Shown: one piece after another, positions 1 to 64,000 of the stretch | Numbering within the stretch: the first letter of the stretch is position 1 | Layout: the number at the start of each line of letters is the position of its first letter | From: Chlorobaculum tepidum TLS | GTDB lineage: Bacteria > Bacteroidota > Chlorobiia > Chlorobiales > Chlorobiaceae | Assembly (NCBI RefSeq): GCF_000006985.1 | Contig: NC_002932.3 | Location: 979,109-1,043,108 of the forward strand | Direction: 5' to 3' | Length of the DNA stretch: 64,000 bases | Notes under the pieces: generated by a model | Databases searched by the model: none | What the model saw: only the letters and a program-made list of their open reading frames with translations | Told to the model about the DNA's origin: nothing | Translations under genes and position numbers: made by a program

Positions 1-96
1 GTGATGATAAACCTTGAGATAGAGGGGATGGTCGAACCACTCTTCGAACCATTCCCGGGCGTTTTTTCCCCGGGAATGAGATTGGTGATCGCTCAT
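1..96 (-). CDS. SAM-dependent methyltransferase, N-terminal fragment (cut by window edge)
   Basis: The minus strand opens with ATG at 94-96 and stays open for 32 codons to the window edge. The visible peptide contains REWFEEWFDHPLYLKVYHH, which resembles the aromatic/proline N-terminal signature of class I methyltransferases (a WFD-x-P-x-Y-x-x-x-Y pattern). Only this leader is visible; the SAM-binding motif lies outside the window. The gene runs in the same direction as, and downstream of, the small DUF4295-like gene. The function is inferred from the N-terminal signature alone. Confidence 0.55.
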   Translation of the reverse strand, partial: MSDHQSHSRGKNAREWFEEWFDHPLYLKVYHH

Positions 97-137
97 GAGA
101 TGAGACCAGGCAAAAAAGCAGGGCGGTTTTGCCGGGA

Positions 138-329
138 TTACTTGCCCTGGCCAGCCATCGCTTTTTTCAGGACGTCGAGTTCGTTCTCGCCATTGGGAAT
201 GCGGACGCTCTTCTCGACGAATTTCCATGCATTGGTTTTTTCGGACTTCACCGAATAGACCAGCTTCGCCATTTTGAAATCAACAGTGCCTTTTTTCTGC
301 TTGTCACCGAACGTTTGTTTCTTGGCCAT
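138..329 (-). CDS. small conserved basic protein, DUF4295-like
   Basis: This 63-residue lysine-rich protein starts MAKKQTFGDKQKKG and has a core KLVYSVKSEKTNAWKFVEK. The length, MAKK start, basic charge and the pattern V-K-S-x-K-T-x-A-x-x-F-V-E resemble the DUF4295 family. In Bacteroidetes that family is usually encoded near ribosomal protein genes rpmB/rpmG. No ribosomal gene is in view here, so a ribosome-linked role is only a guess from the family. There is no signal peptide or membrane segment. It is a separate gene, with 122 bp free upstream. Confidence 0.6.
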   Translation of the reverse strand: MAKKQTFGDKQKKGTVDFKMAKLVYSVKSEKTNAWKFVEKSVRIPNGENELDVLKKAMAGQGK

Positions 330-451
330 AGGTCGTGTATATAAAATGCTTTGGGTTGATGCTGTACAACAAATTCAACTAAAAAGATAGTGAAAGTAAG
401 AAAAATAGTGTAAAGAAAAAAGATAAAACACTTTGTTTCCATTTGGCACGT

Positions 452-1771
452 TCAGCGCATGATGAGCTTGCTGTTATGGTAGATACCCAGTGCTCTGCCT
501 TTGAGCTTGCGTCCCATGAAGGGAGTGTTTCTCGACTTCGAGCCGAAATCCGATTCGCTGACTATCCACTCGCAGTCGGGATCGATGATGGTGAGGTTGG
601 CTTTGCGACCCGCCCGGAAAAGGATGGTTTCGAGGCCCATGATGCGTCTCGGATTGGTTGAAAGCAGCTCGATGGCTTGCGACAGGGTGATGACTCCTTT
701 GTCCACCAGTTCGGTGATGGTCAGGCCGAGTGAGGTTTCAAGGCCGATGATGCCGAACGCCGCCTGATCGGGCGGACACTCCTTTTCGTGCTTGGCATGA
801 GGGGCATGATCGGTGGCGATAGCATCGATGGTGCCGTCCCGCAGTCCTTCGATGAGGGCGTCGCGGTTTTCCACCGAAGCGAGCGGGGGCTTCATGATGA
901 AGTTGCCTTTTTCGATGCTGCTCGACAGATCGTGCTCGGTCAGGGTGAAGTGGTGTGGCGTTACTTCGCAGGTGACCTTCAGCCCCGCGGCTTTTGCCTT
1001 GCGCACCAGAGCGACCGATTCTGCGGTGCTGATGTGCGCCACGTGGTAGCGCGGTTCCGCTACGGCTCCGTTCAGTTTGTGCTTTTTCAGCCAGGCGATG
1101 AGTTGCAGGTCGCGGGCGATCATGATCGGTTCGGCCACTTCGGGAATCCCTTTCAGCCCGAGCATCGCCGAGACTGCGCCATCGTTCATGATGCCGCCAG
1201 CGGTGAGGTGCTTGTCTTCAGCGTGCTGGATCAGGAGCAGGTCGAAGTTGGCGGCATATTCGATGGCGAGGCGCATGATCTGTGAGCTCTGGATGGCCGT
1301 GCCGTCATCCGAAACGGCCTTGACGCTGTACGAAGCGTATTTGCCATACGGCGCGAGCGCTTCGCCCCGGCTTTCGACAGTCATGGCGCCAATCACCTCG
1401 AGGTCGATCGGCAGTCCGGCGCTGTGATGGCGGATGTAGGCTACGCCGAGCGGGCTGTCGATGACCGGCCTGGTGTTCGGCATGAGCGCTACACCGGTGA
1501 ACCCGCCGGCAACAGCAGCGGCGGAGCCGGTTTCAAGCGTCTCCTTGTATTCCTGTCCAGGTTCCCTGAAGTGGCAGTGCATATCGAAAAGGCCTGGAGC
1601 GAGCACCTTGCCTGCGAGATCGATGACGTTGTCTTCCGCCTTCGCCGGGATTGATTCGCCTCCAGTCGCGACCGCCTCGATGAGGCCGTCGTCGCCTATC
1701 TTTATCGAACCGACGGTATCGAGATTTTCAGCGGGATTCAGCAGTCTTGCGTTCAGAAACAGAGTGCTCAT
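452..1771 (-). CDS. pyrC: dihydroorotase, class I
   Basis: This 439-residue zinc amidohydrolase interconverts N-carbamoyl-aspartate and dihydroorotate in cytoplasmic pyrimidine synthesis. The metal-binding HxH lies in DMHCHFREPG (H65, H67). Further ligand motifs are LLIQHAEDKH, YHVAHIS and the C-terminal IATDHAPH, all typical of class I dihydroorotases. The length is normal (about 420-440). The FAH-family gene lies 18 bp upstream on the same strand, so the two may be co-transcribed. No regulatory site was recognised. Confidence 0.95.
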   Translation of the reverse strand: MSTLFLNARLLNPAENLDTVGSIKIGDDGLIEAVATGGESIPAKAEDNVIDLAGKVLAPGLFDMHCHFREPGQEYKETLETGSAAAVAGGFTGVALMPNTRPVIDSPLGVAYIRHHSAGLPIDLEVIGAMTVESRGEALAPYGKYASYSVKAVSDDGTAIQSSQIMRLAIEYAANFDLLLIQHAEDKHLTAGGIMNDGAVSAMLGLKGIPEVAEPIMIARDLQLIAWLKKHKLNGAVAEPRYHVAHISTAESVALVRKAKAAGLKVTCEVTPHHFTLTEHDLSSSIEKGNFIMKPPLASVENRDALIEGLRDGTIDAIATDHAPHAKHEKECPPDQAAFGIIGLETSLGLTITELVDKGVITLSQAIELLSTNPRRIMGLETILFRAGRKANLTIIDPDCEWIVSESDFGSKSRNTPFMGRKLKGRALGIYHNSKLIMR

Positions 1772-1789
1772 GGTCGGGGAATGAATAGT

Positions 1790-2503
1790 TCAGGAAACAG
1801 TCGCCTGGAGCGATACCAGTATTTTTGCCTGCGAATGGTCGTCGGCAGTTTCAAGCGAAACGTCGAGACGATCGCCCGGCAGCACGCTTCCGACGCCCGC
1901 AGGAGTGCCGGTAAAGACAAGGTCTCCGGCTCGCAGCCCGTAAATATACGATAAATAATGCACCAGATAGGCCGGTGAAAAAGTCATTTTCGAGACCTTC
2001 GAGTACTGCTTCTGCTCTCCGTTCAGCCGCAGCGAAATGGCGAGTTCAGCCCACGGGCCAGCCGATTCCGGAGCGATGAACTCCGAGACGAGTGCGCTCT
2101 GGCGAAACCCCTTGCTTTTCAGCCAGGGATTTCCGGCATTTTTGGCTTCGAGCTGTACATCGCGCAGCGTCATATCGAGCCCGGCGGCGTAACCGGCGAT
2201 GATCGCCGAAGCATCGGCAAGCGATACTTCATCGGCGTCCGCGCCAATCAGCAGCACCAGCTCGCCTTCGTAATGAAGGTTTCTGCTCACCAGCTGCCCT
2301 TCGAACCGCGGTATCGAGGTGCAGCCGTCAGTAGAAAGCGCCGTGCCGGGTTTCATAAAGATAACAGGCTCCTTTTCATGCAGCGGCTCGGGCTTGTCAG
2401 TCTCCCATGAAGCCATTTCACGAGCGTGATCAGGGTAGTTTTTGCCGACACAGTAAATCGAGCGATGAGTGGCTGGTTTTGACAGAGATGAAAATGTTTT
2501 CAT
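1790..2503 (-). CDS. fumarylacetoacetate hydrolase (FAHD1-like) family protein
   Basis: A 237-residue protein when started at the internal ATG (2501-2503), giving MKTFSSLSKPATHRSIYCVGKNY. A longer frame starts at 2551, but the extra 16 residues look unlike the family. FAH-fold metal motifs are present: HYEGELVLLIG (Glu), GLDMTLRDVQ (Asp), NPWLKSKGF (Lys) and FTGTPAGVG. Single-domain members act as acylpyruvases, oxaloacetate decarboxylases or hydroxy-heptadienedioate hydrolases. The substrate cannot be told from sequence. It sits directly upstream of pyrC. Confidence 0.85.
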   Translation of the reverse strand: MKTFSSLSKPATHRSIYCVGKNYPDHAREMASWETDKPEPLHEKEPVIFMKPGTALSTDGCTSIPRFEGQLVSRNLHYEGELVLLIGADADEVSLADASAIIAGYAAGLDMTLRDVQLEAKNAGNPWLKSKGFRQSALVSEFIAPESAGPWAELAISLRLNGEQKQYSKVSKMTFSPAYLVHYLSYIYGLRAGDLVFTGTPAGVGSVLPGDRLDVSLETADDHSQAKILVSLQATVS

Positions 2504-2752
2504 GCTATTGACGTGTTGACAGAAGAGGTGATTCTCATTGCAGAAAAACAATGCGGCTCACGAATTTTCGCTTTTTGCAGGAACGGGGACAAGTCGGGAT
2601 ATCGTTGGTATATTACAATTATGTTCGGAAAGGTCATGCTGTGTATGAATAATCTTGCGGCTGGCATGAAGGTCTGGATATCGATCAGGAGCTCGCTGGC
2701 AGTTTCTAACTGACTCCAGCTTCACAGTTAAAAAATTTTATTCCTGATTTCC

Positions 2753-4402
2753 ATGAACAAAAAAGAGCCAATTGCTGACCGGGAACCGGAGCCCGGGAGC
2801 CAGACCTCCAAAACCACTCAGGCGTTCGAGATGTTGCGCAGATCGGTTCCGGAGTGGAATCTTTACAGACAGGAGCATCCCGGTGAGGCCGTGGAGTTCA
2901 ACAAAAAGGATTTCAGCGAGACCGATCTTTCCGGAGCCAACCTGAGCGACGCAAGTTTCAAGGCGGCCAATTTCAGCGGAGCCAGCCTCAGCAGGGTTTC
3001 GTTCAGGGATGCGAAACTGAACGGCGCGGACTTCGCTGGCGCGGATTTGCGGCAGAGCGATCTGTCGAACGCCGATCTCAGCGGAGCAAATCTTGTCATG
3101 GCCGACATGAGCGAGGCGAATCTGGACGGAGCCAATCTCAGCATGGCCGACCTCAATCATGCCAATCTGAAAGGGGCGATTCTCACGCAGTCCAGGCTCA
3201 ACTGTGCCAACCTCAACGAGTGCGATATGCGCGAGGCGCACCTGAGCTGGGCCGATTTGTCTGGTGTGGCATTGAGCATGGCAAATGCTGGAGAGGCCGA
3301 TCTTCATGATACCAAGCTCGATGAGGCTGATCTCTTGGGGGCGGATTTACACGACACGGATCTGCATGAGGCCGATCTGCACGAGGCCGATCTCCGGGAT
3401 GTGAATCTGCATCACGCCAATCTGCATGAAGCCGATCTGAGCAAAGCTGACCTGAGCGAGGCTGATCTGAGCGACGCGGATTTGAGTGGCGCCGATCTGG
3501 GTGAAGCGCGGCTCCGCTGGACCAATCTCAAAGGCGCAAACCTGAGCGGCGCTGATTTCAGTATGGCGAACCTGAACGGCGCGAATCTGACAGGAGCCAG
3601 CCTCTGCGGCGTTGACCTCACGGGCGCGAATCTCTGCGACGCCAATCTGGAGAACGCGAATCTTTGTCTGGCCAATTTCAGGGGTACGGAGCTGAATATG
3701 ACCAATCTGAGTGGATCGGAGACGTTTCACACCTGTTTCATGAATGTCGATCTCAGAACGGTCAAGGGGCTTGATGCGATCAATCACCGGGGGCCATCGG
3801 AAATCAGTATCAGCACCCTTTACCGATCGCAGGGACAGCTCTCCGACGCGTTCATGCGCGGATGCGGCGTGCCTGAGGGAATGATCGATCATGTCAGATC
3901 CATGTCCGGCAAGGATTTTGATTACCTGTCGTGCATCATCAGCCACAGCTCCCGTGACAAAAAGTTTGTCGAGCGTCTGTTCGCCGATTTGCAGAAAGAG
4001 GGAATCAGGTGCTGGCTTTGCCCCGACACGCTCAAAAGCAATCGCTATCTCGAACAGTATCTCGACCGGGCGAATCAGTGCTGTGAAAAGATGCTGCTTG
4101 TCGTTTCCGATGCCAGTATGAAGGGCGAGTGGTTGAAAAACACGTTCTTCAAAGCGGCTCAACGTGAAGCAAGAGATGGGCAGCGGTTGCTCTTTCCGGT
4201 CAGCCTGGTCAGGGAGAGCAAGCTCGACGAGTGGGACCTGACCGATCACGAAAGCGGACGGAATTTTGGTCGGGAGCTGAGGAAAAATTTCATCCCCCTG
4301 TTTTATGGTTGGGAGCGTGACAACGCTCTTTACAACAGTCAATTGAACCAGCTTGTCGCTTCGCTGAAATCGGTCGATCCAGGCCGTTCATGCCAGCTTT
4401 GA
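2753..4402 (+). CDS. pentapeptide-repeat protein with C-terminal TIR domain
   Basis: A 549-residue fusion. Residues about 49-335 form roughly 55-57 tandem A(D/N)LxX pentapeptides, predicted to fold as a right-handed quadrilateral beta-helix. A linker (about 350-385, STLYRSQGQLSDAFMRGCGVPE) of a type seen in other bacterial TIR fusions follows. A TIR domain spans about 388-545 (SCIISHSSRDKKFVERLF, IRCWLCPDTL). TIR domains often cleave NAD+ or bind partners. The usual W-x-x-x-E element reads W460-L-K-N-T464, so the catalytic glutamate appears replaced. No signal peptide or membrane segment is visible, so it is probably cytoplasmic. It is monocistronic, ending at a strong hairpin shared with csmF. 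No recognised defence partner genes lie nearby. Confidence 0.9.
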   Translation: MNKKEPIADREPEPGSQTSKTTQAFEMLRRSVPEWNLYRQEHPGEAVEFNKKDFSETDLSGANLSDASFKAANFSGASLSRVSFRDAKLNGADFAGADLRQSDLSNADLSGANLVMADMSEANLDGANLSMADLNHANLKGAILTQSRLNCANLNECDMREAHLSWADLSGVALSMANAGEADLHDTKLDEADLLGADLHDTDLHEADLHEADLRDVNLHHANLHEADLSKADLSEADLSDADLSGADLGEARLRWTNLKGANLSGADFSMANLNGANLTGASLCGVDLTGANLCDANLENANLCLANFRGTELNMTNLSGSETFHTCFMNVDLRTVKGLDAINHRGPSEISISTLYRSQGQLSDAFMRGCGVPEGMIDHVRSMSGKDFDYLSCIISHSSRDKKFVERLFADLQKEGIRCWLCPDTLKSNRYLEQYLDRANQCCEKMLLVVSDASMKGEWLKNTFFKAAQREARDGQRLLFPVSLVRESKLDEWDLTDHESGRNFGRELRKNFIPLFYGWERDNALYNSQLNQLVASLKSVDPGRSCQL

Positions 4403-4440
4403 AAAGTCCTGGCGTTATGATATCGTTTCCCTAAAAGGCA

Positions 4441-4480
4441 GAAACCCTTTACAACCGTGTGGTGTAAAGGGTTTCCTGTT
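4441..4480. terminator. bidirectional Rho-independent terminator
   Basis: A perfect 13-bp stem (4441-4453 with 4463-4475, core AAACCCTTTACA/TGTAAAGGGTTT) has a 9-nt loop. It is followed by CTGTTTTT on the plus strand, with a T-rich tract on the minus side. It lies between the convergent TIR gene and csmF and can serve both. Confidence 0.9.
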
Positions 4481-4536
4481 TTTCAGTCTGTCTGGCTTAC
4501 CGGTTTTGCCGGTATATCAGAATCCGCATGAGCCGG

Positions 4537-4770
4537 TTACTGCTTCGGTGCGATCGCCGTGGTGATGGCTTTGGTGGCACCCTCGACAAGCTGCGTTGCC
4601 GAATTGATGCTGGTGGTGCAGAGTTGCACGCATGCATTGGTAACCGGCTGAACGGTGTCGGTAGCGGTTTTGAGCGCGCTGCCAGCCATGTCCACAGCCT
4701 GCTGGGCCAAATCGCCCACAGCGGTGAAGAGATCGCCAAATACGCCGATGTTTCCTGATTCGTTTGCCAT
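4537..4770 (-). CDS. csmF: chlorosome envelope protein, CsmB/CsmF family (probably CsmF)
   Basis: This 77-residue, alanine/threonine-rich protein begins MANESGNIGVFGDLFTAVGD and ends with ATKAITTAIAPKQ, the SAIAPK-type C-terminus of the CsmB/CsmF family. In green sulfur bacteria these small proteins sit in the lipid monolayer of the chlorosome, the bacteriochlorophyll antenna. The amphipathic segment with two cysteines (NACVQLCTT) suggests CsmF rather than CsmB, but that choice rests on memory of the family. It stands alone, ends at the shared terminator and has about 325 bp of free upstream DNA for its promoter. Confidence 0.85.
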   Translation of the reverse strand: MANESGNIGVFGDLFTAVGDLAQQAVDMAGSALKTATDTVQPVTNACVQLCTTSINSATQLVEGATKAITTAIAPKQ

Positions 4771-5095
4771 GATGGTCAGTATTTATGTGTTGAAAAGAGA
4801 AGCGAATATCCGTGATGAACCGCGTGGAACAAACGCAGTGCGATTTTACCTCAATGTAATACAATCCTATCTCATTTCACATAAATGAATGAGGTTAGAC
4901 GTTCATGACCGAGCTGCCGAATCGTTTGTGATGCAGAGGTTTTTGGGTATGGAAGGGGTGCCGGGAAGAAATGCCTCCGGTCTGCGTTATCGCGTTCAGA
5001 TTTATTATCTTGCGAGTAGATAACGTAACTGAACCGCCTGTCGCGCGCTCCTTTTCGGACGAGGCAGCAGGCAAGAACGAGAGGATTGCCCCTGC
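4771..5095. other. 325-bp divergent intergenic region
   Basis: This lies between divergently transcribed csmF and the 5-formyl-THF cyclo-ligase gene, so both promoters should be here. Minus-strand ORFs crossing it overlap the downstream gene and resemble no family. The last 30 bases before the cyclo-ligase ATG can form a small imperfect hairpin (GCAGGCAA paired with TTG..CCTGC) that would sequester the translation start. No tRNA or riboswitch was recognised. Confidence 0.5.
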
Positions 5096-5695
5096 ATGGA
5101 ATTTGCAATCGAGAGCAAACCGGAATTGCGGAAGAGGCTGCTTGCGAGGCGCAGGGCGATGACGCTGGAGCGGTGGCTTTCGGATAGCGAAAAGATTCAG
5201 GCGCACGCCGCATCATTGCCGAAGTTGCGCGAGGCCGCTCGGGTTCACTGCTACGTCTCGATGGAGCACGACCGCGAGGCGCGGACGCTAGAGCTGCTCG
5301 AAAAGCTTGCACTCGAAGGGAAAGCGGTGTATATGCCTTATATTGAACAGGGGATCATGAAGACTTCCATTTACCATTCTGCCCAAAAGTTCAGGATTTC
5401 GGTATCGGCACCGCCCACTCCCGAGCCGCTCGTGCTCTCCGGAGAGGAGCGTTTCGAGGTGGTCTTTGTGCCACTCACGGGTTTTGACCGGAGAGGGGGG
5501 CGGATCGGTTTTGGAAAAGGTTGGTACGACCGTTTCTTCAGCCGTCTGTCTGGGCATGGTATCCATCCGGTGAAAATCGGTTTGGCATTCAGTTTTCAGG
5601 AGGTTCCGTCGGTGCCGTGTGATCCCTGGGACGAGCCGCTCGACATGGTGGTCACAGAAAATGAAATCATCAATTGCCAGTACAACAGCAAATGA
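5096..5695 (+). CDS. 5-formyltetrahydrofolate cyclo-ligase
   Basis: The 199-residue enzyme converts 5-formyl-THF to 5,10-methenyl-THF using ATP, a cytoplasmic folate salvage step. N-terminal basic ATP-binding residues ([15 protein letters not shown]) and the C-terminal signature [19 protein letters not shown] are clear, and the length is normal. It is the first gene of a tightly packed plus-strand run. Its stop overlaps the ppk1 start (ATGA), indicating translational coupling. Confidence 0.93.
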
Positions 5696-7836
5696 CAGAT
5701 TCGGAAAACGGGACATTGGTTCCGGCGGCTATAGCCGAGCCGGATCTGCGCGATCCCTTGCTCTACGTGAACCGTGAGCTGAGCTGGATCGATTTCAACC
5801 AGCGAGTGCTCGAAGAGGCACTCGATTCCGCCGCGCATCCGTTGTTGGAGCGCGTCAAGTTCCTCTCGATTTTCAGCTCCAACCTCGACGAGTTTTTCAT
5901 GATCCGCGTGGCGGGACTTGATGACCAGTGCGCTGCGGGCATCAACGAGCGCTCGGTCGATGGCCTCACGCCTATCGAGATGCTCGAGCGGATTCGCGAG
6001 CGCGTCATCGGCCAGCTCCGGCAGCGCAACGCCTGTTTTTTCGATGATATTCTGCCTGCGCTCAAAAGGAAAGGGATCGAATTCGTCAGTGTCTCTTCGC
6101 TTTCCGTCGAGCAGCAGCAACTTCTTCAGCACTATTTCAGAAAGGAGGTTTTTCCGGTTCTGACGCCGCTCGCTTTCGATACGGGCCATCCCTTTCCGTT
6201 CATGTCCAACCTCTCGCTGAATCTTGCAATCGAGCTTGAGGACGAGGAGAGCGGAGCGATCAAGTTTGCTCGCGTCAAGGTGCCCGGCATTTTGTCGAGA
6301 ATCATCCGACTCGACCAGATCGAGGGTCTCGGCTTCGACGACGGACGGATACGCCTACTGTGGCTCGAAGACCTTGTAGAGCACAACCTCGATCAGCTCT
6401 TTCCGAAGATGCGCATTTTGCAGTGCCACCCATTCAGGATCATCCGTGACGCGGATATCGAGATCGAGGAGGACGAGGCGGGCGATTTGCTCGAAAGCAT
6501 CGAACAGGGGGTGCGCTCGCGCCGCTATGGCAAGGTGGTACGTCTCGATATCAATCCCGACATGCCGCACTCCATCCGGAGCCTCCTCGTCAAGAACCTT
6601 GAAACTTACGAGCGGAACGTTTACGAAATTGGCGGCGTGCTCGGCATGAGCGCGCTGATGGAGCTGCTTAAAATCGACCGGCCTGATCTGAAAGACGAGC
6701 TTTTCGTGCCGAACAATCCGCTTGATGACAAGCGGACTGCTGACATATTTGCTGAAATGCGTTCCGGCGATATGCTGCTGCATCACCCATACGACTCGTT
6801 CAAGCCAGTGGTTGATCTCATCTGGCAGGCGGCGCGCGATCCCGATGTGCTCTCTATCAAGCAGACGCTCTACCGGGTAGGCAGCAACTCGCCGGTGGTC
6901 AAGGCGCTGATGTTCGCCGCCGAGCAGCGCAAGCAGGTGGCGGTGCTGGTCGAGCTCAAGGCAAGGTTTGACGAGGAGAACAACATCCTCTGGGCGCGTT
7001 CGCTCGAAGATGCTGGAGCGCATGTGGTTTACGGCCTGCCCGGCCTGAAGACTCACGCCAAGCTCACGATGATCGTACGGCGTGAGCAGGAGGGACTTCG
7101 CCACTACCTGCATCTCGGCACCGGCAACTATAACACCGTGACCGCGAGAATCTATACCGATTATAGCTATCTGACGACCGACCCGGTGCTTGCTGACGAC
7201 GTCACCGAGCTGTTCAACTCACTGACCGGCTACTCGAAGCATCGCGAATATCGCTCGCTGATCGTTTCTCCGCTTAATATGCGGCGCTGGATCATGGAGA
7301 TGATCCGTCACGAAGTCGACCACCAAAAGCATACCGGCAACGGCAGAATCGTCATGAAGATGAATGCACTGGTCGATGAGGAGATCATCCGAGCGCTCTA
7401 CCGCGCCTCGATGGCCGGCGTGAAGATCGATCTGGCCATCCGGGGTATCTGCTGTCTCAAGCCTGGTATTCCCGGCATCAGCGAAAACATCCGGGTTGTC
7501 AGCGTGATCGGTAGATTTCTCGAACACAGCCGGGTTTATTATTTTAACAATGGAGATCATGCCCGGATTTTTCTGGGCAGTGCTGACATCATGCCGCGTA
7601 ACCTCGACAAGCGGGTCGAGACGCTTTTTCCCGTTATTGAGCCGCGCCTGGTTGAATCGATCAAATCCGATCTTGAACTGACCCTGAGCGATAACCGCAA
7701 ATCGTGGGAGATGCAGCCGGACGGAACCTACATCAGAAAACGGGGCGGGCGGCCAGCAGTCGACAGCCAGAGGCTGTTTATGCGGCGCTCTCTCCGGAGG
7801 AAGAAAAACATCAAAAAAAAGGTTAAAGGATTATGA
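5692..7836 (+). CDS. ppk1: polyphosphate kinase 1
   Basis: The 714-residue enzyme makes polyphosphate reversibly from ATP. The start is taken as ATG 5692, which overlaps the upstream stop; an upstream TTG at 5674 is less likely. The N-terminal domain reads [21 protein letters not shown]. The catalytic phospholipase-D-like domains contain [27 protein letters not shown] (phospho-histidine region) and HLGTGNYNT. Length and motif order are canonical. It overlaps rpiB by four bases. A separate ppk2 lies at about 42-43 kb. Confidence 0.96.
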
Positions 7837-8267
7837 AGATTGCAGTTGGAAGCGATCATGCAGGAGTGGAGCTGAAGAAGTTCGTCCTCTCATGGCTTGA
7901 AAAGCATTGCTATGATTTCGAGGATATGGGTCCCTATTCCGCCGAATCAGTCGATTATCCCGATTATGGCCACAAGGTTGCTGAGGCGGTCGCCCGCGGG
8001 GATTTCGATCAAGGAATTCTGATGTGCGGCACCGGCATCGGCATCTCCATTGCCGCCAATAAGGTGAAGGGCGTCCGCGCGGCCAATGTTTGTAATCCGG
8101 AGTACGCGGCGCTGGCGCGTCAGCACAATGACGCCAATGTGCTCGCCTTCGGGGCACGTTTCAACGACGACTCCAGTGCAGCGAAGATTCTCGAAAGCTG
8201 GTTCGCATCAGAATTCGAGGGGGGACGTCACCAGCGACGCGTCGATAAAATCGAGTTTTGCTGCTGA
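7833..8267 (+). CDS. rpiB: ribose-5-phosphate isomerase B
   Basis: This 144-residue RpiB/LacAB-fold enzyme interconverts ribose-5-P and ribulose-5-P. Motifs include [15 protein letters not shown] at the N-terminus, [14 protein letters not shown] (active-site Cys loop) and [15 protein letters not shown]. The start overlaps the ppk1 stop, and the stop directly abuts the next ATG (8268). This is tight coupling within the folate-ligase/ppk1/rpiB/CBS run. Confidence 0.95.
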
Positions 8268-8942
8268 ATGTCGGTAACCTTCTCATATCTGGCCGAGACG
8301 GACTATCCGGTCTTCACTCTCGGCGGTTCGACAGCTGATGCGGCAAGGCGGCTCGCTGCTTCGGGGTGCGCCTGCGCTCCAGTGCTTGACGGCGAGCGCT
8401 ACCTTGGCATGGTCCACCTTTCGCGCCTGCTTGAAGGGCGGAAGGGGTGGCCGACAGTGAAGGAGAAGCTCGGCGAGGAGCTGCTCGAAACCGTCAGAAG
8501 CTACCGGCCTGGCGAGCAGCTTTTCGACAATCTCATCTCCGTGGCGGCGGCAAAGTGCAGCGTCGTGCCGCTTGCCGACGAGGATGGCCGGTATGAAGGG
8601 GTGGTTTCCCGCAAGCGAATTCTCGGCTTTCTCGCCGAGCGTATCCACTCCGGCGAGGGCGGCTTGACGATGGAGATCGAGGTGCCGCCGACCGGGGCCA
8701 AGCTTTCCGAAATCATCGAGACCATCGAAAAGAACGACGCCTCGATCCTCAGCTTCACCTCGTGGACAACGGGCGAGGGACGAATCATCTTTTTCCGGGT
8801 CGCCACACACGACTTTTTCCGTCTGGTTAGAAACATGGAGAACTACGGCTACCTCATCCGCTACCACTCCGCGTTTCCCAACGCCGGTTACGACGAGCTT
8901 CGCGAGAAGGCGCTGGAGTTCATTCACTACATGGACATGTAG
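8268..8942 (+). CDS. CBS-domain protein with C-terminal ACT-like region
   Basis: A 224-residue protein with two CBS-type repeats at about 15-60 (TADAARRLAASGCACAPVLD) and about 72-125 (KCSVVPLADEDGRYEGVVSR). A C-terminal segment (KLSEIIETIEKNDASILSF) resembles the ACT-like half seen in small CBS regulators of Bacteroidetes/Chlorobi. CBS pairs usually bind adenine nucleotides. No catalytic domain is present, so it is probably a regulatory or sensor protein. It starts immediately after the rpiB stop. Confidence 0.75.
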   Translation: MSVTFSYLAETDYPVFTLGGSTADAARRLAASGCACAPVLDGERYLGMVHLSRLLEGRKGWPTVKEKLGEELLETVRSYRPGEQLFDNLISVAAAKCSVVPLADEDGRYEGVVSRKRILGFLAERIHSGEGGLTMEIEVPPTGAKLSEIIETIEKNDASILSFTSWTTGEGRIIFFRVATHDFFRLVRNMENYGYLIRYHSAFPNAGYDELREKALEFIHYMDM

Positions 8943-8980
8943 AGCATGGCAGCCAGGCGACATCATGACAGTTACGGCAT

Positions 8981-10201
8981 ATGCACAATGAAGCGTTCAG
9001 TACCATCGCGGCCAGGGTCAGGGAGGCCGCGCACAACTTGTATCCCGAGGTAGCGGCGCTGCGGCGCCATCTGCACCAGCATCCCGAGTTATCCTACCAG
9101 GAGTTCCAGACCACCGCCTTCATCAAGAAGTATCTTTCGGGACTTGGCATCGAGGCCGAACCGCCGCTCATGGAGACGGGCGTTATCGCGTTGCTTCGGG
9201 GCGAGGGCGCTCCACCATCCGGCGAGCGACGCACGGTGGCGTTGCGGGCTGACATCGACGCCCTGCCGCTTCAGGAGGAGAATGGTCACGATTTCTGCTC
9301 GACGGTCGAGCGCTGCATGCACGCCTGTGGTCACGATATGCACACGGCGATGCTGCTTGGCGCAGCCACCGTGCTCAGCGGCATGAAGGATGCGCTGAAT
9401 GGCGATGTGCTCCTGATTTTCCAGCCCGCCGAGGAGAAAGCGCCGGGCGGCGCCAAGCCGCTGATCGAGGCGGGATTGCTGAAAAAGTACAAACCGTCAG
9501 CGATCTTCGCGCAACACTGCTTTCCCAGTGTCAAGAGCGGCAGCATCGCCATGTGCAAGGGCGGTTTCATGGCCGCCGCCGACGAACTCTATGTCACGAT
9601 TCACGGCCAGGGCGGGCACGCTTCAGCTCCGCACAAGACTCGCGACCCGATCCTTGCGTCGGCGCACATCATCACCGCGCTCCAGCATCTGGTCAGCCGC
9701 GTCGCTCCGCCGCACGAATCCGCGGTGCTCTCCATCGCCTCGATCAGCGGTGGTCACGCGACCAACATCATACCCGGCAACGTGACCATGATGGGCACCA
9801 TGAGAACCATGAACGAAGAGCTTCGGGCGCTCCTGCACAAAAAATTTGAAAAAACGGTGCGGCAGGTTGCCGATGCATTCGACGTTGAGGCCGAAGTGGA
9901 GATCAGAAGGGGCTATCCGGTGCTTTACAACGATCCGGCCATGACCGACCTTGCCTGGGAGGCGGGCAAGGAGTATCTTGGCGATGGCAACGTGCGTCAA
10001 TCGGAGCCGGTCATGACCGCCGAAGATTTCGCCTATTACTTGCAGGAGTGTCCCGGAAGCTTCTGGCAGCTTGGCACGGGGCTTCCCGATTCCGCACCGG
10101 GAAATCTCTTGCACTCACCCACCTTTGATCCCGACGAGCACGCGCTCGAAACCGGCATGGGCATGATGAGCTACCTCGCGCTAAGGTTTCTTGCGGGGTG
10201 A
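8981..10201 (+). CDS. M20D amidohydrolase (hippurate/IAA-amino acid hydrolase-like)
   Basis: A 406-residue metallopeptidase-fold hydrolase of the M20D subfamily. Metal-binding motifs include HACGHDMHTAM and FQPAEEKAPGG; the dimerisation/lid domain is at about 185-300 (GGHASAPHKTRDP). There is no signal peptide. Family members remove N-acyl groups from amino acids or hydrolyse related amides. The precise substrate is not inferable. It follows the CBS gene by 38 bp and ends the plus-strand run before a shared terminator. Confidence 0.85.
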   Translation: MHNEAFSTIAARVREAAHNLYPEVAALRRHLHQHPELSYQEFQTTAFIKKYLSGLGIEAEPPLMETGVIALLRGEGAPPSGERRTVALRADIDALPLQEENGHDFCSTVERCMHACGHDMHTAMLLGAATVLSGMKDALNGDVLLIFQPAEEKAPGGAKPLIEAGLLKKYKPSAIFAQHCFPSVKSGSIAMCKGGFMAAADELYVTIHGQGGHASAPHKTRDPILASAHIITALQHLVSRVAPPHESAVLSIASISGGHATNIIPGNVTMMGTMRTMNEELRALLHKKFEKTVRQVADAFDVEAEVEIRRGYPVLYNDPAMTDLAWEAGKEYLGDGNVRQSEPVMTAEDFAYYLQECPGSFWQLGTGLPDSAPGNLLHSPTFDPDEHALETGMGMMSYLALRFLAG

Positions 10202-10250
10202 AGAAAAAAAGGAGGGCGTGGACGAGGTGAACAAGGGAGAAAAAAGAAAA

Positions 10251-10284
10251 AGGCTGGCCGGGATGAACCGAGCCAGCCTCTTTT
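10251..10284. terminator. bidirectional Rho-independent terminator
   Basis: An 8-bp GC-rich stem, AGGCTGGC (10251-10258) with GCCAGCCT (10272-10279), is flanked by an A-rich tract on the left and CTTTTGATTT on the right. It lies between the convergent M20D gene and fba. Confidence 0.85.
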
Positions 10285-10305
10285 GATTTGTGGGTAAAGC
10301 TTTTT

Positions 10306-11277
10306 TTACGCCTTGCCGTTCGAACCGAGGACGTTGATGATTTTGTGCATGTAGAGCTGCTTGAGCGCGTCGCGTGCCGGGCCGAGGTATTTGCGCGGAT
10401 CGAACTCTTCCGGCTTTTCGTCGAGCACCTTGCGGACGGCGGCGGTCATGGCGAGGCGTCCGTCGGAGTCGATGTTGATCTTGCAGACCGCAGAGCGTGC
10501 GGCTTCCCGAAGCTGGTCTTCGCCGATGCCGACCGCGTCCTTGAGCTTGCCGCCGTGGGCGTTGATCATCTGTACCAGATCCTGCGGAACGGACGACGCG
10601 CCGTGCAGCACGATGGGGAAGCCGGGAATGCGCTTCTCGATCTCGGCGAGGATGTCGAGCCTGATTTTGTGATCTTCACCCGGCTTGAACTTGAACGCGC
10701 CGTGTGAAGTGCCGATGGCGATGGCCAGACTGTCCACGCCGGTTTTGCCGACGAAATCCTCGACCTGATCCGGCTCGGTGTAGGTGTGCTTTGTGGCGTG
10801 AACTTCATCTTCGATGCCTGCCAGTACACCCAGCTCGCCTTCGACCGTGACGTCATGCTGGTGCGCAAATTCAACGACCTTGCGGGTCAGCGACACATTG
10901 TCCTCATAGCTCAGATGCGAGCCGTCGATCATTACCGACGAGAAGCCGGTCTCGATACAATCCTTGCACAGCTCGAAGCTGTCGCCGTGATCGAGGTGCA
11001 GCACAATCGGAATCTCGCGACCGAGTTCAGCGGCGTACTCGACCGCACCTGCGGCCAGATGGCGTAACAGGGTCTGGTTGGCGTAGCTGCGCGCACCTTT
11101 GGAAACCTGGAGGATGACCGGTGAAGCGGTCTCGACGCAAGCCATGATAATTGCCTGGAGCTGTTCGAGATTGTTGAAGTTATACGCAGGAATGGCGTAT
11201 CCGCCGCTGATGGCTTTGGCGAAAAGTTCACGACTGTTGACGAGACCCAACTCTTTATACCCGGTGATTTTCTTCAT
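10306..11277 (-). CDS. fba: fructose-bisphosphate aldolase, class II
   Basis: This 323-residue zinc aldolase joins DHAP and glyceraldehyde-3-P in gluconeogenesis/glycolysis, the likely route from reverse-TCA products to sugars here. Motifs: VLHLDHGDSFELC (Asp and zinc His), SVMIDGSHLSYEDN, VEGELGVLAGIED, GTSHGAFKF and VLHGASSVP. It is transcribed divergently from prc and ends at a shared terminator with M20D. Confidence 0.95.
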   Translation of the reverse strand: MKKITGYKELGLVNSRELFAKAISGGYAIPAYNFNNLEQLQAIIMACVETASPVILQVSKGARSYANQTLLRHLAAGAVEYAAELGREIPIVLHLDHGDSFELCKDCIETGFSSVMIDGSHLSYEDNVSLTRKVVEFAHQHDVTVEGELGVLAGIEDEVHATKHTYTEPDQVEDFVGKTGVDSLAIAIGTSHGAFKFKPGEDHKIRLDILAEIEKRIPGFPIVLHGASSVPQDLVQMINAHGGKLKDAVGIGEDQLREAARSAVCKINIDSDGRLAMTAAVRKVLDEKPEEFDPRKYLGPARDALKQLYMHKIINVLGSNGKA

Positions 11278-11466
11278 AGAGTGCTCTCCATTTGAGATTT
11301 TATGGTTTTCAGTAGAGAATGAGAATTTTTGAAAGAATTTCCTGATCGTGCAGAAACCTGTTATGTAGATACTATGTTTTTGTAATATAATATAACCAAG
11401 CGGGAATTGGTTGAACTCCGGCCACTCCGGCTTAGAATGAATTCACAAAAGCTTCACAGTCAGTTT

Positions 11467-13569
11467 ATGAAAAAGATACGCAAGACCCTCTCTCCGATTC
11501 TGTTTTTTCTCCTGATGCTCACCCTTTCGTGGGATCAGTCCATGGCTGCCGTTGGTCAAGCTGCTCAACCAGCCCTCCTCAAACCAACTCCGAACCAGGA
11601 GGAGGCCGCCCGTTACATCGCCCAGTACCTGCTTCAGAACCATTACCGCAAGGTGCCGGTCAACGACTCGCTCTCCCAGCAGATTTTCAAACGCTACCTC
11701 GACAATCTCGACAACAACCGCAGTTACTTCACAGCGCCCGAGGTCGAAAAGCTCCGCCAGGAGTTCGGGGCTCACCTCGCTGACGATTTCGTCTCCGGCA
11801 ATCCCGCCGACGGTTTCGCCATCTACAACCAGTTCCTGAAACGGGCCAGAGAGAAGATGGCGTATATGAAAAACGCGCTCGAAAAGACCACATTCAACTT
11901 TTCCTCCCCCGAAACGCTCGAACTGGAACGAAGCAAAACCGCTCCCTGGCCAGCCAACGAGGCTGAGCTTCACGATCTGTGGCGCAAGGAGCTGAAGTAT
12001 CAGTACCTGAGCGCCAAATATTCCGGCGAAAAGGGCAAAAACATCAAGTCTGAAGTCATGAAGACCCTTGACAACAGACTCAAAATCTTCAACCAGCAGA
12101 AGCCCGAAGATGCTTTCCAGGCTTATATGTATGCCGTGACCACCTCGTTCGATCCGCATACCGACTACTTCTCGCCGGATGAATACGAGAACTTCCAGAT
12201 CGACATGAGCCGCTCGCTCGAAGGAATCGGCGCGAAGTTGCAGATGGAGAACGAATACACGGTGGTGAACGAGATTATTCCCGGCGGCCCGGCCTTCAAA
12301 AGCAAACTTCTGAAGAAGGGCGACAAGATTGTCGGTGTTGGACAGGGCGACAAGGGAGAGATCATCGACGTGATCGGCTGGCGCATCAATGACGTGGTCA
12401 AAAAGATCAGAGGTCCCAAAGGCACCGTTGTCAGGCTCAAGGTGCTTCCGGCCAGCCAGGCTGGCAAGGGGCCTGCAAAGATTATCCGGCTGGTGCGGGC
12501 CAAGGTTGACTTGCAGGAGCAGGCCGCGCAGAAAAAGATCATTTATGACAACGGTCACAAAATTGGCGTTATCGTGCTTCCGTCGTTCTATCTCGATTTC
12601 GAAGGCGAACGGCAGCAAAAGCATAACTACGCGAGTACTACAAAGGATGTGGCCAGAATCATCAACGAGCTGAAGCAGGAGAATGTGGAGGGAATCATCG
12701 TTGATCTGAGGGAAAACGGTGGTGGATCGCTCGAAGAGGCCGTCAATGTCACCGGCCTGTTCACCGGCAGGGGGCCTGTCGTGCAGGTCAGCAACGCTCT
12801 CGGCGGCAAGATGGTGCTGAATGACGAAAATTACCCGATGCTTTACCGGGGGCCGCTGGTGGTGCTGGTCAACCGCTACAGCGCGTCGGCCTCGGAGATT
12901 TTCGCCGCGGCGATCCAGGATTACGGGCGAGGACTCATCGTTGGAGACAGAACCTTCGGCAAGGGTACCGTGCAGAGCATCGTCACCATCCAGAGACCAT
13001 TCAGCATGTTCATGAAACAGGCTGACCTCGGCCAGCTCAAGTTGACCATCGCCAAGTTCTACCGCATCTCCGGCGGTAGTACCCAGCATATCGGTGTTCT
13101 GCCGGATATCGTTCTTCCGTCCCTGATCGACCCGGAGGTGGTGGGTGAAGATACCTACACCAGCAGTCTGCCCTGGACAACCATCTCAAGGGCTGCTTAT
13201 ACACCATTAGGATTCGTCACCAAAGAGGATATTGTTTTACTGAAGAAGGAGTTCGCCGAACAGTCCGCCAAAGACAAGCTCTACCAGTCCTATCTGGCCG
13301 ATTTGGCAACCCTGAACCGTATCAGGCAGAAGAAGAGCGTGTCACTCCAGGAAAAAGGCTTTCAAGTGGAGAACAAGACCCTGAAAGAGATACAGGATCG
13401 CTGGGGAGACCAGAATGCCGATACCGGGAAAAAGAAGAAAACGGATTTCATTCTGCAGGAGGCTGCCAGAATTCTCGATGATCTCGTGGCGCTCAAGTCG
13501 CGTCCGGCAGTTCCCGCCGCGGCTCCGTTGGCAAGGCCTGCCGTCAGGCGGGCGGTGCCCGTGAAATAA
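11467..13569 (+). CDS. prc: C-terminal processing protease (S41, Prc/Tsp-like), periplasmic
   Basis: A 700-residue protein from the ATG at 11467, which gives a clean signal peptide (MKKIRKTLSPILFFLLMLTLSW, cut near SMA). The open frame itself extends upstream to 11407. A large N-terminal domain is followed by a PDZ domain (IIPGGPAFKSKLLKKGDKI). The S41 core contains GIIVDLRENGGGSLEEAV and SASASEIFAAAIQDYG (catalytic Ser), with the Lys in GDRTFGKGTVQ. A Tsp-type C-terminal helical domain and an alanine/proline tail follow. The Tsp family trims or degrades envelope proteins. It ends at a strong terminator. Confidence 0.92.
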   Translation: MKKIRKTLSPILFFLLMLTLSWDQSMAAVGQAAQPALLKPTPNQEEAARYIAQYLLQNHYRKVPVNDSLSQQIFKRYLDNLDNNRSYFTAPEVEKLRQEFGAHLADDFVSGNPADGFAIYNQFLKRAREKMAYMKNALEKTTFNFSSPETLELERSKTAPWPANEAELHDLWRKELKYQYLSAKYSGEKGKNIKSEVMKTLDNRLKIFNQQKPEDAFQAYMYAVTTSFDPHTDYFSPDEYENFQIDMSRSLEGIGAKLQMENEYTVVNEIIPGGPAFKSKLLKKGDKIVGVGQGDKGEIIDVIGWRINDVVKKIRGPKGTVVRLKVLPASQAGKGPAKIIRLVRAKVDLQEQAAQKKIIYDNGHKIGVIVLPSFYLDFEGERQQKHNYASTTKDVARIINELKQENVEGIIVDLRENGGGSLEEAVNVTGLFTGRGPVVQVSNALGGKMVLNDENYPMLYRGPLVVLVNRYSASASEIFAAAIQDYGRGLIVGDRTFGKGTVQSIVTIQRPFSMFMKQADLGQLKLTIAKFYRISGGSTQHIGVLPDIVLPSLIDPEVVGEDTYTSSLPWTTISRAAYTPLGFVTKEDIVLLKKEFAEQSAKDKLYQSYLADLATLNRIRQKKSVSLQEKGFQVENKTLKEIQDRWGDQNADTGKKKKTDFILQEAARILDDLVALKSRPAVPAAAPLARPAVRRAVPVK

Positions 13570-13590
13570 GCGGGCAGCAACATTCCAATA

Positions 13591-13625
13591 AAAAAGGCGC
13601 TCGGTGATGGAGCGCCTTTTTTGGT
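13591..13625. terminator. bidirectional Rho-independent terminator
   Basis: A stem AAAAAGGCGCTC (13591-13602) pairs with GAGCGCCTTTTT (from 13610), with a 7-nt loop and a T run. It lies between the convergent prc and argH genes. Confidence 0.92.
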
Positions 13626-13682
13626 TCCGGGTTTGCCGAAACAGGGCGGGCATAAAACCCGTCCCTACAAGAGATTGTTCCG

Positions 13683-15074
<1,392 letters not shown>

Positions 15075-15561
15075 GATGAAGTATCGCTAAGAGGTTGCAG
15101 GGCAGAGCGCCCATAAAATGGTTCGGTGGGGGAAAATACGGAAGACAATTGATAATTGATAATAGCAGAATGGGGTGTTTAAGAGAAGATTCACGATCTG
15201 CCTGTACCTGACAGGGCGATACACAGAGCTTCTGACTGGATAGACAGGGCAAGTAACCTTAAACAGGGCAGTGACGGAATAAGCGGTTCTGTCAATGCGC
15301 TTGTTTTTGTAATATGTTTTGAGCACGATAAGGTTTGTGAGCTGATCATACACTTTAAACTGCGATTTTTGTTTGCGAAAGAGCTCGCAGGACTGGTCAA
15401 TCCGGGCTCTGGCAATGGCACAGAGCGTAAATGCGGAGCAGTCAGTTCTGAAAGCGCTCTTTGACAAAACAAAAAAACGTCAATACCGAATGCCGGAAAA
15501 ACGGCGCCTGGTCATCACTGATGAGTTGATATGCAGAAGAAACTGAATCGAGCACGCCATT
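15075..15561. other. 487-bp intergenic region between divergent argH and pepD
   Basis: A minus-strand ORF of 126 codons (15087-15467) and another of 93 codons fill much of this interval. Neither resembles a family, and their composition is unlike neighbouring genes. A direct AATTGATAATTGATAAT tract at 15147-15163 recurs at 23761. The heptamer ACAGGGC occurs three times within about 70 bp (near 15209-15270). It may be decayed coding or mobile DNA. No RNA gene was recognised. Confidence 0.4.
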
Positions 15562-17022
15562 ATGAGCAACATTTTTCTCTCGCTTGAGCCGAAAATACTT
15601 TGGAGCCACTTTTACCGCCTGACACAAATTCCGCGGCCTTCGGGGCATGAGGAGGCAGTTCGGACCTATGTCGCTGACGTGGCGAAACGTTGCGGGTTGG
15701 AATGGCTCGTCGATGAGGCAGGTAACATCATTGTGCGCAAACCGGCGTCGGCGGGGATGGAGCGTCGGCGGGGCGTTATCCTGCAGGCGCATCTCGACAT
15801 GGTGCCGCAGAAGAACGCAGGGACAGCGCACGACTTCACGAAGGATCCGATCGACGCCGTGATCGATGGTGAATGGGTGCATGCGCGCGGCACCACGCTG
15901 GGGGCGGACAATGGCATCGGTGTGGCGGCGGCGCTGGCTGTGCTTGAATCGGACGACTTGCGCCACGGACCGCTCGAAGCGCTTTTCACGGTGAACGAGG
16001 AGGCTGGCATGACCGGAGCGCTGGGGCTGAAACCGGGAGTGCTCAGGGGCGACATTCTGCTGAACCTCGACTCCGAGGATGAAGGCGAACTCTTCATTGG
16101 CTGCGCGGGCGGACTCGACGGTACGATGCGCTTCGACTATTCCTGCGAGCCGCTGCCTCCCGGTTACTCCGGCATCGAAATCCGGGTCTCCGGTTTGCGC
16201 GGCGGGCATAGCGGCATGGACATCGATCTTGGCCGGGGCAACGCCAACAAGATCATGAACAGGCTGTTGCAGATGGGTCGGGAGCACCACGGGCTGCTGC
16301 TTGCATCCATCGACGGCGGAAGCCTGCGCAACGCCATTCCGCGCGAATCGGTGGCACTGGTTGCCGTACCGTCCGCGCAAAAAGTAGCGTTTCTCGACGA
16401 GCTTCATTCGCTCGCCTCGGCCATCGGTCTCGAGCTGAACGGGGTTGATCCGGAGCTGCGGGTCGAGGCTGCGGATGCCGCGCTTCCTGTAGGAATGATC
16501 GACGATACCGTGGCGCAACGCCTCTTCGATGCGGTGGCAGCCTGCCCGAACGGCGTGCATCGCATGAGCGAAGCGATGGCGGGTCTGGTCGAAACCTCGA
16601 ACAATCTTGCCCGCGTCCATTCGGACGGACGCGCAGTGAGCGTCGAGTGCCTGCTCCGGAGCGCCTCGGTGGAGGGGATGCGCGAACTTGCCGACGCGGT
16701 CGCGGGCATCGCCGAACGTGCCGGAACGGTAGCCGCGTTCGAGAACGGCTATCCCGGATGGAAGCCAAATCCCGCTTCGCCGATCCTGAAATGCATGGTC
16801 AAAGTCTATCGCGACCGCTTCGGCAAAACGCCGGAGATCCGCGCGGTGCATGCCGGTCTGGAGTGTGGCATCATCGGCGCAAACAATCCGCAGCTTGACA
16901 TGATTTCGTTCGGCCCGACCATCCGCCATCCGCATTCGCCGGACGAAAAGGTTGAGTGCTCGTCGGTACTGAAATTCTGGGAATTGCTTGTGGCAACGCT
17001 GGAGGAGGTGCCAGAGCCGTGA
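15562..17022 (+). CDS. pepD: Xaa-His dipeptidase (aminoacylhistidine dipeptidase)
   Basis: This 486-residue M20C metallopeptidase hydrolyses Xaa-His and related dipeptides. Two-zinc motifs are visible: LQAHLDMVPQK (His, Asp), TTLGADNGIGVA, FTVNEEAGMTGALG (general base Glu pair), NLDSEDEGELFIGCAGG, and a C-terminal histidine in IRHPHSPDEKV. Length matches the family. It is cytoplasmic, with no signal peptide. Its stop overlaps the GTG start of the next gene. Confidence 0.93.
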   Translation: MSNIFLSLEPKILWSHFYRLTQIPRPSGHEEAVRTYVADVAKRCGLEWLVDEAGNIIVRKPASAGMERRRGVILQAHLDMVPQKNAGTAHDFTKDPIDAVIDGEWVHARGTTLGADNGIGVAAALAVLESDDLRHGPLEALFTVNEEAGMTGALGLKPGVLRGDILLNLDSEDEGELFIGCAGGLDGTMRFDYSCEPLPPGYSGIEIRVSGLRGGHSGMDIDLGRGNANKIMNRLLQMGREHHGLLLASIDGGSLRNAIPRESVALVAVPSAQKVAFLDELHSLASAIGLELNGVDPELRVEAADAALPVGMIDDTVAQRLFDAVAACPNGVHRMSEAMAGLVETSNNLARVHSDGRAVSVECLLRSASVEGMRELADAVAGIAERAGTVAAFENGYPGWKPNPASPILKCMVKVYRDRFGKTPEIRAVHAGLECGIIGANNPQLDMISFGPTIRHPHSPDEKVECSSVLKFWELLVATLEEVPEP

Positions 17023-17822
17023 AGACGCCCTACAGCTACAACACCATTTCGGATTTTCTCTTGTCGCAACCGCTGACGGTTGATGTGGAGGTTGACGACG
17101 AGACTGCCGGGTGTTTTCCGCTCAAATGCATCGAGCTCGACGCGACCGTGCTCTATGTCGGAATGCGCAATTTTGCGCGGCTTACGCTCGATCTTTCGCC
17201 GACGGAGATTCTGATCTACCTCAACATGTTTCTCGTCTGGATGCGCGACTCGCTCGCGGCGGAGCGCTTCTGCGTGGTCGAGCGGTTTCTCGACAGCTCG
17301 ATCGTGCTGCTTTTTTCGAAAAAGTTCGGTTCGGAAGAGCCGTTTTTCGACGCGATTCGCGCCGCGCGATGGATGGGAGAGCACGATGAGCTGCTCTTCG
17401 CGCCGGAGATGGGCATTGCCAGCGGGCGTGTTTCGGTGGGATTCGCTGGCACGCCGAAGGAGTTCACCGGCTCGGTCTTCGGGCGTCCGGTGCTGCTCGC
17501 CGCAGCGTGCGCGAAGATGAGGCCACAGGACGAGGCGATGGCGTCGTGCATCACTTTTCCGGAGGAGGAGTGGCGGGGGCGCTCGTTCGAAGAGCTGTTT
17601 CCGCCGCTAGAGTTCGACCACCCGGAGTGTGGCCGCGTGCGCCAGCCATCGACCTGGAGGCTCGGCGAGCCTCGAAGCGTCGATTTTGCGTCGCATGGCC
17701 GGATTGACCTGCGGGATGTTGGTAACTTCGTGCACTGGACATCAAAGATTACGGCAAAGGAAAAGGCCCGTGAGTGGTTTGCCCAGATCAAGGCGAAAGG
17801 ATTTTACAAGTATCAAAAATAA
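17019..17822 (+). CDS. degenerate class III nucleotide cyclase-homology protein
   Basis: A 267-residue protein; start GTG 17019 overlaps the pepD stop (GTGA). Residues about 40-165 resemble an adenylate/guanylate cyclase homology domain: [26 protein letters not shown], then [21 protein letters not shown] and [14 protein letters not shown]. Against the cyclase consensus the first metal Asp is Gly48. The catalytic Asn/Arg pair (VN-x-x-x-R) is Leu159/Ala163, while the second Asp (D92) is kept. Catalysis is therefore unlikely; a scaffold or nucleotide-sensing role is possible. It is followed 8 bp later by purT. Confidence 0.65.
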
Positions 17823-17830
17823 AAAGAGTT

Positions 17831-19009
17831 ATGCCGAAAACAATCATGCTGCTGGGCAGCGGGGAGCTGGGCAAAGAGTTCGTGATTGCCGTCAAGCGGC
17901 TGGGGCAGCGGGTGGTCGCCGTGGACAGTTACGACGATGCGCCCGCGCAGCAGGTGGCCGACAGGCGCGAGGTGATCGACATGCTCGACGGCCGGGCGCT
18001 CGACGCCATCGTCGCCAAGCACCGGCCCGACATCATCGTTCCGGAGATCGAGGCGATTCGCACCGAGCGATTCTACGATTATGAAAAGCAGGGGATTCAG
18101 GTGGTGCCCTCCGCGAGGGCGGCCAATTTTACGATGAACCGCAAGGCGATCCGAGACCTTGCTGCCCGCGATCTCGGCTTGCGTACGGCGAACTACCGCT
18201 ATGCCTCCTCGCTTGAAGAGTTGCGGTCGGCAGTGGGTGAAGTTGGCCTGCCCTGCGTGGTCAAGCCGCTGATGAGTTCGTCGGGCAAGGGGCAATCGAC
18301 GGTGCGGAGCGAGGCGGAGATCGAGGCGGCGTGGAGCTACTCGCAGAGCGGCAAGCGCGGCGACATCGCCGAGGTGATCGTCGAGGCTTTCGTGCCGTTC
18401 CATACCGAAATTACGCTCTTGACCGTGACGCAAAAGAATGGCCCAACGCTCTTCTGCCCGCCCATCGGCCACCGGCAGGAGCGCGGCGACTATCAGGAGA
18501 GCTGGCAGCCGTGCCGCATCAGCCCGGAGCAACTGGAAGAGGCGCAGAATATCGCGGGCAAAGTGACCGAGGCCTTGACCGGGGCGGGCATCTGGGGCGT
18601 GGAGTTTTTCCTTGCCGACGACGGCGTCTACTTTTCGGAGCTTTCGCCGCGGCCGCACGATACCGGCATGGTGACGCTCGCCGGAACGCAGAACCTCTCG
18701 GAGTTCGAGCTGCACGCCCGCGCGGTGCTCGGCTTGCCGGTTCCAGATATCACGTTGCTCCGCGCCGGAGCGAGCGCCGTGATTCTCGCTGACAGGGTGG
18801 GCAACAATCCGTCGTTTGATGGTCTGGATGCGGCGCTGGCGGAGCCGGGCAGCGACATCCGGATTTTCGGCAAGCCGGTGATGCGTCCATACCGGCGTAT
18901 GGGCGTAGCGCTTATGTCGGGTGAAAAGGGAAGCGATGTCGATGAGCTGAAGCGGCAGGCGATTGCCAATGCCGAGAAAGTGATGATCAAGTGTGACGAG
19001 ACGGTGTGA
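17831..19009 (+). CDS. purT: phosphoribosylglycinamide formyltransferase 2 (formate-dependent)
   Basis: This 392-residue ATP-grasp enzyme formylates GAR using formate and ATP in purine synthesis. The start is the ATG at 17831 ([16 protein letters not shown]); the frame extends upstream to 17774 but that region overlaps the previous gene. ATP-grasp and metal motifs: [53 protein letters not shown] and [13 protein letters not shown]. Length is canonical. It is probably co-transcribed with pepD and the cyclase-like gene. Confidence 0.95.
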
Positions 19010-19028
19010 AAAATTTCATCACACTTGA
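18987..19028. terminator. weak convergent hairpin after purT
   Basis: A perfect 10-bp inverted repeat, TCAAGTGTGA (18987-18996) and TCACACTTGA (19019-19028), spans the purT stop codon and faces the convergent SRPBCC gene. There is no clear T tract, so termination is only suggested. Confidence 0.4.
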
Positions 19029-19048
19029 CCGAGTCGTTTTAACGCATG

Positions 19049-19756
19049 TCAGTCCGCGATGGCGGAATCGGCGGATGGCTGCGTGGATTGCTTCAGGCTG
19101 GAGGTGCGTGCCACTCGCAACGAGCCTTCAGCGGACTCGGCGCGCTTTTTCATGGCGGCGAGCACCATCGGCAGATCGTTCTGCTGAACCTTGCGAACAA
19201 ACATTGCTGGGGCGAAAAAGTCCGGTTTGATCTTTGCCCTGAAGGTCAGGATGCTCCCCTTGCCGTCGGAAGCACGCTCAATGAGCCAGTCGCCTTCGTA
19301 TACCTTGAAATCGCCCTCTATCTGATGGAAATCAAGCCGCTTCGGATACTCTCCCTGAAGGCTTAGTTTGATATAGACTGTTTTTCTGAAGAGAAAAATG
19401 CCGGTTTTTCCCCGTTCAAACATAACCTGTTCGCGTCCGTTATCTGAAATCAGGCCACTGTCAATTAGTTTGGGGACAAATGATTTGTGATTGTTGTAAT
19501 CGGTTATGGCCGCCCAGACGTGCTTGGGTGAGGCCTCGATATAGACTTTGCCGACCACTCCGGTAACTCCGTCGTCAAGATCCGATGTTTGCACCGTAAT
19601 ACCTCGATGATCATTGTCAGACTGTTGCGTCCGGACGGGAACTTCAAGTTTTTTGTCGTTCTGGCACGAAGCCTTTGCCGGAAAGAGAGCGAGTGAGCCA
19701 TATATGGCGACAATGGCCATAAAGAGGCAACGGAGTGTTGTGATCCTGTGGCGCAT
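19049..19756 (-). CDS. exported SRPBCC (START-like/polyketide cyclase) family protein
   Basis: A 235-residue protein. An N-terminal hydrophobic segment (CLFMAIVAIYGSLALFPAKAS) indicates export. Residues about 65-205 fit the SRPBCC ligand-binding fold: VVGKVYIEASPKHVWAAITD, then FVPKLIDSGLI, a beta-rich centre (KTVYIKLSLQGEYPKRLDF) and a C-terminal long helix (VRKVQQNDLPMVLAAMKKR). Such proteins bind hydrophobic ligands. The ligand is unknown. Convergent with purT. Confidence 0.75.
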   Translation of the reverse strand: MRHRITTLRCLFMAIVAIYGSLALFPAKASCQNDKKLEVPVRTQQSDNDHRGITVQTSDLDDGVTGVVGKVYIEASPKHVWAAITDYNNHKSFVPKLIDSGLISDNGREQVMFERGKTGIFLFRKTVYIKLSLQGEYPKRLDFHQIEGDFKVYEGDWLIERASDGKGSILTFRAKIKPDFFAPAMFVRKVQQNDLPMVLAAMKKRAESAEGSLRVARTSSLKQSTQPSADSAIAD

Positions 19757-19819
19757 GTTCTATCCATTTTGTGATAAAGCGGGGGCAAAGGGCTGATAGT
19801 ATTATGAATTTAATAATCG

Positions 19820-20418
19820 TTAATGTATTTCCAATACATCAGAATGAGGTAGTGGAGACAGTGTCTTATCCGAGTTCGAACGTCGTGACACCGAAAATAC
19901 GTTCGACGGGAAGACGCGGTGCAGGCCCCTTGTAATGCGGGCAGTCTCGAAAACCATGTTCATCCTGTGCCGTTGAACCAGTTCAAGCGCTGCAGGGTTG
20001 ACCTTCGGAATGTCAAGAAAAATCAGTGAGCCTTCAGGAATCGGGCTTTCGAGCGCGCTGAAAAGCGTTTCGGCAAGCTCAGGGGTGCGGCGAAAAGCGG
20101 GCCAATCTTGAAGCCGCTGCGGCAGAGGCCTATAAGGCCATAGCCGGCCAGCTTGCCGTTCTGACGAATCCCAAAAGCGCGGCTTCTTTCGCGGCTCTGT
20201 ACGGAGACGCCCATGTACCGGATGTTCCGGTAAGCGAGTGAGAAGCCGTATAAAAGCCAAGAAAACCAAACGATTCGCCAGAGCAGGTAAAAGAATGTCA
20301 GCATGAAAGATATGGTGATCAGCACGATGACGACTTCACCCGGCAGGCTGCCAGGATGTTCAAGATCGAAAGCGCTTTTCAACCGCGACAGGAGGCTTTC
20401 CAGAAAGGTATTGAGCAT
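19820..20418 (-). pseudogene. GNAT acetyltransferase remnant, frameshifted
   Basis: Two overlapping frames make one protein-like sequence. Frame A (20418 to about 20090) ends KLAGYGLIGLCRSGFKIGPLFA. Frame B (about 20090 to 19820) continues TPELAETLFSALE, LIFLDIPKVNPAALELV and MNMVFETARITRG. Together they match the C-terminal part of YitH-like GNAT proteins (GYG-x-x-R-x-C-x-x-G-F-K-I-G-P-L-F-A-D; LD-x-P; F-E-T-A-R). Adding one base near 20086-20092 would fuse them as FADTPELAE over about 199 residues. The N-terminal acetyl-CoA domain is not recognisable; that part is hydrophobic. A sequencing error is an alternative for the shift, but not for the missing N-terminus. Confidence 0.65.
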
Positions 20419-20670
20419 GGAGATGAGTCCATTGTTTCAAGCATTGAGTCGCACTCTGCAAAAACAACGCCGGAGACAAGAAAAATCCACAACACATTGC
20501 ATTGATTGCATTGCCGGTGTACTGCCGGTAAGCATTTTCCGACAAAAGGGAGCTGCGCATTCGCGACCGGTTCAAATCCCCTCAAACAGTTTCAAAACAA
20601 TGATTTTAGCCTTATACTTGTTCTGGACAGCGATTTCCGGTTTTCAATCAACCTTTACTGGCTATTGGTT

Positions 20671-21705
20671 ATGTCATCTTCGTCTGTACTGGCTGAATCC
20701 TGTAACGGCTCTCAGAAAAAGCGCGTGTTCGTGGTGGGAGCGACCGGGTATATCGGCAAGTTTGTTGTCCGCGAGCTGGTTTCAAGAGGCTATGAGGTCA
20801 TCAGTTTCGCCCGTCCGCGATCCGGCGTGAACGCATCGACTACCGAGGATGAGACCCGTCGGCAACTTCAGGGTTCCGAGGTGCGTTTCGGCGATGTGTC
20901 GAATTTGGAGTCGCTCTTGCGCGATGGCATCCGGGGCGAGCATTTCGATGCGGTGGTCTCGTGCCTGGCCTCGCGCAACGGAGGGATCAAAGATTCGTGG
21001 GACATCGATTACCAGGCGACGCGCAATTCGCTCGATGCCGGAATGAAGGCAGGAATCAACCATTTCGTGCTGCTTTCGGCGATCTGCGTGCAGAAGCCGA
21101 TGCTGGAGTTTCAGCGTGCCAAGCTGAAGTTCGAAAAGGAGTTGCGCGAGTCTGGCGTGACCTACTCCATTGTCAGGCCAACGGCGTTTTTCAAGTCGAT
21201 TGCCGGGCAGATCGAGAAGGTCAAAAACGGCAAGCCTTATGTTATGTTCGGGGATGGCAAACTCACGGCGTGCAAGCCGATCAGCGAAGGTGATCTGGCC
21301 CGCTTCATCACCGACTGCCTCGAAGATCCGGAGAAACAGAACAAGATTCTGCCCATCGGTGGGCCGGGCGAGCCGGTGACCAACCTCGATCAGGCGCTGA
21401 TGCTCTTCGAGCTGCTTGGCCGGAAGCCGAAGCTCAAGAAGGTGCCGATCCAGATATTCGACGTGATTATTCCGTTGCTGACGCTGATCTCGAAGTTCCT
21501 GCCGTCATTTGCAGAAAAAGCGGAGTTCGCTCGTATTGGCAAATACTACTGCTCGGAGTCGATGCTGGTGTGGGATCCGGTCAAAAAACGTTATGACGCC
21601 GACGCTACGCCCTCATACGGCACCGAAACCCTGCGCGACTTCTACAAACGCGTGCTCAAGGAGGGGCTCGCCGGTCAGGAACTCGGCGCGCACGCGATGT
21701 TCTGA
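20671..21705 (+). CDS. bciA: 3,8-divinyl (proto)chlorophyllide a 8-vinyl reductase BciA
   Basis: This 344-residue NADPH-dependent atypical short-chain dehydrogenase reduces the C8 vinyl group of divinyl (proto)chlorophyllide in (bacterio)chlorophyll synthesis. The start is the ATG at 20671 (MSSSSVLAES). The longer open frame upstream (from 20506) is not family-like. The Rossmann motif VFVVGATGYIGKFVV (about 19-33) and later VRPTAFFKSIAGQIEKVKNGKPYVMFGDG match BciA. It was first characterised in C. tepidum. The DUF2461 gene follows 22 bp later. Confidence 0.92.
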   Translation: MSSSSVLAESCNGSQKKRVFVVGATGYIGKFVVRELVSRGYEVISFARPRSGVNASTTEDETRRQLQGSEVRFGDVSNLESLLRDGIRGEHFDAVVSCLASRNGGIKDSWDIDYQATRNSLDAGMKAGINHFVLLSAICVQKPMLEFQRAKLKFEKELRESGVTYSIVRPTAFFKSIAGQIEKVKNGKPYVMFGDGKLTACKPISEGDLARFITDCLEDPEKQNKILPIGGPGEPVTNLDQALMLFELLGRKPKLKKVPIQIFDVIIPLLTLISKFLPSFAEKAEFARIGKYYCSESMLVWDPVKKRYDADATPSYGTETLRDFYKRVLKEGLAGQELGAHAMF

Positions 21706-21727
21706 GGCGGCATAAAGCCTCTTTGCC

Positions 21728-22408
21728 ATGATGACTCGCTCCGCGCTTGACTTCCTCGTGGAACTCAAAGCCAACAACAACCGGGAGTGGTTCGAGGCGA
21801 ACCGCACGCGCTACGAGCAGGCAGCCGCCGACTTCTTCGACACGGTCGCGCGGTTCATCCAGTCGCTCACGAGTTTCGACCCAGAGATCGCCGAGGTGAT
21901 GCCCGACCCGAAATCGTGCATCATGCGCATCTACCGGGACGTGCGCTTCTCGAAGGACAAAACGCCCTACAAAACAGGCCTATTTGCCTACGTCAGCAAG
22001 GGCGGACGGAAAGGGGCGCTGGCGGGCTACTATCTGCATCTCGAACCAGGCAATTCGTTTGGCGGCGGGGGACTCTACCTGCCCGAAGCGCCCGTGCTGG
22101 CCCGGACCCGCGAAGCCATCGAAACCAGCTTCGACGAGTGGAATGCCATTGTGACCGCTCCCGAACTGCTTGCTGCTTTCCCGGATGGCGTATTGCCATC
22201 GGGCGTGCTCAAACGTGCTCCGAAAGGATATGATGAAACCAGCCCCGCCATCGAGTGGCTGCGCTACAAGGGCTACGTCACCCAGCGCTTTTTTAGTGAC
22301 GGAGAGGTAGTGGATGAACCGTTTATCGAACAGCTCGGCGATTGCTGCCATGCGGTGATGCCGATGGTTGCGTTTCTCAACAGCGCAATAGAGTCAGACA
22401 CCCCGTAA
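21728..22408 (+). CDS. DUF2461 (TIGR02453) family protein
   Basis: A 226-residue conserved protein of unknown function. Family signatures: ALDFLVELKANNNREWFEAN at the N-terminus, MRIYRDVRFSKDKTPYKTG, GYYLHLEPGNSFGGGGLY and LKRAPKGYDETSPAIEWLRYKGY. There is no signal peptide or membrane segment. It follows bciA closely, which may only reflect co-transcription. The start could be either of two adjacent ATGs (21728 or 21731). Confidence 0.9.
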   Translation: MMTRSALDFLVELKANNNREWFEANRTRYEQAAADFFDTVARFIQSLTSFDPEIAEVMPDPKSCIMRIYRDVRFSKDKTPYKTGLFAYVSKGGRKGALAGYYLHLEPGNSFGGGGLYLPEAPVLARTREAIETSFDEWNAIVTAPELLAAFPDGVLPSGVLKRAPKGYDETSPAIEWLRYKGYVTQRFFSDGEVVDEPFIEQLGDCCHAVMPMVAFLNSAIESDTP

Positions 22409-22412
22409 CGCC

Positions 22413-22637
22413 TCAAAGCTTCGGCAACACGCGGCCGGCTGTCAGCGGCTCGAAATCGACTGGAAACGAAGGCTTGAGCTGACCGAACCGGTCGCGTCCC
22501 TCCGGCATTATGTGCACCCCTTTTGGAAATTCACCATTCACAACCAGATATTCGAGCAGCCAGTTTGTCAGGCGGAAGTAACCGCTTGGCTTGCTTGTGG
22601 TTGCGGCAGGCGAGGGATTCGGTGGTTTGCCGATGGC
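22413..22637 (-). pseudogene. possible 3' remnant of an unidentified gene
   Basis: A minus-strand frame open from just after an in-frame TAG (22638-22640) to TGA (22413-22415) encodes about 74 residues without a good start. It includes GYFRLTNWLLEYLVVNGEF and MPEGRDRFGQLKPSFPVDF. The composition looks like real protein rather than random translation. The original family was not recognised. It may be the C-terminal end of a decayed gene. Confidence 0.35.
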
Positions 22638-22661
22638 CTAGTGAACAAAAAGGAGAGAGTC

Positions 22662-22751
22662 ATGAAAAGCAACATGTTGATGCTGGCAAGAGTTGCCGGC
22701 ATGTTGATGGCAAGCCCCTCGGTCGATGCCGCCAAGGTAACCTGTAGTTGA
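22662..22751 (+). CDS. 29-residue signal-peptide-like micro-ORF
   Basis: ATG at 22662 follows a strong AAGGAGAGAG ribosome binding site, and TGA is at 22749-22751. The peptide MKSNMLMLARVAGMLMASPS continues VDAAKVTCS, resembling a Sec signal peptide plus a few mature residues. A Rho-independent terminator begins four bases after the stop. Either this is a genuine small exported or leader peptide, or the 5' end of a secreted-protein gene truncated by deletion. Confidence 0.45.
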   Translation: MKSNMLMLARVAGMLMASPSVDAAKVTCS

Positions 22752-22755
22752 CATG

Positions 22756-22789
22756 AAAAAAGCCGGACTTGTAACAACCCGGCTTTTTT
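22756..22789 (+). terminator. Rho-independent terminator
   Basis: The stem AAAAAAGCCGG (22756-22766) pairs with CCGGCTTTTTT (22779-22789), with a 12-nt loop. It closes the micro-ORF transcript and could also act on the opposing UPF0149 gene. Confidence 0.9.
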
Positions 22790-22833
22790 ATTTGAAATAT
22801 GGCATCTGACCTTATCCGGCCGATCACTTCCGT

Positions 22834-23445
22834 TCACACTCCTTTTTCTTCTTCAGCCTGTTGCTGCCAGAAAGCGTAGATGCCGATGATCGACTCGTCG
22901 AGCATGTCGATCATCTGATCTTTCTCCTCCTGCGACATGTTATCGTAGTCGTCGGTGACTTTGCCAAGCACAAAAAGCGGCCCGGCGAGCATGGCCGTTG
23001 ATTCATCGGCGAACAGCGGCTGCCAGGCCTCGTGGCTCAGCTCCATGCCGAGGATAAAGCCGAGCGCCCACTCCTCGATGGCGATCTGCCGCTCCTCCTC
23101 TTCGGAGTAGCTGAACATTTCATAGATCGGCAGGAATCCTTCCGGTTCGCTTTCAAACTGGGCGTCGATAGCGTTGACGTGCCGGTTCAGCAGATCGGTA
23201 ATCCGCGACTCGTCTTCAGGCGAGTTGAAGAGATTTTCCCGCTGGTTTTCGGGATCGAGCATGTACTTGATCCACCGGTGCTCAGGGACAACCTCCGGCC
23301 CAATGACGACGGCAGTCAAAAAGCCATCTATCATTTCGATGGAGTTCATGCACTCTTCAGGGGCCTCCGTGGAGGCCAGGAATGTTTCGAGCATATTCAG
23401 CTCTTCTTCGGAGAGCGGTTGATGGGCTCGTTCTGATTGCAGCAT
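22834..23445 (-). CDS. UPF0149 (YecA/YgfB-like) family protein
   Basis: A 203-residue acidic protein with the UPF0149 pattern: an N-terminal LSEEELNMLETFL helix, MNSIEMIDGFLTAVVIGPE (the conserved D-G-x-L-x-A-V segment), and EEWALGFILGMELSHEAWQPL. Family members are soluble alpha-helical proteins of unclear function, often with a C-terminal zinc SEC-C motif. That motif is absent here. It is monocistronic; the winged-helix gene lies 67 bp upstream on the same strand. Confidence 0.85.
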   Translation of the reverse strand: MLQSERAHQPLSEEELNMLETFLASTEAPEECMNSIEMIDGFLTAVVIGPEVVPEHRWIKYMLDPENQRENLFNSPEDESRITDLLNRHVNAIDAQFESEPEGFLPIYEMFSYSEEEERQIAIEEWALGFILGMELSHEAWQPLFADESTAMLAGPLFVLGKVTDDYDNMSQEEKDQMIDMLDESIIGIYAFWQQQAEEEKGV

Positions 23446-23512
23446 AATGGTCTGTTGATGGTTGTGAATATGTCCCCGAGAAATTCGGTTTGCTGGAAAA
23501 GAGTGCCGTGCG

Positions 23513-23692
23513 TTATACTTTCGGTGTCCAGTAGCAGCGTTTCGGCGAAACGATCAGTTCCTCCTCCTTGAGGCTTTTCATCGCCTTGTCTACCTCTTTG
23601 CGCTCAAGCCCGCTTTTTTCGGCGATCTGCCCGGCGCTCATCGGTTTGCCCTCTTTTTTCAGCACTTCGAGAATGGTGGTTTTCGCGTCCAT
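23513..23692 (-). CDS. small winged-helix-like DNA-binding protein
   Basis: A 59-residue ORF: ATG at 23690-23692, TAA at 23513-23515. The peptide contains [40 protein letters not shown] and [14 protein letters not shown]. This fits a helix-turn-helix with a short beta wing, as in MarR/ArsR-like minimal winged helices. It is probably cytoplasmic and DNA-binding, with an unknown target. It is encoded just upstream of, and on the same strand as, the UPF0149 gene. Confidence 0.75.
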
Positions 23693-23760
23693 AATAGTTC
23701 GGTCGTTCGTTTTGAAATTCGGTATGGTTTGCCCATGCTTTCAATGTAAGGAATTCGGGG

Positions 23761-23780
23761 AATTGATAATTGATAATTGA
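23761..23780. repeat. AT-rich direct repeat tract (AATTGAT units)
   Basis: The tract is AATTGATAATTGATAATTGA. Its first 17 bases are identical to 15147-15163. It sits in the 249-bp gap between the winged-helix gene and recC. Low-complexity repetition of this heptamer could be an A/T-rich UP-like element or a simple repeat. Confidence 0.6.
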
Positions 23781-23941
23781 TCATAAATAACGAGCCTCCT
23801 CATATCCGGCCATCCACCATCAACCGCACCCACATTGTCCATAACGTCCACGTTTGCTGAAACAGTGATAAATTCATTACTTGAACAAAGTATAACCCAT
23901 GCCCCGTTTGCTGCACATCGTCACCACTGAAACGCACCGCT

Positions 23942-26900
23942 GTGCTTGAAATTTACACCAGCAATCGGCTCGAAACGCTCGTTTCGGCTTTTGGCAAAAT
24001 GGTGGCGTCCACGCTGCTTGCATCGCCATTCGAGCGGGAGTGGATCGTCGTGCAGAGCCGGGGAATGCAGCGGTGGCTTTCGATGCGGCTTGCCTCGCAG
24101 TTTGGCGTCTGGGCGGGGGCGGAGTACCCGTTTCCGAATGCACTGATTCAGAGGCTTTTCGAGTGGCTGGAGCTATCCAAGCAGGCTGACACTGAGCGAT
24201 TCTCGAAGGAGACGATCTCTTGGAGCCTGATGCGCTTCCTGCCAGATCTGCTCGAACGCGATTCGTTTGCGCCGCTTCGCGCCTATCTCGATGGTGATCG
24301 TGACGGCCTGAAGCTCTTCCAGCTTTCGGGCAGGATTGCTGATACTTTCGATCAATACACACTGTTCCGCCCCGACCTGCTTGCTGCGTGGGAGGCGGGC
24401 GGCGACGACGCGGCTCGTGACTGGCAGCCGGAGCTGTGGCGGGCGCTCGTGGCTGAACATTCAGGAAAACATCGCGGCCAGCTCCAGTCAGCGTTTCTCA
24501 GAAAGGTGAGGACTACCCGGCTGCCTGCCGATTTTCCGAAACGCATTTCGCTCTTCGGCGTTTCCTACATGCCGCCCTACCACATCGAAATCCTCCAGGC
24601 GCTCGCCGTGCGAATTCCGGTGAACCTGTTCCTCTTGAGTCCGACCCGGGAGTTCTGGACGGACATCGTTTCTCGGCGGCGGCTGTTCCGCATGAGCGAG
24701 AGCGAAAGGGCACTGAGCGTGGAGGGCAATCCGTTGCTCGCCTCGCTCGGCAAAAGCGGACGCGAGTTCGCCGAACTGCTGCTCGACGTCGGCAACGTCG
24801 AGGACGAGTATGACCTCTACGACGACCCCGGCACAGCGACGCTTCTCCGCGCGTTGCAATCCGACATACTCAATCTGCGCGGCGACGGCACGGATGGGCG
24901 GCATCCGATGCCCGACGCCAGCGACTGCTCGGTGCAGGTGCACTCGTGCCACAATCCGCTGCGCGAAGTCGAGGTGCTGCACGACAATCTGCTCGATCTG
25001 CTCGACAAGTTACCCGGCCTCGAACCGCGCGACATCGTGGTGATGACGCCCGACATCGAGACCTACGCCCCCTACATTGCCACGGTATTCGGTGCGAGCG
25101 GCCCGGAGGAGCCGCGCCTGCCGCACTCCATTGCCGACCGCCGGATGCTCGACGAAGGCGGCGTCGCCCCGGCGATACTCAAACTGCTGGAGCTCTATGG
25201 CAGCCGCCACACAGCCCCCGCGCTTTTCGACCTGCTCTCGTCGCCACCGGTGAGTCGCCACTTCCGGCTTGGCGAGGAGGAGCTCGACACGGTGCGCCGA
25301 TGGATCAAAGAGACGCGCATCCGCTGGGGGATGGACGAGGGTGCTCGCAGCAAGCTTGGCCTGCCGCCGTTCCGCGAGAACTCCTGGCGGGCCGGGCTGG
25401 AGCGACTCCTGCTCGGCTATGCGATGCCGGACGAGGGGCGGCTGTTCAACGGCGTTTTGCCCTTCGAGGTCGCGGGCGATGCCGAAACACTCGGCAAGCT
25501 GGCAGACTTCATCGACGCGGTCGATCAGCTCTCGACGCGCTTCAGTCGTTCACGCCCGCTCGGCGAGTGGCGGAATCACTTTTTCTGGATGCTTGAAAAC
25601 TTCATCGAGGCAGACGCCGATTCGGAGCGCGAACTGGCACACGTCAAATCGGAGATTGATAGCCTCACGTCGCTGGCGGAAAACTCGCGATTCGAAGGCG
25701 AGGTTTCGGCGCAGGTGATGATCGCCTGGCTGCGCGGACGGCTCGAACAGTTCGAGATGGGGCTCGGTTTCATGACCGGTGGCATCACCTTCTGCGCGAT
25801 GCTGCCGATGCGCAGCATTCCGTTCCGCGTGGTGGCAATGATCGGCATGAATGACGGCGCATTCCCGCGCCAGCAGCGTCCGCCGGGTTTCGACCTGCTC
25901 GCCCGCGAACCGCGCAAGGGCGACCGCTCCGTGCGCGGCGATGACCGCTACCTTTTCCTCGAATCGCTCCTCTCTGCCCGCGACGTGTTCTACCTGAGCT
26001 ATGTCGGCCAGAGTGTACGCGAAAATACGCCACTGCCGCCGTCGGTACTCGTGAGTGAACTGCTCGACGCCATTGAGCGCGGCTTCGAGTTCCCGGAGGG
26101 CGAAGATGCCGCGTCGCGCCTTGTCGTCCAGCACCGCCTCCAGGGCTTTAGCCCAGCCTACTTCACGAAAGGATCATCGCTCTTCAGCTACTCAGCGGAC
26201 AACTTCAAAGCACTTGCTGGACGCAATTCGCTTGCCGAACGCCCTTTCATCGAGGAGCCGCTCAATGGTTTTACCGACGAGGATCGGACGGTCACGCTCG
26301 ACGATCTTGCCCGCTTTTTCGCCAACCCTGCGGCGTATTTTCTCGAAAGGCGTCTCGGCCTGAAGCCGTCGGCGGCAGTGGAGCCGCTCGAAGAGCGCGA
26401 GCCGTTCGAGGTGGCGGGACTCGAACGCTACGCGATGCGTCAGGAGTTGCTCGAAGCGGTGCTCGAAGGCCACGATGGATGCGCGATGCTGCCGCTCTTC
26501 CGCTCGCGGGGATTGCTTCCTCCAGCCACGCACGGCGAGCTGCTGTTCCGGAAGTTGCTTGTCGAGGTCGAAGAGTTCGCCACGAAGGTTCAGGAATTGA
26601 AAGGCGGCGGCACGTTCAGCCAGCTTGACATCGATCTCGACATCGGGGGATTCCGCCTTACTGGAAAGCTCGACCATCTGCTGCCGACCGGCCAACTTCT
26701 CTACCGATGCGCGAGAATGCGTGCGCAGGATCGCCTCCGCGCGTGGCTCCTGCACCTTGCATACCATGCCGTCGAAAACGGTGCGACACAAGAAACGTGC
26801 ATCATCACGCTCGACCGCTCGATCCGCTATCGACCCGTCGATGACACGACCAAACGGCTCGAAACGCTGCTTGATCTCTACCGCGAAGGAATTACCGAGC

Positions 26901-27139
26901 CGTTGCCATTCTTTCCCCGCACCTCGCTTGCCTGGGCGGAGAAGGCCGAGAAACCAGAAGCCGACCGGCGCAAAGCCGCCCTCGGCCAGTGGCTCGACGG
27001 CTTCGGCGGAATCGAAGGCGAGGGGAACGACCCGGCCATCCGCCGCTGCTTCGGCCAAGAACCGCCCTTCGGCGACCGCTTCAAGAGCATCGCCGACAAA
27101 TTATTGCTGCCAATGATTGAGCACGAAGGCAAGGTATGA
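23942..27139 (+). CDS. recC: exodeoxyribonuclease V gamma subunit RecC
   Basis: The 1065-residue Chi-recognising subunit of RecBCD is similar in length to E. coli RecC (1122). It starts with GTG (23942): MLEIYTSNRLETLVSAFGKM. Family features: VVQSRGMQRWLSMRLASQFG, the inactive helicase-like core (RISLFGVSYMPPYHIEILQAL) and MIGMNDGAFPRQQRPPGFDL. The stop overlaps the recB ATG (ATGA), so translation is coupled. First gene of a three-gene recombination-repair operon. Confidence 0.93.
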   Translation: MLEIYTSNRLETLVSAFGKMVASTLLASPFEREWIVVQSRGMQRWLSMRLASQFGVWAGAEYPFPNALIQRLFEWLELSKQADTERFSKETISWSLMRFLPDLLERDSFAPLRAYLDGDRDGLKLFQLSGRIADTFDQYTLFRPDLLAAWEAGGDDAARDWQPELWRALVAEHSGKHRGQLQSAFLRKVRTTRLPADFPKRISLFGVSYMPPYHIEILQALAVRIPVNLFLLSPTREFWTDIVSRRRLFRMSESERALSVEGNPLLASLGKSGREFAELLLDVGNVEDEYDLYDDPGTATLLRALQSDILNLRGDGTDGRHPMPDASDCSVQVHSCHNPLREVEVLHDNLLDLLDKLPGLEPRDIVVMTPDIETYAPYIATVFGASGPEEPRLPHSIADRRMLDEGGVAPAILKLLELYGSRHTAPALFDLLSSPPVSRHFRLGEEELDTVRRWIKETRIRWGMDEGARSKLGLPPFRENSWRAGLERLLLGYAMPDEGRLFNGVLPFEVAGDAETLGKLADFIDAVDQLSTRFSRSRPLGEWRNHFFWMLENFIEADADSERELAHVKSEIDSLTSLAENSRFEGEVSAQVMIAWLRGRLEQFEMGLGFMTGGITFCAMLPMRSIPFRVVAMIGMNDGAFPRQQRPPGFDLLAREPRKGDRSVRGDDRYLFLESLLSARDVFYLSYVGQSVRENTPLPPSVLVSELLDAIERGFEFPEGEDAASRLVVQHRLQGFSPAYFTKGSSLFSYSADNFKALAGRNSLAERPFIEEPLNGFTDEDRTVTLDDLARFFANPAAYFLERRLGLKPSAAVEPLEEREPFEVAGLERYAMRQELLEAVLEGHDGCAMLPLFRSRGLLPPATHGELLFRKLLVEVEEFATKVQELKGGGTFSQLDIDLDIGGFRLTGKLDHLLPTGQLLYRCARMRAQDRLRAWLLHLAYHAVENGATQETCIITLDRSIRYRPVDDTTKRLETLLDLYREGITEPLPFFPRTSLAWAEKAEKPEADRRKAALGQWLDGFGGIEGEGNDPAIRRCFGQEPPFGDRFKSIADKLLLPMIEHEGKV

Positions 27140-30100
27140 CGATCCACATTCTCGATCACGCCGCCGTCGAACTCTCCGGCATGAACCTCATCGAGGCGAG
27201 CGCGGGCACGGGCAAGACCTACGCGATTGCGTCGCTCTACCTGCGTCTGCTTGTCGAGCAGGAGCTGCGGCCCGAACAGATTCTCGTTGTCACCTTCACC
27301 GAGGCGGCCACGCAGGAGCTTCGCGCGCGCATCCGCCGCCGCATTCGCGAGGCGCTCGACGTGATGCGCGGCGAGCCGACAGAGGATGAGTTTCTCGTCA
27401 AACTGCGCGACCATACTGACGTAACCGGCTCGACGGAACAGGCCGCCACGCTGCTCGAAGCGGCGCTCGCCGAGTTCGACATGGCTTCGATCTTCACGAT
27501 CCACGGCTTCTGCCTGCGGGCGTTGCAGGATCACGCCTTTGAGAGCGGCGCACTCTACGATACCGAGTTAATGGACGACCAGTCCGCGCTTGCCGGACAG
27601 GTGATCGACGACTTCTGGCGGGAGCGCTTTTTCGGCGACGCGAACCGCCTGCTCGCCTACGCGCTGCTGAAAAAGTGGACGCCCGACAGCCTCATGGCGT
27701 TCCTGCAATCGTTGCAGCTCTCGGAGCGCGACGTGGTGCTGCCAGTTTACGACGAAGCGGAAATCGCGCGGATCGAGGACGAAGCGCAGGCCGCGTTCGA
27801 CGAAGTGTGCCGCATCTGGCAGGAGGAGCAGGATGTAATTCTGACAATCCTCCGCAGCGACAAAAGCCTCAGCCGTTCCGAGAAGTTTTATCGCGACGAT
27901 AAAGTCGAGCCGTTGCTTCAAGCGCTTGATGAGTTTGTCGAGGATTGCAACCCCTTCGCCCTTTTCGACGGCTTCGAGAAGCTGACCACCTCAGGCATCG
28001 CGGCAGGCATCAAAAAAAACGGCACCGCGCCCGCGCATCCTTTTTTCGAGGCCTGCGAGCAATTGCAGTCGGCGGCGGATGAGCGGCTGCTGGCGCTGAA
28101 GTCCGAGCTGGTCGCGTTCTACCGCAAGCGGCTGCCGGAGCGCAAAAAAGAGGGAAATGTCCGCTTTTTCGACGACCTGCTCACCGATCTTTACCACGCT
28201 CTCGCCGATGGCCCTGAGGCTGACGCGCTGGCCAGGGCATTGCGAAATCGCTACAAGGCGGCGCTGATCGACGAGTTTCAGGACACCGATCCGGTGCAGT
28301 ACGACATCTTCCGGCGCATCTACGCCAACTCGGATGCGCCACTTTTCCTCATCGGCGATCCCAAGCAGGCGATCTACAGCTTTCGCGGGGCGGACATCTT
28401 CGCCTATTTCCAGGCCGCCAGCGATGTTGGCGAAGAGCGGCGCTTCACGCTCAACACGAACTGGCGCTCGACGCCGAAGCTGCTCGACGGCTTCAACCGT
28501 CTCTTCGACCACGCCCGCCAGCCATTTGTCTTTGACGGCATCCCGTCGCCGCCACTCGTTGCTGGCCGCCTCATCCCCGAATCGGAGCTGACCGGCAAGC
28601 CGCCGCTCGAACTCTGCCTGCTCGACGGCGGCGAGGGGGACGGCAGCCTGAAGAGCGGCGACGCCACGCAGTTCGCGGCGAAGGCGTGCGCCTCGATGGT
28701 GGCCGAAACGATCAGCGGCGGTACGGATGCGAGCGGCATTGCGGTGATCGTGCGCACCCACCAGCAAGCCCGGCTGATGCAGGCGACGTTGCGCAAGGCG
28801 GGCATCGTGTCGGTGATGCGCAGCGACGAGAGCGTGTTCGCCTCCATTGAGGCCGAGGAGGTGCGGATTCTCGTGACGGCGCTCGCCGATCCGGGACGCG
28901 AAACGCTCGTTCGCGCCGCGCTCGTCACGCCGATTTTCGGGCTGAACGGCAGCGACATCGCCCGTCTCAACAGCGACGAAAATGCTCTGGTCGAGCGGTT
29001 GCAGGAGTTCCGTGACTACCACCGCCTCTGGCGGGAGCGTGGCTTCATGGTGATGGCCCGCGAGCTGATGCGCCGCGAAGGGGTGCGCGAGCGGCTGCTG
29101 GCCACGGCGGGATCGTCTGGCGAGCGGGCGCTGACCAATGTGCTGCACTGCTTCGAGTTGCTGCACCGCGAGGAGCACGCGCGCGGCCTCGGCATGGAGG
29201 GCCTCGCGGCGTGGTTCGGCGAGCGCGTGGCGACGCGAGACAGCGGCGAGGAGTACCAGATTCGCCTCGAAAGCGACGAACCAGCGGTCAAGATCGTCAC
29301 CGCGCACGTCAGCAAAGGGTTGCAGTACCCGGTCGTCTTCTGCCCGTTCCAGTTCGTCAGCGGCAATGACAAGGATGAGGTGGCGCTCTGCCACGACGAC
29401 GCTGGCCGGATGGTGCGCGATTTCGGCTCTGCGTCGCTCAACCGTCACAGGACGCTCGCCGCTCGCGAGACGCTCGCCGAGAATCTGCGGCTCTTCTACG
29501 TCGCCCTGACGCGGGCCGAACGGCGCTGCATTTTCTTCACCGCACGCATCGTCGATGGGCGCAAAAGCGGCAAACCGCCGCAACTTACGCCTGCCTCATA
29601 TTTACTCTATGCCTCGGACGACGCTCGCCGCAGCGCTAATCCGGTCGCCGAAGCAGCGGACGAGCTTCAGACCATCGGAGTAGACGACATGGCGGACAAA
29701 TTGCAGAAGATGGCGGAGGAATCGGACGGAGCGATGCAGGTGCGGCGTCTCTCGCTTGGCGACGATTTTCATGTGCGTGTTCCGCCCGCCGGATCGACGG
29801 AACGGCCTGAACTTGTTCTTCGTCAGTTCAAAAAAATCCTCGATACCGACTGGCGGATCGCGAGCTTTACCACGCTCAGCCGCCACAAACAGGTGGCCTT
29901 CGAGCTGCCCGACCGCGACGAAAGCGCTCCGGCGGAACCCGCGGCGTCCATTCTGCTGCCGGAAGCGGAGCGCTCCATTTTCGCCTTCCCGAAAGGAGCC
30001 GGGGCGGGCATCCTGATGCACTCGATTTTCGAGACGCTCGACTTCGCCTCGGCCTCCTGCGCCGACATCGACGAGGCCTGCGCGGCGGCACTCGACCGGT

Positions 30101-30731
30101 ACGGCTTCGACAAGGAGTGGCAACCGGCGCTCGCCAGCATGACGCGGGAGGTGCTCGCGACGCCGCTTTCGTCGCCGAACGGTTCGTTCACCCTCGGTGG
30201 TCTCAAGCCGCGAACGTGGTTCACCGAGCTGGAGTTCTTCTTTCCGCTCAAACGCATCACCGCGCCGGAGCTGGCCGAAGTGCTTGTGAGGCATGGCGTT
30301 ATTCCGACCGACACCGATCCCGCCGCCGCATTGCAGGCGCTTGACTTCGCGCCGGTGAAGGGAATGCTGATGGGCTTCATGGACATGGTGTTCGAGACGC
30401 AGGGGAGGTACTATCTGCTCGACTGGAAGTCGAACCACCTTGGCAATTCGGTCGAAGAGTACCGCCGCGAGCAGCTCGACCGGGCGATGACGGAGAACCT
30501 CTATCGCCTGCAATACCTGCTCTACACGGTAGCGCTCGACCGCTTCCTCTCGCTGCGAGTACCGGATTACCGCTACGAGACGCACTTCGGCGGAGCGATC
30601 TACGTTTTCCTGCGCGGCGTCAGCGCCGAACGCGGCGAAGCGTTCGGGTTTTATCGCGACCTGCCATCTGCGGAGTTGATCCGCGAGCTGAGCGAACTGC
30701 TTGTCGAAATGACACCAGGGGAGGGCGAAGA

Positions 30732-30735
<4 letters not shown>
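27136..30735 (+). CDS. recB: exodeoxyribonuclease V beta subunit RecB (helicase-nuclease)
   Basis: This 1199-residue SF1A 3'-5' helicase is fused to a nuclease. The Walker A motif is IEASAGTGKTYA (about 19-30). Other helicase motifs: VVTFTEAATQELRARIRRR, ALIDEFQDTDPVQYDIF, LIGDPKQAIYSFRGAD, VTAHVSKGLQYPVVF and RLFYVALTRAERR. The C-terminal RecB nuclease shows GFMDMVFET, LLDWKSNHLG and the Q-x-x-x-Y box LQYLLY. All key residues look intact, so the enzyme should be active. It overlaps recC and recD by four bases each. Confidence 0.96.
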
Positions 30736-32465
<1,730 letters not shown>

Positions 32466-32680
32466 TGATTGTTGATGAAGCGAGTTAATGAGACTAAATC
32501 GCGTATAAATAACATGAACTTACCGAAACGAATTGAATCTAAAGGGCGCCTCTAAAAAGGGTGCATTGAAATATTCACTTGCCGACATTGCTGGCTTATG
32601 CCGGACTAACCGTCTTCATTGAACGTTCTTTAACAGATTTGTACACGAAACATGAGCAATTTCGGACATACTGGACGCCC

Positions 32681-33274
32681 CTATCCCAGGAAAACGTTGG
32701 AAACGGGCTTGCCGAGTTGAACGCAGCGCATCAAGTTGCATTTCCAGACTTCGGGAGTCTTATACTGTTTGATCTGCTCGTTGTCATCACGGCTATTGCA
32801 CTGTCGAGGGATTTCAACGAAGATGGCATCAACGATCTGAGCGGTTTTGGCAAAGATACACTGATCGTTCAGGGCGGTGTTGAACCATTCGAAGAGAAGA
32901 GCTTCAATCACGCCTTCCTCGATCAGGCTCTCACGAAACTTCCAGATGGTTTTGGCATCGAGAACCCGGTTGCTGGATTTGAGTCCCAGAAAGCGCTTGA
33001 AACTGAGCCGATCGGTAATCTGGTATTCCATCTGATTATCCGCAAGACGGTAGAGGCTTTGCAGGACGAGGAGCTTGAACATCGTTGTCCGGTCAAACGG
33101 CGTTCGGCCCATTTTGCCCAGATTGGCCGGCTTTTGGAATGCGATCTCAAGAACTGGGCGGAAGAGATCCCAGTCGATATGCTTTTCCAGTTTCACCAGT
33201 GGATCTTTGAGCTTGGTCAAACGCTCCGGAAGAAAATACTCGTCGAAAAAGCCCAGGGGATTGATGTTCTTCAT
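32681..33274 (-). pseudogene. IS5-family transposase, C-terminally truncated
   Basis: From ATG 33274 the frame encodes about 197 residues: MKNINPLGFFDEYFLPERL, then FDRTTMFKLLVLQSLYRLAD, RLSFKRFLGLKSSNRVLDAKTIW and TAQIVDAIFVEIPRQ (first catalytic Asp). This is the DUF772 region plus the start of the DDE domain. Intact relatives are about 320-340 residues. Here the sequence departs from the family soon after DNEQIKQ, and the remaining catalytic residues are missing. The open frame extends upstream to 33544, but that part crosses the ISL3 fragment and is spurious. Confidence 0.85.
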
Positions 33275-33304
33275 GGCAATGAGGTTGATTGAACCGGTCC
33301 TGCC

Positions 33305-33490
33305 ATAACATATGAGGTTGCTCGCTGGTTCACGTCGAGGGTCAGCAACGGGACGCTTGAGGGCGGAGGGCGTCAACAGCAGCCTGGTGCAGGCTGCCAA
33401 AGTACGGGCGCGGGGATACCGCACCGGCAAAAATCTCATCAGCATGATCTCCCTCATCAGCGGCAAACTCAATTTCGCCCTACCCACTTG
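33305..33490 (+). pseudogene. ISL3-family transposase C-terminal fragment with frameshift
   Basis: Reading YEVARWFTSRVSNGTLEG in one frame (33311-33364) and EGVNSSLVQAAKVRARGYRT, GKNLISMISLISGKLNFALPT in another (from 33366) reconstructs the C-terminus of ISL3-type transposases. The frame change coincides with a perfect 7-bp tandem duplication, GAGGGCG-GAGGGCG (33359-33372). The normal stop after the LPT terminus is lost, so the frame reads on to 33566. Everything upstream in the transposase is missing. Confidence 0.8.
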
Positions 33491-33551
33491 CAACAGCGAG
33501 GAGCCAATATTAACGATCTTTATTTTTCGCGAAGGAAAGTGCATCTTGTTG

Positions 33552-33586
33552 TTGTCAACAATATAACCGTATATTTATACGGTTAT
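33552..33586 (+). promoter_or_regulatory. candidate promoter with overlapping palindromic operator
   Basis: A -35-like TTGTCA (33552-33557) is followed 18 bp later by TATACG (33576-33581). The latter lies inside a perfect 11-bp inverted repeat, ATAACCGTATA (33563-33573) and TATACGGTTAT (33576-33586). A second small palindrome, TTGTTGTCAACAA, overlaps the -35. It is 36-40 bp upstream of the TlpA ATG, so a repressor could control the flavinylation cassette from here. The hairpin could alternatively mark the end of the IS remnant. Confidence 0.45.
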
Positions 33587-33621
33587 TTCCCAAACTCATT
33601 TCCAAGACAAATCCTATCAGC

Positions 33622-34134
33622 ATGAAACGATCGACACTCAGCACATGCCGTGTGGCGCTGTTTGCCCTGGTGCTTTCCGTTGGCTTGAGCGCCAATGCGC
33701 ACGCCCTTGACAAAGGCGACAAGGCCCCTGATTTTGCGCTGCCCGGAAAAACGGGAGTGGTGAAACTTTCGGACAAGACAGGATCGGTGGTCTATCTCGA
33801 TTTCTGGGCTTCGTGGTGCGGGCCGTGCCGTCAGTCGTTTCCGTGGATGAACCAGATGCAGGCGAAGTACAAAGCGAAGGGCTTTCAGGTCGTCGCCGTC
33901 AACCTCGACGCCAAAACCGGCGATGCCATGAAGTTTCTCGCGCAGGTTCCGGCGGAGTTCACCGTGGCGTTCGACCCGAAGGGGCAGACGCCTCGCCTCT
34001 ATGGCGTCAAGGGAATGCCGACCAGCTTCCTGATCGACCGGAACGGCAAGGTGCTGTTGCAGCATGTCGGATTCAGACCTGCCGACAAGGAGGCGCTCGA
34101 ACAGCAGATTCTGGCGGCTCTGGGAGGCAATTGA
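33622..34134 (+). CDS. TlpA/ResA-like periplasmic thioredoxin
   Basis: A 170-residue protein. A Sec signal peptide (CRVALFALVLSVGLSANAHA) is followed by a thioredoxin-fold AhpC/TSA-type domain: GDKAPDFALPGKTG and LDFWASWCGPCRQSF with CxxC C66/C69. A cis-proline loop is seen in VKGMPTSFLIDRNGKV. It is expected to reduce disulfides in the periplasm, possibly recharged by the DsbD encoded four genes downstream. Its stop overlaps the ATG of the DUF4266 lipoprotein. First gene of the TlpA/DUF4266/DUF3570/ApbE cassette. Confidence 0.93.
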   Translation: MKRSTLSTCRVALFALVLSVGLSANAHALDKGDKAPDFALPGKTGVVKLSDKTGSVVYLDFWASWCGPCRQSFPWMNQMQAKYKAKGFQVVAVNLDAKTGDAMKFLAQVPAEFTVAFDPKGQTPRLYGVKGMPTSFLIDRNGKVLLQHVGFRPADKEALEQQILAALGGN

Positions 34135-34364
34135 TGAAAAAAACGATTGTTTTGACTGGAGGCTCGCTTGTTGCCTTGCTTGCGATATCCGGACTTGCTG
34201 GATGTTCGAGCGTTCAGCCATGGGAAAAGCAGAATCTGGCCAAGCCCGAAATGACCTTCGACCGCGACGCGCTCGACGCACACTACACCGAGCATATCTA
34301 TAGCAGCAAGGAGGCCGCGTCTGGCGGCTCCGGAGTTGGCGGCGGAGGATGCGGATGCAATTGA
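34134..34364 (+). CDS. DUF4266 lipoprotein
   Basis: A 76-residue protein with a lipoprotein signal (LLAISGLAGC, lipid-attachment Cys24), SVQPWEKQNLAKPEMTFD, and a C-terminal glycine/cysteine tail SGVGGGGCGCN. This layout is diagnostic of DUF4266. The two terminal cysteines could bind metal or be a thiol partner of the upstream TlpA protein; that is inference. Its ATG overlaps the TlpA stop, and its 3' end overlaps the DUF3570 gene by 16 bp. Confidence 0.9.
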   Translation: MKKTIVLTGGSLVALLAISGLAGCSSVQPWEKQNLAKPEMTFDRDALDAHYTEHIYSSKEAASGGSGVGGGGCGCN

Positions 34365-35551
34365 AAAACAGATCGAAAATGGCGACGGCGCTGCTCGCCA
34401 GTGCCACCATGCTGCTGCCTTCGGCAAAAAATGCCTTGGCCGACGCTGCTCCTGAAGAGGGAATCTTCAGCCTGAAATATCTGAACTATCACGACACTCA
34501 GACGGGCGATACCAACCTGACAGCGGGGATGTCGATGGATCGCATGACGGTCAACGCCTTGTCTTTCTACGGTATGGTGCCGATTGCAGGCAAGTGGTCA
34601 ATCGCGGGCACCTTCATCGAAGATTCGGTCACCGGAGCCTCTCCGGCTTACCACGGCTGGGGGTTTCCATCAGAGAGCAAAAACGACAGCACCTCCGGGG
34701 CATCGGGCGAGCTGCGACACGCTGGCGACATCAGCGTTACCCGCTACTTTTCGCGAGGGACGCTCAGCCTCGGCACGAGCTACTCGCAGGAGTCCGACTA
34801 CATTTCTCGAGGCCTTTCGCTTAACGGCACGCTCTCTACCGAGAACAAGAATACCACCTTCAGCCTCGGGGCCGCCTACAGCAGCGATACGGTTTATCTC
34901 GACAAACCGGCGGTCATCGAGTCAAAGCAGAGCGACACACCGGGGCGCAAGCGCATCGTCTCCGTACTGCTCGGCGTGACGCAGGTGATGTCGCAGAATG
35001 ACGTCATGCAGGTGACCGCCACGTACACGCACGGCGATGGCTATTACAGTGATCCCTACAAGGACCCGGATCTCCGGCCCGGCAAAAGGCGGATGTTCAC
35101 CCTCATGACCCGCTGGAACCACCACTTCGACGGGCCGGATGGCACAGCGCGGCTGTCGTATCGTTACTATACCGACACTTTCGGTATCGAGGCGCATACC
35201 TTCACGGCTGAGTACATCCAGCCACTGCCGCATGGTTGGGAGATCACACCGACGGTGAGGTACTATTCGCAAAGCTCCGCCAGATTCTACGTGCCGACAG
35301 AGGACGATCCGCGGGCAAAGACCCCGACGGACGGCATGGAGTATTACTCCGAAGATCAGCGTCTATCTGCCTTTGGAGCATTCAGTTACGGCGTGAAGGT
35401 ACTCAAAGAGCTTGGCTGGAGCTGGAGCGCCGACGTGAAGTATGAGCACTGTGAGCAGCGCTACGACTGGGGCATTAACGGCCACGGCGATCCCGGCATT
35501 CCGGCATTCAGCTTCAGAAGCCTTCAGGTCGGTCTTTCGCGCAAGTTCTGA
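34349..35551 (+). CDS. DUF3570 outer-membrane beta-barrel-like protein
   Basis: A 400-residue exported protein with a signal peptide ending near KNALADA. Alternating beta strands rich in aromatic residues and a C-terminal phenylalanine (LQVGLSRKF) support an outer-membrane barrel. Two sequences, D92-SVTGAS98 and D113-STSGAS119, match the D-x-x-(S/T)-G-A-(S/T) pattern that ApbE enzymes flavinylate in NqrC/RnfG. An apbE gene follows directly. DUF3570 co-occurs with DUF4266, TlpA-like proteins and ApbE in many bacteria. Its role is unproven; it may be a flavin-carrying redox porin. Confidence 0.88.
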   Translation: MRMQLKNRSKMATALLASATMLLPSAKNALADAAPEEGIFSLKYLNYHDTQTGDTNLTAGMSMDRMTVNALSFYGMVPIAGKWSIAGTFIEDSVTGASPAYHGWGFPSESKNDSTSGASGELRHAGDISVTRYFSRGTLSLGTSYSQESDYISRGLSLNGTLSTENKNTTFSLGAAYSSDTVYLDKPAVIESKQSDTPGRKRIVSVLLGVTQVMSQNDVMQVTATYTHGDGYYSDPYKDPDLRPGKRRMFTLMTRWNHHFDGPDGTARLSYRYYTDTFGIEAHTFTAEYIQPLPHGWEITPTVRYYSQSSARFYVPTEDDPRAKTPTDGMEYYSEDQRLSAFGAFSYGVKVLKELGWSWSADVKYEHCEQRYDWGINGHGDPGIPAFSFRSLQVGLSRKF

Positions 35552-35600
35552 GTCCGTGAAAAGTGGAAAAGATGCGCTATTGATGTAATTTGCCGTTCAT

Positions 35601-36482
35601 ATGCACAGATTCGGATTCAGGGCGATGGGCAGCGGATGCGAAATCGTGCTCGCCGGAACAACGAAAAAGAAGGCAAAAGCGCTTGCTATGCTTGGCATGG
35701 AGGAGATTGCCTGGATTGAGCGGAAGTATTCTCGATACCAGCCTGAAAGCGTGGTGTCGCGGATCAACGATGCCGCCGGAAAAGCGTGGGTGGCGTGCGA
35801 CGACGAAACTTCGGCCCTGCTCGATTACACTGACGCGGTGTATCGCAGTAGTGGCGGGCTGTTCGATGTGACCTCGGGCGTGCTGCGCCGGGCGTGGAAT
35901 TTCGACAAAACCGAAGTGCCTTCGCAGGAGTCGCTCTTCCCGCTGCTGAAGCTTGTCGGATGGCAACGGGTTGAGCGGCGTGAGAACGATGTCCGGCTGC
36001 CGCAGGAGGGGATGCAGCTTGATTTCGGCGGCATCGGCAAGGAGTACGCCGCCGATGCCGCCGCGGAGATTCTCTGCGAAGAGGGCGTTCGGCACGGCTA
36101 TGTGAATCTTGGCGGAGACATCCGCGTGATCGGCCCCAAGCCCGGCGGCGAGCCGTGGACGATCGGCATCCGCGATCCGCGCGATCCCGCCGGAACGATC
36201 GCCTCGATTTCTGTCAGCTCCGGAGCTATTGCCACCAGCGGAGACTACGAGCGCTTTTTCGAGGTGGAGGGGAGGCGTTACTGCCACATCATCAACCCAA
36301 AGACGGGCTTTCCGGTGAGCCAGTGGCGTTCGGTGACAGTGCTTGCTCCGCTTGCCACAACGGCGGGCAGTTGCACTACGGTTGCCATGCTTCTGGAAGC
36401 CGACGGGCTAAACTATCTGAAGAGTTCAGGATTCAATTATCTGGCCATCAATCAGTCGGGCGAAATGTATTATCAAGATTGA
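35601..36482 (+). CDS. apbE: FAD:protein FMN transferase
   Basis: This 293-residue enzyme transfers FMN from FAD to a Thr/Ser of target proteins. Family motifs: FRAMGSGCEIVL at the very start, GGLFDVTSGVLRRAW, LDFGGIGKEYAADAA, YVNLGGDIRVIG, ATSGDYERFF and HIINPKTGFPV, plus TAGSCTTVAMLL near the C-terminus. There is no signal peptide: an in-frame TAA precedes the ATG by four codons. It therefore appears cytoplasmic, unlike many Gram-negative ApbE lipoproteins. It lies 49 bp after the DUF3570 gene and 16 bp before dsbD. Confidence 0.93.
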   Translation: MHRFGFRAMGSGCEIVLAGTTKKKAKALAMLGMEEIAWIERKYSRYQPESVVSRINDAAGKAWVACDDETSALLDYTDAVYRSSGGLFDVTSGVLRRAWNFDKTEVPSQESLFPLLKLVGWQRVERRENDVRLPQEGMQLDFGGIGKEYAADAAAEILCEEGVRHGYVNLGGDIRVIGPKPGGEPWTIGIRDPRDPAGTIASISVSSGAIATSGDYERFFEVEGRRYCHIINPKTGFPVSQWRSVTVLAPLATTAGSCTTVAMLLEADGLNYLKSSGFNYLAINQSGEMYYQD

Positions 36483-36498
36483 ACCAACGCTGAAAAAA

Positions 36499-38376
36499 AT
36501 GATAAAAAAATCAACCCCAAGAAGCTTTTTCGCAGTTGTCGGAATCCTGCTGATGCTTTTCATGAGAAGTGCTTCGGCTATGGCCGCGGACTTTCTCGAT
36601 CCCGAACAGGCTTTCGTGCCAAGCGCAGAGCTGACCGCAAATCGCTCCATCGCGGTGCACTGGAAGATTGCCAAGTCGTACAAGCTCTACCGAGACCAGA
36701 TCAAGGTGGGCGTCTCAGGTGGAAAGGCGAGCCTTGGCGAACCGGTCTTTCCCGAAGGCATCCTCTTCACCGATCCATCGACTGGCGAAAAGCAGGTTAT
36801 CTATCATGACGAGCTGAGGCTCGAGGTTCCGGTCAAGCAGGCATCAGCTCCATTCACCGTGAAGGTCGAATACCAGGGGTGTGCCGAAGACGGGTTGTGC
36901 TATCCGCCGATAAGCAAGTCGTTCAAAGTCGATCCATCCAGGCCCGGAGCACTGGCGGCCGTCGAGAGCACGCCGGACACTGGCGCATCGACCGGATTGC
37001 AGCCAGCAGCCTCAGATGCCGCGCCTGCTGTAGCCGCATCATCAGCGAACGCCGTGGATAACGGCGGCAAGAACGATCTGTCGCTCGCCCAATCGACCCT
37101 TGAAAGCGGCAGTTTGTGGAAAGTATTCGCAGCGTTCCTGCTCTTCGGTCTTCTGCTTTCGTTCACGCCCTGCGTGCTGCCTATGGTGCCGATTCTTTCG
37201 TCGATCATCGTTGGAGAAGGGGAGACCACCAAGGCGAAAAGCTTCCTCATGGCGCTGGCCTACTGCCTCGGTATGGCACTCGTTTACACCTCCCTCGGTG
37301 TGGCGGCGGGCCTCGCTGGCGAGGGCCTTGCCGGAGCACTGCAAAAGCCGTGGGTGCTCGTGATGTTCAGCCTGCTGCTGATTGGCCTTTCGCTCTCGAT
37401 GTTTGATGTCTACCAGCTTCAGGCGCCTGCTTCGTTGCAGAACAGCCTGAGCAAGACCTCCAGCAAACTCAAAGGCGGCCGTTTCGTTGGTGTTTTCTTC
37501 ATGGGAGCCATTTCGGCACTGATTGTCGGCCCATGCGTCGCTGCGCCACTGGCCGGAACACTGGTTTACATCAGCCAGACGAAGGATGTTGTTATCGGCG
37601 GTCTGGCACTCTTTTCGATGGCGATGGGCATGAGCGTACCGTTGCTCCTGATCGGCCTGTCGGCGGGCAGCCTTCTACCGAAGGCCGGAGCGTGGATGAT
37701 TGGGGTCAAATATGTGTTCGGTCTGATGCTGATCGCTGTGGCGATCTGGATGGTCACGCCGGTGCTGCCGCCACAGGCGCTGATGGTTGCCTGGGGCGCA
37801 CTCGGCATCCTTTGCGCAGTTTTCGCAGGAGTATTCGGCCATCTGCCGGAGAAGCTCACCGTCGGGGGCAAGTTCAAGAAAGCGCTCGGCTTGGTGCTCT
37901 TCATCATCGGCGTGATGGAGCTGGCCGGAGCCGCTTCGGGCGGAACCAATCCGCTCGAACCACTGGCCGGACTGCGCGGTGGTTCATCGGTTGCGGCTGC
38001 GAACAATGGCAAAACTGCTGAACTGGCGTTCAAAAAAATCCGCACCGTCGAAGACCTTGACCGCGAGCTGCATGCCTCGGCAGGCAAGAAGCCGGTGATG
38101 CTCGACTTTTACGCGGACTGGTGCGTCTCTTGCAAGGAGTTCGAAAAGTTCACCTTCAGCAATGCGAAGGTTCAGCAGGGCCTCGCCGACGTCACCCTTT
38201 TGCAGGTTGACGTGACCGCGAACACCGCGGACGACAAAGCGCTGATGAAACGCTTCAACCTTTTCGGCCCTCCCGGCATTATCTTTTTTGACAAGTCTGG
38301 CAATGAGCAAGTGGACAATCGCATCGTCGGTTTTGTCGAAGCAGAGGAATTTCTGAAGCACCTTGAAAAATTATGA
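36499..38376 (+). CDS. dsbD: thiol:disulfide interchange protein DsbD
   Basis: This 625-residue inner-membrane protein moves electrons from cytoplasmic thioredoxin to the periplasm. Domains: signal peptide, DsbD-alpha (CAEDGLCYPP redox pair), eight-helix CcdA-like core with TPCVLPMVPI and GPCVAAPLAG cysteines, and a C-terminal thioredoxin domain FYADWCVSCKEF. All catalytic cysteines are present and the length is normal. Placement directly after the TlpA/DUF4266/DUF3570/ApbE cassette suggests that it supplies reductant to the cassette's TlpA-like protein. Confidence 0.95.
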   Translation: MIKKSTPRSFFAVVGILLMLFMRSASAMAADFLDPEQAFVPSAELTANRSIAVHWKIAKSYKLYRDQIKVGVSGGKASLGEPVFPEGILFTDPSTGEKQVIYHDELRLEVPVKQASAPFTVKVEYQGCAEDGLCYPPISKSFKVDPSRPGALAAVESTPDTGASTGLQPAASDAAPAVAASSANAVDNGGKNDLSLAQSTLESGSLWKVFAAFLLFGLLLSFTPCVLPMVPILSSIIVGEGETTKAKSFLMALAYCLGMALVYTSLGVAAGLAGEGLAGALQKPWVLVMFSLLLIGLSLSMFDVYQLQAPASLQNSLSKTSSKLKGGRFVGVFFMGAISALIVGPCVAAPLAGTLVYISQTKDVVIGGLALFSMAMGMSVPLLLIGLSAGSLLPKAGAWMIGVKYVFGLMLIAVAIWMVTPVLPPQALMVAWGALGILCAVFAGVFGHLPEKLTVGGKFKKALGLVLFIIGVMELAGAASGGTNPLEPLAGLRGGSSVAAANNGKTAELAFKKIRTVEDLDRELHASAGKKPVMLDFYADWCVSCKEFEKFTFSNAKVQQGLADVTLLQVDVTANTADDKALMKRFNLFGPPGIIFFDKSGNEQVDNRIVGFVEAEEFLKHLEKL

Positions 38377-38404
38377 CTGACGAAATGACGAGAACAGTGG
38401 TGAC

Positions 38405-39106
38405 CTACAATCCCTCGAAAAATCCCTCCAGCGAGGTCTGCGTTACCTCTTCATCTCCAGCCTTGATCAGCTCGAACGTTTTATTCTTCGCTTTAGGGTG
38501 CCACAACGAAATCACTGCGGCTTCGGCGACGTCGCCGCGATCGATCAAGCCGCTGATTTTGTCGCCGGTGTCAAAGCGCAGCTCGTGCCGGAACGCGGGG
38601 CCGTTGAGGAGGCCGCCGGGACGGAGAATGGTGTAGCGGAATCCAGCTTCTCCGTAAAGCTTACGAACGGCGTCTTCACCCGCGAGTTTCATATCAAGCA
38701 CGCGACCATACTTGTTGAGCGGGTGCTCTGGATGGGTGACCCCGAGCGAGCTGATGAGCACGAAGGTTTCGACGCCCGCCGCTTTTGCCGCCGTGGCGAG
38801 GCGGATCACGCCATCGCGATCGATGGCAGATGGCGGGGGAGCGTCGGGATTCATCACGTTGCCGCCAATGGCACAAATGACAGCGTCGATATTCCGGACA
38901 GCAGCCTCGACCTCCTGATCACTGAGCACCGATCCGATGACGAGTTTGTCAACAATTTCAGGGCCGAGCAGCTCGATCGCTTTCTGGCCCGACTGCACAA
39001 AAAGCCGGAAATCGATGCCGTGTGCCTGGAGTCTCCGGACAACCAACTGACCAGTTCTGCCGGTCGCTCCTGCCACGAGGACAGTGCCATTGAATGGTGG
39101 TTTCAT
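38405..39106 (-). CDS. NAD(P)-binding atypical SDR (NmrA/HSCARG-like)
   Basis: A 233-residue single-domain Rossmann protein. The dinucleotide motif is VLVAGATGRTGQLVVRRL, followed by VICAIGGNVMN, TFVLISSLGVTHPEHPLN and YTILRPGGLLNGP. It resembles plant/cyanobacterial Ycf39-like and Tic62-like atypical SDRs. The substrate is unknown. It is convergent with dsbD with a 28-bp gap, and downstream (same strand) of the membrane protein and lipA. Confidence 0.85.
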   Translation of the reverse strand: MKPPFNGTVLVAGATGRTGQLVVRRLQAHGIDFRLFVQSGQKAIELLGPEIVDKLVIGSVLSDQEVEAAVRNIDAVICAIGGNVMNPDAPPPSAIDRDGVIRLATAAKAAGVETFVLISSLGVTHPEHPLNKYGRVLDMKLAGEDAVRKLYGEAGFRYTILRPGGLLNGPAFRHELRFDTGDKISGLIDRGDVAEAAVISLWHPKAKNKTFELIKAGDEEVTQTSLEGFFEGL

Positions 39107-39125
39107 CAGATCAGCTCTTTAGGGT

Positions 39126-39707
39126 TCATGGAAACATCGAGAACTTCACGTTCATAATCATGGTCAGGTCAACGACGGCGTGCAGGAAAAACACGGTGCG
39201 CAGGTCACGGTACCAGAAGAACGAGAGCGCCCAGGAGAGGGCGATCAAGAGTTGGGTCGGCATGAAAAAAGGCTTGAACGGGCTGGTCTGTACAACGTGC
39301 TCCGGCAGAATGTTCAGCCAGAAAAGCCCGTGAATCAGGCCGCTGTAGCTCATGAAAAAAAGAAAACCTACGAGAAAGCCTGCCCACTGGTTTTGGGTGA
39401 ATTTGCCGACAAGCGACTGACCAAGACGGAACACGGCGTAGAACATGAATGTCTCTGCGATGCCGTTGCCAACGCTGAAGATGAGCGCGCTCCAGGGGTC
39501 GAGCATCCGGCCGCCATCGGTGGTCGAGTTGGAGTAGATGTAGGCGTTCAGAACGAGAATTACAACCGAAAAGACAAGCAGGCCGATACGGCGTTTATCG
39601 AATGGCGGATTGGGTGCGGTGACATCTTTCCGAAAGAAGGCAAGCCCGATGATGAGGGCGATGGCCCAGTAAGCATAAATCTGAAAAGGCGCCGGAATGG
39701 TGTGCAT
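39126..39707 (-). CDS. integral membrane protein, CPBP-like
   Basis: A 193-residue protein with about six hydrophobic segments. GNGIAETFMFYAVFRLG (Glu), FFMSYSGLIHGLFW (His) and VFFLHAVVDLTM (H-x-x-x-D) resemble the three conserved motifs of CPBP intramembrane metalloproteases, although the usual double Glu is single here. It could be a divergent protease or an inactive relative. It sits between lipA and the SDR gene on the same strand. Confidence 0.55.
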   Translation of the reverse strand: MHTIPAPFQIYAYWAIALIIGLAFFRKDVTAPNPPFDKRRIGLLVFSVVILVLNAYIYSNSTTDGGRMLDPWSALIFSVGNGIAETFMFYAVFRLGQSLVGKFTQNQWAGFLVGFLFFMSYSGLIHGLFWLNILPEHVVQTSPFKPFFMPTQLLIALSWALSFFWYRDLRTVFFLHAVVDLTMIMNVKFSMFP

Positions 39708-39726
39708 GTCAGGTCAGGTTTTTGGT

Positions 39727-40599
39727 TCAGGAAATTTTTTCAACTGGCTCGAATGCCTCGGCGTGGTACGAACTGCGCACGAAGGGGCCCGACTGAACGT
39801 GCCGGAATCCGGCGTCGAGCGCGATTTCGCGGTAGCGCTCGAACTCTTCGGGCGTCACGTAGCGGCTCACCGGCAGATGCGCGGCGGTTGGTTGCAGGTA
39901 CTGGCCGATAGTCACCATGTCACAGCCGTGACCTCGCAGGTCGTGCAGCGACGCTTCGAGCTCCTCCTCCGTTTCACCCATGCCGACCATCATGCCGGAC
40001 TTGGTGGCGAGCCGGAACTGGCGCTTCGCCCGCTCGATCACCGCAAGCGAGCGTTCGTACAAGGCTTGCGGGCGCACGGCGGCGTAGCGTGACGGCACGG
40101 TTTCGATGTTGTGATTCAGCACCTCCGGGAGCTCCTGCATCACCAAATCGAGCGACTGTTCATTGCCGCTGAAGTCGGGAATGAGACATTCGAGACTCAC
40201 GCCGGGGTTCACTTCGCGAATCGCGCGGATGGTTTCAACCCAGTGCGTTGCACCGCCATCGGCGAGATCGTCACGGTTGACGCTGGTTAGCACGGCGTGG
40301 CGGAGCTTCATCGTTTTCACCGCCTCGGCGATCTTCGACGGCTCCTCCGGATCGGGCATAGCCGGCCGGCATTCCGTTCCGACCGCGCAAAAACGGCAGG
40401 AGCGGGTGCAGACGTTGCCGAGCAAGAGGAAGGTGGCCGTGCCTTTCGACCAGCACTCGTGCAGGTTCGGGCACATCGCCGAGCGGCACACCGTGTGGAG
40501 GCTGTGCCGGTTCAGCAGCTTGCGCGTCGAAGCAAACGACGAGCCCGAAGCGAGCTTGATCTTGAGCCAGTCGGGTTTCTTTCCGGGACCAGAGTTCAT
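39727..40599 (-). CDS. lipA: lipoyl synthase
   Basis: This 290-residue radical-SAM enzyme inserts sulfur into octanoyl groups on lipoyl domains. The auxiliary cluster cysteines lie in [13 protein letters not shown] (C-x4-C-x5-C) and the radical-SAM cluster in [11 protein letters not shown] (C-x3-C-x2-C). [15 protein letters not shown] and [14 protein letters not shown] are further family motifs. Length is standard. It is the first gene of a three-gene minus-strand group with the membrane protein and SDR. Confidence 0.96.
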
Positions 40600-40766
40600 G
40601 CAGCGGTATCAGAACTGAAGTTGAAAAAGACTTCACGAATATAGCCAATCCTGACAATTATGCCTGCTATCGCCAGATGGAAGACGTGGCCGGAGTGGAC
40701 AGAGAGACTTGAAAACGGTACATTGTTGAAAGGAACCGCTCCGATCAATCGCTCATTTTTCCGATC

Positions 40767-41555
40767 ATGAAAAAGCTTTTCGCTGTTTTTTTGGTTTTTG
40801 TCGCCATGGCACTGCTGCCCGTACTTGCTTCCGCAAAATCTGCTTCCGGGCCGCTCGCTTTCGGTCTTTACCGTTACGAACAGCACTCGAAAATCAATGC
40901 CGAGACCTACTGGAAATGCGACTATCCGGTATTCGAACGCTCGAAAGCTGGCGACATCATCAATGCGGCGATCCTGAAAGCGGTCATAAGCCAAGCCCCT
41001 TCGCCTGACTCGAAACCGGCGGCAGCGAGCATCGAAGCAGCGGCGAGCGCTTTCATCAAAGAGTGCGACGAGCAGATGAAAGATGCGCAGGCGCACTCCT
41101 GGGCGTGGCAATCAGAAACCAGCGGCGAGGTGCTGCTCGACCGGCCCGGCATGGTGACAGTTTCGATCTTTACTTACGCCTTCACCGGCGGCGCACACGG
41201 CATGAGCGTCACACAATACCTGATTTTTGATACCGCCACCGGCAGGCCGCTTGGCCTGAACGACCTGTTCAAGCCGGGATTCGAGGCAATGCTCGACAAG
41301 CTGATCGAGCGCCGATTCCGGCAGATGCGGGGCCTGTCGGCAACTGACCCGCTCAACGGTGAAAAGGGAGGACTGTTCGAGAACAAAATCACGCATAACG
41401 AGAACTTTGCCGTGACCGGTTCCGGCATCCGTTTCCTCTACAATCAGTACGAAATCGCTCCCTACGCCGCCGGTCAGATCACGGTCGATCTCTCTTTCGA
41501 TGAGCTGAAAGGCATCCTTAAACCTTTGCCAGCACTCAAACCGATCAAGCCATGA
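40767..41555 (+). CDS. exported DUF3298/RsiV-like domain protein
   Basis: A 262-residue protein with a signal peptide (KKLFAVFLVFVAMALLPVLASA). The body fits the DUF4163/DUF3298 (RsiV-like) pattern: YPVFERSKAGDIINAAIL, VTVSIFTYAFTGGAHGMSV (the conserved G-G-A-H), IFDTATGRPLGLNDLFKPG and FLYNQYEIAPYAAGQITV. Relatives are periplasmic proteins or anti-sigma factor ectodomains that bind lysozyme-like ligands. No membrane anchor or sigma factor is adjacent, so it is probably a free periplasmic protein of unknown role. Confidence 0.85.
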   Translation: MKKLFAVFLVFVAMALLPVLASAKSASGPLAFGLYRYEQHSKINAETYWKCDYPVFERSKAGDIINAAILKAVISQAPSPDSKPAAASIEAAASAFIKECDEQMKDAQAHSWAWQSETSGEVLLDRPGMVTVSIFTYAFTGGAHGMSVTQYLIFDTATGRPLGLNDLFKPGFEAMLDKLIERRFRQMRGLSATDPLNGEKGGLFENKITHNENFAVTGSGIRFLYNQYEIAPYAAGQITVDLSFDELKGILKPLPALKPIKP

Positions 41556-42158
41556 TGCGCTTCAACTGTCGATCCGCCGCGAAAAAACACGAGCATCGGG
41601 AGGACATATTCTTGAAACCTGGGTTGTTCCAACATCCACAACTTTACATAATTTATATTATATGCTATCCGTAACTGTTCGTGAGAGTCCTTCAGAACGC
41701 ATCAATATCATCTCCAGCTTGTGAATATTCACCGTGGAGTCTAAGTTATAACAACGGTTCTGCGTTGTGGAGCTTGCTTTCAACAGCGCTTCGATAGTGA
41801 TCCTTCTGCACTAACCGTTGTTGTATAATATAAATTATGTAAAGTTGCAGGGGCAAAGATCACGACGAACGGTTTCAGCGCCTCCTTTCCGAATCACCGC
41901 ATGCCGGCAAACCGCCATTGAAAGATTTGTTCCAGAATGATCCTCTCCAAGCCTCAGGATGTTTCGTTTTCCGTTCGTTTTCCGGGAACTGGCTGGCCTG
42001 CCTGACGCTGACCTGACAGACCGGACATGCTTACTGAACTGAACTGATGATTCGCAACCGACATGCTCCAGGAGACATCATGGAGTGCTTGATTGCCGGT
42101 GCGGCATGGTTGAGCAATTGCTGATGGGTTTTATCGGTATATCTCATCATGAAAACGG
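41556..42158. other. 603-bp intergenic region
   Basis: This region lies between the DUF3298 gene and the 3' end of ppk2. It contains the inverted-repeat element at 41639-41847, annotated separately. The remaining 300 bp toward ppk2 shows no convincing ORF, tRNA or strong terminator. Confidence 0.6.
41639..41847. repeat. MITE-like element bounded by 24-bp perfect inverted repeats
   Basis: A 24-bp arm at 41639-41662 (starting CAACTTTACATAATTTAT) is the exact reverse complement of 41824-41847. A second nested inverted repeat, AACAACGGTT (41750-41759) and AACCGTTGTT (41813-41822), sits inside the right arm. The 161-bp interior has no ORF. Size, AT-rich termini and lack of coding sequence fit a non-autonomous transposable element or a long structured RNA. 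No clear target-site duplication is visible. Confidence 0.6.
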
Positions 42159-43043
42159 TCACTTTCCGTTCTCCGGATTTTCGAGCCGCTTGCGAATATC
42201 GAGCAGCTCTTTGCGGCGTTCCGGGCTGGGCTCGGGATATTTGAGATTGAGGCTTTCGAGCGTGTCGAGCACGATGCGCGAAACGATCAGGCGTGCATTC
42301 TTTTTATCGTCAGCCGGAACTGCGAACCACGGAGAATCTTTAGTGCTGGTCTCCTGGAGGCAAGACTCGTACGCCTCCATGTACTGATCCCAGAATTTCC
42401 GCTCTTCGAGATCGGCGGTACTGAATTTCCAGTTTTTGTTTGGGTCATCGATCCGCTCAAGAAAGCGCTTGCGCTGCTCCTCCTTCGACAAATGCAGATA
42501 AAACTTGACAATACGAGTACCGTTGCAGTGAAGATGCTGTTCGTGGCTGACAATTGAGCGGTACCGGTGATCCCACACTTTGCCGTTATGGGCAAGATTG
42601 TGAGGGATGTTCTGCATTTCAAGAATTTCCGGATGTACCCGGACGACAAGTACCTCCTCGTAATAAGAGCGGTTGAAAATACCGATTCGGCCCCGTTCAG
42701 GCAGGACGCAGTTGGTTCGCCAGAGAAAATCGTGTTCGAGTTCCGTGGCTGACGGATGCTTGAAGCTGTAAACCTGGCATCCCTGCGGATTGACGCCCGA
42801 CATCACATGCTTGATGGCGCTGTCCTTTCCGGCAGCATCCATAGCCTGAAAAATCAGCAGTATGGCATAGCGGTTGTCCGCATAAAGAACATTCTGAAGT
42901 TTGCTCAACTCTGCGACATGGTTGGCCAGAAGTTCGTGGTACTCCCCTTTCGAGCGGTACACCGGATCAATCCGGGTTGGCCGTTTGGCGAGATTCGGCT
43001 TTTTGCCCGGCTGAATCCTGAAAGCGTCGAGATCTAATTTCAT
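42159..43043 (-). CDS. ppk2: polyphosphate kinase 2 family (polyP:nucleotide phosphotransferase)
   Basis: A 294-residue PPK2 P-loop kinase that uses polyphosphate to phosphorylate nucleotides. Walker A region: [19 protein letters not shown] (about 65-83). Walker B/lid: [40 protein letters not shown]. The size and FNRSYYE motif suggest the single-domain group that can act on AMP/ADP (class III-like). The exact substrate class is inference. It complements ppk1 at 5.7 kb. Confidence 0.9.
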
Positions 43044-43340
43044 GAAGATTCTCCCGTGAAAACGTTACCGAAAAGAGGCAATCGGATTGTCAAGTAATGA
43101 TATATCTATTTTTCAAGTTCGCAAAAAACAGAATTGAATCATATCTTTTTCAATACCGGAGAATGAACCGTTAAAATCCCGGCCATTTTTCAGCAGAATC
43201 CGGTTCGGATGCTCGTCTGTCAGAAACCGTTTGTTGGTCTGGGCTGGTTGATTTGTCAGATTCTTCGGTAAGTATTTGCATTTTCCGTGATGCCGGTGCA
43301 AGAAGGTAGCCCGTCATCTGCAACGTTTAAACTTACACCT

Positions 43341-44228
43341 ATGCATTTTGTCATTACCGGTTCATTGGGCCACATCGGCAAACCGCTTGCAATTCAGTTG
43401 AGCAAAGAAGGCCACGCAGTGACGGTCGTCAGCAGCAACACCGAAAGAATAAAGGAGATCGAGTCGATCGGCGCCAAAGCGGCCATCGGCAGTGTGGAAG
43501 ATCCCGGATTCCTCACCGAGACCTTCCGAGGCGCGGACGCCGTTTTTACGATGGTACCGCCGAATATGAATGCCGCTGACTGGAAAGCCTGGATCGCCGG
43601 AATCGGCAAGAATTATGTGGCGGCCATCAAAGAGTCGGGTGTCAAACACGTGGTGAACTTGAGCAGCATCGGTGCCCATATGGTCGATAAATGCGGTCCG
43701 GTCAGCGGTCTTTCACAGGTCGAATTGGCTATGGACGAAATGAAAGGTGTGAACGTCCACCATCTGAGGGCAGGCTACTTTTACACCAACTTCCTGAACA
43801 GCATTGGTCAGATCAAAAATCAGGGTATCATCACCGGTAACTACATGCCCGATCTGAAAATGGTGCTGGTGCATCCGGCAGACATCGCCGATATCGCCGC
43901 CAGGGCGCTCAAGGATGAATCGTACCTCGGCAGAGGCTTCAGCTACATTGCCAGTGACGAAAAAACTCCGGCTGAGATCGTCACCATACTCGGCAAGGCA
44001 ACCGGCAGAATGGATCTCAAATGGGTTGAACGCACCGACAAGGAAGAATACGATGACCTGATCGCTATCGGCCTGCCAGAGGAGATCGCCAAAAATTATA
44101 CCGAAATGGGAGCCGCCCTGCGGTCAGGAGATATGAATGCGGACTATTTCCGCAACCGTCCGGTCATGGCCGGCTGGAGAACGTTTGATTCGTTTATGCC
44201 CGAATTTATCGCGACCTACAACGCGTGA
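43341..44228 (+). CDS. NmrA-like NAD(P)-binding oxidoreductase
   Basis: A 295-residue atypical SDR. ATG 43341 is chosen because it begins MHFVITGSLGHIGKPLA, the Rossmann motif; the frame extends upstream to 43287 with no homology. Further features: AVTVVSSNTERIKEIESIG, VFTMVPPNM and VKHVVNLSSIGAHM. It resembles quinone/NADPH-sensing NmrA/QOR2-type proteins. The substrate is unknown. It is monocistronic, ending at a strong shared terminator. Confidence 0.85.
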   Translation: MHFVITGSLGHIGKPLAIQLSKEGHAVTVVSSNTERIKEIESIGAKAAIGSVEDPGFLTETFRGADAVFTMVPPNMNAADWKAWIAGIGKNYVAAIKESGVKHVVNLSSIGAHMVDKCGPVSGLSQVELAMDEMKGVNVHHLRAGYFYTNFLNSIGQIKNQGIITGNYMPDLKMVLVHPADIADIAARALKDESYLGRGFSYIASDEKTPAEIVTILGKATGRMDLKWVERTDKEEYDDLIAIGLPEEIAKNYTEMGAALRSGDMNADYFRNRPVMAGWRTFDSFMPEFIATYNA

Positions 44229-44298
44229 CAAGCATCTTCCAGAAGGCTGTTATTACCTCCGGGAATTTCTCCTGTTAACTGTTAAGACAATTGCATTG

Positions 44299-44330
44299 AA
44301 ACGCCGCAGCTTTGCGGCGTTTTTTATTTT
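44299..44330. terminator. bidirectional Rho-independent terminator
   Basis: The stem AAACGCCGCA (44299-44308) pairs with TGCGGCGTTT (44313-44322) through a 4-nt loop, followed by TTTTATTTT. It lies between the convergent NmrA-like gene and the phosphotransacetylase-family gene. Confidence 0.92.
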
Positions 44331-45325
44331 ATCCTCCCCTCTTCCTTTGCCCGCTGCACCAGAACAGCCAACGCGCATGAAAGCAGCCTTGTCCTGAGAT
44401 TGTCCGCTCGGCTGGTGAGAATGACCGGCACTTTCGCGCCCATAACGACACCTGCGGCATCGGCGTGGCTGATGAAGGTGAGCTGCTTGGCGAGGATGTT
44501 GCCCGCCTCGATGTCCGGCGCAAGCAGAATGTCCGCATCACCCGCGACCTGTGAGACGATGTGCTTCTCCTTGGCTGCCTGGCGGCTGATGGCGTTGTCG
44601 AAGGCTAGCGGTCCATCGATGATGCAGCCGGTGATCTGGCCGCGCTCGGCCATTTTGCACAGAGCTGCCGCGTCAAGCGTCGCCTGCATGGCGGCATTGA
44701 CCACCTCAACGGCGGCCAGCACGGCGATTTTCGGCAAGCAGCTCTCCCCTGTCAACGCAACCCATGCATCGACGGCGTTGCGGCAGATGTCGGCTTTTGC
44801 GCAGAGATCGGGGGAAATATTCACCACAGCGTCGGTGACGATAAGCCATTTGTGGTATCCAGCGGTGTCCATCACATAGGCGTGTGACAACCGCCGCCCG
44901 GTGCGCAGGCCCGATCCGCGAGCAACAATCGGCCCGAGCAGTTCGTCGGTGTGCAGCGAGCCTTTCATGATGGCGCCAACCTCTCTCGCAGCCGCCAGCT
45001 CGACCGCCTTTTCCGCGGCAGCATGGCTGTGCGGCGTGTCGATAACCTGCCACTTCGATAGATCGATTCCCGCTTCATCAGCCGCTTTTTCGATGCGTCC
45101 GGCTGGCCCTACCAGTAGAGGAGTGATCAGCTTTTCCATCACTGCATCGGACACGGCGGATAACACCTGACTATCAACCGGGTGCACCACGGCGGTCACG
45201 AGTGGCGGCAGTGAGGCGCATTTTTTGATCACGGCATGGTAGCGGTCGTGCGGATGCACCTGAATTTCCGGCGGTTCATCACTTGCAAAAGCGTGGTTTC
45301 TGTCGCTCATGGCGTCGATAGGCAT
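44324..45325 (-). CDS. phosphate acetyl/butyryltransferase family protein
   Basis: A 333-residue PTA_PTB-fold protein: LITPLLVGPAGRIEKAADEA, GAIMKGSLHTDELLGPIV, RRLSHAYVMDTAGYHKWLI, GPLAFDNAISRQAAKEKHI and MGAKVPVILTSRADN. It most resembles the phosphate acyltransferase half found in enoyl-CoA hydratase/phosphotransacetylase fusions and Ptb. It probably interconverts an acyl-CoA and acyl-phosphate; no acetate kinase is adjacent. The start may be 45310 (MSDRNHAF) instead. Confidence 0.85.
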   Translation of the reverse strand: MPIDAMSDRNHAFASDEPPEIQVHPHDRYHAVIKKCASLPPLVTAVVHPVDSQVLSAVSDAVMEKLITPLLVGPAGRIEKAADEAGIDLSKWQVIDTPHSHAAAEKAVELAAAREVGAIMKGSLHTDELLGPIVARGSGLRTGRRLSHAYVMDTAGYHKWLIVTDAVVNISPDLCAKADICRNAVDAWVALTGESCLPKIAVLAAVEVVNAAMQATLDAAALCKMAERGQITGCIIDGPLAFDNAISRQAAKEKHIVSQVAGDADILLAPDIEAGNILAKQLTFISHADAAGVVMGAKVPVILTSRADNLRTRLLSCALAVLVQRAKEEGRIK

Positions 45326-45491
45326 GAAGGTTCGTGAAATTCCTGAGCTTCCGGAAATATACGCATCCCGACGATGATGTTCCCGGCCTCACCACAATTT
45401 CACCGGAATGTGTCAAGCATAGCGCTGAACGGCATCAGCAACAGCTCGTTCCGACCAGGCCCGGCTTGCTGTTCCCTGTTTTCAGGACTTA

Positions 45492-45520
45492 TTGGCATAT
45501 GACCAATATTTCCCTATATT
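45492..45520 (+). promoter_or_regulatory. sigma-70-type promoter upstream of sqrF
   Basis: TTGGCA (45492-45497), a 17-bp spacer and TATATT (45515-45520) match the -35/-10 consensus at five of six positions each. They lie about 55 bp upstream of the GTG start at 45576. Confidence 0.55.
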
Positions 45521-45575
45521 ATCAGACTTACGTCTTCTAATGCCTTCGAGCATTAACCATTACCCGTGATCCGAA

Positions 45576-46748
45576 GTGAAAAAAGTACTGATTCTTGGTG
45601 GAGGTATTGCCGGTGTTGCAGCAGCCATCGCGTTCCGCAAGCGAGGGTTCGAGGTCGAGGTGGTCTCCGATCGGGAATTTCTGTTCATCTACCCGATTGC
45701 CATCTGGATTCCGGTCGGCACGGAGCGGTTCAGGAACGTGGCCTTTCCGCTGGAAAAAGTCGCCCGGAAGCACGGCTTTTCGCTGACGCTTGACACGGTG
45801 ACGGCCATCAACGCCAGCCGCGATTCGGTCACGCTTGAAAAAGCAGGCCAACGCAGCGACTTCGATTTTCTGGTGATCGCACTCGGTTCAGACAAGATGA
45901 AGCACGAAGGTATCGAGCACACGCTCTCGATCTGCGGCGCACCGGAGCACTCGATTCGCCTGAAGGAGAAGATCGACGCCCTCATCGAACGTGGCCACGG
46001 CAAGATCGCCTTCGGCTTTGGCGGCAATCCTAAAGACCCGAGCGCAGTGCGTGGCGGCCCTGGCTTCGAGCTGTTTTTCAACCTGCACCACAAACTGACG
46101 AAACTCGGGATTCGGGACAATTTCGAAATGACCTTCTTCGCCCCAATGGCACAGCCTGGTGCAAAGATGGGCCAGAAGGCGCTCGACATGATGGCCGTGA
46201 TGTTCAAGGCGAAGAATTTCCGCCAGCGCTACGGCAAGAAGATCACGCGCTTCGAGGTAGACGGAGTGGTGTTCGAGGATGGCAGCAAGCTTGAGAGCGA
46301 TCTGACGATGTTCATCCCGGCAGGCTCAGGCCATAGCGTTTTCAGAAATTCCGACCTTCCGCTGAGCGAGGCTGGGTTCGTCAAAATCGACGACTTCTGT
46401 CGCGTGGTCGGTGTGGATGGCTGGTACGCCGTCGGCGATTCAGCGGCGCTCGAAGGGCCGGAGTGGAAGGCCAAGCAGGGCCACATCGCGGAGTTTATGG
46501 CCGACTGCGCGGCCAACAACTGCCTCGCCGAACACTTCGGCCATCAGGAGCCGATGCGCGGTTATCAGGAGCACCTGAATGTCCTCTGCGTCATGGACAC
46601 CGGCGACGGCGCAGGCTTCGTCTACCGAACCGGTCACAGCGAAATGTTCATTCCGATGCCGGTAGTCGGTCACTGGCTGAAAAAAGCGTGGGGGTATTAT
46701 TACAAGTTGTCGAAGATGAAATACATTCCGAGGATTCCGGGGATGTGA
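45576..46748 (+). CDS. sqrF: sulfide:quinone oxidoreductase, SqrF-like
   Basis: A 390-residue FAD-dependent disulfide-reductase-family protein starting at GTG 45576. The N-terminal FAD motif is VLILGGGIAGVAAAIAFRKRG; later FAD contacts include GWYAVGDSAALEGPEWKAKQG. Cysteines at 120 (SICGAPEH) and 338 (VLCVMDTGDGAGF) fit the outer catalytic pair, while the middle SQR cysteine position reads Gly (AVRGGPGFEL). The gene lies beside aclA, as the C. tepidum SqrF gene does. It would oxidise sulfide at the membrane and reduce quinone. A divergent flavoprotein is the alternative. Confidence 0.85.
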   Translation: MKKVLILGGGIAGVAAAIAFRKRGFEVEVVSDREFLFIYPIAIWIPVGTERFRNVAFPLEKVARKHGFSLTLDTVTAINASRDSVTLEKAGQRSDFDFLVIALGSDKMKHEGIEHTLSICGAPEHSIRLKEKIDALIERGHGKIAFGFGGNPKDPSAVRGGPGFELFFNLHHKLTKLGIRDNFEMTFFAPMAQPGAKMGQKALDMMAVMFKAKNFRQRYGKKITRFEVDGVVFEDGSKLESDLTMFIPAGSGHSVFRNSDLPLSEAGFVKIDDFCRVVGVDGWYAVGDSAALEGPEWKAKQGHIAEFMADCAANNCLAEHFGHQEPMRGYQEHLNVLCVMDTGDGAGFVYRTGHSEMFIPMPVVGHWLKKAWGYYYKLSKMKYIPRIPGM

Positions 46749-46941
46749 TTTAGATTGGATTGGACAAAATCATTTATTTTACTCCACCAATAAAACTCAG
46801 GACTCTGTGCCTCTAACACAAACTTCTTATGATCCATTTTCATCAAGTCAACCTCAACATGAAGATCGTTTGTTACGACGAATAATCTGCAAAAAAATTT
46901 CAATAACAATTCACTTCCCCACCACCATCAAATCCCTCATA

Positions 46942-46976
46942 AAAAAAGCAGGTCAAGTTGACCTGCTTTTTTGTTG
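46942..46976. terminator. bidirectional Rho-independent terminator
   Basis: A stem with core AGCAGGT (from 46947) and ACCTGCT (to 46967) is flanked by A and T runs, followed by TTTTTTGTTG. It lies between the convergent sqrF and aclA genes. The 190 bp between it and the sqrF stop contains no convincing gene. Confidence 0.9.
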
Positions 46977-46994
46977 TCTGTAGAAGCTCTGCGC

Positions 46995-48827
46995 TTACTT
47001 CTTGTCGGGAACCGGGCGTTCCGGTTTGACGGCGTAGTTGATCAGGTAATCGTAGAGCCTGATCAGACGCGAGTTCTGGTTGTTCTGGTCGATCCAGTGG
47101 CCGATCATGCCAATGGTACGGGCCAGCACGAAGAAGCCATTCAGAGAGTGCTCCGGGAAGCCGAGGTCCATAAGGATGCAACCTATGGTGCCATCGACGT
47201 TCAGGATCAGGTTCTCCTTCTTGGCGGTCGTGATCTTTTCGACTTCGAGCGCGTAGTTGAGAATCGGCGTGTGCAGCGAGGTTTCGTTCTTCACGTAGCT
47301 GACGAGGTACTTCACGCGCTGGTCGGGATTCCTGAGACTCTTGACCCTGTGGCCAATGCCGGGAACCGGGCCGACGTTTTTCTTCATCCAGGCAAGGAAG
47401 CCGGGAATGTCGTTCGGATACTCCTTGACACCCATTTTGAAGTATTTGCCAGCGTTGGTCACAGCACCGCCAAAGCGCGGACCGATCATGGTCATACCGG
47501 CAGAGACGGCCTGCGGCATATCGATGCCTGCGCAGGCGGCGAGGATAGTGCCAAAGGCGCCAGACACTGCCGGACCGTGGTCAGCAGAGATCATGATGAT
47601 GCGCTTGATGATCTCGGACTCCTCGCGGCTCGGAAGCTTCTTGCTCCAGAGCAGGCCGATGACATCCTCGATACCATACCCTTTCGAGCAAAGCTCCGAA
47701 GCGGCATAACCGGCATAGCGAGGCTCTTCGCCACGATCGTCGGAGATGGTGGTGCGGATGAGCGGTTCGACAACCACTTCACCCTGCTTCATAACCTCCT
47801 GAACGCTCGGCGGTAGCTCAGGCAGCAGCGCCTCGTCGATTTCGGGCTTCGGCTTGATGGCGCCAGAAGCGAGCAACTCTTCATAGACCTGCTTGATCGC
47901 CTTGCTCAGACCGCCAAAGGTATCGGGCACGAGCGCACCGGCTTCACGCAGAGCGTTCATCTTGGAGCGGGCTGAGCCAGCGCCCTTTTTGCCCTCTTTC
48001 GCGCCAGCGTGACCAAACTTCATACCCTGCGGGAGAACCTCCTGGCAGGTACCGCCAATGGCGGCGATCAGCTTGATGCGGCGTGGTTCGGCTGCCAGCC
48101 ACTCTGCAGCTTCCTCTTCGAGATTACCGCCAACCTCGCCGATCATGACGACCGCCTTGGTTGCAGGATCCTTCTCGAACATTTCAAGATAGGTGACGAA
48201 ATCGGTGCCCGGATAGGCGTCACCGCCAATAGCCACGGCAGAGGTGATACCATCACCATTCTGGGCGCAAAGCCACATCGCCTCGTTGGACAGACCGCCG
48301 GACTTGGTTAGAACACCGAACGAACCCTGACGATAGAGGTTGCAGAGTTTCAGGTTGCGGTACTCGCCGCCGATCACACCGAGACGGCACTCGCCAGCAG
48401 ACATGATGCCAATCGACGACGGGCCGTTCAGCATCTTGCCAAGCTTCTGGGCAAGTTTTTTCAGCCGCTTGGCGTCCTTTTCCGGAACACCTTCAGTGAT
48501 CATCGAGACCAGCTGAATGTTCGGGGATTCAAGCGCTTCCATCGCGGCCTCGGTCGCTCTCGATGCGCCGAGGTAGATGAGGGCGGTGTTGATGTCCGGA
48601 TGCTCATTGAGAGCTGGAGCCAGAGACGGATAGACGGTAACGTTTTTGAGTTCGCCACCGCGGAAGATTTCTTTCTGCTGGCCCGCTTCGGGCGGATACA
48701 CGAAAGCCTGGACGGTCAGCGGACGGTTGATCAGGTAGTCGAACTGGGCCATGCGTTTTGCCGCATTGACGCCTGCCACACCACCAATGATGACCGCCCG
48801 GGTATCTTTATTTGCGAGAATGCTCAC
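46995..48827 (-). CDS. aclA: ATP-citrate lyase, alpha (large) subunit
   Basis: The 610-residue subunit carries a succinyl-CoA-synthetase-alpha-like half (AVIIGGVAGVNAAKRMAQ; GIMSAGECRLGVIGGEYRN; phospho-histidine loop MKFGHAGAKEG) and a citrate-synthase-like C-terminal half (ADHGPAVSGAFGTILAACAG, GIGHRVKSLRNPDQRVK). With AclB it cleaves citrate to oxaloacetate and acetyl-CoA using ATP and CoA, the key step of the reverse TCA cycle. Size matches green sulfur bacterial AclA. It lies 63 bp after aclB and ends at the shared terminator. Confidence 0.97.
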   Translation of the reverse strand: MSILANKDTRAVIIGGVAGVNAAKRMAQFDYLINRPLTVQAFVYPPEAGQQKEIFRGGELKNVTVYPSLAPALNEHPDINTALIYLGASRATEAAMEALESPNIQLVSMITEGVPEKDAKRLKKLAQKLGKMLNGPSSIGIMSAGECRLGVIGGEYRNLKLCNLYRQGSFGVLTKSGGLSNEAMWLCAQNGDGITSAVAIGGDAYPGTDFVTYLEMFEKDPATKAVVMIGEVGGNLEEEAAEWLAAEPRRIKLIAAIGGTCQEVLPQGMKFGHAGAKEGKKGAGSARSKMNALREAGALVPDTFGGLSKAIKQVYEELLASGAIKPKPEIDEALLPELPPSVQEVMKQGEVVVEPLIRTTISDDRGEEPRYAGYAASELCSKGYGIEDVIGLLWSKKLPSREESEIIKRIIMISADHGPAVSGAFGTILAACAGIDMPQAVSAGMTMIGPRFGGAVTNAGKYFKMGVKEYPNDIPGFLAWMKKNVGPVPGIGHRVKSLRNPDQRVKYLVSYVKNETSLHTPILNYALEVEKITTAKKENLILNVDGTIGCILMDLGFPEHSLNGFFVLARTIGMIGHWIDQNNQNSRLIRLYDYLINYAVKPERPVPDKK

Positions 48828-48890
48828 GGTTCAATCAGAGTTTAATGAGTTTCTATAGTCTTAAATTTCAACATCTTGCAAGGAAATCCC

Positions 48891-50087
48891 TCAAGACTTC
48901 AGAGCCAGGTCGACAATATCGGTCATCGGCATGGAGCGGTCGTAGACGTGAATGTCGAAGCCTTCCTCCTGGAGCTTCCTGATGGCGGCAAGGCCCTGAG
49001 CCTCGTTCGGACCGCCACGGCGTACCCAGATTTTGACGCCTTCGAGGTAGCCTTTCGACTTGCTTTCGCGCAAACCGTTGATGATACCGCTGAAGGTTGC
49101 CTTGACATCGGTGAAGTTGGCGATAGCGCCACCGACGATGATGTGCTTGATATTGGGCAAACGGCAGATGGTTTCGGTGAGCGCTTCCACGGCCCAGTCA
49201 GGCGGGTCGCCCGAATACTCTGCATAGTTGGCGATGGTGCCGCCGCGAGCCACGACTGCGTCGGCATAGAACACCGATGCGCCTCCGCCTGCGGTCAGAA
49301 GAGCGATTTCACCGCCAGGCACCTCAACGAACTTGACCGAACCCTTGATCCTGGAGTCGATGTCCATGATCTGCTGCTCGGCTTCGGTAAACGGACGGCC
49401 AATTTCAGAAACCGGCTTGAAATCCCAGTCGGCGTGACGGAAACGGGCGTCCCAATCGACGTTCATCACGGCGTCGAGCGCAGCGAAACGCATGTCGCTC
49501 TTGCGGATGACCAGCGGGTTGATTTCGATAGACTGTGCGTCCTCGTTGTCGAAGCAGAGAACGAGGCGGGAACAGATTTTGCCGACGCGCTCGGCGATTT
49601 CGCCTTCAAAACCGGCCTCTTTGGCCAGCGCGGTCAGTTGCTCGATGGTCGGATGTTCATCGAGAGGAATCTGGATGCGGCGAACGCTGTCCCAGTTATC
49701 CTCGATATCGACACCGCCATATTTGGAAATCAGTAACTCGGCACCATCTCTGTTGCCGATAATGGAGACATAGAATTCTGCGTCATGATCGAGCATTTCT
49801 GCCACGATGACCTGGCGGACTTCAGCCGTACCGACTTTGGCGCCGAGCATCTCCCTGGAGGCCTGGATTGCCTCATCGAGATTGAGTCCGATTTTGACAA
49901 GACCAAGCTTGAACCGGCCGCCGATCGCTTCGTGAGCCTTGACGACAAGTTTTGATTCACGCAGCCATTTATTAGCTTCACCAAGCTGTGCAAGACGTTT
50001 AGGGTCCATGATAACAACATAATTAGGCACAGGAATGCCCCACTTGTTGAACAATTTCATGGCAGGCCCTTCAAGAATTTTAGCCAT
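48891..50087 (-). CDS. aclB: ATP-citrate lyase, beta (small) subunit
   Basis: A 398-residue ATP-grasp subunit resembling succinyl-CoA synthetase beta: MAKILEGPAMKLFNKWGIPV, SKLVVKAHEAIGGRFKLGLV, LISKYGGVDIEDNWD, IEINPLVIRKSD and LLTAGGGASVFYADAVV. It partners AclA and is the first gene of the aclBA operon. Its promoter should lie in the AT-rich 131 bp shared with the divergent lgt gene. No specific regulator site was recognised. Confidence 0.97.
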   Translation of the reverse strand: MAKILEGPAMKLFNKWGIPVPNYVVIMDPKRLAQLGEANKWLRESKLVVKAHEAIGGRFKLGLVKIGLNLDEAIQASREMLGAKVGTAEVRQVIVAEMLDHDAEFYVSIIGNRDGAELLISKYGGVDIEDNWDSVRRIQIPLDEHPTIEQLTALAKEAGFEGEIAERVGKICSRLVLCFDNEDAQSIEINPLVIRKSDMRFAALDAVMNVDWDARFRHADWDFKPVSEIGRPFTEAEQQIMDIDSRIKGSVKFVEVPGGEIALLTAGGGASVFYADAVVARGGTIANYAEYSGDPPDWAVEALTETICRLPNIKHIIVGGAIANFTDVKATFSGIINGLRESKSKGYLEGVKIWVRRGGPNEAQGLAAIRKLQEEGFDIHVYDRSMPMTDIVDLALKS

Positions 50088-50218
50088 GCTCTATATGTTT
50101 ATATTATGGGTAGTTTGCGAACAAAAAGAAGTGTGTAAAATTTAAATATAACTATATTGCTTTAACTTCCAAGTATTTAAGAATTGTTAATCCCCCCAAA
50201 ACGCAAAAAAAAGTTTCA

Positions 50219-51088
50219 ATGATCGACTTCACGACCTGGTGGCAGCACCTCCCATCGCAAATGAATCCCGTCATTTTTTCAATAGACGGCATTGCCATCC
50301 GCTGGTACGGCACCATGTACATCGTGGCCTTCGCTATTGTCTATCTGCTTTCGAAATACAGAATTTCCAACGAAAAGCTTCCATTCGACAAAACCTTTCC
50401 CGGTGACGCCCTGACCTGGGCGATGGGCGGTGTGCTGATCGGAGGCCGGATCGGCTATATATTATTTTATGGTTTCGACTGGTTCCTTCAGGATCCTGTC
50501 GGTACGTTGATTCCAATCAAATTCGGGAACGGCTCCTGCGCTTTCTCCGGTATCAACGGCATGTCGTTCCACGGTGGGCTGATCGGTGTGGCCATTGCCT
50601 TATGGCTTTTCACCCGAACACACAAGGTTGATTTTCTCAAGACCGTTGATCTTTTTATTCCCGCCCTGCCGCTCGGCTACACCTTTGGCAGACTCGGCAA
50701 CTTCATCAACGGTGAACTCTACGGCCGCGTGACCACCTCGGCCATCGGCATGTACTTCCCTGCCGCTCCAACCGTAGCGCTGCGCCATCCCTCGCAGCTC
50801 TACGAAGCGTTCTTCGAAGGCATCGTGCTCTTTATCATCCTCTGGACGATTCGCAAAAAAGCCCCATGGCCCGGCTACCTCTCCGGCCTCTACCTCATTG
50901 GCTACGGCACGGTGCGCTTCTTCATCGAATTCTTCCGCGAACCCGACGCGCAGCTCGGCTTTGTCTTCCTGAACTTCTCGATGGGCCAGGTGTTATGCTT
51001 TCTGATGATTGCGGCGGGAATTGGGATTCTAGTGTGGTCTAAGCAGCGAGCGGAGAACGCTGATGTTATGATGGGTGGGAAGAGGTAA
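50219..51088 (+). CDS. lgt: prolipoprotein diacylglyceryl transferase
   Basis: This 289-residue inner-membrane enzyme transfers diacylglycerol to the lipobox cysteine of lipoproteins. About seven membrane segments are visible. Signature motifs: FSGINGMSFHGGLIGVAIA (essential His) and FGRLGNFINGELYGR. The C-terminus HPSQLYEAFFEG and FFIEFFREPD is also conserved. It is divergent from aclBA. It would act on lipoproteins such as the DUF4266 protein in this window. Confidence 0.96.
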   Translation: MIDFTTWWQHLPSQMNPVIFSIDGIAIRWYGTMYIVAFAIVYLLSKYRISNEKLPFDKTFPGDALTWAMGGVLIGGRIGYILFYGFDWFLQDPVGTLIPIKFGNGSCAFSGINGMSFHGGLIGVAIALWLFTRTHKVDFLKTVDLFIPALPLGYTFGRLGNFINGELYGRVTTSAIGMYFPAAPTVALRHPSQLYEAFFEGIVLFIILWTIRKKAPWPGYLSGLYLIGYGTVRFFIEFFREPDAQLGFVFLNFSMGQVLCFLMIAAGIGILVWSKQRAENADVMMGGKR

Positions 51089-51552
51089 GGAGATTGAAAT
51101 ATTCAGGTGCGAACTCTATTTAGACAGGTGGATTTTTTTGATATATTGTTTGTTTGAACAACAAAAAAAATGAAAATCCTAAACAGGATCGAGGACCAGG
51201 GACGATATATCAAAATAAAAATGGTGAGATAAGGCTAAAACTATTCCATACAAATACCGAGAACCCATCGATCAATTATCCGACTTTATAGGATAATGTA
51301 ATTTAGCGCCAGAAAAGGTAATCCCAAGGCCTCAGCAAGAGGGTTTCACCGGTTCGAGAGTTACCGAATCCGGATTTTGTTTTACTGTGGAAAACTCAAC
51401 ATGGCTATCGGATCATGACGTAACCCAGCGCTCCTTTACCCACGATATTCTGCGAAGAACCTTACAAATTTATCTCTCTCCTATCTCATAAACAGCCCTT
51501 AAATTTCACCATATTGTCGTCGTGAAAGCTTTGAAGAGGCATCTCTATCTAT
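51089..51552. other. 464-bp intergenic region between convergent lgt and fetB
   Basis: No convincing ORF was found. The AT-rich first 150 bp contains an inverted pair, GATATAT near 51138 and ATATATCAAAA near 51204. A hairpin at about 51352-51376 (CCGGTTCG paired with CGAATCCGG) is followed by ATTTTGTTTT and could terminate plus-strand transcription. Although it contains a GGTTCGA string, no tRNA cloverleaf can be drawn around it. Confidence 0.45.
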
Positions 51553-52344
51553 TCACTCCGCAGTCACCACCAACTCCTCACTTTTCCCAAAACACCGGCG
51601 GCGAATAATAAGCGTCACAATGATCGTGCTCATAGCCGTCGAACCGACGAGCATGAACATGACGACGATCTGGTAGCGGATGGCGATGAGTGGGTCGGCT
51701 CCGGCGAGAATCTGACCCGACATCATGCCGGGTATGAAGACGAGGCCGACGCCCATCATGGCGTTGATCGAAGGAATCATACCCGCCTTGACCGCTCCCC
51801 TGAAAATGTCGAGGCTTGCCTCTTTGTAGTTCGCGCCGAGGCAGAGTTTCATTTCGACCAGCTCGCGCTGCTGGCGCATCTGCGAGAAGAGACGCTCGAT
51901 GGAGATGGCAAGCGCGGACATCGAGTTGCCGATTACCATCCCCGCCGTGGGAATGAAGTAGCGCGGATCCCACCACGGATGCACGCCGATCACCAGCCAC
52001 GAGACAAAGAGCGCCGTGAGGAAGTAGCTCGACAGCATCGTAAGAAAAGTCGGCACTTCGTAGGCAATCTGCTTTTCCTTCACCCGCCCCCGCACGATGA
52101 ACACCGCCGAAAAGACCATCACGACGTAGATGCCGAGCGTCAGCCAGAGGTTCTCTGCTCTGAAAATGAAGGTCAGCGCATAGCCCATCAGGAAGAGCTG
52201 TGAGACCGTGCGGACGGTTCCGATGGAAATATCCCTGTTCAGACCGAGCTTTTGAACAAACGAGGTTGCCTGCGCGACAACAATGAACAGCAAAGCCAGC
52301 AACAGCTGCGGTATGGAGATTTCGATGATCGGATTCATGAGCAT
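51553..52344 (-). CDS. fetB: ABC transporter permease, FetB-like (UPF0014)
   Basis: A 263-residue membrane protein with about six to seven transmembrane segments. UPF0014/FetB signatures: IGTVRTVSQLFLMGYAL, FIPTAGMVIGNSMSALAISI, LCLGANYKEASLDIFRGAVK and PGMMSGQILAGADPLIAIRYQ. E. coli FetAB is associated with iron homeostasis; substrate here is by homology only. Its start overlaps the end of the fetA-like ATPase gene by 10 bp, so they form one operon on the minus strand. Confidence 0.9.
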   Translation of the reverse strand: MLMNPIIEISIPQLLLALLFIVVAQATSFVQKLGLNRDISIGTVRTVSQLFLMGYALTFIFRAENLWLTLGIYVVMVFSAVFIVRGRVKEKQIAYEVPTFLTMLSSYFLTALFVSWLVIGVHPWWDPRYFIPTAGMVIGNSMSALAISIERLFSQMRQQRELVEMKLCLGANYKEASLDIFRGAVKAGMIPSINAMMGVGLVFIPGMMSGQILAGADPLIAIRYQIVVMFMLVGSTAMSTIIVTLIIRRRCFGKSEELVVTAE

Positions 52345-53003
52345 TCGAGTTTTCCGTTGCGGAAAGTGCAGCTTCGGGCCTGCGGAACCGCGGGCAGGTA
52401 TTCGCTGTGCGTAACGATGAGCACCGTTTTGCCCTCTCCGGTGTTGAGCCGTTCGACAATCGAAAAAACCATGCTCGCGCTTTCGGTATCGAGCGCCGAG
52501 GTCGGTTCGTCGAGCAGGAGCACATCCGGCTCGGTCAGAATGGCACGCATAATCGACAGGCGCTGCTTCTGGCCCACTGACAATGTATTGGCTGACTGAT
52601 CGAGGCCGACACCTTGCAGGTAAAATGCTTCAAGCATCCGCTCCAGCGATGCATCATCCGGCGGACTTTTGCGCTGAGCCTGGGCGAAGGTGAAGGAGAG
52701 CAAAAGATTGTCGCGAATTGTGCCGTCAATCATCTGCGGAATCTGCGGTACATAGGTCACTTTCGAGCGCAACTCCGACGGCGGAATCTCCGTTGTGTTG
52801 CGGCCCCGAAAGAGAATCGCACCCGAGCGCGGCGTGTTCAGGCGGCAGATGAGGCGCAACAGCGTTGACTTGCCGCTCCCCGACGGCCCCTTGACGACAA
52901 GGAACTCCCCTTTCCCGACATCGAGCGACAGATGCTCAAAAACCGGCGGCCCGCCTTTGCCGTAGCCGAACGAAAGGTCTCTGAGTTCAAGGAGTTTTGT
53001 CAT
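52335..53003 (-). CDS. fetA: ABC transporter ATP-binding protein, FetA-like
   Basis: A 222-residue ABC ATPase: Walker A GPSGSGKSTLLRL (about 39-51), signature LSVGQKQRLSIMRAIL, Walker B DVLLLDEPTSALD and H-loop VLIVTHSEYLP. The N-terminus LLELRDLSFGYGKGGPPVFE is typical of FetA/YbbL-like single domains. It is upstream of and overlaps fetB; together they make a minimal two-component transporter. Confidence 0.88.
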   Translation of the reverse strand: MTKLLELRDLSFGYGKGGPPVFEHLSLDVGKGEFLVVKGPSGSGKSTLLRLICRLNTPRSGAILFRGRNTTEIPPSELRSKVTYVPQIPQMIDGTIRDNLLLSFTFAQAQRKSPPDDASLERMLEAFYLQGVGLDQSANTLSVGQKQRLSIMRAILTEPDVLLLDEPTSALDTESASMVFSIVERLNTGEGKTVLIVTHSEYLPAVPQARSCTFRNGKLECS

Positions 53004-53121
53004 TGATCATTCTGTTTTACCCCGGACGGCATGAGTACACGACTGTTGAAAAGATCGGAACTTATTTCGTTATTTACCAATACAGCAGCTCTTTTCCGGC
53101 AACCTCTTACCCTTCCGAATC

Positions 53122-55665
53122 ATGAAAGCTCCCGAAGAACGGCTTGGTTCCTTCTATCTCGGCGCAGAATACGATCTCCAGTCAGGCTTGCGGCTCGAAC
53201 AGCCGGTGCATTACGATGCCCGCGACCTGACCACTCACGCCGTCTGTGTGGGCATGACCGGCAGCGGCAAAACCGGCCTCTGCATCGACCTGCTCGAGGA
53301 AGCGGCGCTCGACAAGGTGCCGGTGATTCTTGTCGATCCGAAAGGCGACATGACCAACCTGCTTTTGCAATTCCCCGACCTCTTGCCCGAAGATTTTCTG
53401 CCGTGGATCGATCAGGACGAAGCTCGGCGCAAAGGGCAAACTCCCGAAGAGCTTGCTGCTGCTACCGCCTCGATGTGGAAAAACGGGCTCTTCGACTGGG
53501 GCATCGCTCCGGAGCGGATCCGGGAACTCAAAGATTCGGCAGAGTTTACGATTTACACGCCCGGCTCCGATGCCGGAATCCCGGTAAACATCCTCGGCAG
53601 TCTGGCTGCTCCCAGGCTCGATTTCGATACGGAGGCCGAAGCGATCCGCGAGCGCATCGCCGGCACGGTCAGCGCCCTGCTTGGGCTTGTCGGCATCAAC
53701 GCCGATCCGGTCAAGAGCCGCGAGTCGATTCTGCTCTCCGGCATCTTCGAACACTTCTGGCGGGCAGGCACCGATCTCGACCTGGCCACACTGATCGGCT
53801 CGATCCAGAACCCGCCGATGCGGCAGGTGGGCGTGTTCGACGTCAACACGTTCTACCCCGAAAAAGAGCGCTTCGAGCTGGCCATGTCCTTCAACGCCCT
53901 GCTTGCCTCGCCGTCGTTCCAGAGCTGGCTCTCCGGCCAGGCGCTCGACATCGCCTCCGTGCTCTACACCGCCGACGCTCGGCCACGGGTCGCGATCTTC
54001 TCGCTCGCGCACCTTTCGGAAAACGAGCGGATGTTCTTCGTCACACTGCTGCTCGAAAACGTCCTGACCTGGACGCGCGCGCAGCAGGGCACATCGAGCC
54101 TTCGGGCGCTGCTCTATTTCGACGAGGTGTTTGGCTACCTGCCGCCGGTCTCCGAGCCGCCCTCAAAACGGCCGCTCATGACGATGCTCAAGCAGGCGCG
54201 TGCGTTCGGCGTCGGCTGCGTGCTGGTGACGCAGAACCCGGTCGATCTCGACTACAAGGCGCTGACCAACACCGGCACCTGGTTCATCGGCAAATTGCAG
54301 GCCGAGCGCGACAAGGCACGAGTGCTCGAAGGGCTGAAAAGCGCCATCCGCACGGCAGGCGGTTCGGACGCGGAATTCGATTTCGATACGGTCATCAGCC
54401 AGCTCGGCAAGCGCGTGTTCCTCATGCACAATGTTCATGAAGACCGCCCGGTGATCTTCCAGACCCGCTGGGCTATGAGCTTCCTTTCCGGCCCGATGAC
54501 CCGCCCGCAAATCAAAACCCTCATGGCTGGGCATAAAAACGGCTCGACCGCACAGCCGGCGACAGCTTCGCCCCGCCCGGCTTCGCCGGCCATCGCCGAA
54601 ACTCCGGCGACTTCGAGCGCAGCAAAAGCGATGCCTTCGGGCTATTCGACTGTTTCTGTTTTGCCGAGACTTGATCCTTCGATCAAACAGCTCTTCGTCC
54701 CGGCAGCCACCGCTCCGGCGGCTGCGCTCGCAAAGCGCTCTCTGGGAGCACCTGTTTCGGCGGAACTGCTCTACGAACCGGCGCTCATCGGTTGCGCTTC
54801 GGTGGATTTCGTAGACGCCAGGCGAGGCATCAGCGAGAACCGCCGCCTTGTGCTTGCCTGCACGGAGTTCGATGCTGCTGGCAATCCCGACTGGGAAAAA
54901 AGCCAGAGGCTCGTTGCTATGCAGAATCAGCTTTCGGATCGTCCGGACTCCAAGGCCGCCGGATTTGCAACGCTGCCTGAAACACTCGTCAATGCCCGAA
55001 AGCTGGCGGCTTGCAGCCGCTCCTTGTCCGACTTTCTCTACCGGCGCGAACGCCTGCCGCTCTCGATCCACCCGGCAACGGACCTGTTCAAAGGCGAGGG
55101 CGAAAGCGAACGAGATTTCACCATCCGCCTTCAACAGGTCGCGCGCGAGCAGCGCGATCAGGAGGTCGATGCGCTTGAAAAGAAGTATGCCACCCAGCTT
55201 GAACGCATCGCCGAGAAGATCAAAAAAGAGGAGCGTGAATTGGCGCAGGACGAGGCCGAGCATCAGAACCGGAAAGCTGGTGAACTGATCGGTCTTGGAG
55301 AAACCATGCTGGGCTTTTTCCTCGGTCGGAAAAGCACGCGGGGCATCAGCGCCGCCATCAACCGGCGGCGCATGACAGCCAACGCCAAAGCAGAGGTTGA
55401 TGAGTCTGTCGAAACAATCGAGGAGCTGAAGCGTCAGCAGGAGAAGATCGAAGCCAAACTGAAGAGGCTGGCCGCAGAAATAACCGCGCGATGGGAACAT
55501 CCGGAATCAGCGCTGACAACCGAGGAGATCGCGCCCCGGCGAAGCGACGTGATGATTCAGATGGTGACCACCGGTTGGCTTCCCTTCTGGCAGGTTACGC
55601 TTGACCAGGCCTCCGGCGGCGGAACGCTCTATCTGCCGGCATACGAAGCCGCAGACGAATCGTAG
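53122..55665 (+). CDS. HerA/VirB4-like ATPase with coiled-coil C-terminus
   Basis: An 847-residue protein. The RecA-like motor has Walker A GMTGSGKTGL (about 44-53), VPVILVDPKGDMTNLLLQF and Walker B LLYFDEVFGYLPP. A sensor-like LVTQNPVDLDYKALTNTGTW is followed by LQAERDKARVLEGL. A proline/alanine linker (about 475-520), then a long charged coiled coil (about 660-800), ends in VTTGWLPFWQV. HerA-type ATPases translocate DNA; no NurA nuclease or recognised defence gene lies beside it. The housekeeping role is unknown. Confidence 0.8.
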   Translation: MKAPEERLGSFYLGAEYDLQSGLRLEQPVHYDARDLTTHAVCVGMTGSGKTGLCIDLLEEAALDKVPVILVDPKGDMTNLLLQFPDLLPEDFLPWIDQDEARRKGQTPEELAAATASMWKNGLFDWGIAPERIRELKDSAEFTIYTPGSDAGIPVNILGSLAAPRLDFDTEAEAIRERIAGTVSALLGLVGINADPVKSRESILLSGIFEHFWRAGTDLDLATLIGSIQNPPMRQVGVFDVNTFYPEKERFELAMSFNALLASPSFQSWLSGQALDIASVLYTADARPRVAIFSLAHLSENERMFFVTLLLENVLTWTRAQQGTSSLRALLYFDEVFGYLPPVSEPPSKRPLMTMLKQARAFGVGCVLVTQNPVDLDYKALTNTGTWFIGKLQAERDKARVLEGLKSAIRTAGGSDAEFDFDTVISQLGKRVFLMHNVHEDRPVIFQTRWAMSFLSGPMTRPQIKTLMAGHKNGSTAQPATASPRPASPAIAETPATSSAAKAMPSGYSTVSVLPRLDPSIKQLFVPAATAPAAALAKRSLGAPVSAELLYEPALIGCASVDFVDARRGISENRRLVLACTEFDAAGNPDWEKSQRLVAMQNQLSDRPDSKAAGFATLPETLVNARKLAACSRSLSDFLYRRERLPLSIHPATDLFKGEGESERDFTIRLQQVAREQRDQEVDALEKKYATQLERIAEKIKKEERELAQDEAEHQNRKAGELIGLGETMLGFFLGRKSTRGISAAINRRRMTANAKAEVDESVETIEELKRQQEKIEAKLKRLAAEITARWEHPESALTTEEIAPRRSDVMIQMVTTGWLPFWQVTLDQASGGGTLYLPAYEAADES

Positions 55666-55677
55666 GCCGTCGGCGGC

Positions 55678-56343
55678 TCATGCCTCGTTGCCGCGCTGTC
55701 TGAAAAGCAGATCGCGGAAGAAAAAAAGCGCGGCCACGGCGAGCGTCAAGAGGGCGGCAGACCAGACAGGCAGCGAAAATTTCGAGCCGCCTTCATACAT
55801 CCACCAGGCGCCGAAGAGGAAAAATACTACGGAAGCGCCAATGCGGATCGCCTTTTCCGGCAGGTTCTTGCCCATCATCCGGCCCACGATGACGGCCAGA
55901 CCGTCCGACACCACCATACCAAGAGTCGAACCGAGCCAGACCGGAAGAAATGGGTTTGTGGTAGCGAGGCTGATCGTGGTGAGCATGGTCTTGTCGCCAA
56001 GCTCGGCCATGAAGAAGGTTGAAAAAACAATCCAGAAGGGATTGACGCCGGTTTTGCACTCCCCCGTCTCATCGTCATCGAGGCTGTCGCCGCGCAGCGT
56101 CCAGAAACCGAAAATGATGAAGGAGATACCCGCGATGAACGCGATCCAGTCGCCCGGCAGAAGACCGCCGACAAACCAGCCGATACCCGCTGAAAAAACA
56201 TGCACGGCAAGCGTCGCCCAGAAAATGCCCCACAGCACGACGCGCGTGTTGTAGCAGGTTGCGAGCGTGAGCGCCACAAGCTGGGTTTTGTCGCCAAGCT
56301 CGGCGAGAAAAATCATGACGAGGGAAAGCCAGAATGCGCCCAT
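55678..56343 (-). CDS. TMEM165/GDT1 (UPF0016) family cation transporter
   Basis: A 221-residue membrane protein made of two three-helix repeats, each with the E-x-G-D-K-T motif (ELGDKT at 15-20 and 114-119). The family exports Mn2+ and/or Ca2+ in bacteria, cyanobacteria and chloroplasts. Mn2+ or Ca2+ efflux is plausible here. It is convergent with the HerA-like gene. The lipocalin gene lies upstream on the same strand, with its stop at 56494. Confidence 0.9.
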
Positions 56344-56493
56344 GCGATCGGAACAAGATTACTGATTGCCAATTGTCGAGCCGGGAAAATATCCTATTAC
56401 AGCCCATTGTTCCAAATACAATAACGCCCGAAGCGCAACTCATTCTCCCATTTTCAGATCGAAATCGGATTTATCCGTCGATGTTGTGCGGCC

Positions 56494-56979
56494 TCACGCT
56501 TGCACGGTCTTCACCAGCTCATCCGTATTGATTCCCTTCAGGCGCAACTGCTCGAGCAGTTGCCGATAGGTAGCGTCATCCATGTACGGCGTTCTCGACA
56601 GCACCCAGCAGCGCGTTGCGGAAGGATTCGACACCAGTGCCCACGAGTAGTCTTCGGCAAGCCCGATAACCCAGTAATCAGCTTTGATATACCTGAAAAA
56701 AGTGACGATCAGCTTGGCGTTGCCACTGCCCTCAACCGGCACGGCGGTTGCCCTGATTGACTTCTCCCGGCCATTCCGCTTGCACGAGTTGCGCACCATC
56801 ACCTTACCTTTGGCGGCATCAAGCGTGTACTCGGCTTTCGTGCTGGCACAGCCGCGCTGCTGCTTGCTCGGTATGGAGGCGATCTCATACCAGGTGCCAC
56901 AATATTTCATGACATCGACCTCTGGTACGGTTTCCGGCCCGGTGGGATGGAAATATTTTCGGATAAGCTTTCTGAACAT
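56494..56979 (-). CDS. lipocalin (Blc-like)
   Basis: A 161-residue lipocalin. The first structurally conserved region is [16 protein letters not shown]; further segments are [30 protein letters not shown] and [19 protein letters not shown]. Blc-type lipocalins bind lipids at the envelope, but no lipobox or clear signal peptide is seen here (N-terminus [12 protein letters not shown]). It may therefore stay cytoplasmic, or start differently. Confidence 0.88.
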
Positions 56980-57156
56980 GGCTGAAACAGTGAGTGGTTT
57001 TGTCGAAACAGTTATACATCAATAAACCGGCGCAGGTAACGGCAAAGTTTCACACTTTCACCTTTGGAGAGCTTGTAACAGTTTGAAAGCATTGTTATTG
57101 TCGAGGTTTTTCAATAGCATTGATAGGTGAGCCTTCATTAAAACCTTGTTGTTATT

Positions 57157-57603
57157 GTGCCGACTGTCCGTATTGCCGAACCCGCTGACATCGGGGCGTG
57201 CGCCCGATTGCTGAATGTTCTTTTCAGCCAGGAACACGAATTTGCCCCTGACCTGAAAAAACAGAAGGACGGTCTCGGCATGATCATCGGCGACTCATCA
57301 GCCGGAACGATTTTCGTGTGTGAAATGGACGAAAGCATCATCGGCATGGTCTCGCTGCTGAATCTGGTCAGCACGGCGCTCGGCAAAAAGGTGGCAATGC
57401 TCGAAGACATGATCGTCGATCCCGAGTGGCGCGGACAGGGCATCGGCGCGATGCTGCTCGATCACGCCTGCAGCTGGGCGCGGGAAAACGGCTATGGCAG
57501 AATCACGCTGCTGACTGATGGCGACAACGTCCCGGCCCAGCGTTTTTACGGGGCACACGGTTTCGCGCGCTCAACGATGGTGGCATTCAGAAAACAGCTA
57601 TAA
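57157..57603 (+). CDS. GNAT-family N-acetyltransferase
   Basis: A 148-residue protein with a GTG start (57157): VRIAEPADIGACARLLNVLF. The acetyl-CoA-binding motif A is IVDPEWRGQGIGAMLLDHACSWA, and motif B contains AQRFYGAHGFARSTMVAF. The substrate is not predictable. The first rubredoxin gene starts 19 bp downstream, so they are likely co-transcribed. Confidence 0.88.
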   Translation: MPTVRIAEPADIGACARLLNVLFSQEHEFAPDLKKQKDGLGMIIGDSSAGTIFVCEMDESIIGMVSLLNLVSTALGKKVAMLEDMIVDPEWRGQGIGAMLLDHACSWARENGYGRITLLTDGDNVPAQRFYGAHGFARSTMVAFRKQL

Positions 57604-57622
57604 GTTTAGAGGAGAAACTCGC

Positions 57623-57832
57623 ATGAACGTCAAGGAGAGCGAACCGGCACAGGCCGACCTGCAGGCATCATGGATGTGCGCCGAATGCGGCTACATTTAC
57701 GATCCCGCAGAGGGTAATCTCGAAACGAACATCCGTCCCGGCATGCCTTTCGACAAGCTGCCGGATGACTGGAGCTGCCCGGTGTGCAATCACCCGAAAA
57801 ACCAGTTCACAAAATTCATTTCTCAGCTCTGA
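57623..57832 (+). CDS. rubredoxin 1
   Basis: A 69-residue electron carrier with a single Fe(Cys)4 site: MCAECGYIYDPAEGN and WSCPVCNHPKNQF (two C-x2-C knuckles). The start is ATG 57623, preceded by AGAGGAGAAA; the frame continues upstream to 57518 inside the GNAT gene. It has an N-terminal extension of about 17 residues relative to the next rubredoxin. First of a tandem pair, 27 bp from rubredoxin 2. Confidence 0.93.
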   Translation: MNVKESEPAQADLQASWMCAECGYIYDPAEGNLETNIRPGMPFDKLPDDWSCPVCNHPKNQFTKFISQL

Positions 57833-57859
57833 ACATCAAAAAACCTAATAATCAGCATT

Positions 57860-58018
57860 ATGGAACAGTGGAAGTGCAACATCTGCGGATACATCTACAA
57901 CCCTGAAACCGGCGACCCTGAAGGCGATATTCCAGCCGGAACATCGTTTGAATCCCTCCCCGACAGCTGGATGTGCCCCGTCTGCGGCGCGGGCAAGGAA
58001 GAGTTCACGAAAATTTAA
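57860..58018 (+). CDS. rubredoxin 2
   Basis: A 52-residue classical rubredoxin: MEQWKCNICGYIYNPETGD, EGDIPAGTSFESLPDSW and MCPVCGAGKEEFTKI. All four iron-ligand cysteines are present. Tandem rubredoxin genes are known in C. tepidum, where rubredoxins have been proposed as electron carriers for pyruvate:ferredoxin oxidoreductase. Followed by a convergent hairpin. Confidence 0.93.
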   Translation: MEQWKCNICGYIYNPETGDPEGDIPAGTSFESLPDSWMCPVCGAGKEEFTKI

Positions 58019-58059
58019 GGGCGGGAAAAGACATCTTTGATGGAGGTAGCCATCTTCTG

Positions 58060-58095
58060 GAAGGGCGGCACATAAACCGCCCTTCTGCATTTCTC
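58060..58095. terminator. hairpin between rubredoxin 2 and the LolE-like permease gene
   Basis: A perfect 9-bp stem, GAAGGGCGG (58060-58068) with CCGCCCTTC (58077-58085), has an 8-nt loop and a weakly T-rich tail. It lies between convergent genes and probably acts as a terminator. Confidence 0.6.
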
Positions 58096-58097
58096 CC

Positions 58098-59348
58098 TCA
58101 CTCCATCTTGTTTTCCAGCGACTGGCTGGTCGCAATGACGGCGGCTTTGCTGGCGGGATAGAGGCTGACAAGCAGGGTGAAGAAGAGGGCTGCGGCTCCA
58201 ACGGCGAGGAAGTCGCCGGTTTTCATGCTGATGGGATAGGCGCTGATGATGAAGGCACTCTTCGAGGGAAGCTGGACGATGCCCCACAGCTCTTGCGCTT
58301 TGCAGATGAGCCAGGCTAAAAGCGAGCCAAGCGTCGTGCCGGCCAGACCCGTCAGCCCGCCTTCGACGATAAAGATCGTCATAAACTGCGGCCGTTCGAG
58401 GCCAAGGCAGCGCAGATAGAAGAGTTCGTGGCGCTTGTCGATGACCGTCATGGCGAGCGATCCGGCGAGGCTCAGAAGAGCCACCAGAATCACCAGCATC
58501 AGCACGGCGAAGCTGGCCCACTTTTCAAGCTGCATCACGGCAAACATGTCGCGGTGCCGCTCCCGCAGCGTTACCACACGCAACGTTTTTTCCCGATGGG
58601 TTGCCGAAATCCATTCGCGAAGTCGAGCTTCGAGCGTTTCGTCGCTCACCCCTGACTTCCCCCTGATGTCGATGCCAGAGTAGCGCCCACGACCGAAAAG
58701 CAGGATGTTCTGGGCCATTTCAACCGGCGCGAGCACGTAGCGGTCGTCGAACAGCTTTTGCAGCGAAAAGCTGCTCTGGACTCGCACGTCGCTCATCGAA
58801 AGCGCGGGCATCAGCTCCGGTTGCGAAAGGGCTTGCAGGCCAGCTGAAATCAGCTCCGGGCTGAAGAGCCGCACCGGTTCATCAGGGTAAAGCCGTAGCC
58901 TTTCAGCAAGCAGGTTACCTGCCGAGATTCCGTCTGTGGAGAAATAGGGCTGCGTGGTGGAGGTCGTTTGCATCAGAGAGCGCTGCGCCTCGGCGGTCAA
59001 ACCGCGCACCATGATCAGCTCGCTTTTGCCCGACGCAGTAATAATCGCCTGCCCCTCGACGAAGGGGTGCGCCGTTTCGACGCCATCGAGCCTGGCGATG
59101 GCGGCAAGCAGAGAGTCGCTCACTACCAGCGAGCGCCCCTGCGCGGGCACGATCTGAACCGGACCTTCAACGGTCACGAAGAGGTCACGGGCCAGCTTCT
59201 GGAAGCCGTTCAGCACGCTCATCACAACGAGCAGCGTCGAGACGCCGACGACGATCCCCGCGAGACTGATGCCCGAAATAATATTGATTACCCGGAAGCG
59301 CTTGCGCGCGAAGCTGTAACGCCCGGCTATCCAGATACCTGCTTTCAT
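58098..59348 (-). CDS. LolC/LolE-type ABC transporter permease (second of pair)
   Basis: A 416-residue FtsX/MacB-fold permease with an N-terminal membrane helix (INIISGISLAGIVVGVSTLL), a large periplasmic domain and three C-terminal helices (FAVLMLVILVALLSLAGSLA). GLTGLAGTTLGSLLAWLICKA matches the FtsX core. LolC/E with LolD release lipoproteins to the outer membrane. No LolD ATPase is adjacent. It is 10 bp downstream of its paralogue and in the same operon. Confidence 0.87.
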   Translation of the reverse strand: MKAGIWIAGRYSFARKRFRVINIISGISLAGIVVGVSTLLVVMSVLNGFQKLARDLFVTVEGPVQIVPAQGRSLVVSDSLLAAIARLDGVETAHPFVEGQAIITASGKSELIMVRGLTAEAQRSLMQTTSTTQPYFSTDGISAGNLLAERLRLYPDEPVRLFSPELISAGLQALSQPELMPALSMSDVRVQSSFSLQKLFDDRYVLAPVEMAQNILLFGRGRYSGIDIRGKSGVSDETLEARLREWISATHREKTLRVVTLRERHRDMFAVMQLEKWASFAVLMLVILVALLSLAGSLAMTVIDKRHELFYLRCLGLERPQFMTIFIVEGGLTGLAGTTLGSLLAWLICKAQELWGIVQLPSKSAFIISAYPISMKTGDFLAVGAAALFFTLLVSLYPASKAAVIATSQSLENKME

Positions 59349-59358
59349 CGTTTTCTTT

Positions 59359-60627
59359 TCACGTGGTCAGTGCGGTTGCGGGCTGGAGCGAAGCGGCAAC
59401 GCGTGATGGAATGAAAGCGAAAAGCAGCGTCAGCACCGCCACGCCCCCCGACACGGCGAGGTATTGAAGCGGGTCGATTTCGAGCGGCACGTGGCGGATG
59501 AAGTAGCTCTTTTCCGGCAGCGTAATGAGATGGAATCGCAGCTCGAAGAGCGACAGGCCAAGCGCGAGCAGGTTACCCAGGCCAATGCCGACCAGTGAAA
59601 TCATGAGCGCCTGTCCCATGAACACCAAGCTCACGGCGCGAGGTTCGAGACCAAGCGCGGTCAACATGCCGATCTCCTTCGTTTTTTCGATGATGAGCAC
59701 CAGCAGCGTCGAAACGATGTTGAACACCGCCACAACCGTGATGGTGATGATGAGCAGTGGCATGATGTTTTTCTGGAGTTTGAGCCACTCAAAAAGGTTT
59801 GCGTAGCGCTCGTACACCGTGTAGGAGTAAAAGGGATAACCGAGTGTGGATGCCACAGTCGCCGAAATCGCCTGCAGATCGCGCAAGTTGCCGACGTTGG
59901 CTTCGTAGCCCGAAATCATGTCGGGATGGTAAAGCTGTTGAAGCCTGCCGAGATCGGCGAAGACGATGATGTCGTCGAAGCCTTCGGAGAGGCCGGTGTC
60001 GTAGATGCCCGCGACTCGCGCCACGTGCAGATCAAGGCTCGACAGCAACTCGACCACGCTCTCCTTGCCGGTGATGCCGGACGTGCCGTTTTTGCCAGCG
60101 ATGCCGACAATCAGCAGTTGATCGCCCGCCTTGACACCGAGCTTGTCGGCGAGCGTCCTGCCAAGCAGGATGGGCAGCGAGCCGTCCGCAGAAGCCGGAG
60201 CCGATTCGAGCAGTTCCGGTCCGTTCTGCAGAAAGCGTGAACTCTCGCGTGGATCGATCCCCTGAATCATTGCTGGTGCGATCTCTCCGCCTGCATCGCC
60301 CTTCCCGGCGCGGCTCCGGAGCATCACGTTCATTTCAAGAAACGGTGAAACCGAAACGATGCCCGGCACGCTTTTCAGCGTCTGAAGGTCGCGGCGGGTT
60401 TCAAGAAACAGGCGTTCGTCGGGCTGGCGTACCTGAAGATGCGAGGTGAACCTGATGAGCTTACCCTCGATGACCGAAGCAAATCCATTCACAATCGACA
60501 GCGTCAGAATCAGCGCCGCCGTCCCCACGGCAATCCCAATCACCGCCGCCAGCACGATAAACGTCGGCTTCGACAGCGAGCGAGGCTTAAAGGCAAATCG
60601 CCTGGCAATGTAGAGCTCGGCTTTCAC
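59359..60627 (-). CDS. LolC/LolE-type ABC transporter permease (first of pair)
   Basis: A 422-residue paralogue of the downstream gene with the same layout. It starts AELYIARRFAFKPRSLSKPT, with helix FIVLAAVIGIAVGTAALILTL. A periplasmic MacB-type domain holds LPILLGRTLADKLGVKAGDQ. The C-terminal core is VVAVFNIVSTLLVLIIEKTK, followed by EIGMLTALGLEPRAV. Two non-identical permeases in tandem suggest a LolCE heterodimer whose ATPase is encoded elsewhere. A MacB-like exporter is the alternative. Confidence 0.87.
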   Translation of the reverse strand: MKAELYIARRFAFKPRSLSKPTFIVLAAVIGIAVGTAALILTLSIVNGFASVIEGKLIRFTSHLQVRQPDERLFLETRRDLQTLKSVPGIVSVSPFLEMNVMLRSRAGKGDAGGEIAPAMIQGIDPRESSRFLQNGPELLESAPASADGSLPILLGRTLADKLGVKAGDQLLIVGIAGKNGTSGITGKESVVELLSSLDLHVARVAGIYDTGLSEGFDDIIVFADLGRLQQLYHPDMISGYEANVGNLRDLQAISATVASTLGYPFYSYTVYERYANLFEWLKLQKNIMPLLIITITVVAVFNIVSTLLVLIIEKTKEIGMLTALGLEPRAVSLVFMGQALMISLVGIGLGNLLALGLSLFELRFHLITLPEKSYFIRHVPLEIDPLQYLAVSGGVAVLTLLFAFIPSRVAASLQPATALTT

Positions 60628-60887
60628 TGAGTAGTCAAAGGCGCGGATGATGGATCGTGGTTCAGGAGAAGACGAACCTCCCTTCTAATGCAGGGAAAGA
60701 TAAGAATTTCTGGGCATCTGGTGTGGATTGCGCAGTAAAGATTGGGAGAGGACTAATGGCTGGAGCGGATTTGTAAAGGTCTCGAAGCAAAAGGTGATTC
60801 AAGGGATGTCGGAAATCCGGATTGTAAGGGCAGTGACCCGCAAGCCAAGCCGGGTTATTCCCCACTACCGCTCCGCCACCTTCTCTT

Positions 60888-62147
60888 TTAAACCTCCCTC
60901 GTAAATGCCAAAACCATATTTTTCCCTGATGACTTTGCTTTGTAAAGAGCTTTGTCAGCATTCACAATCAGCGAAGTACCGTCAGTGGCGTCATCGAGCC
61001 ATGAGGCGACACCGATACTCACCGTCAGTTGTCCGCCGGGCTGCTTGCTTTCGTGCTCGAACGGTTCTGCGTAAATGATGTTGCGCAGCCGCTCGGAAAT
61101 ATCAAGCGCTGTCGCCCGGTCAGTCTTCGGAAAAAGGATGGCGAATTCGTCACCCCCAAACCTCGATGGAATATCGGTCATGCGACACTCCTTCCTGATG
61201 ATTTCGGCGATTCTCGCCAGCGCCCTGTCTCCGGCAACGTGCCCGTAACGGTCGTTATAGTTCTTGAAGTTGTCGATATCGATCATGGCGAGCGAGATAT
61301 CGCCGTTGAAGCGCCGTGCCCGCTCGACATCGATAATGAGATGCTCCTTGAAGTGGCGATAGTTGTAAAGATTGGTTTTTTCATCGCGGATGTGCAACTC
61401 GTCAAGCTTGCGGTTTTTCTCCTCGATGTCGTGGCACATGCTCGCGACCGATTCGCTGACGGAGCGCATGTCGGCGGATGGATCCTCGCCGTTCAAAAGG
61501 GTTTCAGCAGCTTCGGCGGTATCGTGCAAACTTTCGGAAAGATTGCAATTCAACAGGGCAAGCCGTTCTGAAAGTTTATGGAGTGGAATGATCGAGCGCC
61601 GGTAGCTGGAGATGATAAGTTTCCCGCCAGCCAGCACAACAACAACCAGCAAAAGCGTAATAAACACGAGATAGTAATTCAGGCTGGCTGTGAGCTGCGC
61701 TTTTTCATCAGTGATCTTCGCGCTCAGCTTTTCTATCATGCCATCCATATCGACGACCATGAGCTGGAGCGATTCGCGGCTGACCGGAGCGGCAAGCGGC
61801 TGGCGGTGTTTCAGCCACTGGTTGAGTTCACTTCCCTGCTTCATCTCCAGGCTGCGCCCAATCTCCGAAAACCTGGCACACTCGATCCGGAGCTTCGACT
61901 GAATATCCGCCTGTTTGCCAAGTACAAGATGCTCATCCCCAAAAAGCTGTTCGATCGACGAAATGCTGGTGCGGCATTCAACCAGCCTCATGCGCAACGA
62001 CTCGTCTTCACTGATCTGGTGAAGACGGGAACTCTGGAAAGCACCAAACCAGGCGGTTCCTCCGGCAGCCAGAATCAGCGCCACAATACCGAAAATCATT
62101 GTTAACCTGAGGAAGTAATTGCCTGTAGTATCGCTTTCGTTTTTCAT
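60888..62147 (-). CDS. membrane diguanylate cyclase with periplasmic sensor domain
   Basis: A 419-residue protein. Helix 1 (about 14-37), a helical periplasmic domain (about 38-157), helix 2 (about 158-179), a HAMP-like coiled linker, and a GGDEF domain with active site RFGGDEFAILFP (GGDEF at 331-335). The product-inhibition I-site R322-x-x-D325 is at the canonical spacing. Metal-binding residues in AMIDIDNFKNYND are intact. It should make cyclic-di-GMP. It starts 4 bp after the stop of the binding-protein gene, so a shared signalling function is likely. Confidence 0.92.
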   Translation of the reverse strand: MKNESDTTGNYFLRLTMIFGIVALILAAGGTAWFGAFQSSRLHQISEDESLRMRLVECRTSISSIEQLFGDEHLVLGKQADIQSKLRIECARFSEIGRSLEMKQGSELNQWLKHRQPLAAPVSRESLQLMVVDMDGMIEKLSAKITDEKAQLTASLNYYLVFITLLLVVVVLAGGKLIISSYRRSIIPLHKLSERLALLNCNLSESLHDTAEAAETLLNGEDPSADMRSVSESVASMCHDIEEKNRKLDELHIRDEKTNLYNYRHFKEHLIIDVERARRFNGDISLAMIDIDNFKNYNDRYGHVAGDRALARIAEIIRKECRMTDIPSRFGGDEFAILFPKTDRATALDISERLRNIIYAEPFEHESKQPGGQLTVSIGVASWLDDATDGTSLIVNADKALYKAKSSGKNMVLAFTREV

Positions 62148-62151
62148 TTAG

Positions 62152-63090
62152 TCACTTGAGAATGATGGTACGCACGAGCTGTTCGTATGGCGCCATGTCG
62201 CCGCGCTCAAAGAGCTTCTGCCCCTCTTTGGCAAGCCATGCGCCAAACCCGGTCGCCAGCGGGTTGTACGGATCGTAGAGATAGAAAATATCCGTGGAAA
62301 GCGGATACTCGCCAGTATAAATCGTTTCGGGAGAAGCCGCCACCGGCTTGCCGCCCGCATCGGCGCTCACCGGCACCGCTTTGATGCTGCTTCCATAGCC
62401 GGAGCGCAAGGACGCCGCATACTCGGGCAGGGTCATAATCGCAGCAGCATACCGGTCTTTGCTGACGCGATCCAGCAGCGTTGGCAGGTCTGGCTCCGCT
62501 GAAGCCGAAAGAGCTTCCGTTTTACCGAAGAGCATCTCCGAAAGCAAAGTGCGGGCACGCAGGTTGCTGCCGTCCAGGCAGGCGACGATCGTACCGCGCG
62601 AGCCACCGAGAGATTTCCAGTCAGTTAGACGTCCGGAAAAAATCGCTTTCAGGTTGGCAATCGAGACGGAGTAAACGGGATTAGCGCAGTTAACGACAAA
62701 CACAAGCGCATTGCGGGCGACCGGCTGACGTCTGACGGGATGCTTCAGCGTGGAAAGCAGCGAATCCTCACGGGCAGAGAGAGCGCCCTCGATGAGCGCT
62801 GCATCGACCTTCTTTTCGAGAAGCCGCAAAACCGGGCGGGAAGATTCCTGGGAGAGTTTGATGGCCGCGTTCGGATACTGGTCCGAAAATGCCGCTGCTT
62901 GAATTCCGGCAACGGCAGTGAGCGATTGATCAACCGCCACGGCAAGAGTTCCGCTGATGGGCGTGTCACCGGAAATGGCCGAACCAAGAGGGCTTTCCGG
63001 CGAAGGCGCACGCATCCAGAGCCAGACAGGCACAGCAATGCCTGTGGCCAGAATAAGTGCAATCACGACGTCACGGAACCGGTGATTCAT
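62152..63090 (-). CDS. membrane-anchored PstS-like periplasmic binding protein
   Basis: A 312-residue protein. The N-terminal helix (VVIALILATGIAVPVWLWM) has no clear cleavage site, so it may be an anchor. The body resembles type II phosphate-binding proteins (PBP_like_2): AVDQSLTAVAGIQAAAFSD, ANLKAIFSGRLTDWKSLGG, and SRGTIVACLDGSNLRARTLL. The conserved phosphate-contact serines are not certain. No pst transport genes are adjacent. It is the first gene of a two-gene operon with the diguanylate cyclase. Confidence 0.8.
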   Translation of the reverse strand: MNHRFRDVVIALILATGIAVPVWLWMRAPSPESPLGSAISGDTPISGTLAVAVDQSLTAVAGIQAAAFSDQYPNAAIKLSQESSRPVLRLLEKKVDAALIEGALSAREDSLLSTLKHPVRRQPVARNALVFVVNCANPVYSVSIANLKAIFSGRLTDWKSLGGSRGTIVACLDGSNLRARTLLSEMLFGKTEALSASAEPDLPTLLDRVSKDRYAAAIMTLPEYAASLRSGYGSSIKAVPVSADAGGKPVAASPETIYTGEYPLSTDIFYLYDPYNPLATGFGAWLAKEGQKLFERGDMAPYEQLVRTIILK

Positions 63091-63214
63091 GGTATTTTTT
63101 TAAACGTTAGGCTGAAAGATAGGCAAAACGGCAGAACATTGGAATTGTAAACATTTCGGAAATGCCCTGTTTCTTCATGGAAATAAAGCGTGAATTCACT
63201 AACATCCGCTTTCC

Positions 63215-63228
63215 TGAATATTTATTCA
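63215..63228 (+). promoter_or_regulatory. candidate ArgR operator (ARG box)
   Basis: TGAATATTTATTCA matches the E. coli-type ARG box core TGAAT-WWWW-ATTCA exactly and lies 27 bp upstream of the argC ATG. A second, shorter palindrome TGAATTCA is at 63191-63198. Arginine-dependent repression of the arg operon is inferred. Confidence 0.6.
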
Positions 63229-63255
63229 CTCTGGTGCATTCGCATTTAAACCCTG

Positions 63256-64000
63256 ATGAATCATATCCCGATGCAGAATAAGAAGGTTACGGTTTCGGTC
63301 ATCGGCGCTTCAGGATATTCAGGAGCCGAGCTGGTGAAGCTGCTCATGAAGCATCCGGGAATCGTTATCGAAGAGCTTTACGCCCACACCCAGGCGGGCA
63401 AGCGCTTTACGGAGCTGTATCCGTCGATACCCTGCGACAAGACGTTCCAGACCTATGCCGGACAGACCAATAGTGATGTTTACTTGCTCGCTCTCCCGCA
63501 TGGCGAGGCGTTACAGCTGGTGCCGGGCATCGTGGCTGCCGGAAAAAAGGTGATCGACCTGTCGGGCGACTTCAGACTGAAAAACACCGCCGAGCACAAG
63601 CGCTTTTATGGCGGCGACAAGTCGGCGGAGGACGTGCTCCAGTACGGAATGCCAGAGCTGTTCCGCGACGAAATCGCTGGATCGACAGCAATCAGCAATC
63701 CGGGTTGCTACGCCACGAGCATCATCCTCGGCCTTGCGCCCCTCTTCCTTGGCGGCATGGCGGGGCTCGACGTCGAGTCGGTGAACGTGACAGCGGTTTC
63801 CGGCATTTCGGGCGCGGGTCGAAGCGCGAAGCTCGAACTCTCGTTCTCGGAGATGAGCGGAAACATGCGAGCCTACAAGGTGGGCAAGCACCAGCACACG
63901 CCCGAGATCATGCAGACACTCGGCACCTCCGTGACCGATCCGTCGTTCCGCTTCGTCTTCACACCGATGATCGCGCCTTATGTCCGAGGCATCTACTCGG
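63256..64000 (+). CDS. argC: N-acetyl-gamma-glutamyl-phosphate reductase (3' end beyond window)
   Basis: At least 248 residues from ATG 63256 ([10 protein letters not shown]); a second ATG at 63271 is possible. The NADP-binding motif is [18 protein letters not shown] and the catalytic cysteine is C151 in [25 protein letters not shown] and [10 protein letters not shown] are further family motifs. It reduces N-acetylglutamyl-phosphate in arginine synthesis. It is probably the first gene of an arg operon continuing outside the window. Confidence 0.96.

Follow-up and report, generated by a model that had tools for sequence, protein, structure and literature searches.

Introduction

Covalent flavinylation of a DUF3570 protein was described by Meheust et al. 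2021 (PMC8238504). In that paper, apbE-associated DUF3570 proteins are reported to carry two conserved [ST]GA[ST] motifs, and a gene cluster is described that encodes a TlpA-like thioredoxin, DUF4266, DUF3570, ApbE and DsbD, together with the CXC tail of DUF4266. According to the same study, the Chlorobium luteolum DUF3570 protein became flavinylated upon co-expression with its cognate ApbE in E. coli, and flavinylation was abolished only by Ser-to-Ala mutations at both motifs. For ApbE enzymes, a catalytic-triad Asp has been assigned as D301 in Listeria FmnB and D285 in the V. cholerae enzyme (PMC12052999), and in E. coli Ftp D280 is a ligand of metal 1 and E169 a ligand of metal 2 (PMC4767422, Table 3).

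Gene cluster and genome context

The window examined here is a stretch of 64,000 nucleotides from the Chlorobaculum tepidum TLS genome (2,154,946 bases, single contig). It holds five genes on the same strand, whose Pfam matches have E-values between 1e-24 and 1e-92. A TlpA-like periplasmic thioredoxin with a signal peptide and a WCGPC motif (33622..34134, +; Redoxin E=8.3e-27) is followed by a DUF4266 lipoprotein (34134..34364, +; PF14086 E=1e-24) with lipobox LAGC and a flexible Gly-rich tail ending GGGGCGCN. The third gene codes for the DUF3570 protein of 400 aa (34349..35551, +; PF12094 E=1.9e-61, 208.6 bits against a cut-off of 25), a predicted outer-membrane β-barrel of 16 strands and predicted carrier of two FMN groups. 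The cluster is completed by the ApbE FMN transferase, a leaderless variant and the sole apbE product of the genome (35601..36482, +; PF02424 E=2.2e-79), and by a DsbD-type transmembrane thiol-disulfide reductase as the putative electron source (36499..38376, +; PF02683 E=2.5e-92, PF11412 E=3.1e-30). The first three genes overlap, the DUF4266 start lying within the TlpA stop and the DUF4266 end running into the DUF3570 start. The apbE gene begins at 35601, 49 nt past the DUF3570 stop, the spacing given in the initial annotation.

This gene order is common to close relatives (for example L033, L127 and L124), and the ApbE, DUF3570, thioredoxin-like, DUF4266 and DsbD genes of the DsbD-type flavinylation cluster all occur together. 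In Chlorobaculum, the cassette represents this published system. Recurrent DUF3570/DUF4266/ApbE neighborhoods, noted in the initial annotation, are seen among these relatives and in the cluster described in PMC8238504. A C-terminal CXC is present in 87/87 DUF4266 homologs, the window protein having the tail GCGCN. The Pfam search gave no cytochrome or terminal reductase gene within the cassette.

On the 5′ side lie recB- and recD-like genes and then an IS transposase gene (DUF772, 32681-33544, −), which directly adjoins the cassette and could influence its promoter. In relatives, a further thioredoxin match had suggested that this IS element removed a second thioredoxin gene here; the match proved to be the thioredoxin domain of DsbD, and the apparent loss an artefact. 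A search for plasmid relatives found none.

Probable substrate of the ApbE

The DUF3570 protein carries the motif D92-SVTGAS98 (site 1; 34622..34642, +) at the start of loop L2 of the structural model described below and D113-STSGAS119 (site 2; 34685..34705, +) at the end of the same loop; both had been placed correctly in the initial annotation. When the mature protein was shuffled 100,000 times, at least one motif appeared in 0.6% of the shuffles and two in 0.004% (4 shuffles). The motif occurs in no other reading frame of at least 100 codons within the window. A degenerate DNA pattern of the motif gave 39 six-frame matches genome-wide, against 20 for a reversed control, and among the matches read in frame, those other than the DUF3570 pair were single and mostly located in cytosolic proteins or non-coding frames. 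Other motif-bearing proteins were considered as the true ApbE target and rejected: DGGTGAS is a known stretch of glutamate synthase, DLMSGAT lies in an FtsK-like protein, and others were out of frame. A membrane-anchored ORF of 713 codons (L188; G000:C1:1630000-1634500, −) contains a single DLKSGAT, which may be a second ApbE target or a chance match.

The genome as a whole has one apbE and one DUF3570 gene, and searches of it gave no FMN_bind (PF04205) proteins and no NqrB or RnfD. The observation that the cassette encodes no classical FMN-binding target therefore extends to the whole genome, which, with its single apbE, offers no evident substrate other than the DUF3570 protein. Among Chlorobiaceae genomes, apbE is found in 63/67 of those with DUF3570 and in 12/19 of those without, and 10 of the latter 12 apbE genes are of the canonical, leader-bearing type. 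By analogy with C. luteolum, the window protein would very probably be a barrel that carries two FMN groups attached by the neighboring ApbE. The earlier proposal that DUF3570 itself is the substrate is correct by homology and was already known, since PMC8238504 gives biochemical evidence for C. luteolum.

Absence of a leader and site of flavinylation

In the window, an in-frame stop precedes the ATG of apbE by five codons. The conserved core of the protein starts at residue 8, so that there is no room for a leader. Only one of the 52 Chlorobiaceae ApbEs of the DUF3570 type passed a crude test for a leader, and it did so on a doubtful reading upstream. The canonical ApbEs of the order, which have no DUF3570 link, possess a lipoprotein-like leader in 11/11 cases. 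Outside the family, DUF3570-linked ApbEs have a leader in about 17/27 and none in 10.

The missing leader makes the cytosol the most likely place of modification, and we consider it probable that flavinylation occurs there before Sec export. We know of no FMN-bearing polypeptide that crosses SecYEG. Flavinylation could instead be periplasmic, with the leaderless enzyme reaching that compartment by an unrecognized route, in line with the periplasmic modification of characterized envelope targets of ApbE and with the leaders of some DUF3570-linked ApbEs outside the Chlorobiaceae. This is rather unlikely for the enzyme studied here, as the DUF3570-linked ApbEs of Chlorobiaceae are leaderless whereas the canonical ApbEs of the same order keep their lipoprotein leaders, and as a leaderless ApbE from Klebsiella pneumoniae acts in the cytosol (PMC12052999).

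Predicted barrel structure and possible electron route

An AlphaFold2 model of the DUF3570 protein, based on 86 homologs, is a 16-strand barrel with a pLDDT of 93.6 and a pTM of 0.89, in agreement with the barrel-like fold of the initial annotation. One side of the barrel bears turns of 2-6 residues, and the opposite side has loops of 3-33 residues. The two motifs are positioned at the two ends of L2 (residues 95-120), which connects strands 3 and 4 and has a disordered middle modeled with low confidence (pLDDT below 50 for residues 108-117). The motif serines are thus located in a loop and not buried in strands. Foldseek matched the model to FadL, OmpG and porins. The C-terminal residue is Phe, as in 65/124 homologs, and a signal peptide was judged by eye. 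In outer-membrane barrels the short turns and the termini are usually periplasmic; with sidedness deduced from the loop lengths in this way, the model places both flavins most probably on L2 at the outer mouth of the barrel.

In the proposed sequence of events, Ser98 and Ser119 would, as in the C. luteolum relative, each receive an FMN from the adjacent ApbE through a phosphoester bond. Attachment would occur ahead of Sec export in the cytosol, which can supply FAD, after which the flavinylated protein would fold in the outer membrane as a 16-strand barrel with both flavins on L2 at the outer mouth. DsbD could hand electrons to the TlpA protein by thiol exchange. From there they could move on to the DUF4266 lipoprotein, whose CXC tail would exchange them with the flavins through the barrel; it may be speculated that the Gly-rich tail reaches the barrel lumen. 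We propose this route from DsbD via TlpA and the CXC of DUF4266 to the barrel flavins only tentatively. Extracellular sulfur, iron or polysulfide are candidate acceptors. The barrel could also be a flavin-gated or redox-sensing channel and not an electron carrier, which would agree with its porin/FadL-like fold, with the predicted position of the flavins in mouth loops, and with a cassette that lacks a cytochrome or terminal reductase. We regard such a function as unlikely, because linkage to DsbD, a thioredoxin and the CXC lipoprotein points to delivery of electrons.

Conservation and relocation of the flavinylation sites

For sequence comparison, Bacteroidota genomes supplied an alignment of 124 distinct DUF3570 proteins, 94 from Chlorobiaceae and 30 from other families. 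At site 1, Ala97 and Ser98 are conserved in 122/124 homologs and Asp92 in 113/124. All 94 proteins from Chlorobiaceae have x-x-x-[ST]-G-A-S at this site. Outside this family the Gly is replaced by Ser in 28 of the 30 proteins (L069-L088, L091-L098); 26 of these have [ST]SAS, one of them without a linked apbE, and two have ASAS with a linked apbE. A second [ST]SAS or SSGAS often lies within the site-1 loop of the non-Chlorobiaceae proteins. The Gly-to-Ser form deserves attention because a Gly-to-Ala replacement in the motif reduced flavinylation of a model protein (reviewed in PMC12052999). The expectation that the motifs are conserved across DUF3570 homologs therefore stands for the Ala-Ser pair of site 1; it does not stand for the preceding Gly outside Chlorobiaceae, nor for the second site, whose position is not homologous throughout the family.

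In the Chlorobiaceae proteins the second motif shares L2 with site 1 in 59/94 cases and belongs to an insertion in L1, the loop before it, in 29/94 (L049, L050, L052, L054, L055, L062 and others), never in both. This exclusivity gave a Fisher p of 1e-18, a value uncorrected for relatedness. On the tree the placement of the second site needs two label changes, and the well-supported branches leave one possible. A constant number of sites, despite the shifting place of the second, suggests selection for two near sites on one face of the barrel.

Genome G075 is probably that of C. luteolum DSM 273. Its apbE-linked DUF3570 protein (L062) is of the L1 type, and a model of it has 16 strands and a pLDDT of 89.9, in which L1 and the end of strand 3, beside L2, hold the sites. 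Ser119 of the window protein and the second site published for C. luteolum are thus probably not homologous. Modification of Ser119 is inferred, since the second site tested in that species lies in L1 if L062 is indeed its protein. One could suppose that only Ser98 is flavinylated in the window protein and that the second motif is tolerated or structural, given that site 1 is far more conserved and that site 2 lacks the leading Asp in many homologs and has no strict form in 6/94 Chlorobiaceae proteins, several of which carry near forms such as TSSAS, VSSAS, ISKAS and VAGAS. Modification of Ser98 only is nevertheless improbable, as an extra [ST]GA[ST] motif is found in one of two neighboring loops in 88/94 of these proteins and never in both, and as both sites are modified in C. 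luteolum according to PMC8238504.

DUF3570 paralogs of Chlorobiaceae that are encoded far from apbE mostly keep both sites, so that one ApbE probably serves several barrels. In five Chlorobium-type genomes (G193, G197, G324, G137, G173) as many as nine DUF3570 matches, of which some lie in tandem, accompany a single apbE (e.g. L049, 6248-14531). A suspected double barrel of 832 aa in G197 was found, on reading the sequence, to be two separate adjacent ORFs. Two loci (L089 in G055 and L090 in G252) have DUF3570 and DUF4266 genes and no nearby apbE, which in these genomes lies elsewhere; site 1 is lost (DQVTVPA) and TAVTGAT is kept.

Exchange of acidic residues in the ApbE

The window ApbE has the PF02424 domain, and alignment to solved ApbEs shows that Ser213 and His229 are conserved. 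Position 256 (codon 36366..36368, +) is Gly instead of the conserved metal/catalytic Asp, corresponding to FmnB D301, V. cholerae D285 and E. coli Ftp D280; Gly is found in 52/52 enzymes of this type and Asp in 38/38 other ApbEs, including 11/11 canonical enzymes of the order without DUF3570 link. A Glu has been gained in the metal-binding loop at position 148 (codon 36042..36044, +; Glu in 52/52 of the type, Gly in 38/38 others), which adjoins the equivalent of E. coli Ftp E169 by alignment with offsets counted by hand. Metal ligands are numbered here as in E. coli Ftp.

Loss of the metal-ligand Asp could weaken the enzyme. By analogy, however, the acid would probably have shifted its place in an enzyme that still works, because the exchange is shared by the ApbE of G075 and the C. 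luteolum pair shows activity. That the C. tepidum ApbE is degenerate, with relic motifs and DUF3570 now an ordinary porin, could be read from Gly256 where all 38 comparison enzymes have Asp, but is very improbable because the substitution is shared by 52/52 of the type, always with Glu148 and with Ser213 and His229 intact, as expected of a conserved variant, because the ApbE of the probable C. luteolum genome also has Gly while the pair works in E. coli, and because unused motifs would decay whereas site 1 is conserved in 122/124.

Implications

A composite scheme appears plausible, though we advance it with reserve: in green sulfur bacteria, a dedicated leaderless ApbE with a migrated metal-binding carboxylate (Asp256 lost, Glu148 gained) would flavinylate the barrel in the cytosol, the double-FMN preprotein would pass through Sec and BAM to expose two flavins at the outer surface, and selection would act on having two sites and not on the place of the second. 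A model green sulfur bacterium, studied for extracellular sulfur turnover, has a complete predicted flavinylated barrel system in which the barrel is the only plausible ApbE substrate. The leaderless, acid-exchanged ApbE raises the question of whether Sec and BAM can handle a protein with covalently bound flavin, and it offers a variant for flavin-tagging work, and the [ST]SAS sites broaden the motif for genome surveys. This ApbE and the relocating second site matter more than the substrate assignment, which had already been published.

A full-text search of the open-access literature for DUF3570 matched PMC8238504 only. The open-access papers searched described no leaderless ApbE with the Asp-to-Gly/Gly-to-Glu exchange, no relocation of the second site and no Gly-to-Ser form of site 1, and the searched text of PMC8238504 does not discuss leaderless ApbE, the exchange or site relocation. 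Searches for C. tepidum literature on the locus, in which the CT locus numbers used as queries were guesses, found no paper, and the locus is not named in the retrieved text of an OMV proteome paper, its core list included.

Comparison with known systems

The DUF3570 model shares its outer-membrane barrel fold with FadL, OmpG and porins, from which it differs by an identity of about 10% and TM values of 0.4-0.5; to our knowledge these barrels have no flavin motifs. In FMN_bind proteins such as NqrC and RnfG, as predicted for the DUF3570 protein, FMN is linked covalently to the final residue of the motif, but they are small soluble domains without a barrel and are absent from the C. tepidum genome. 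The cytosolic ApbE of Klebsiella pneumoniae also lacks a signal peptide, yet its known target is a soluble cytosolic fumarate reductase, whereas the predicted target of the window ApbE is an exported barrel. With the canonical periplasmic ApbE/Ftp enzymes of E. coli, V. cholerae and T. pallidum and with Listeria FmnB, the window ApbE has in common the PF02424 domain and the catalytic Ser and His, and the D-x-x-[ST]-G-A-[ST] motif that they recognize is the form found in the window DUF3570 protein. It differs from them in having no leader, in Gly256 at the position of Asp280 (E. coli), Asp285 (V. cholerae) and Asp301 (FmnB), and in the new Glu148 beside the second metal loop. The closest system is that of C. 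luteolum, which (PMC8238504) has the same five-gene cluster, belongs to the same family, Chlorobiaceae, and has two [ST]GA[ST] sites. The second site of the window protein lies in L2, in contrast to L1 in the probable C. luteolum protein (G075/L062).
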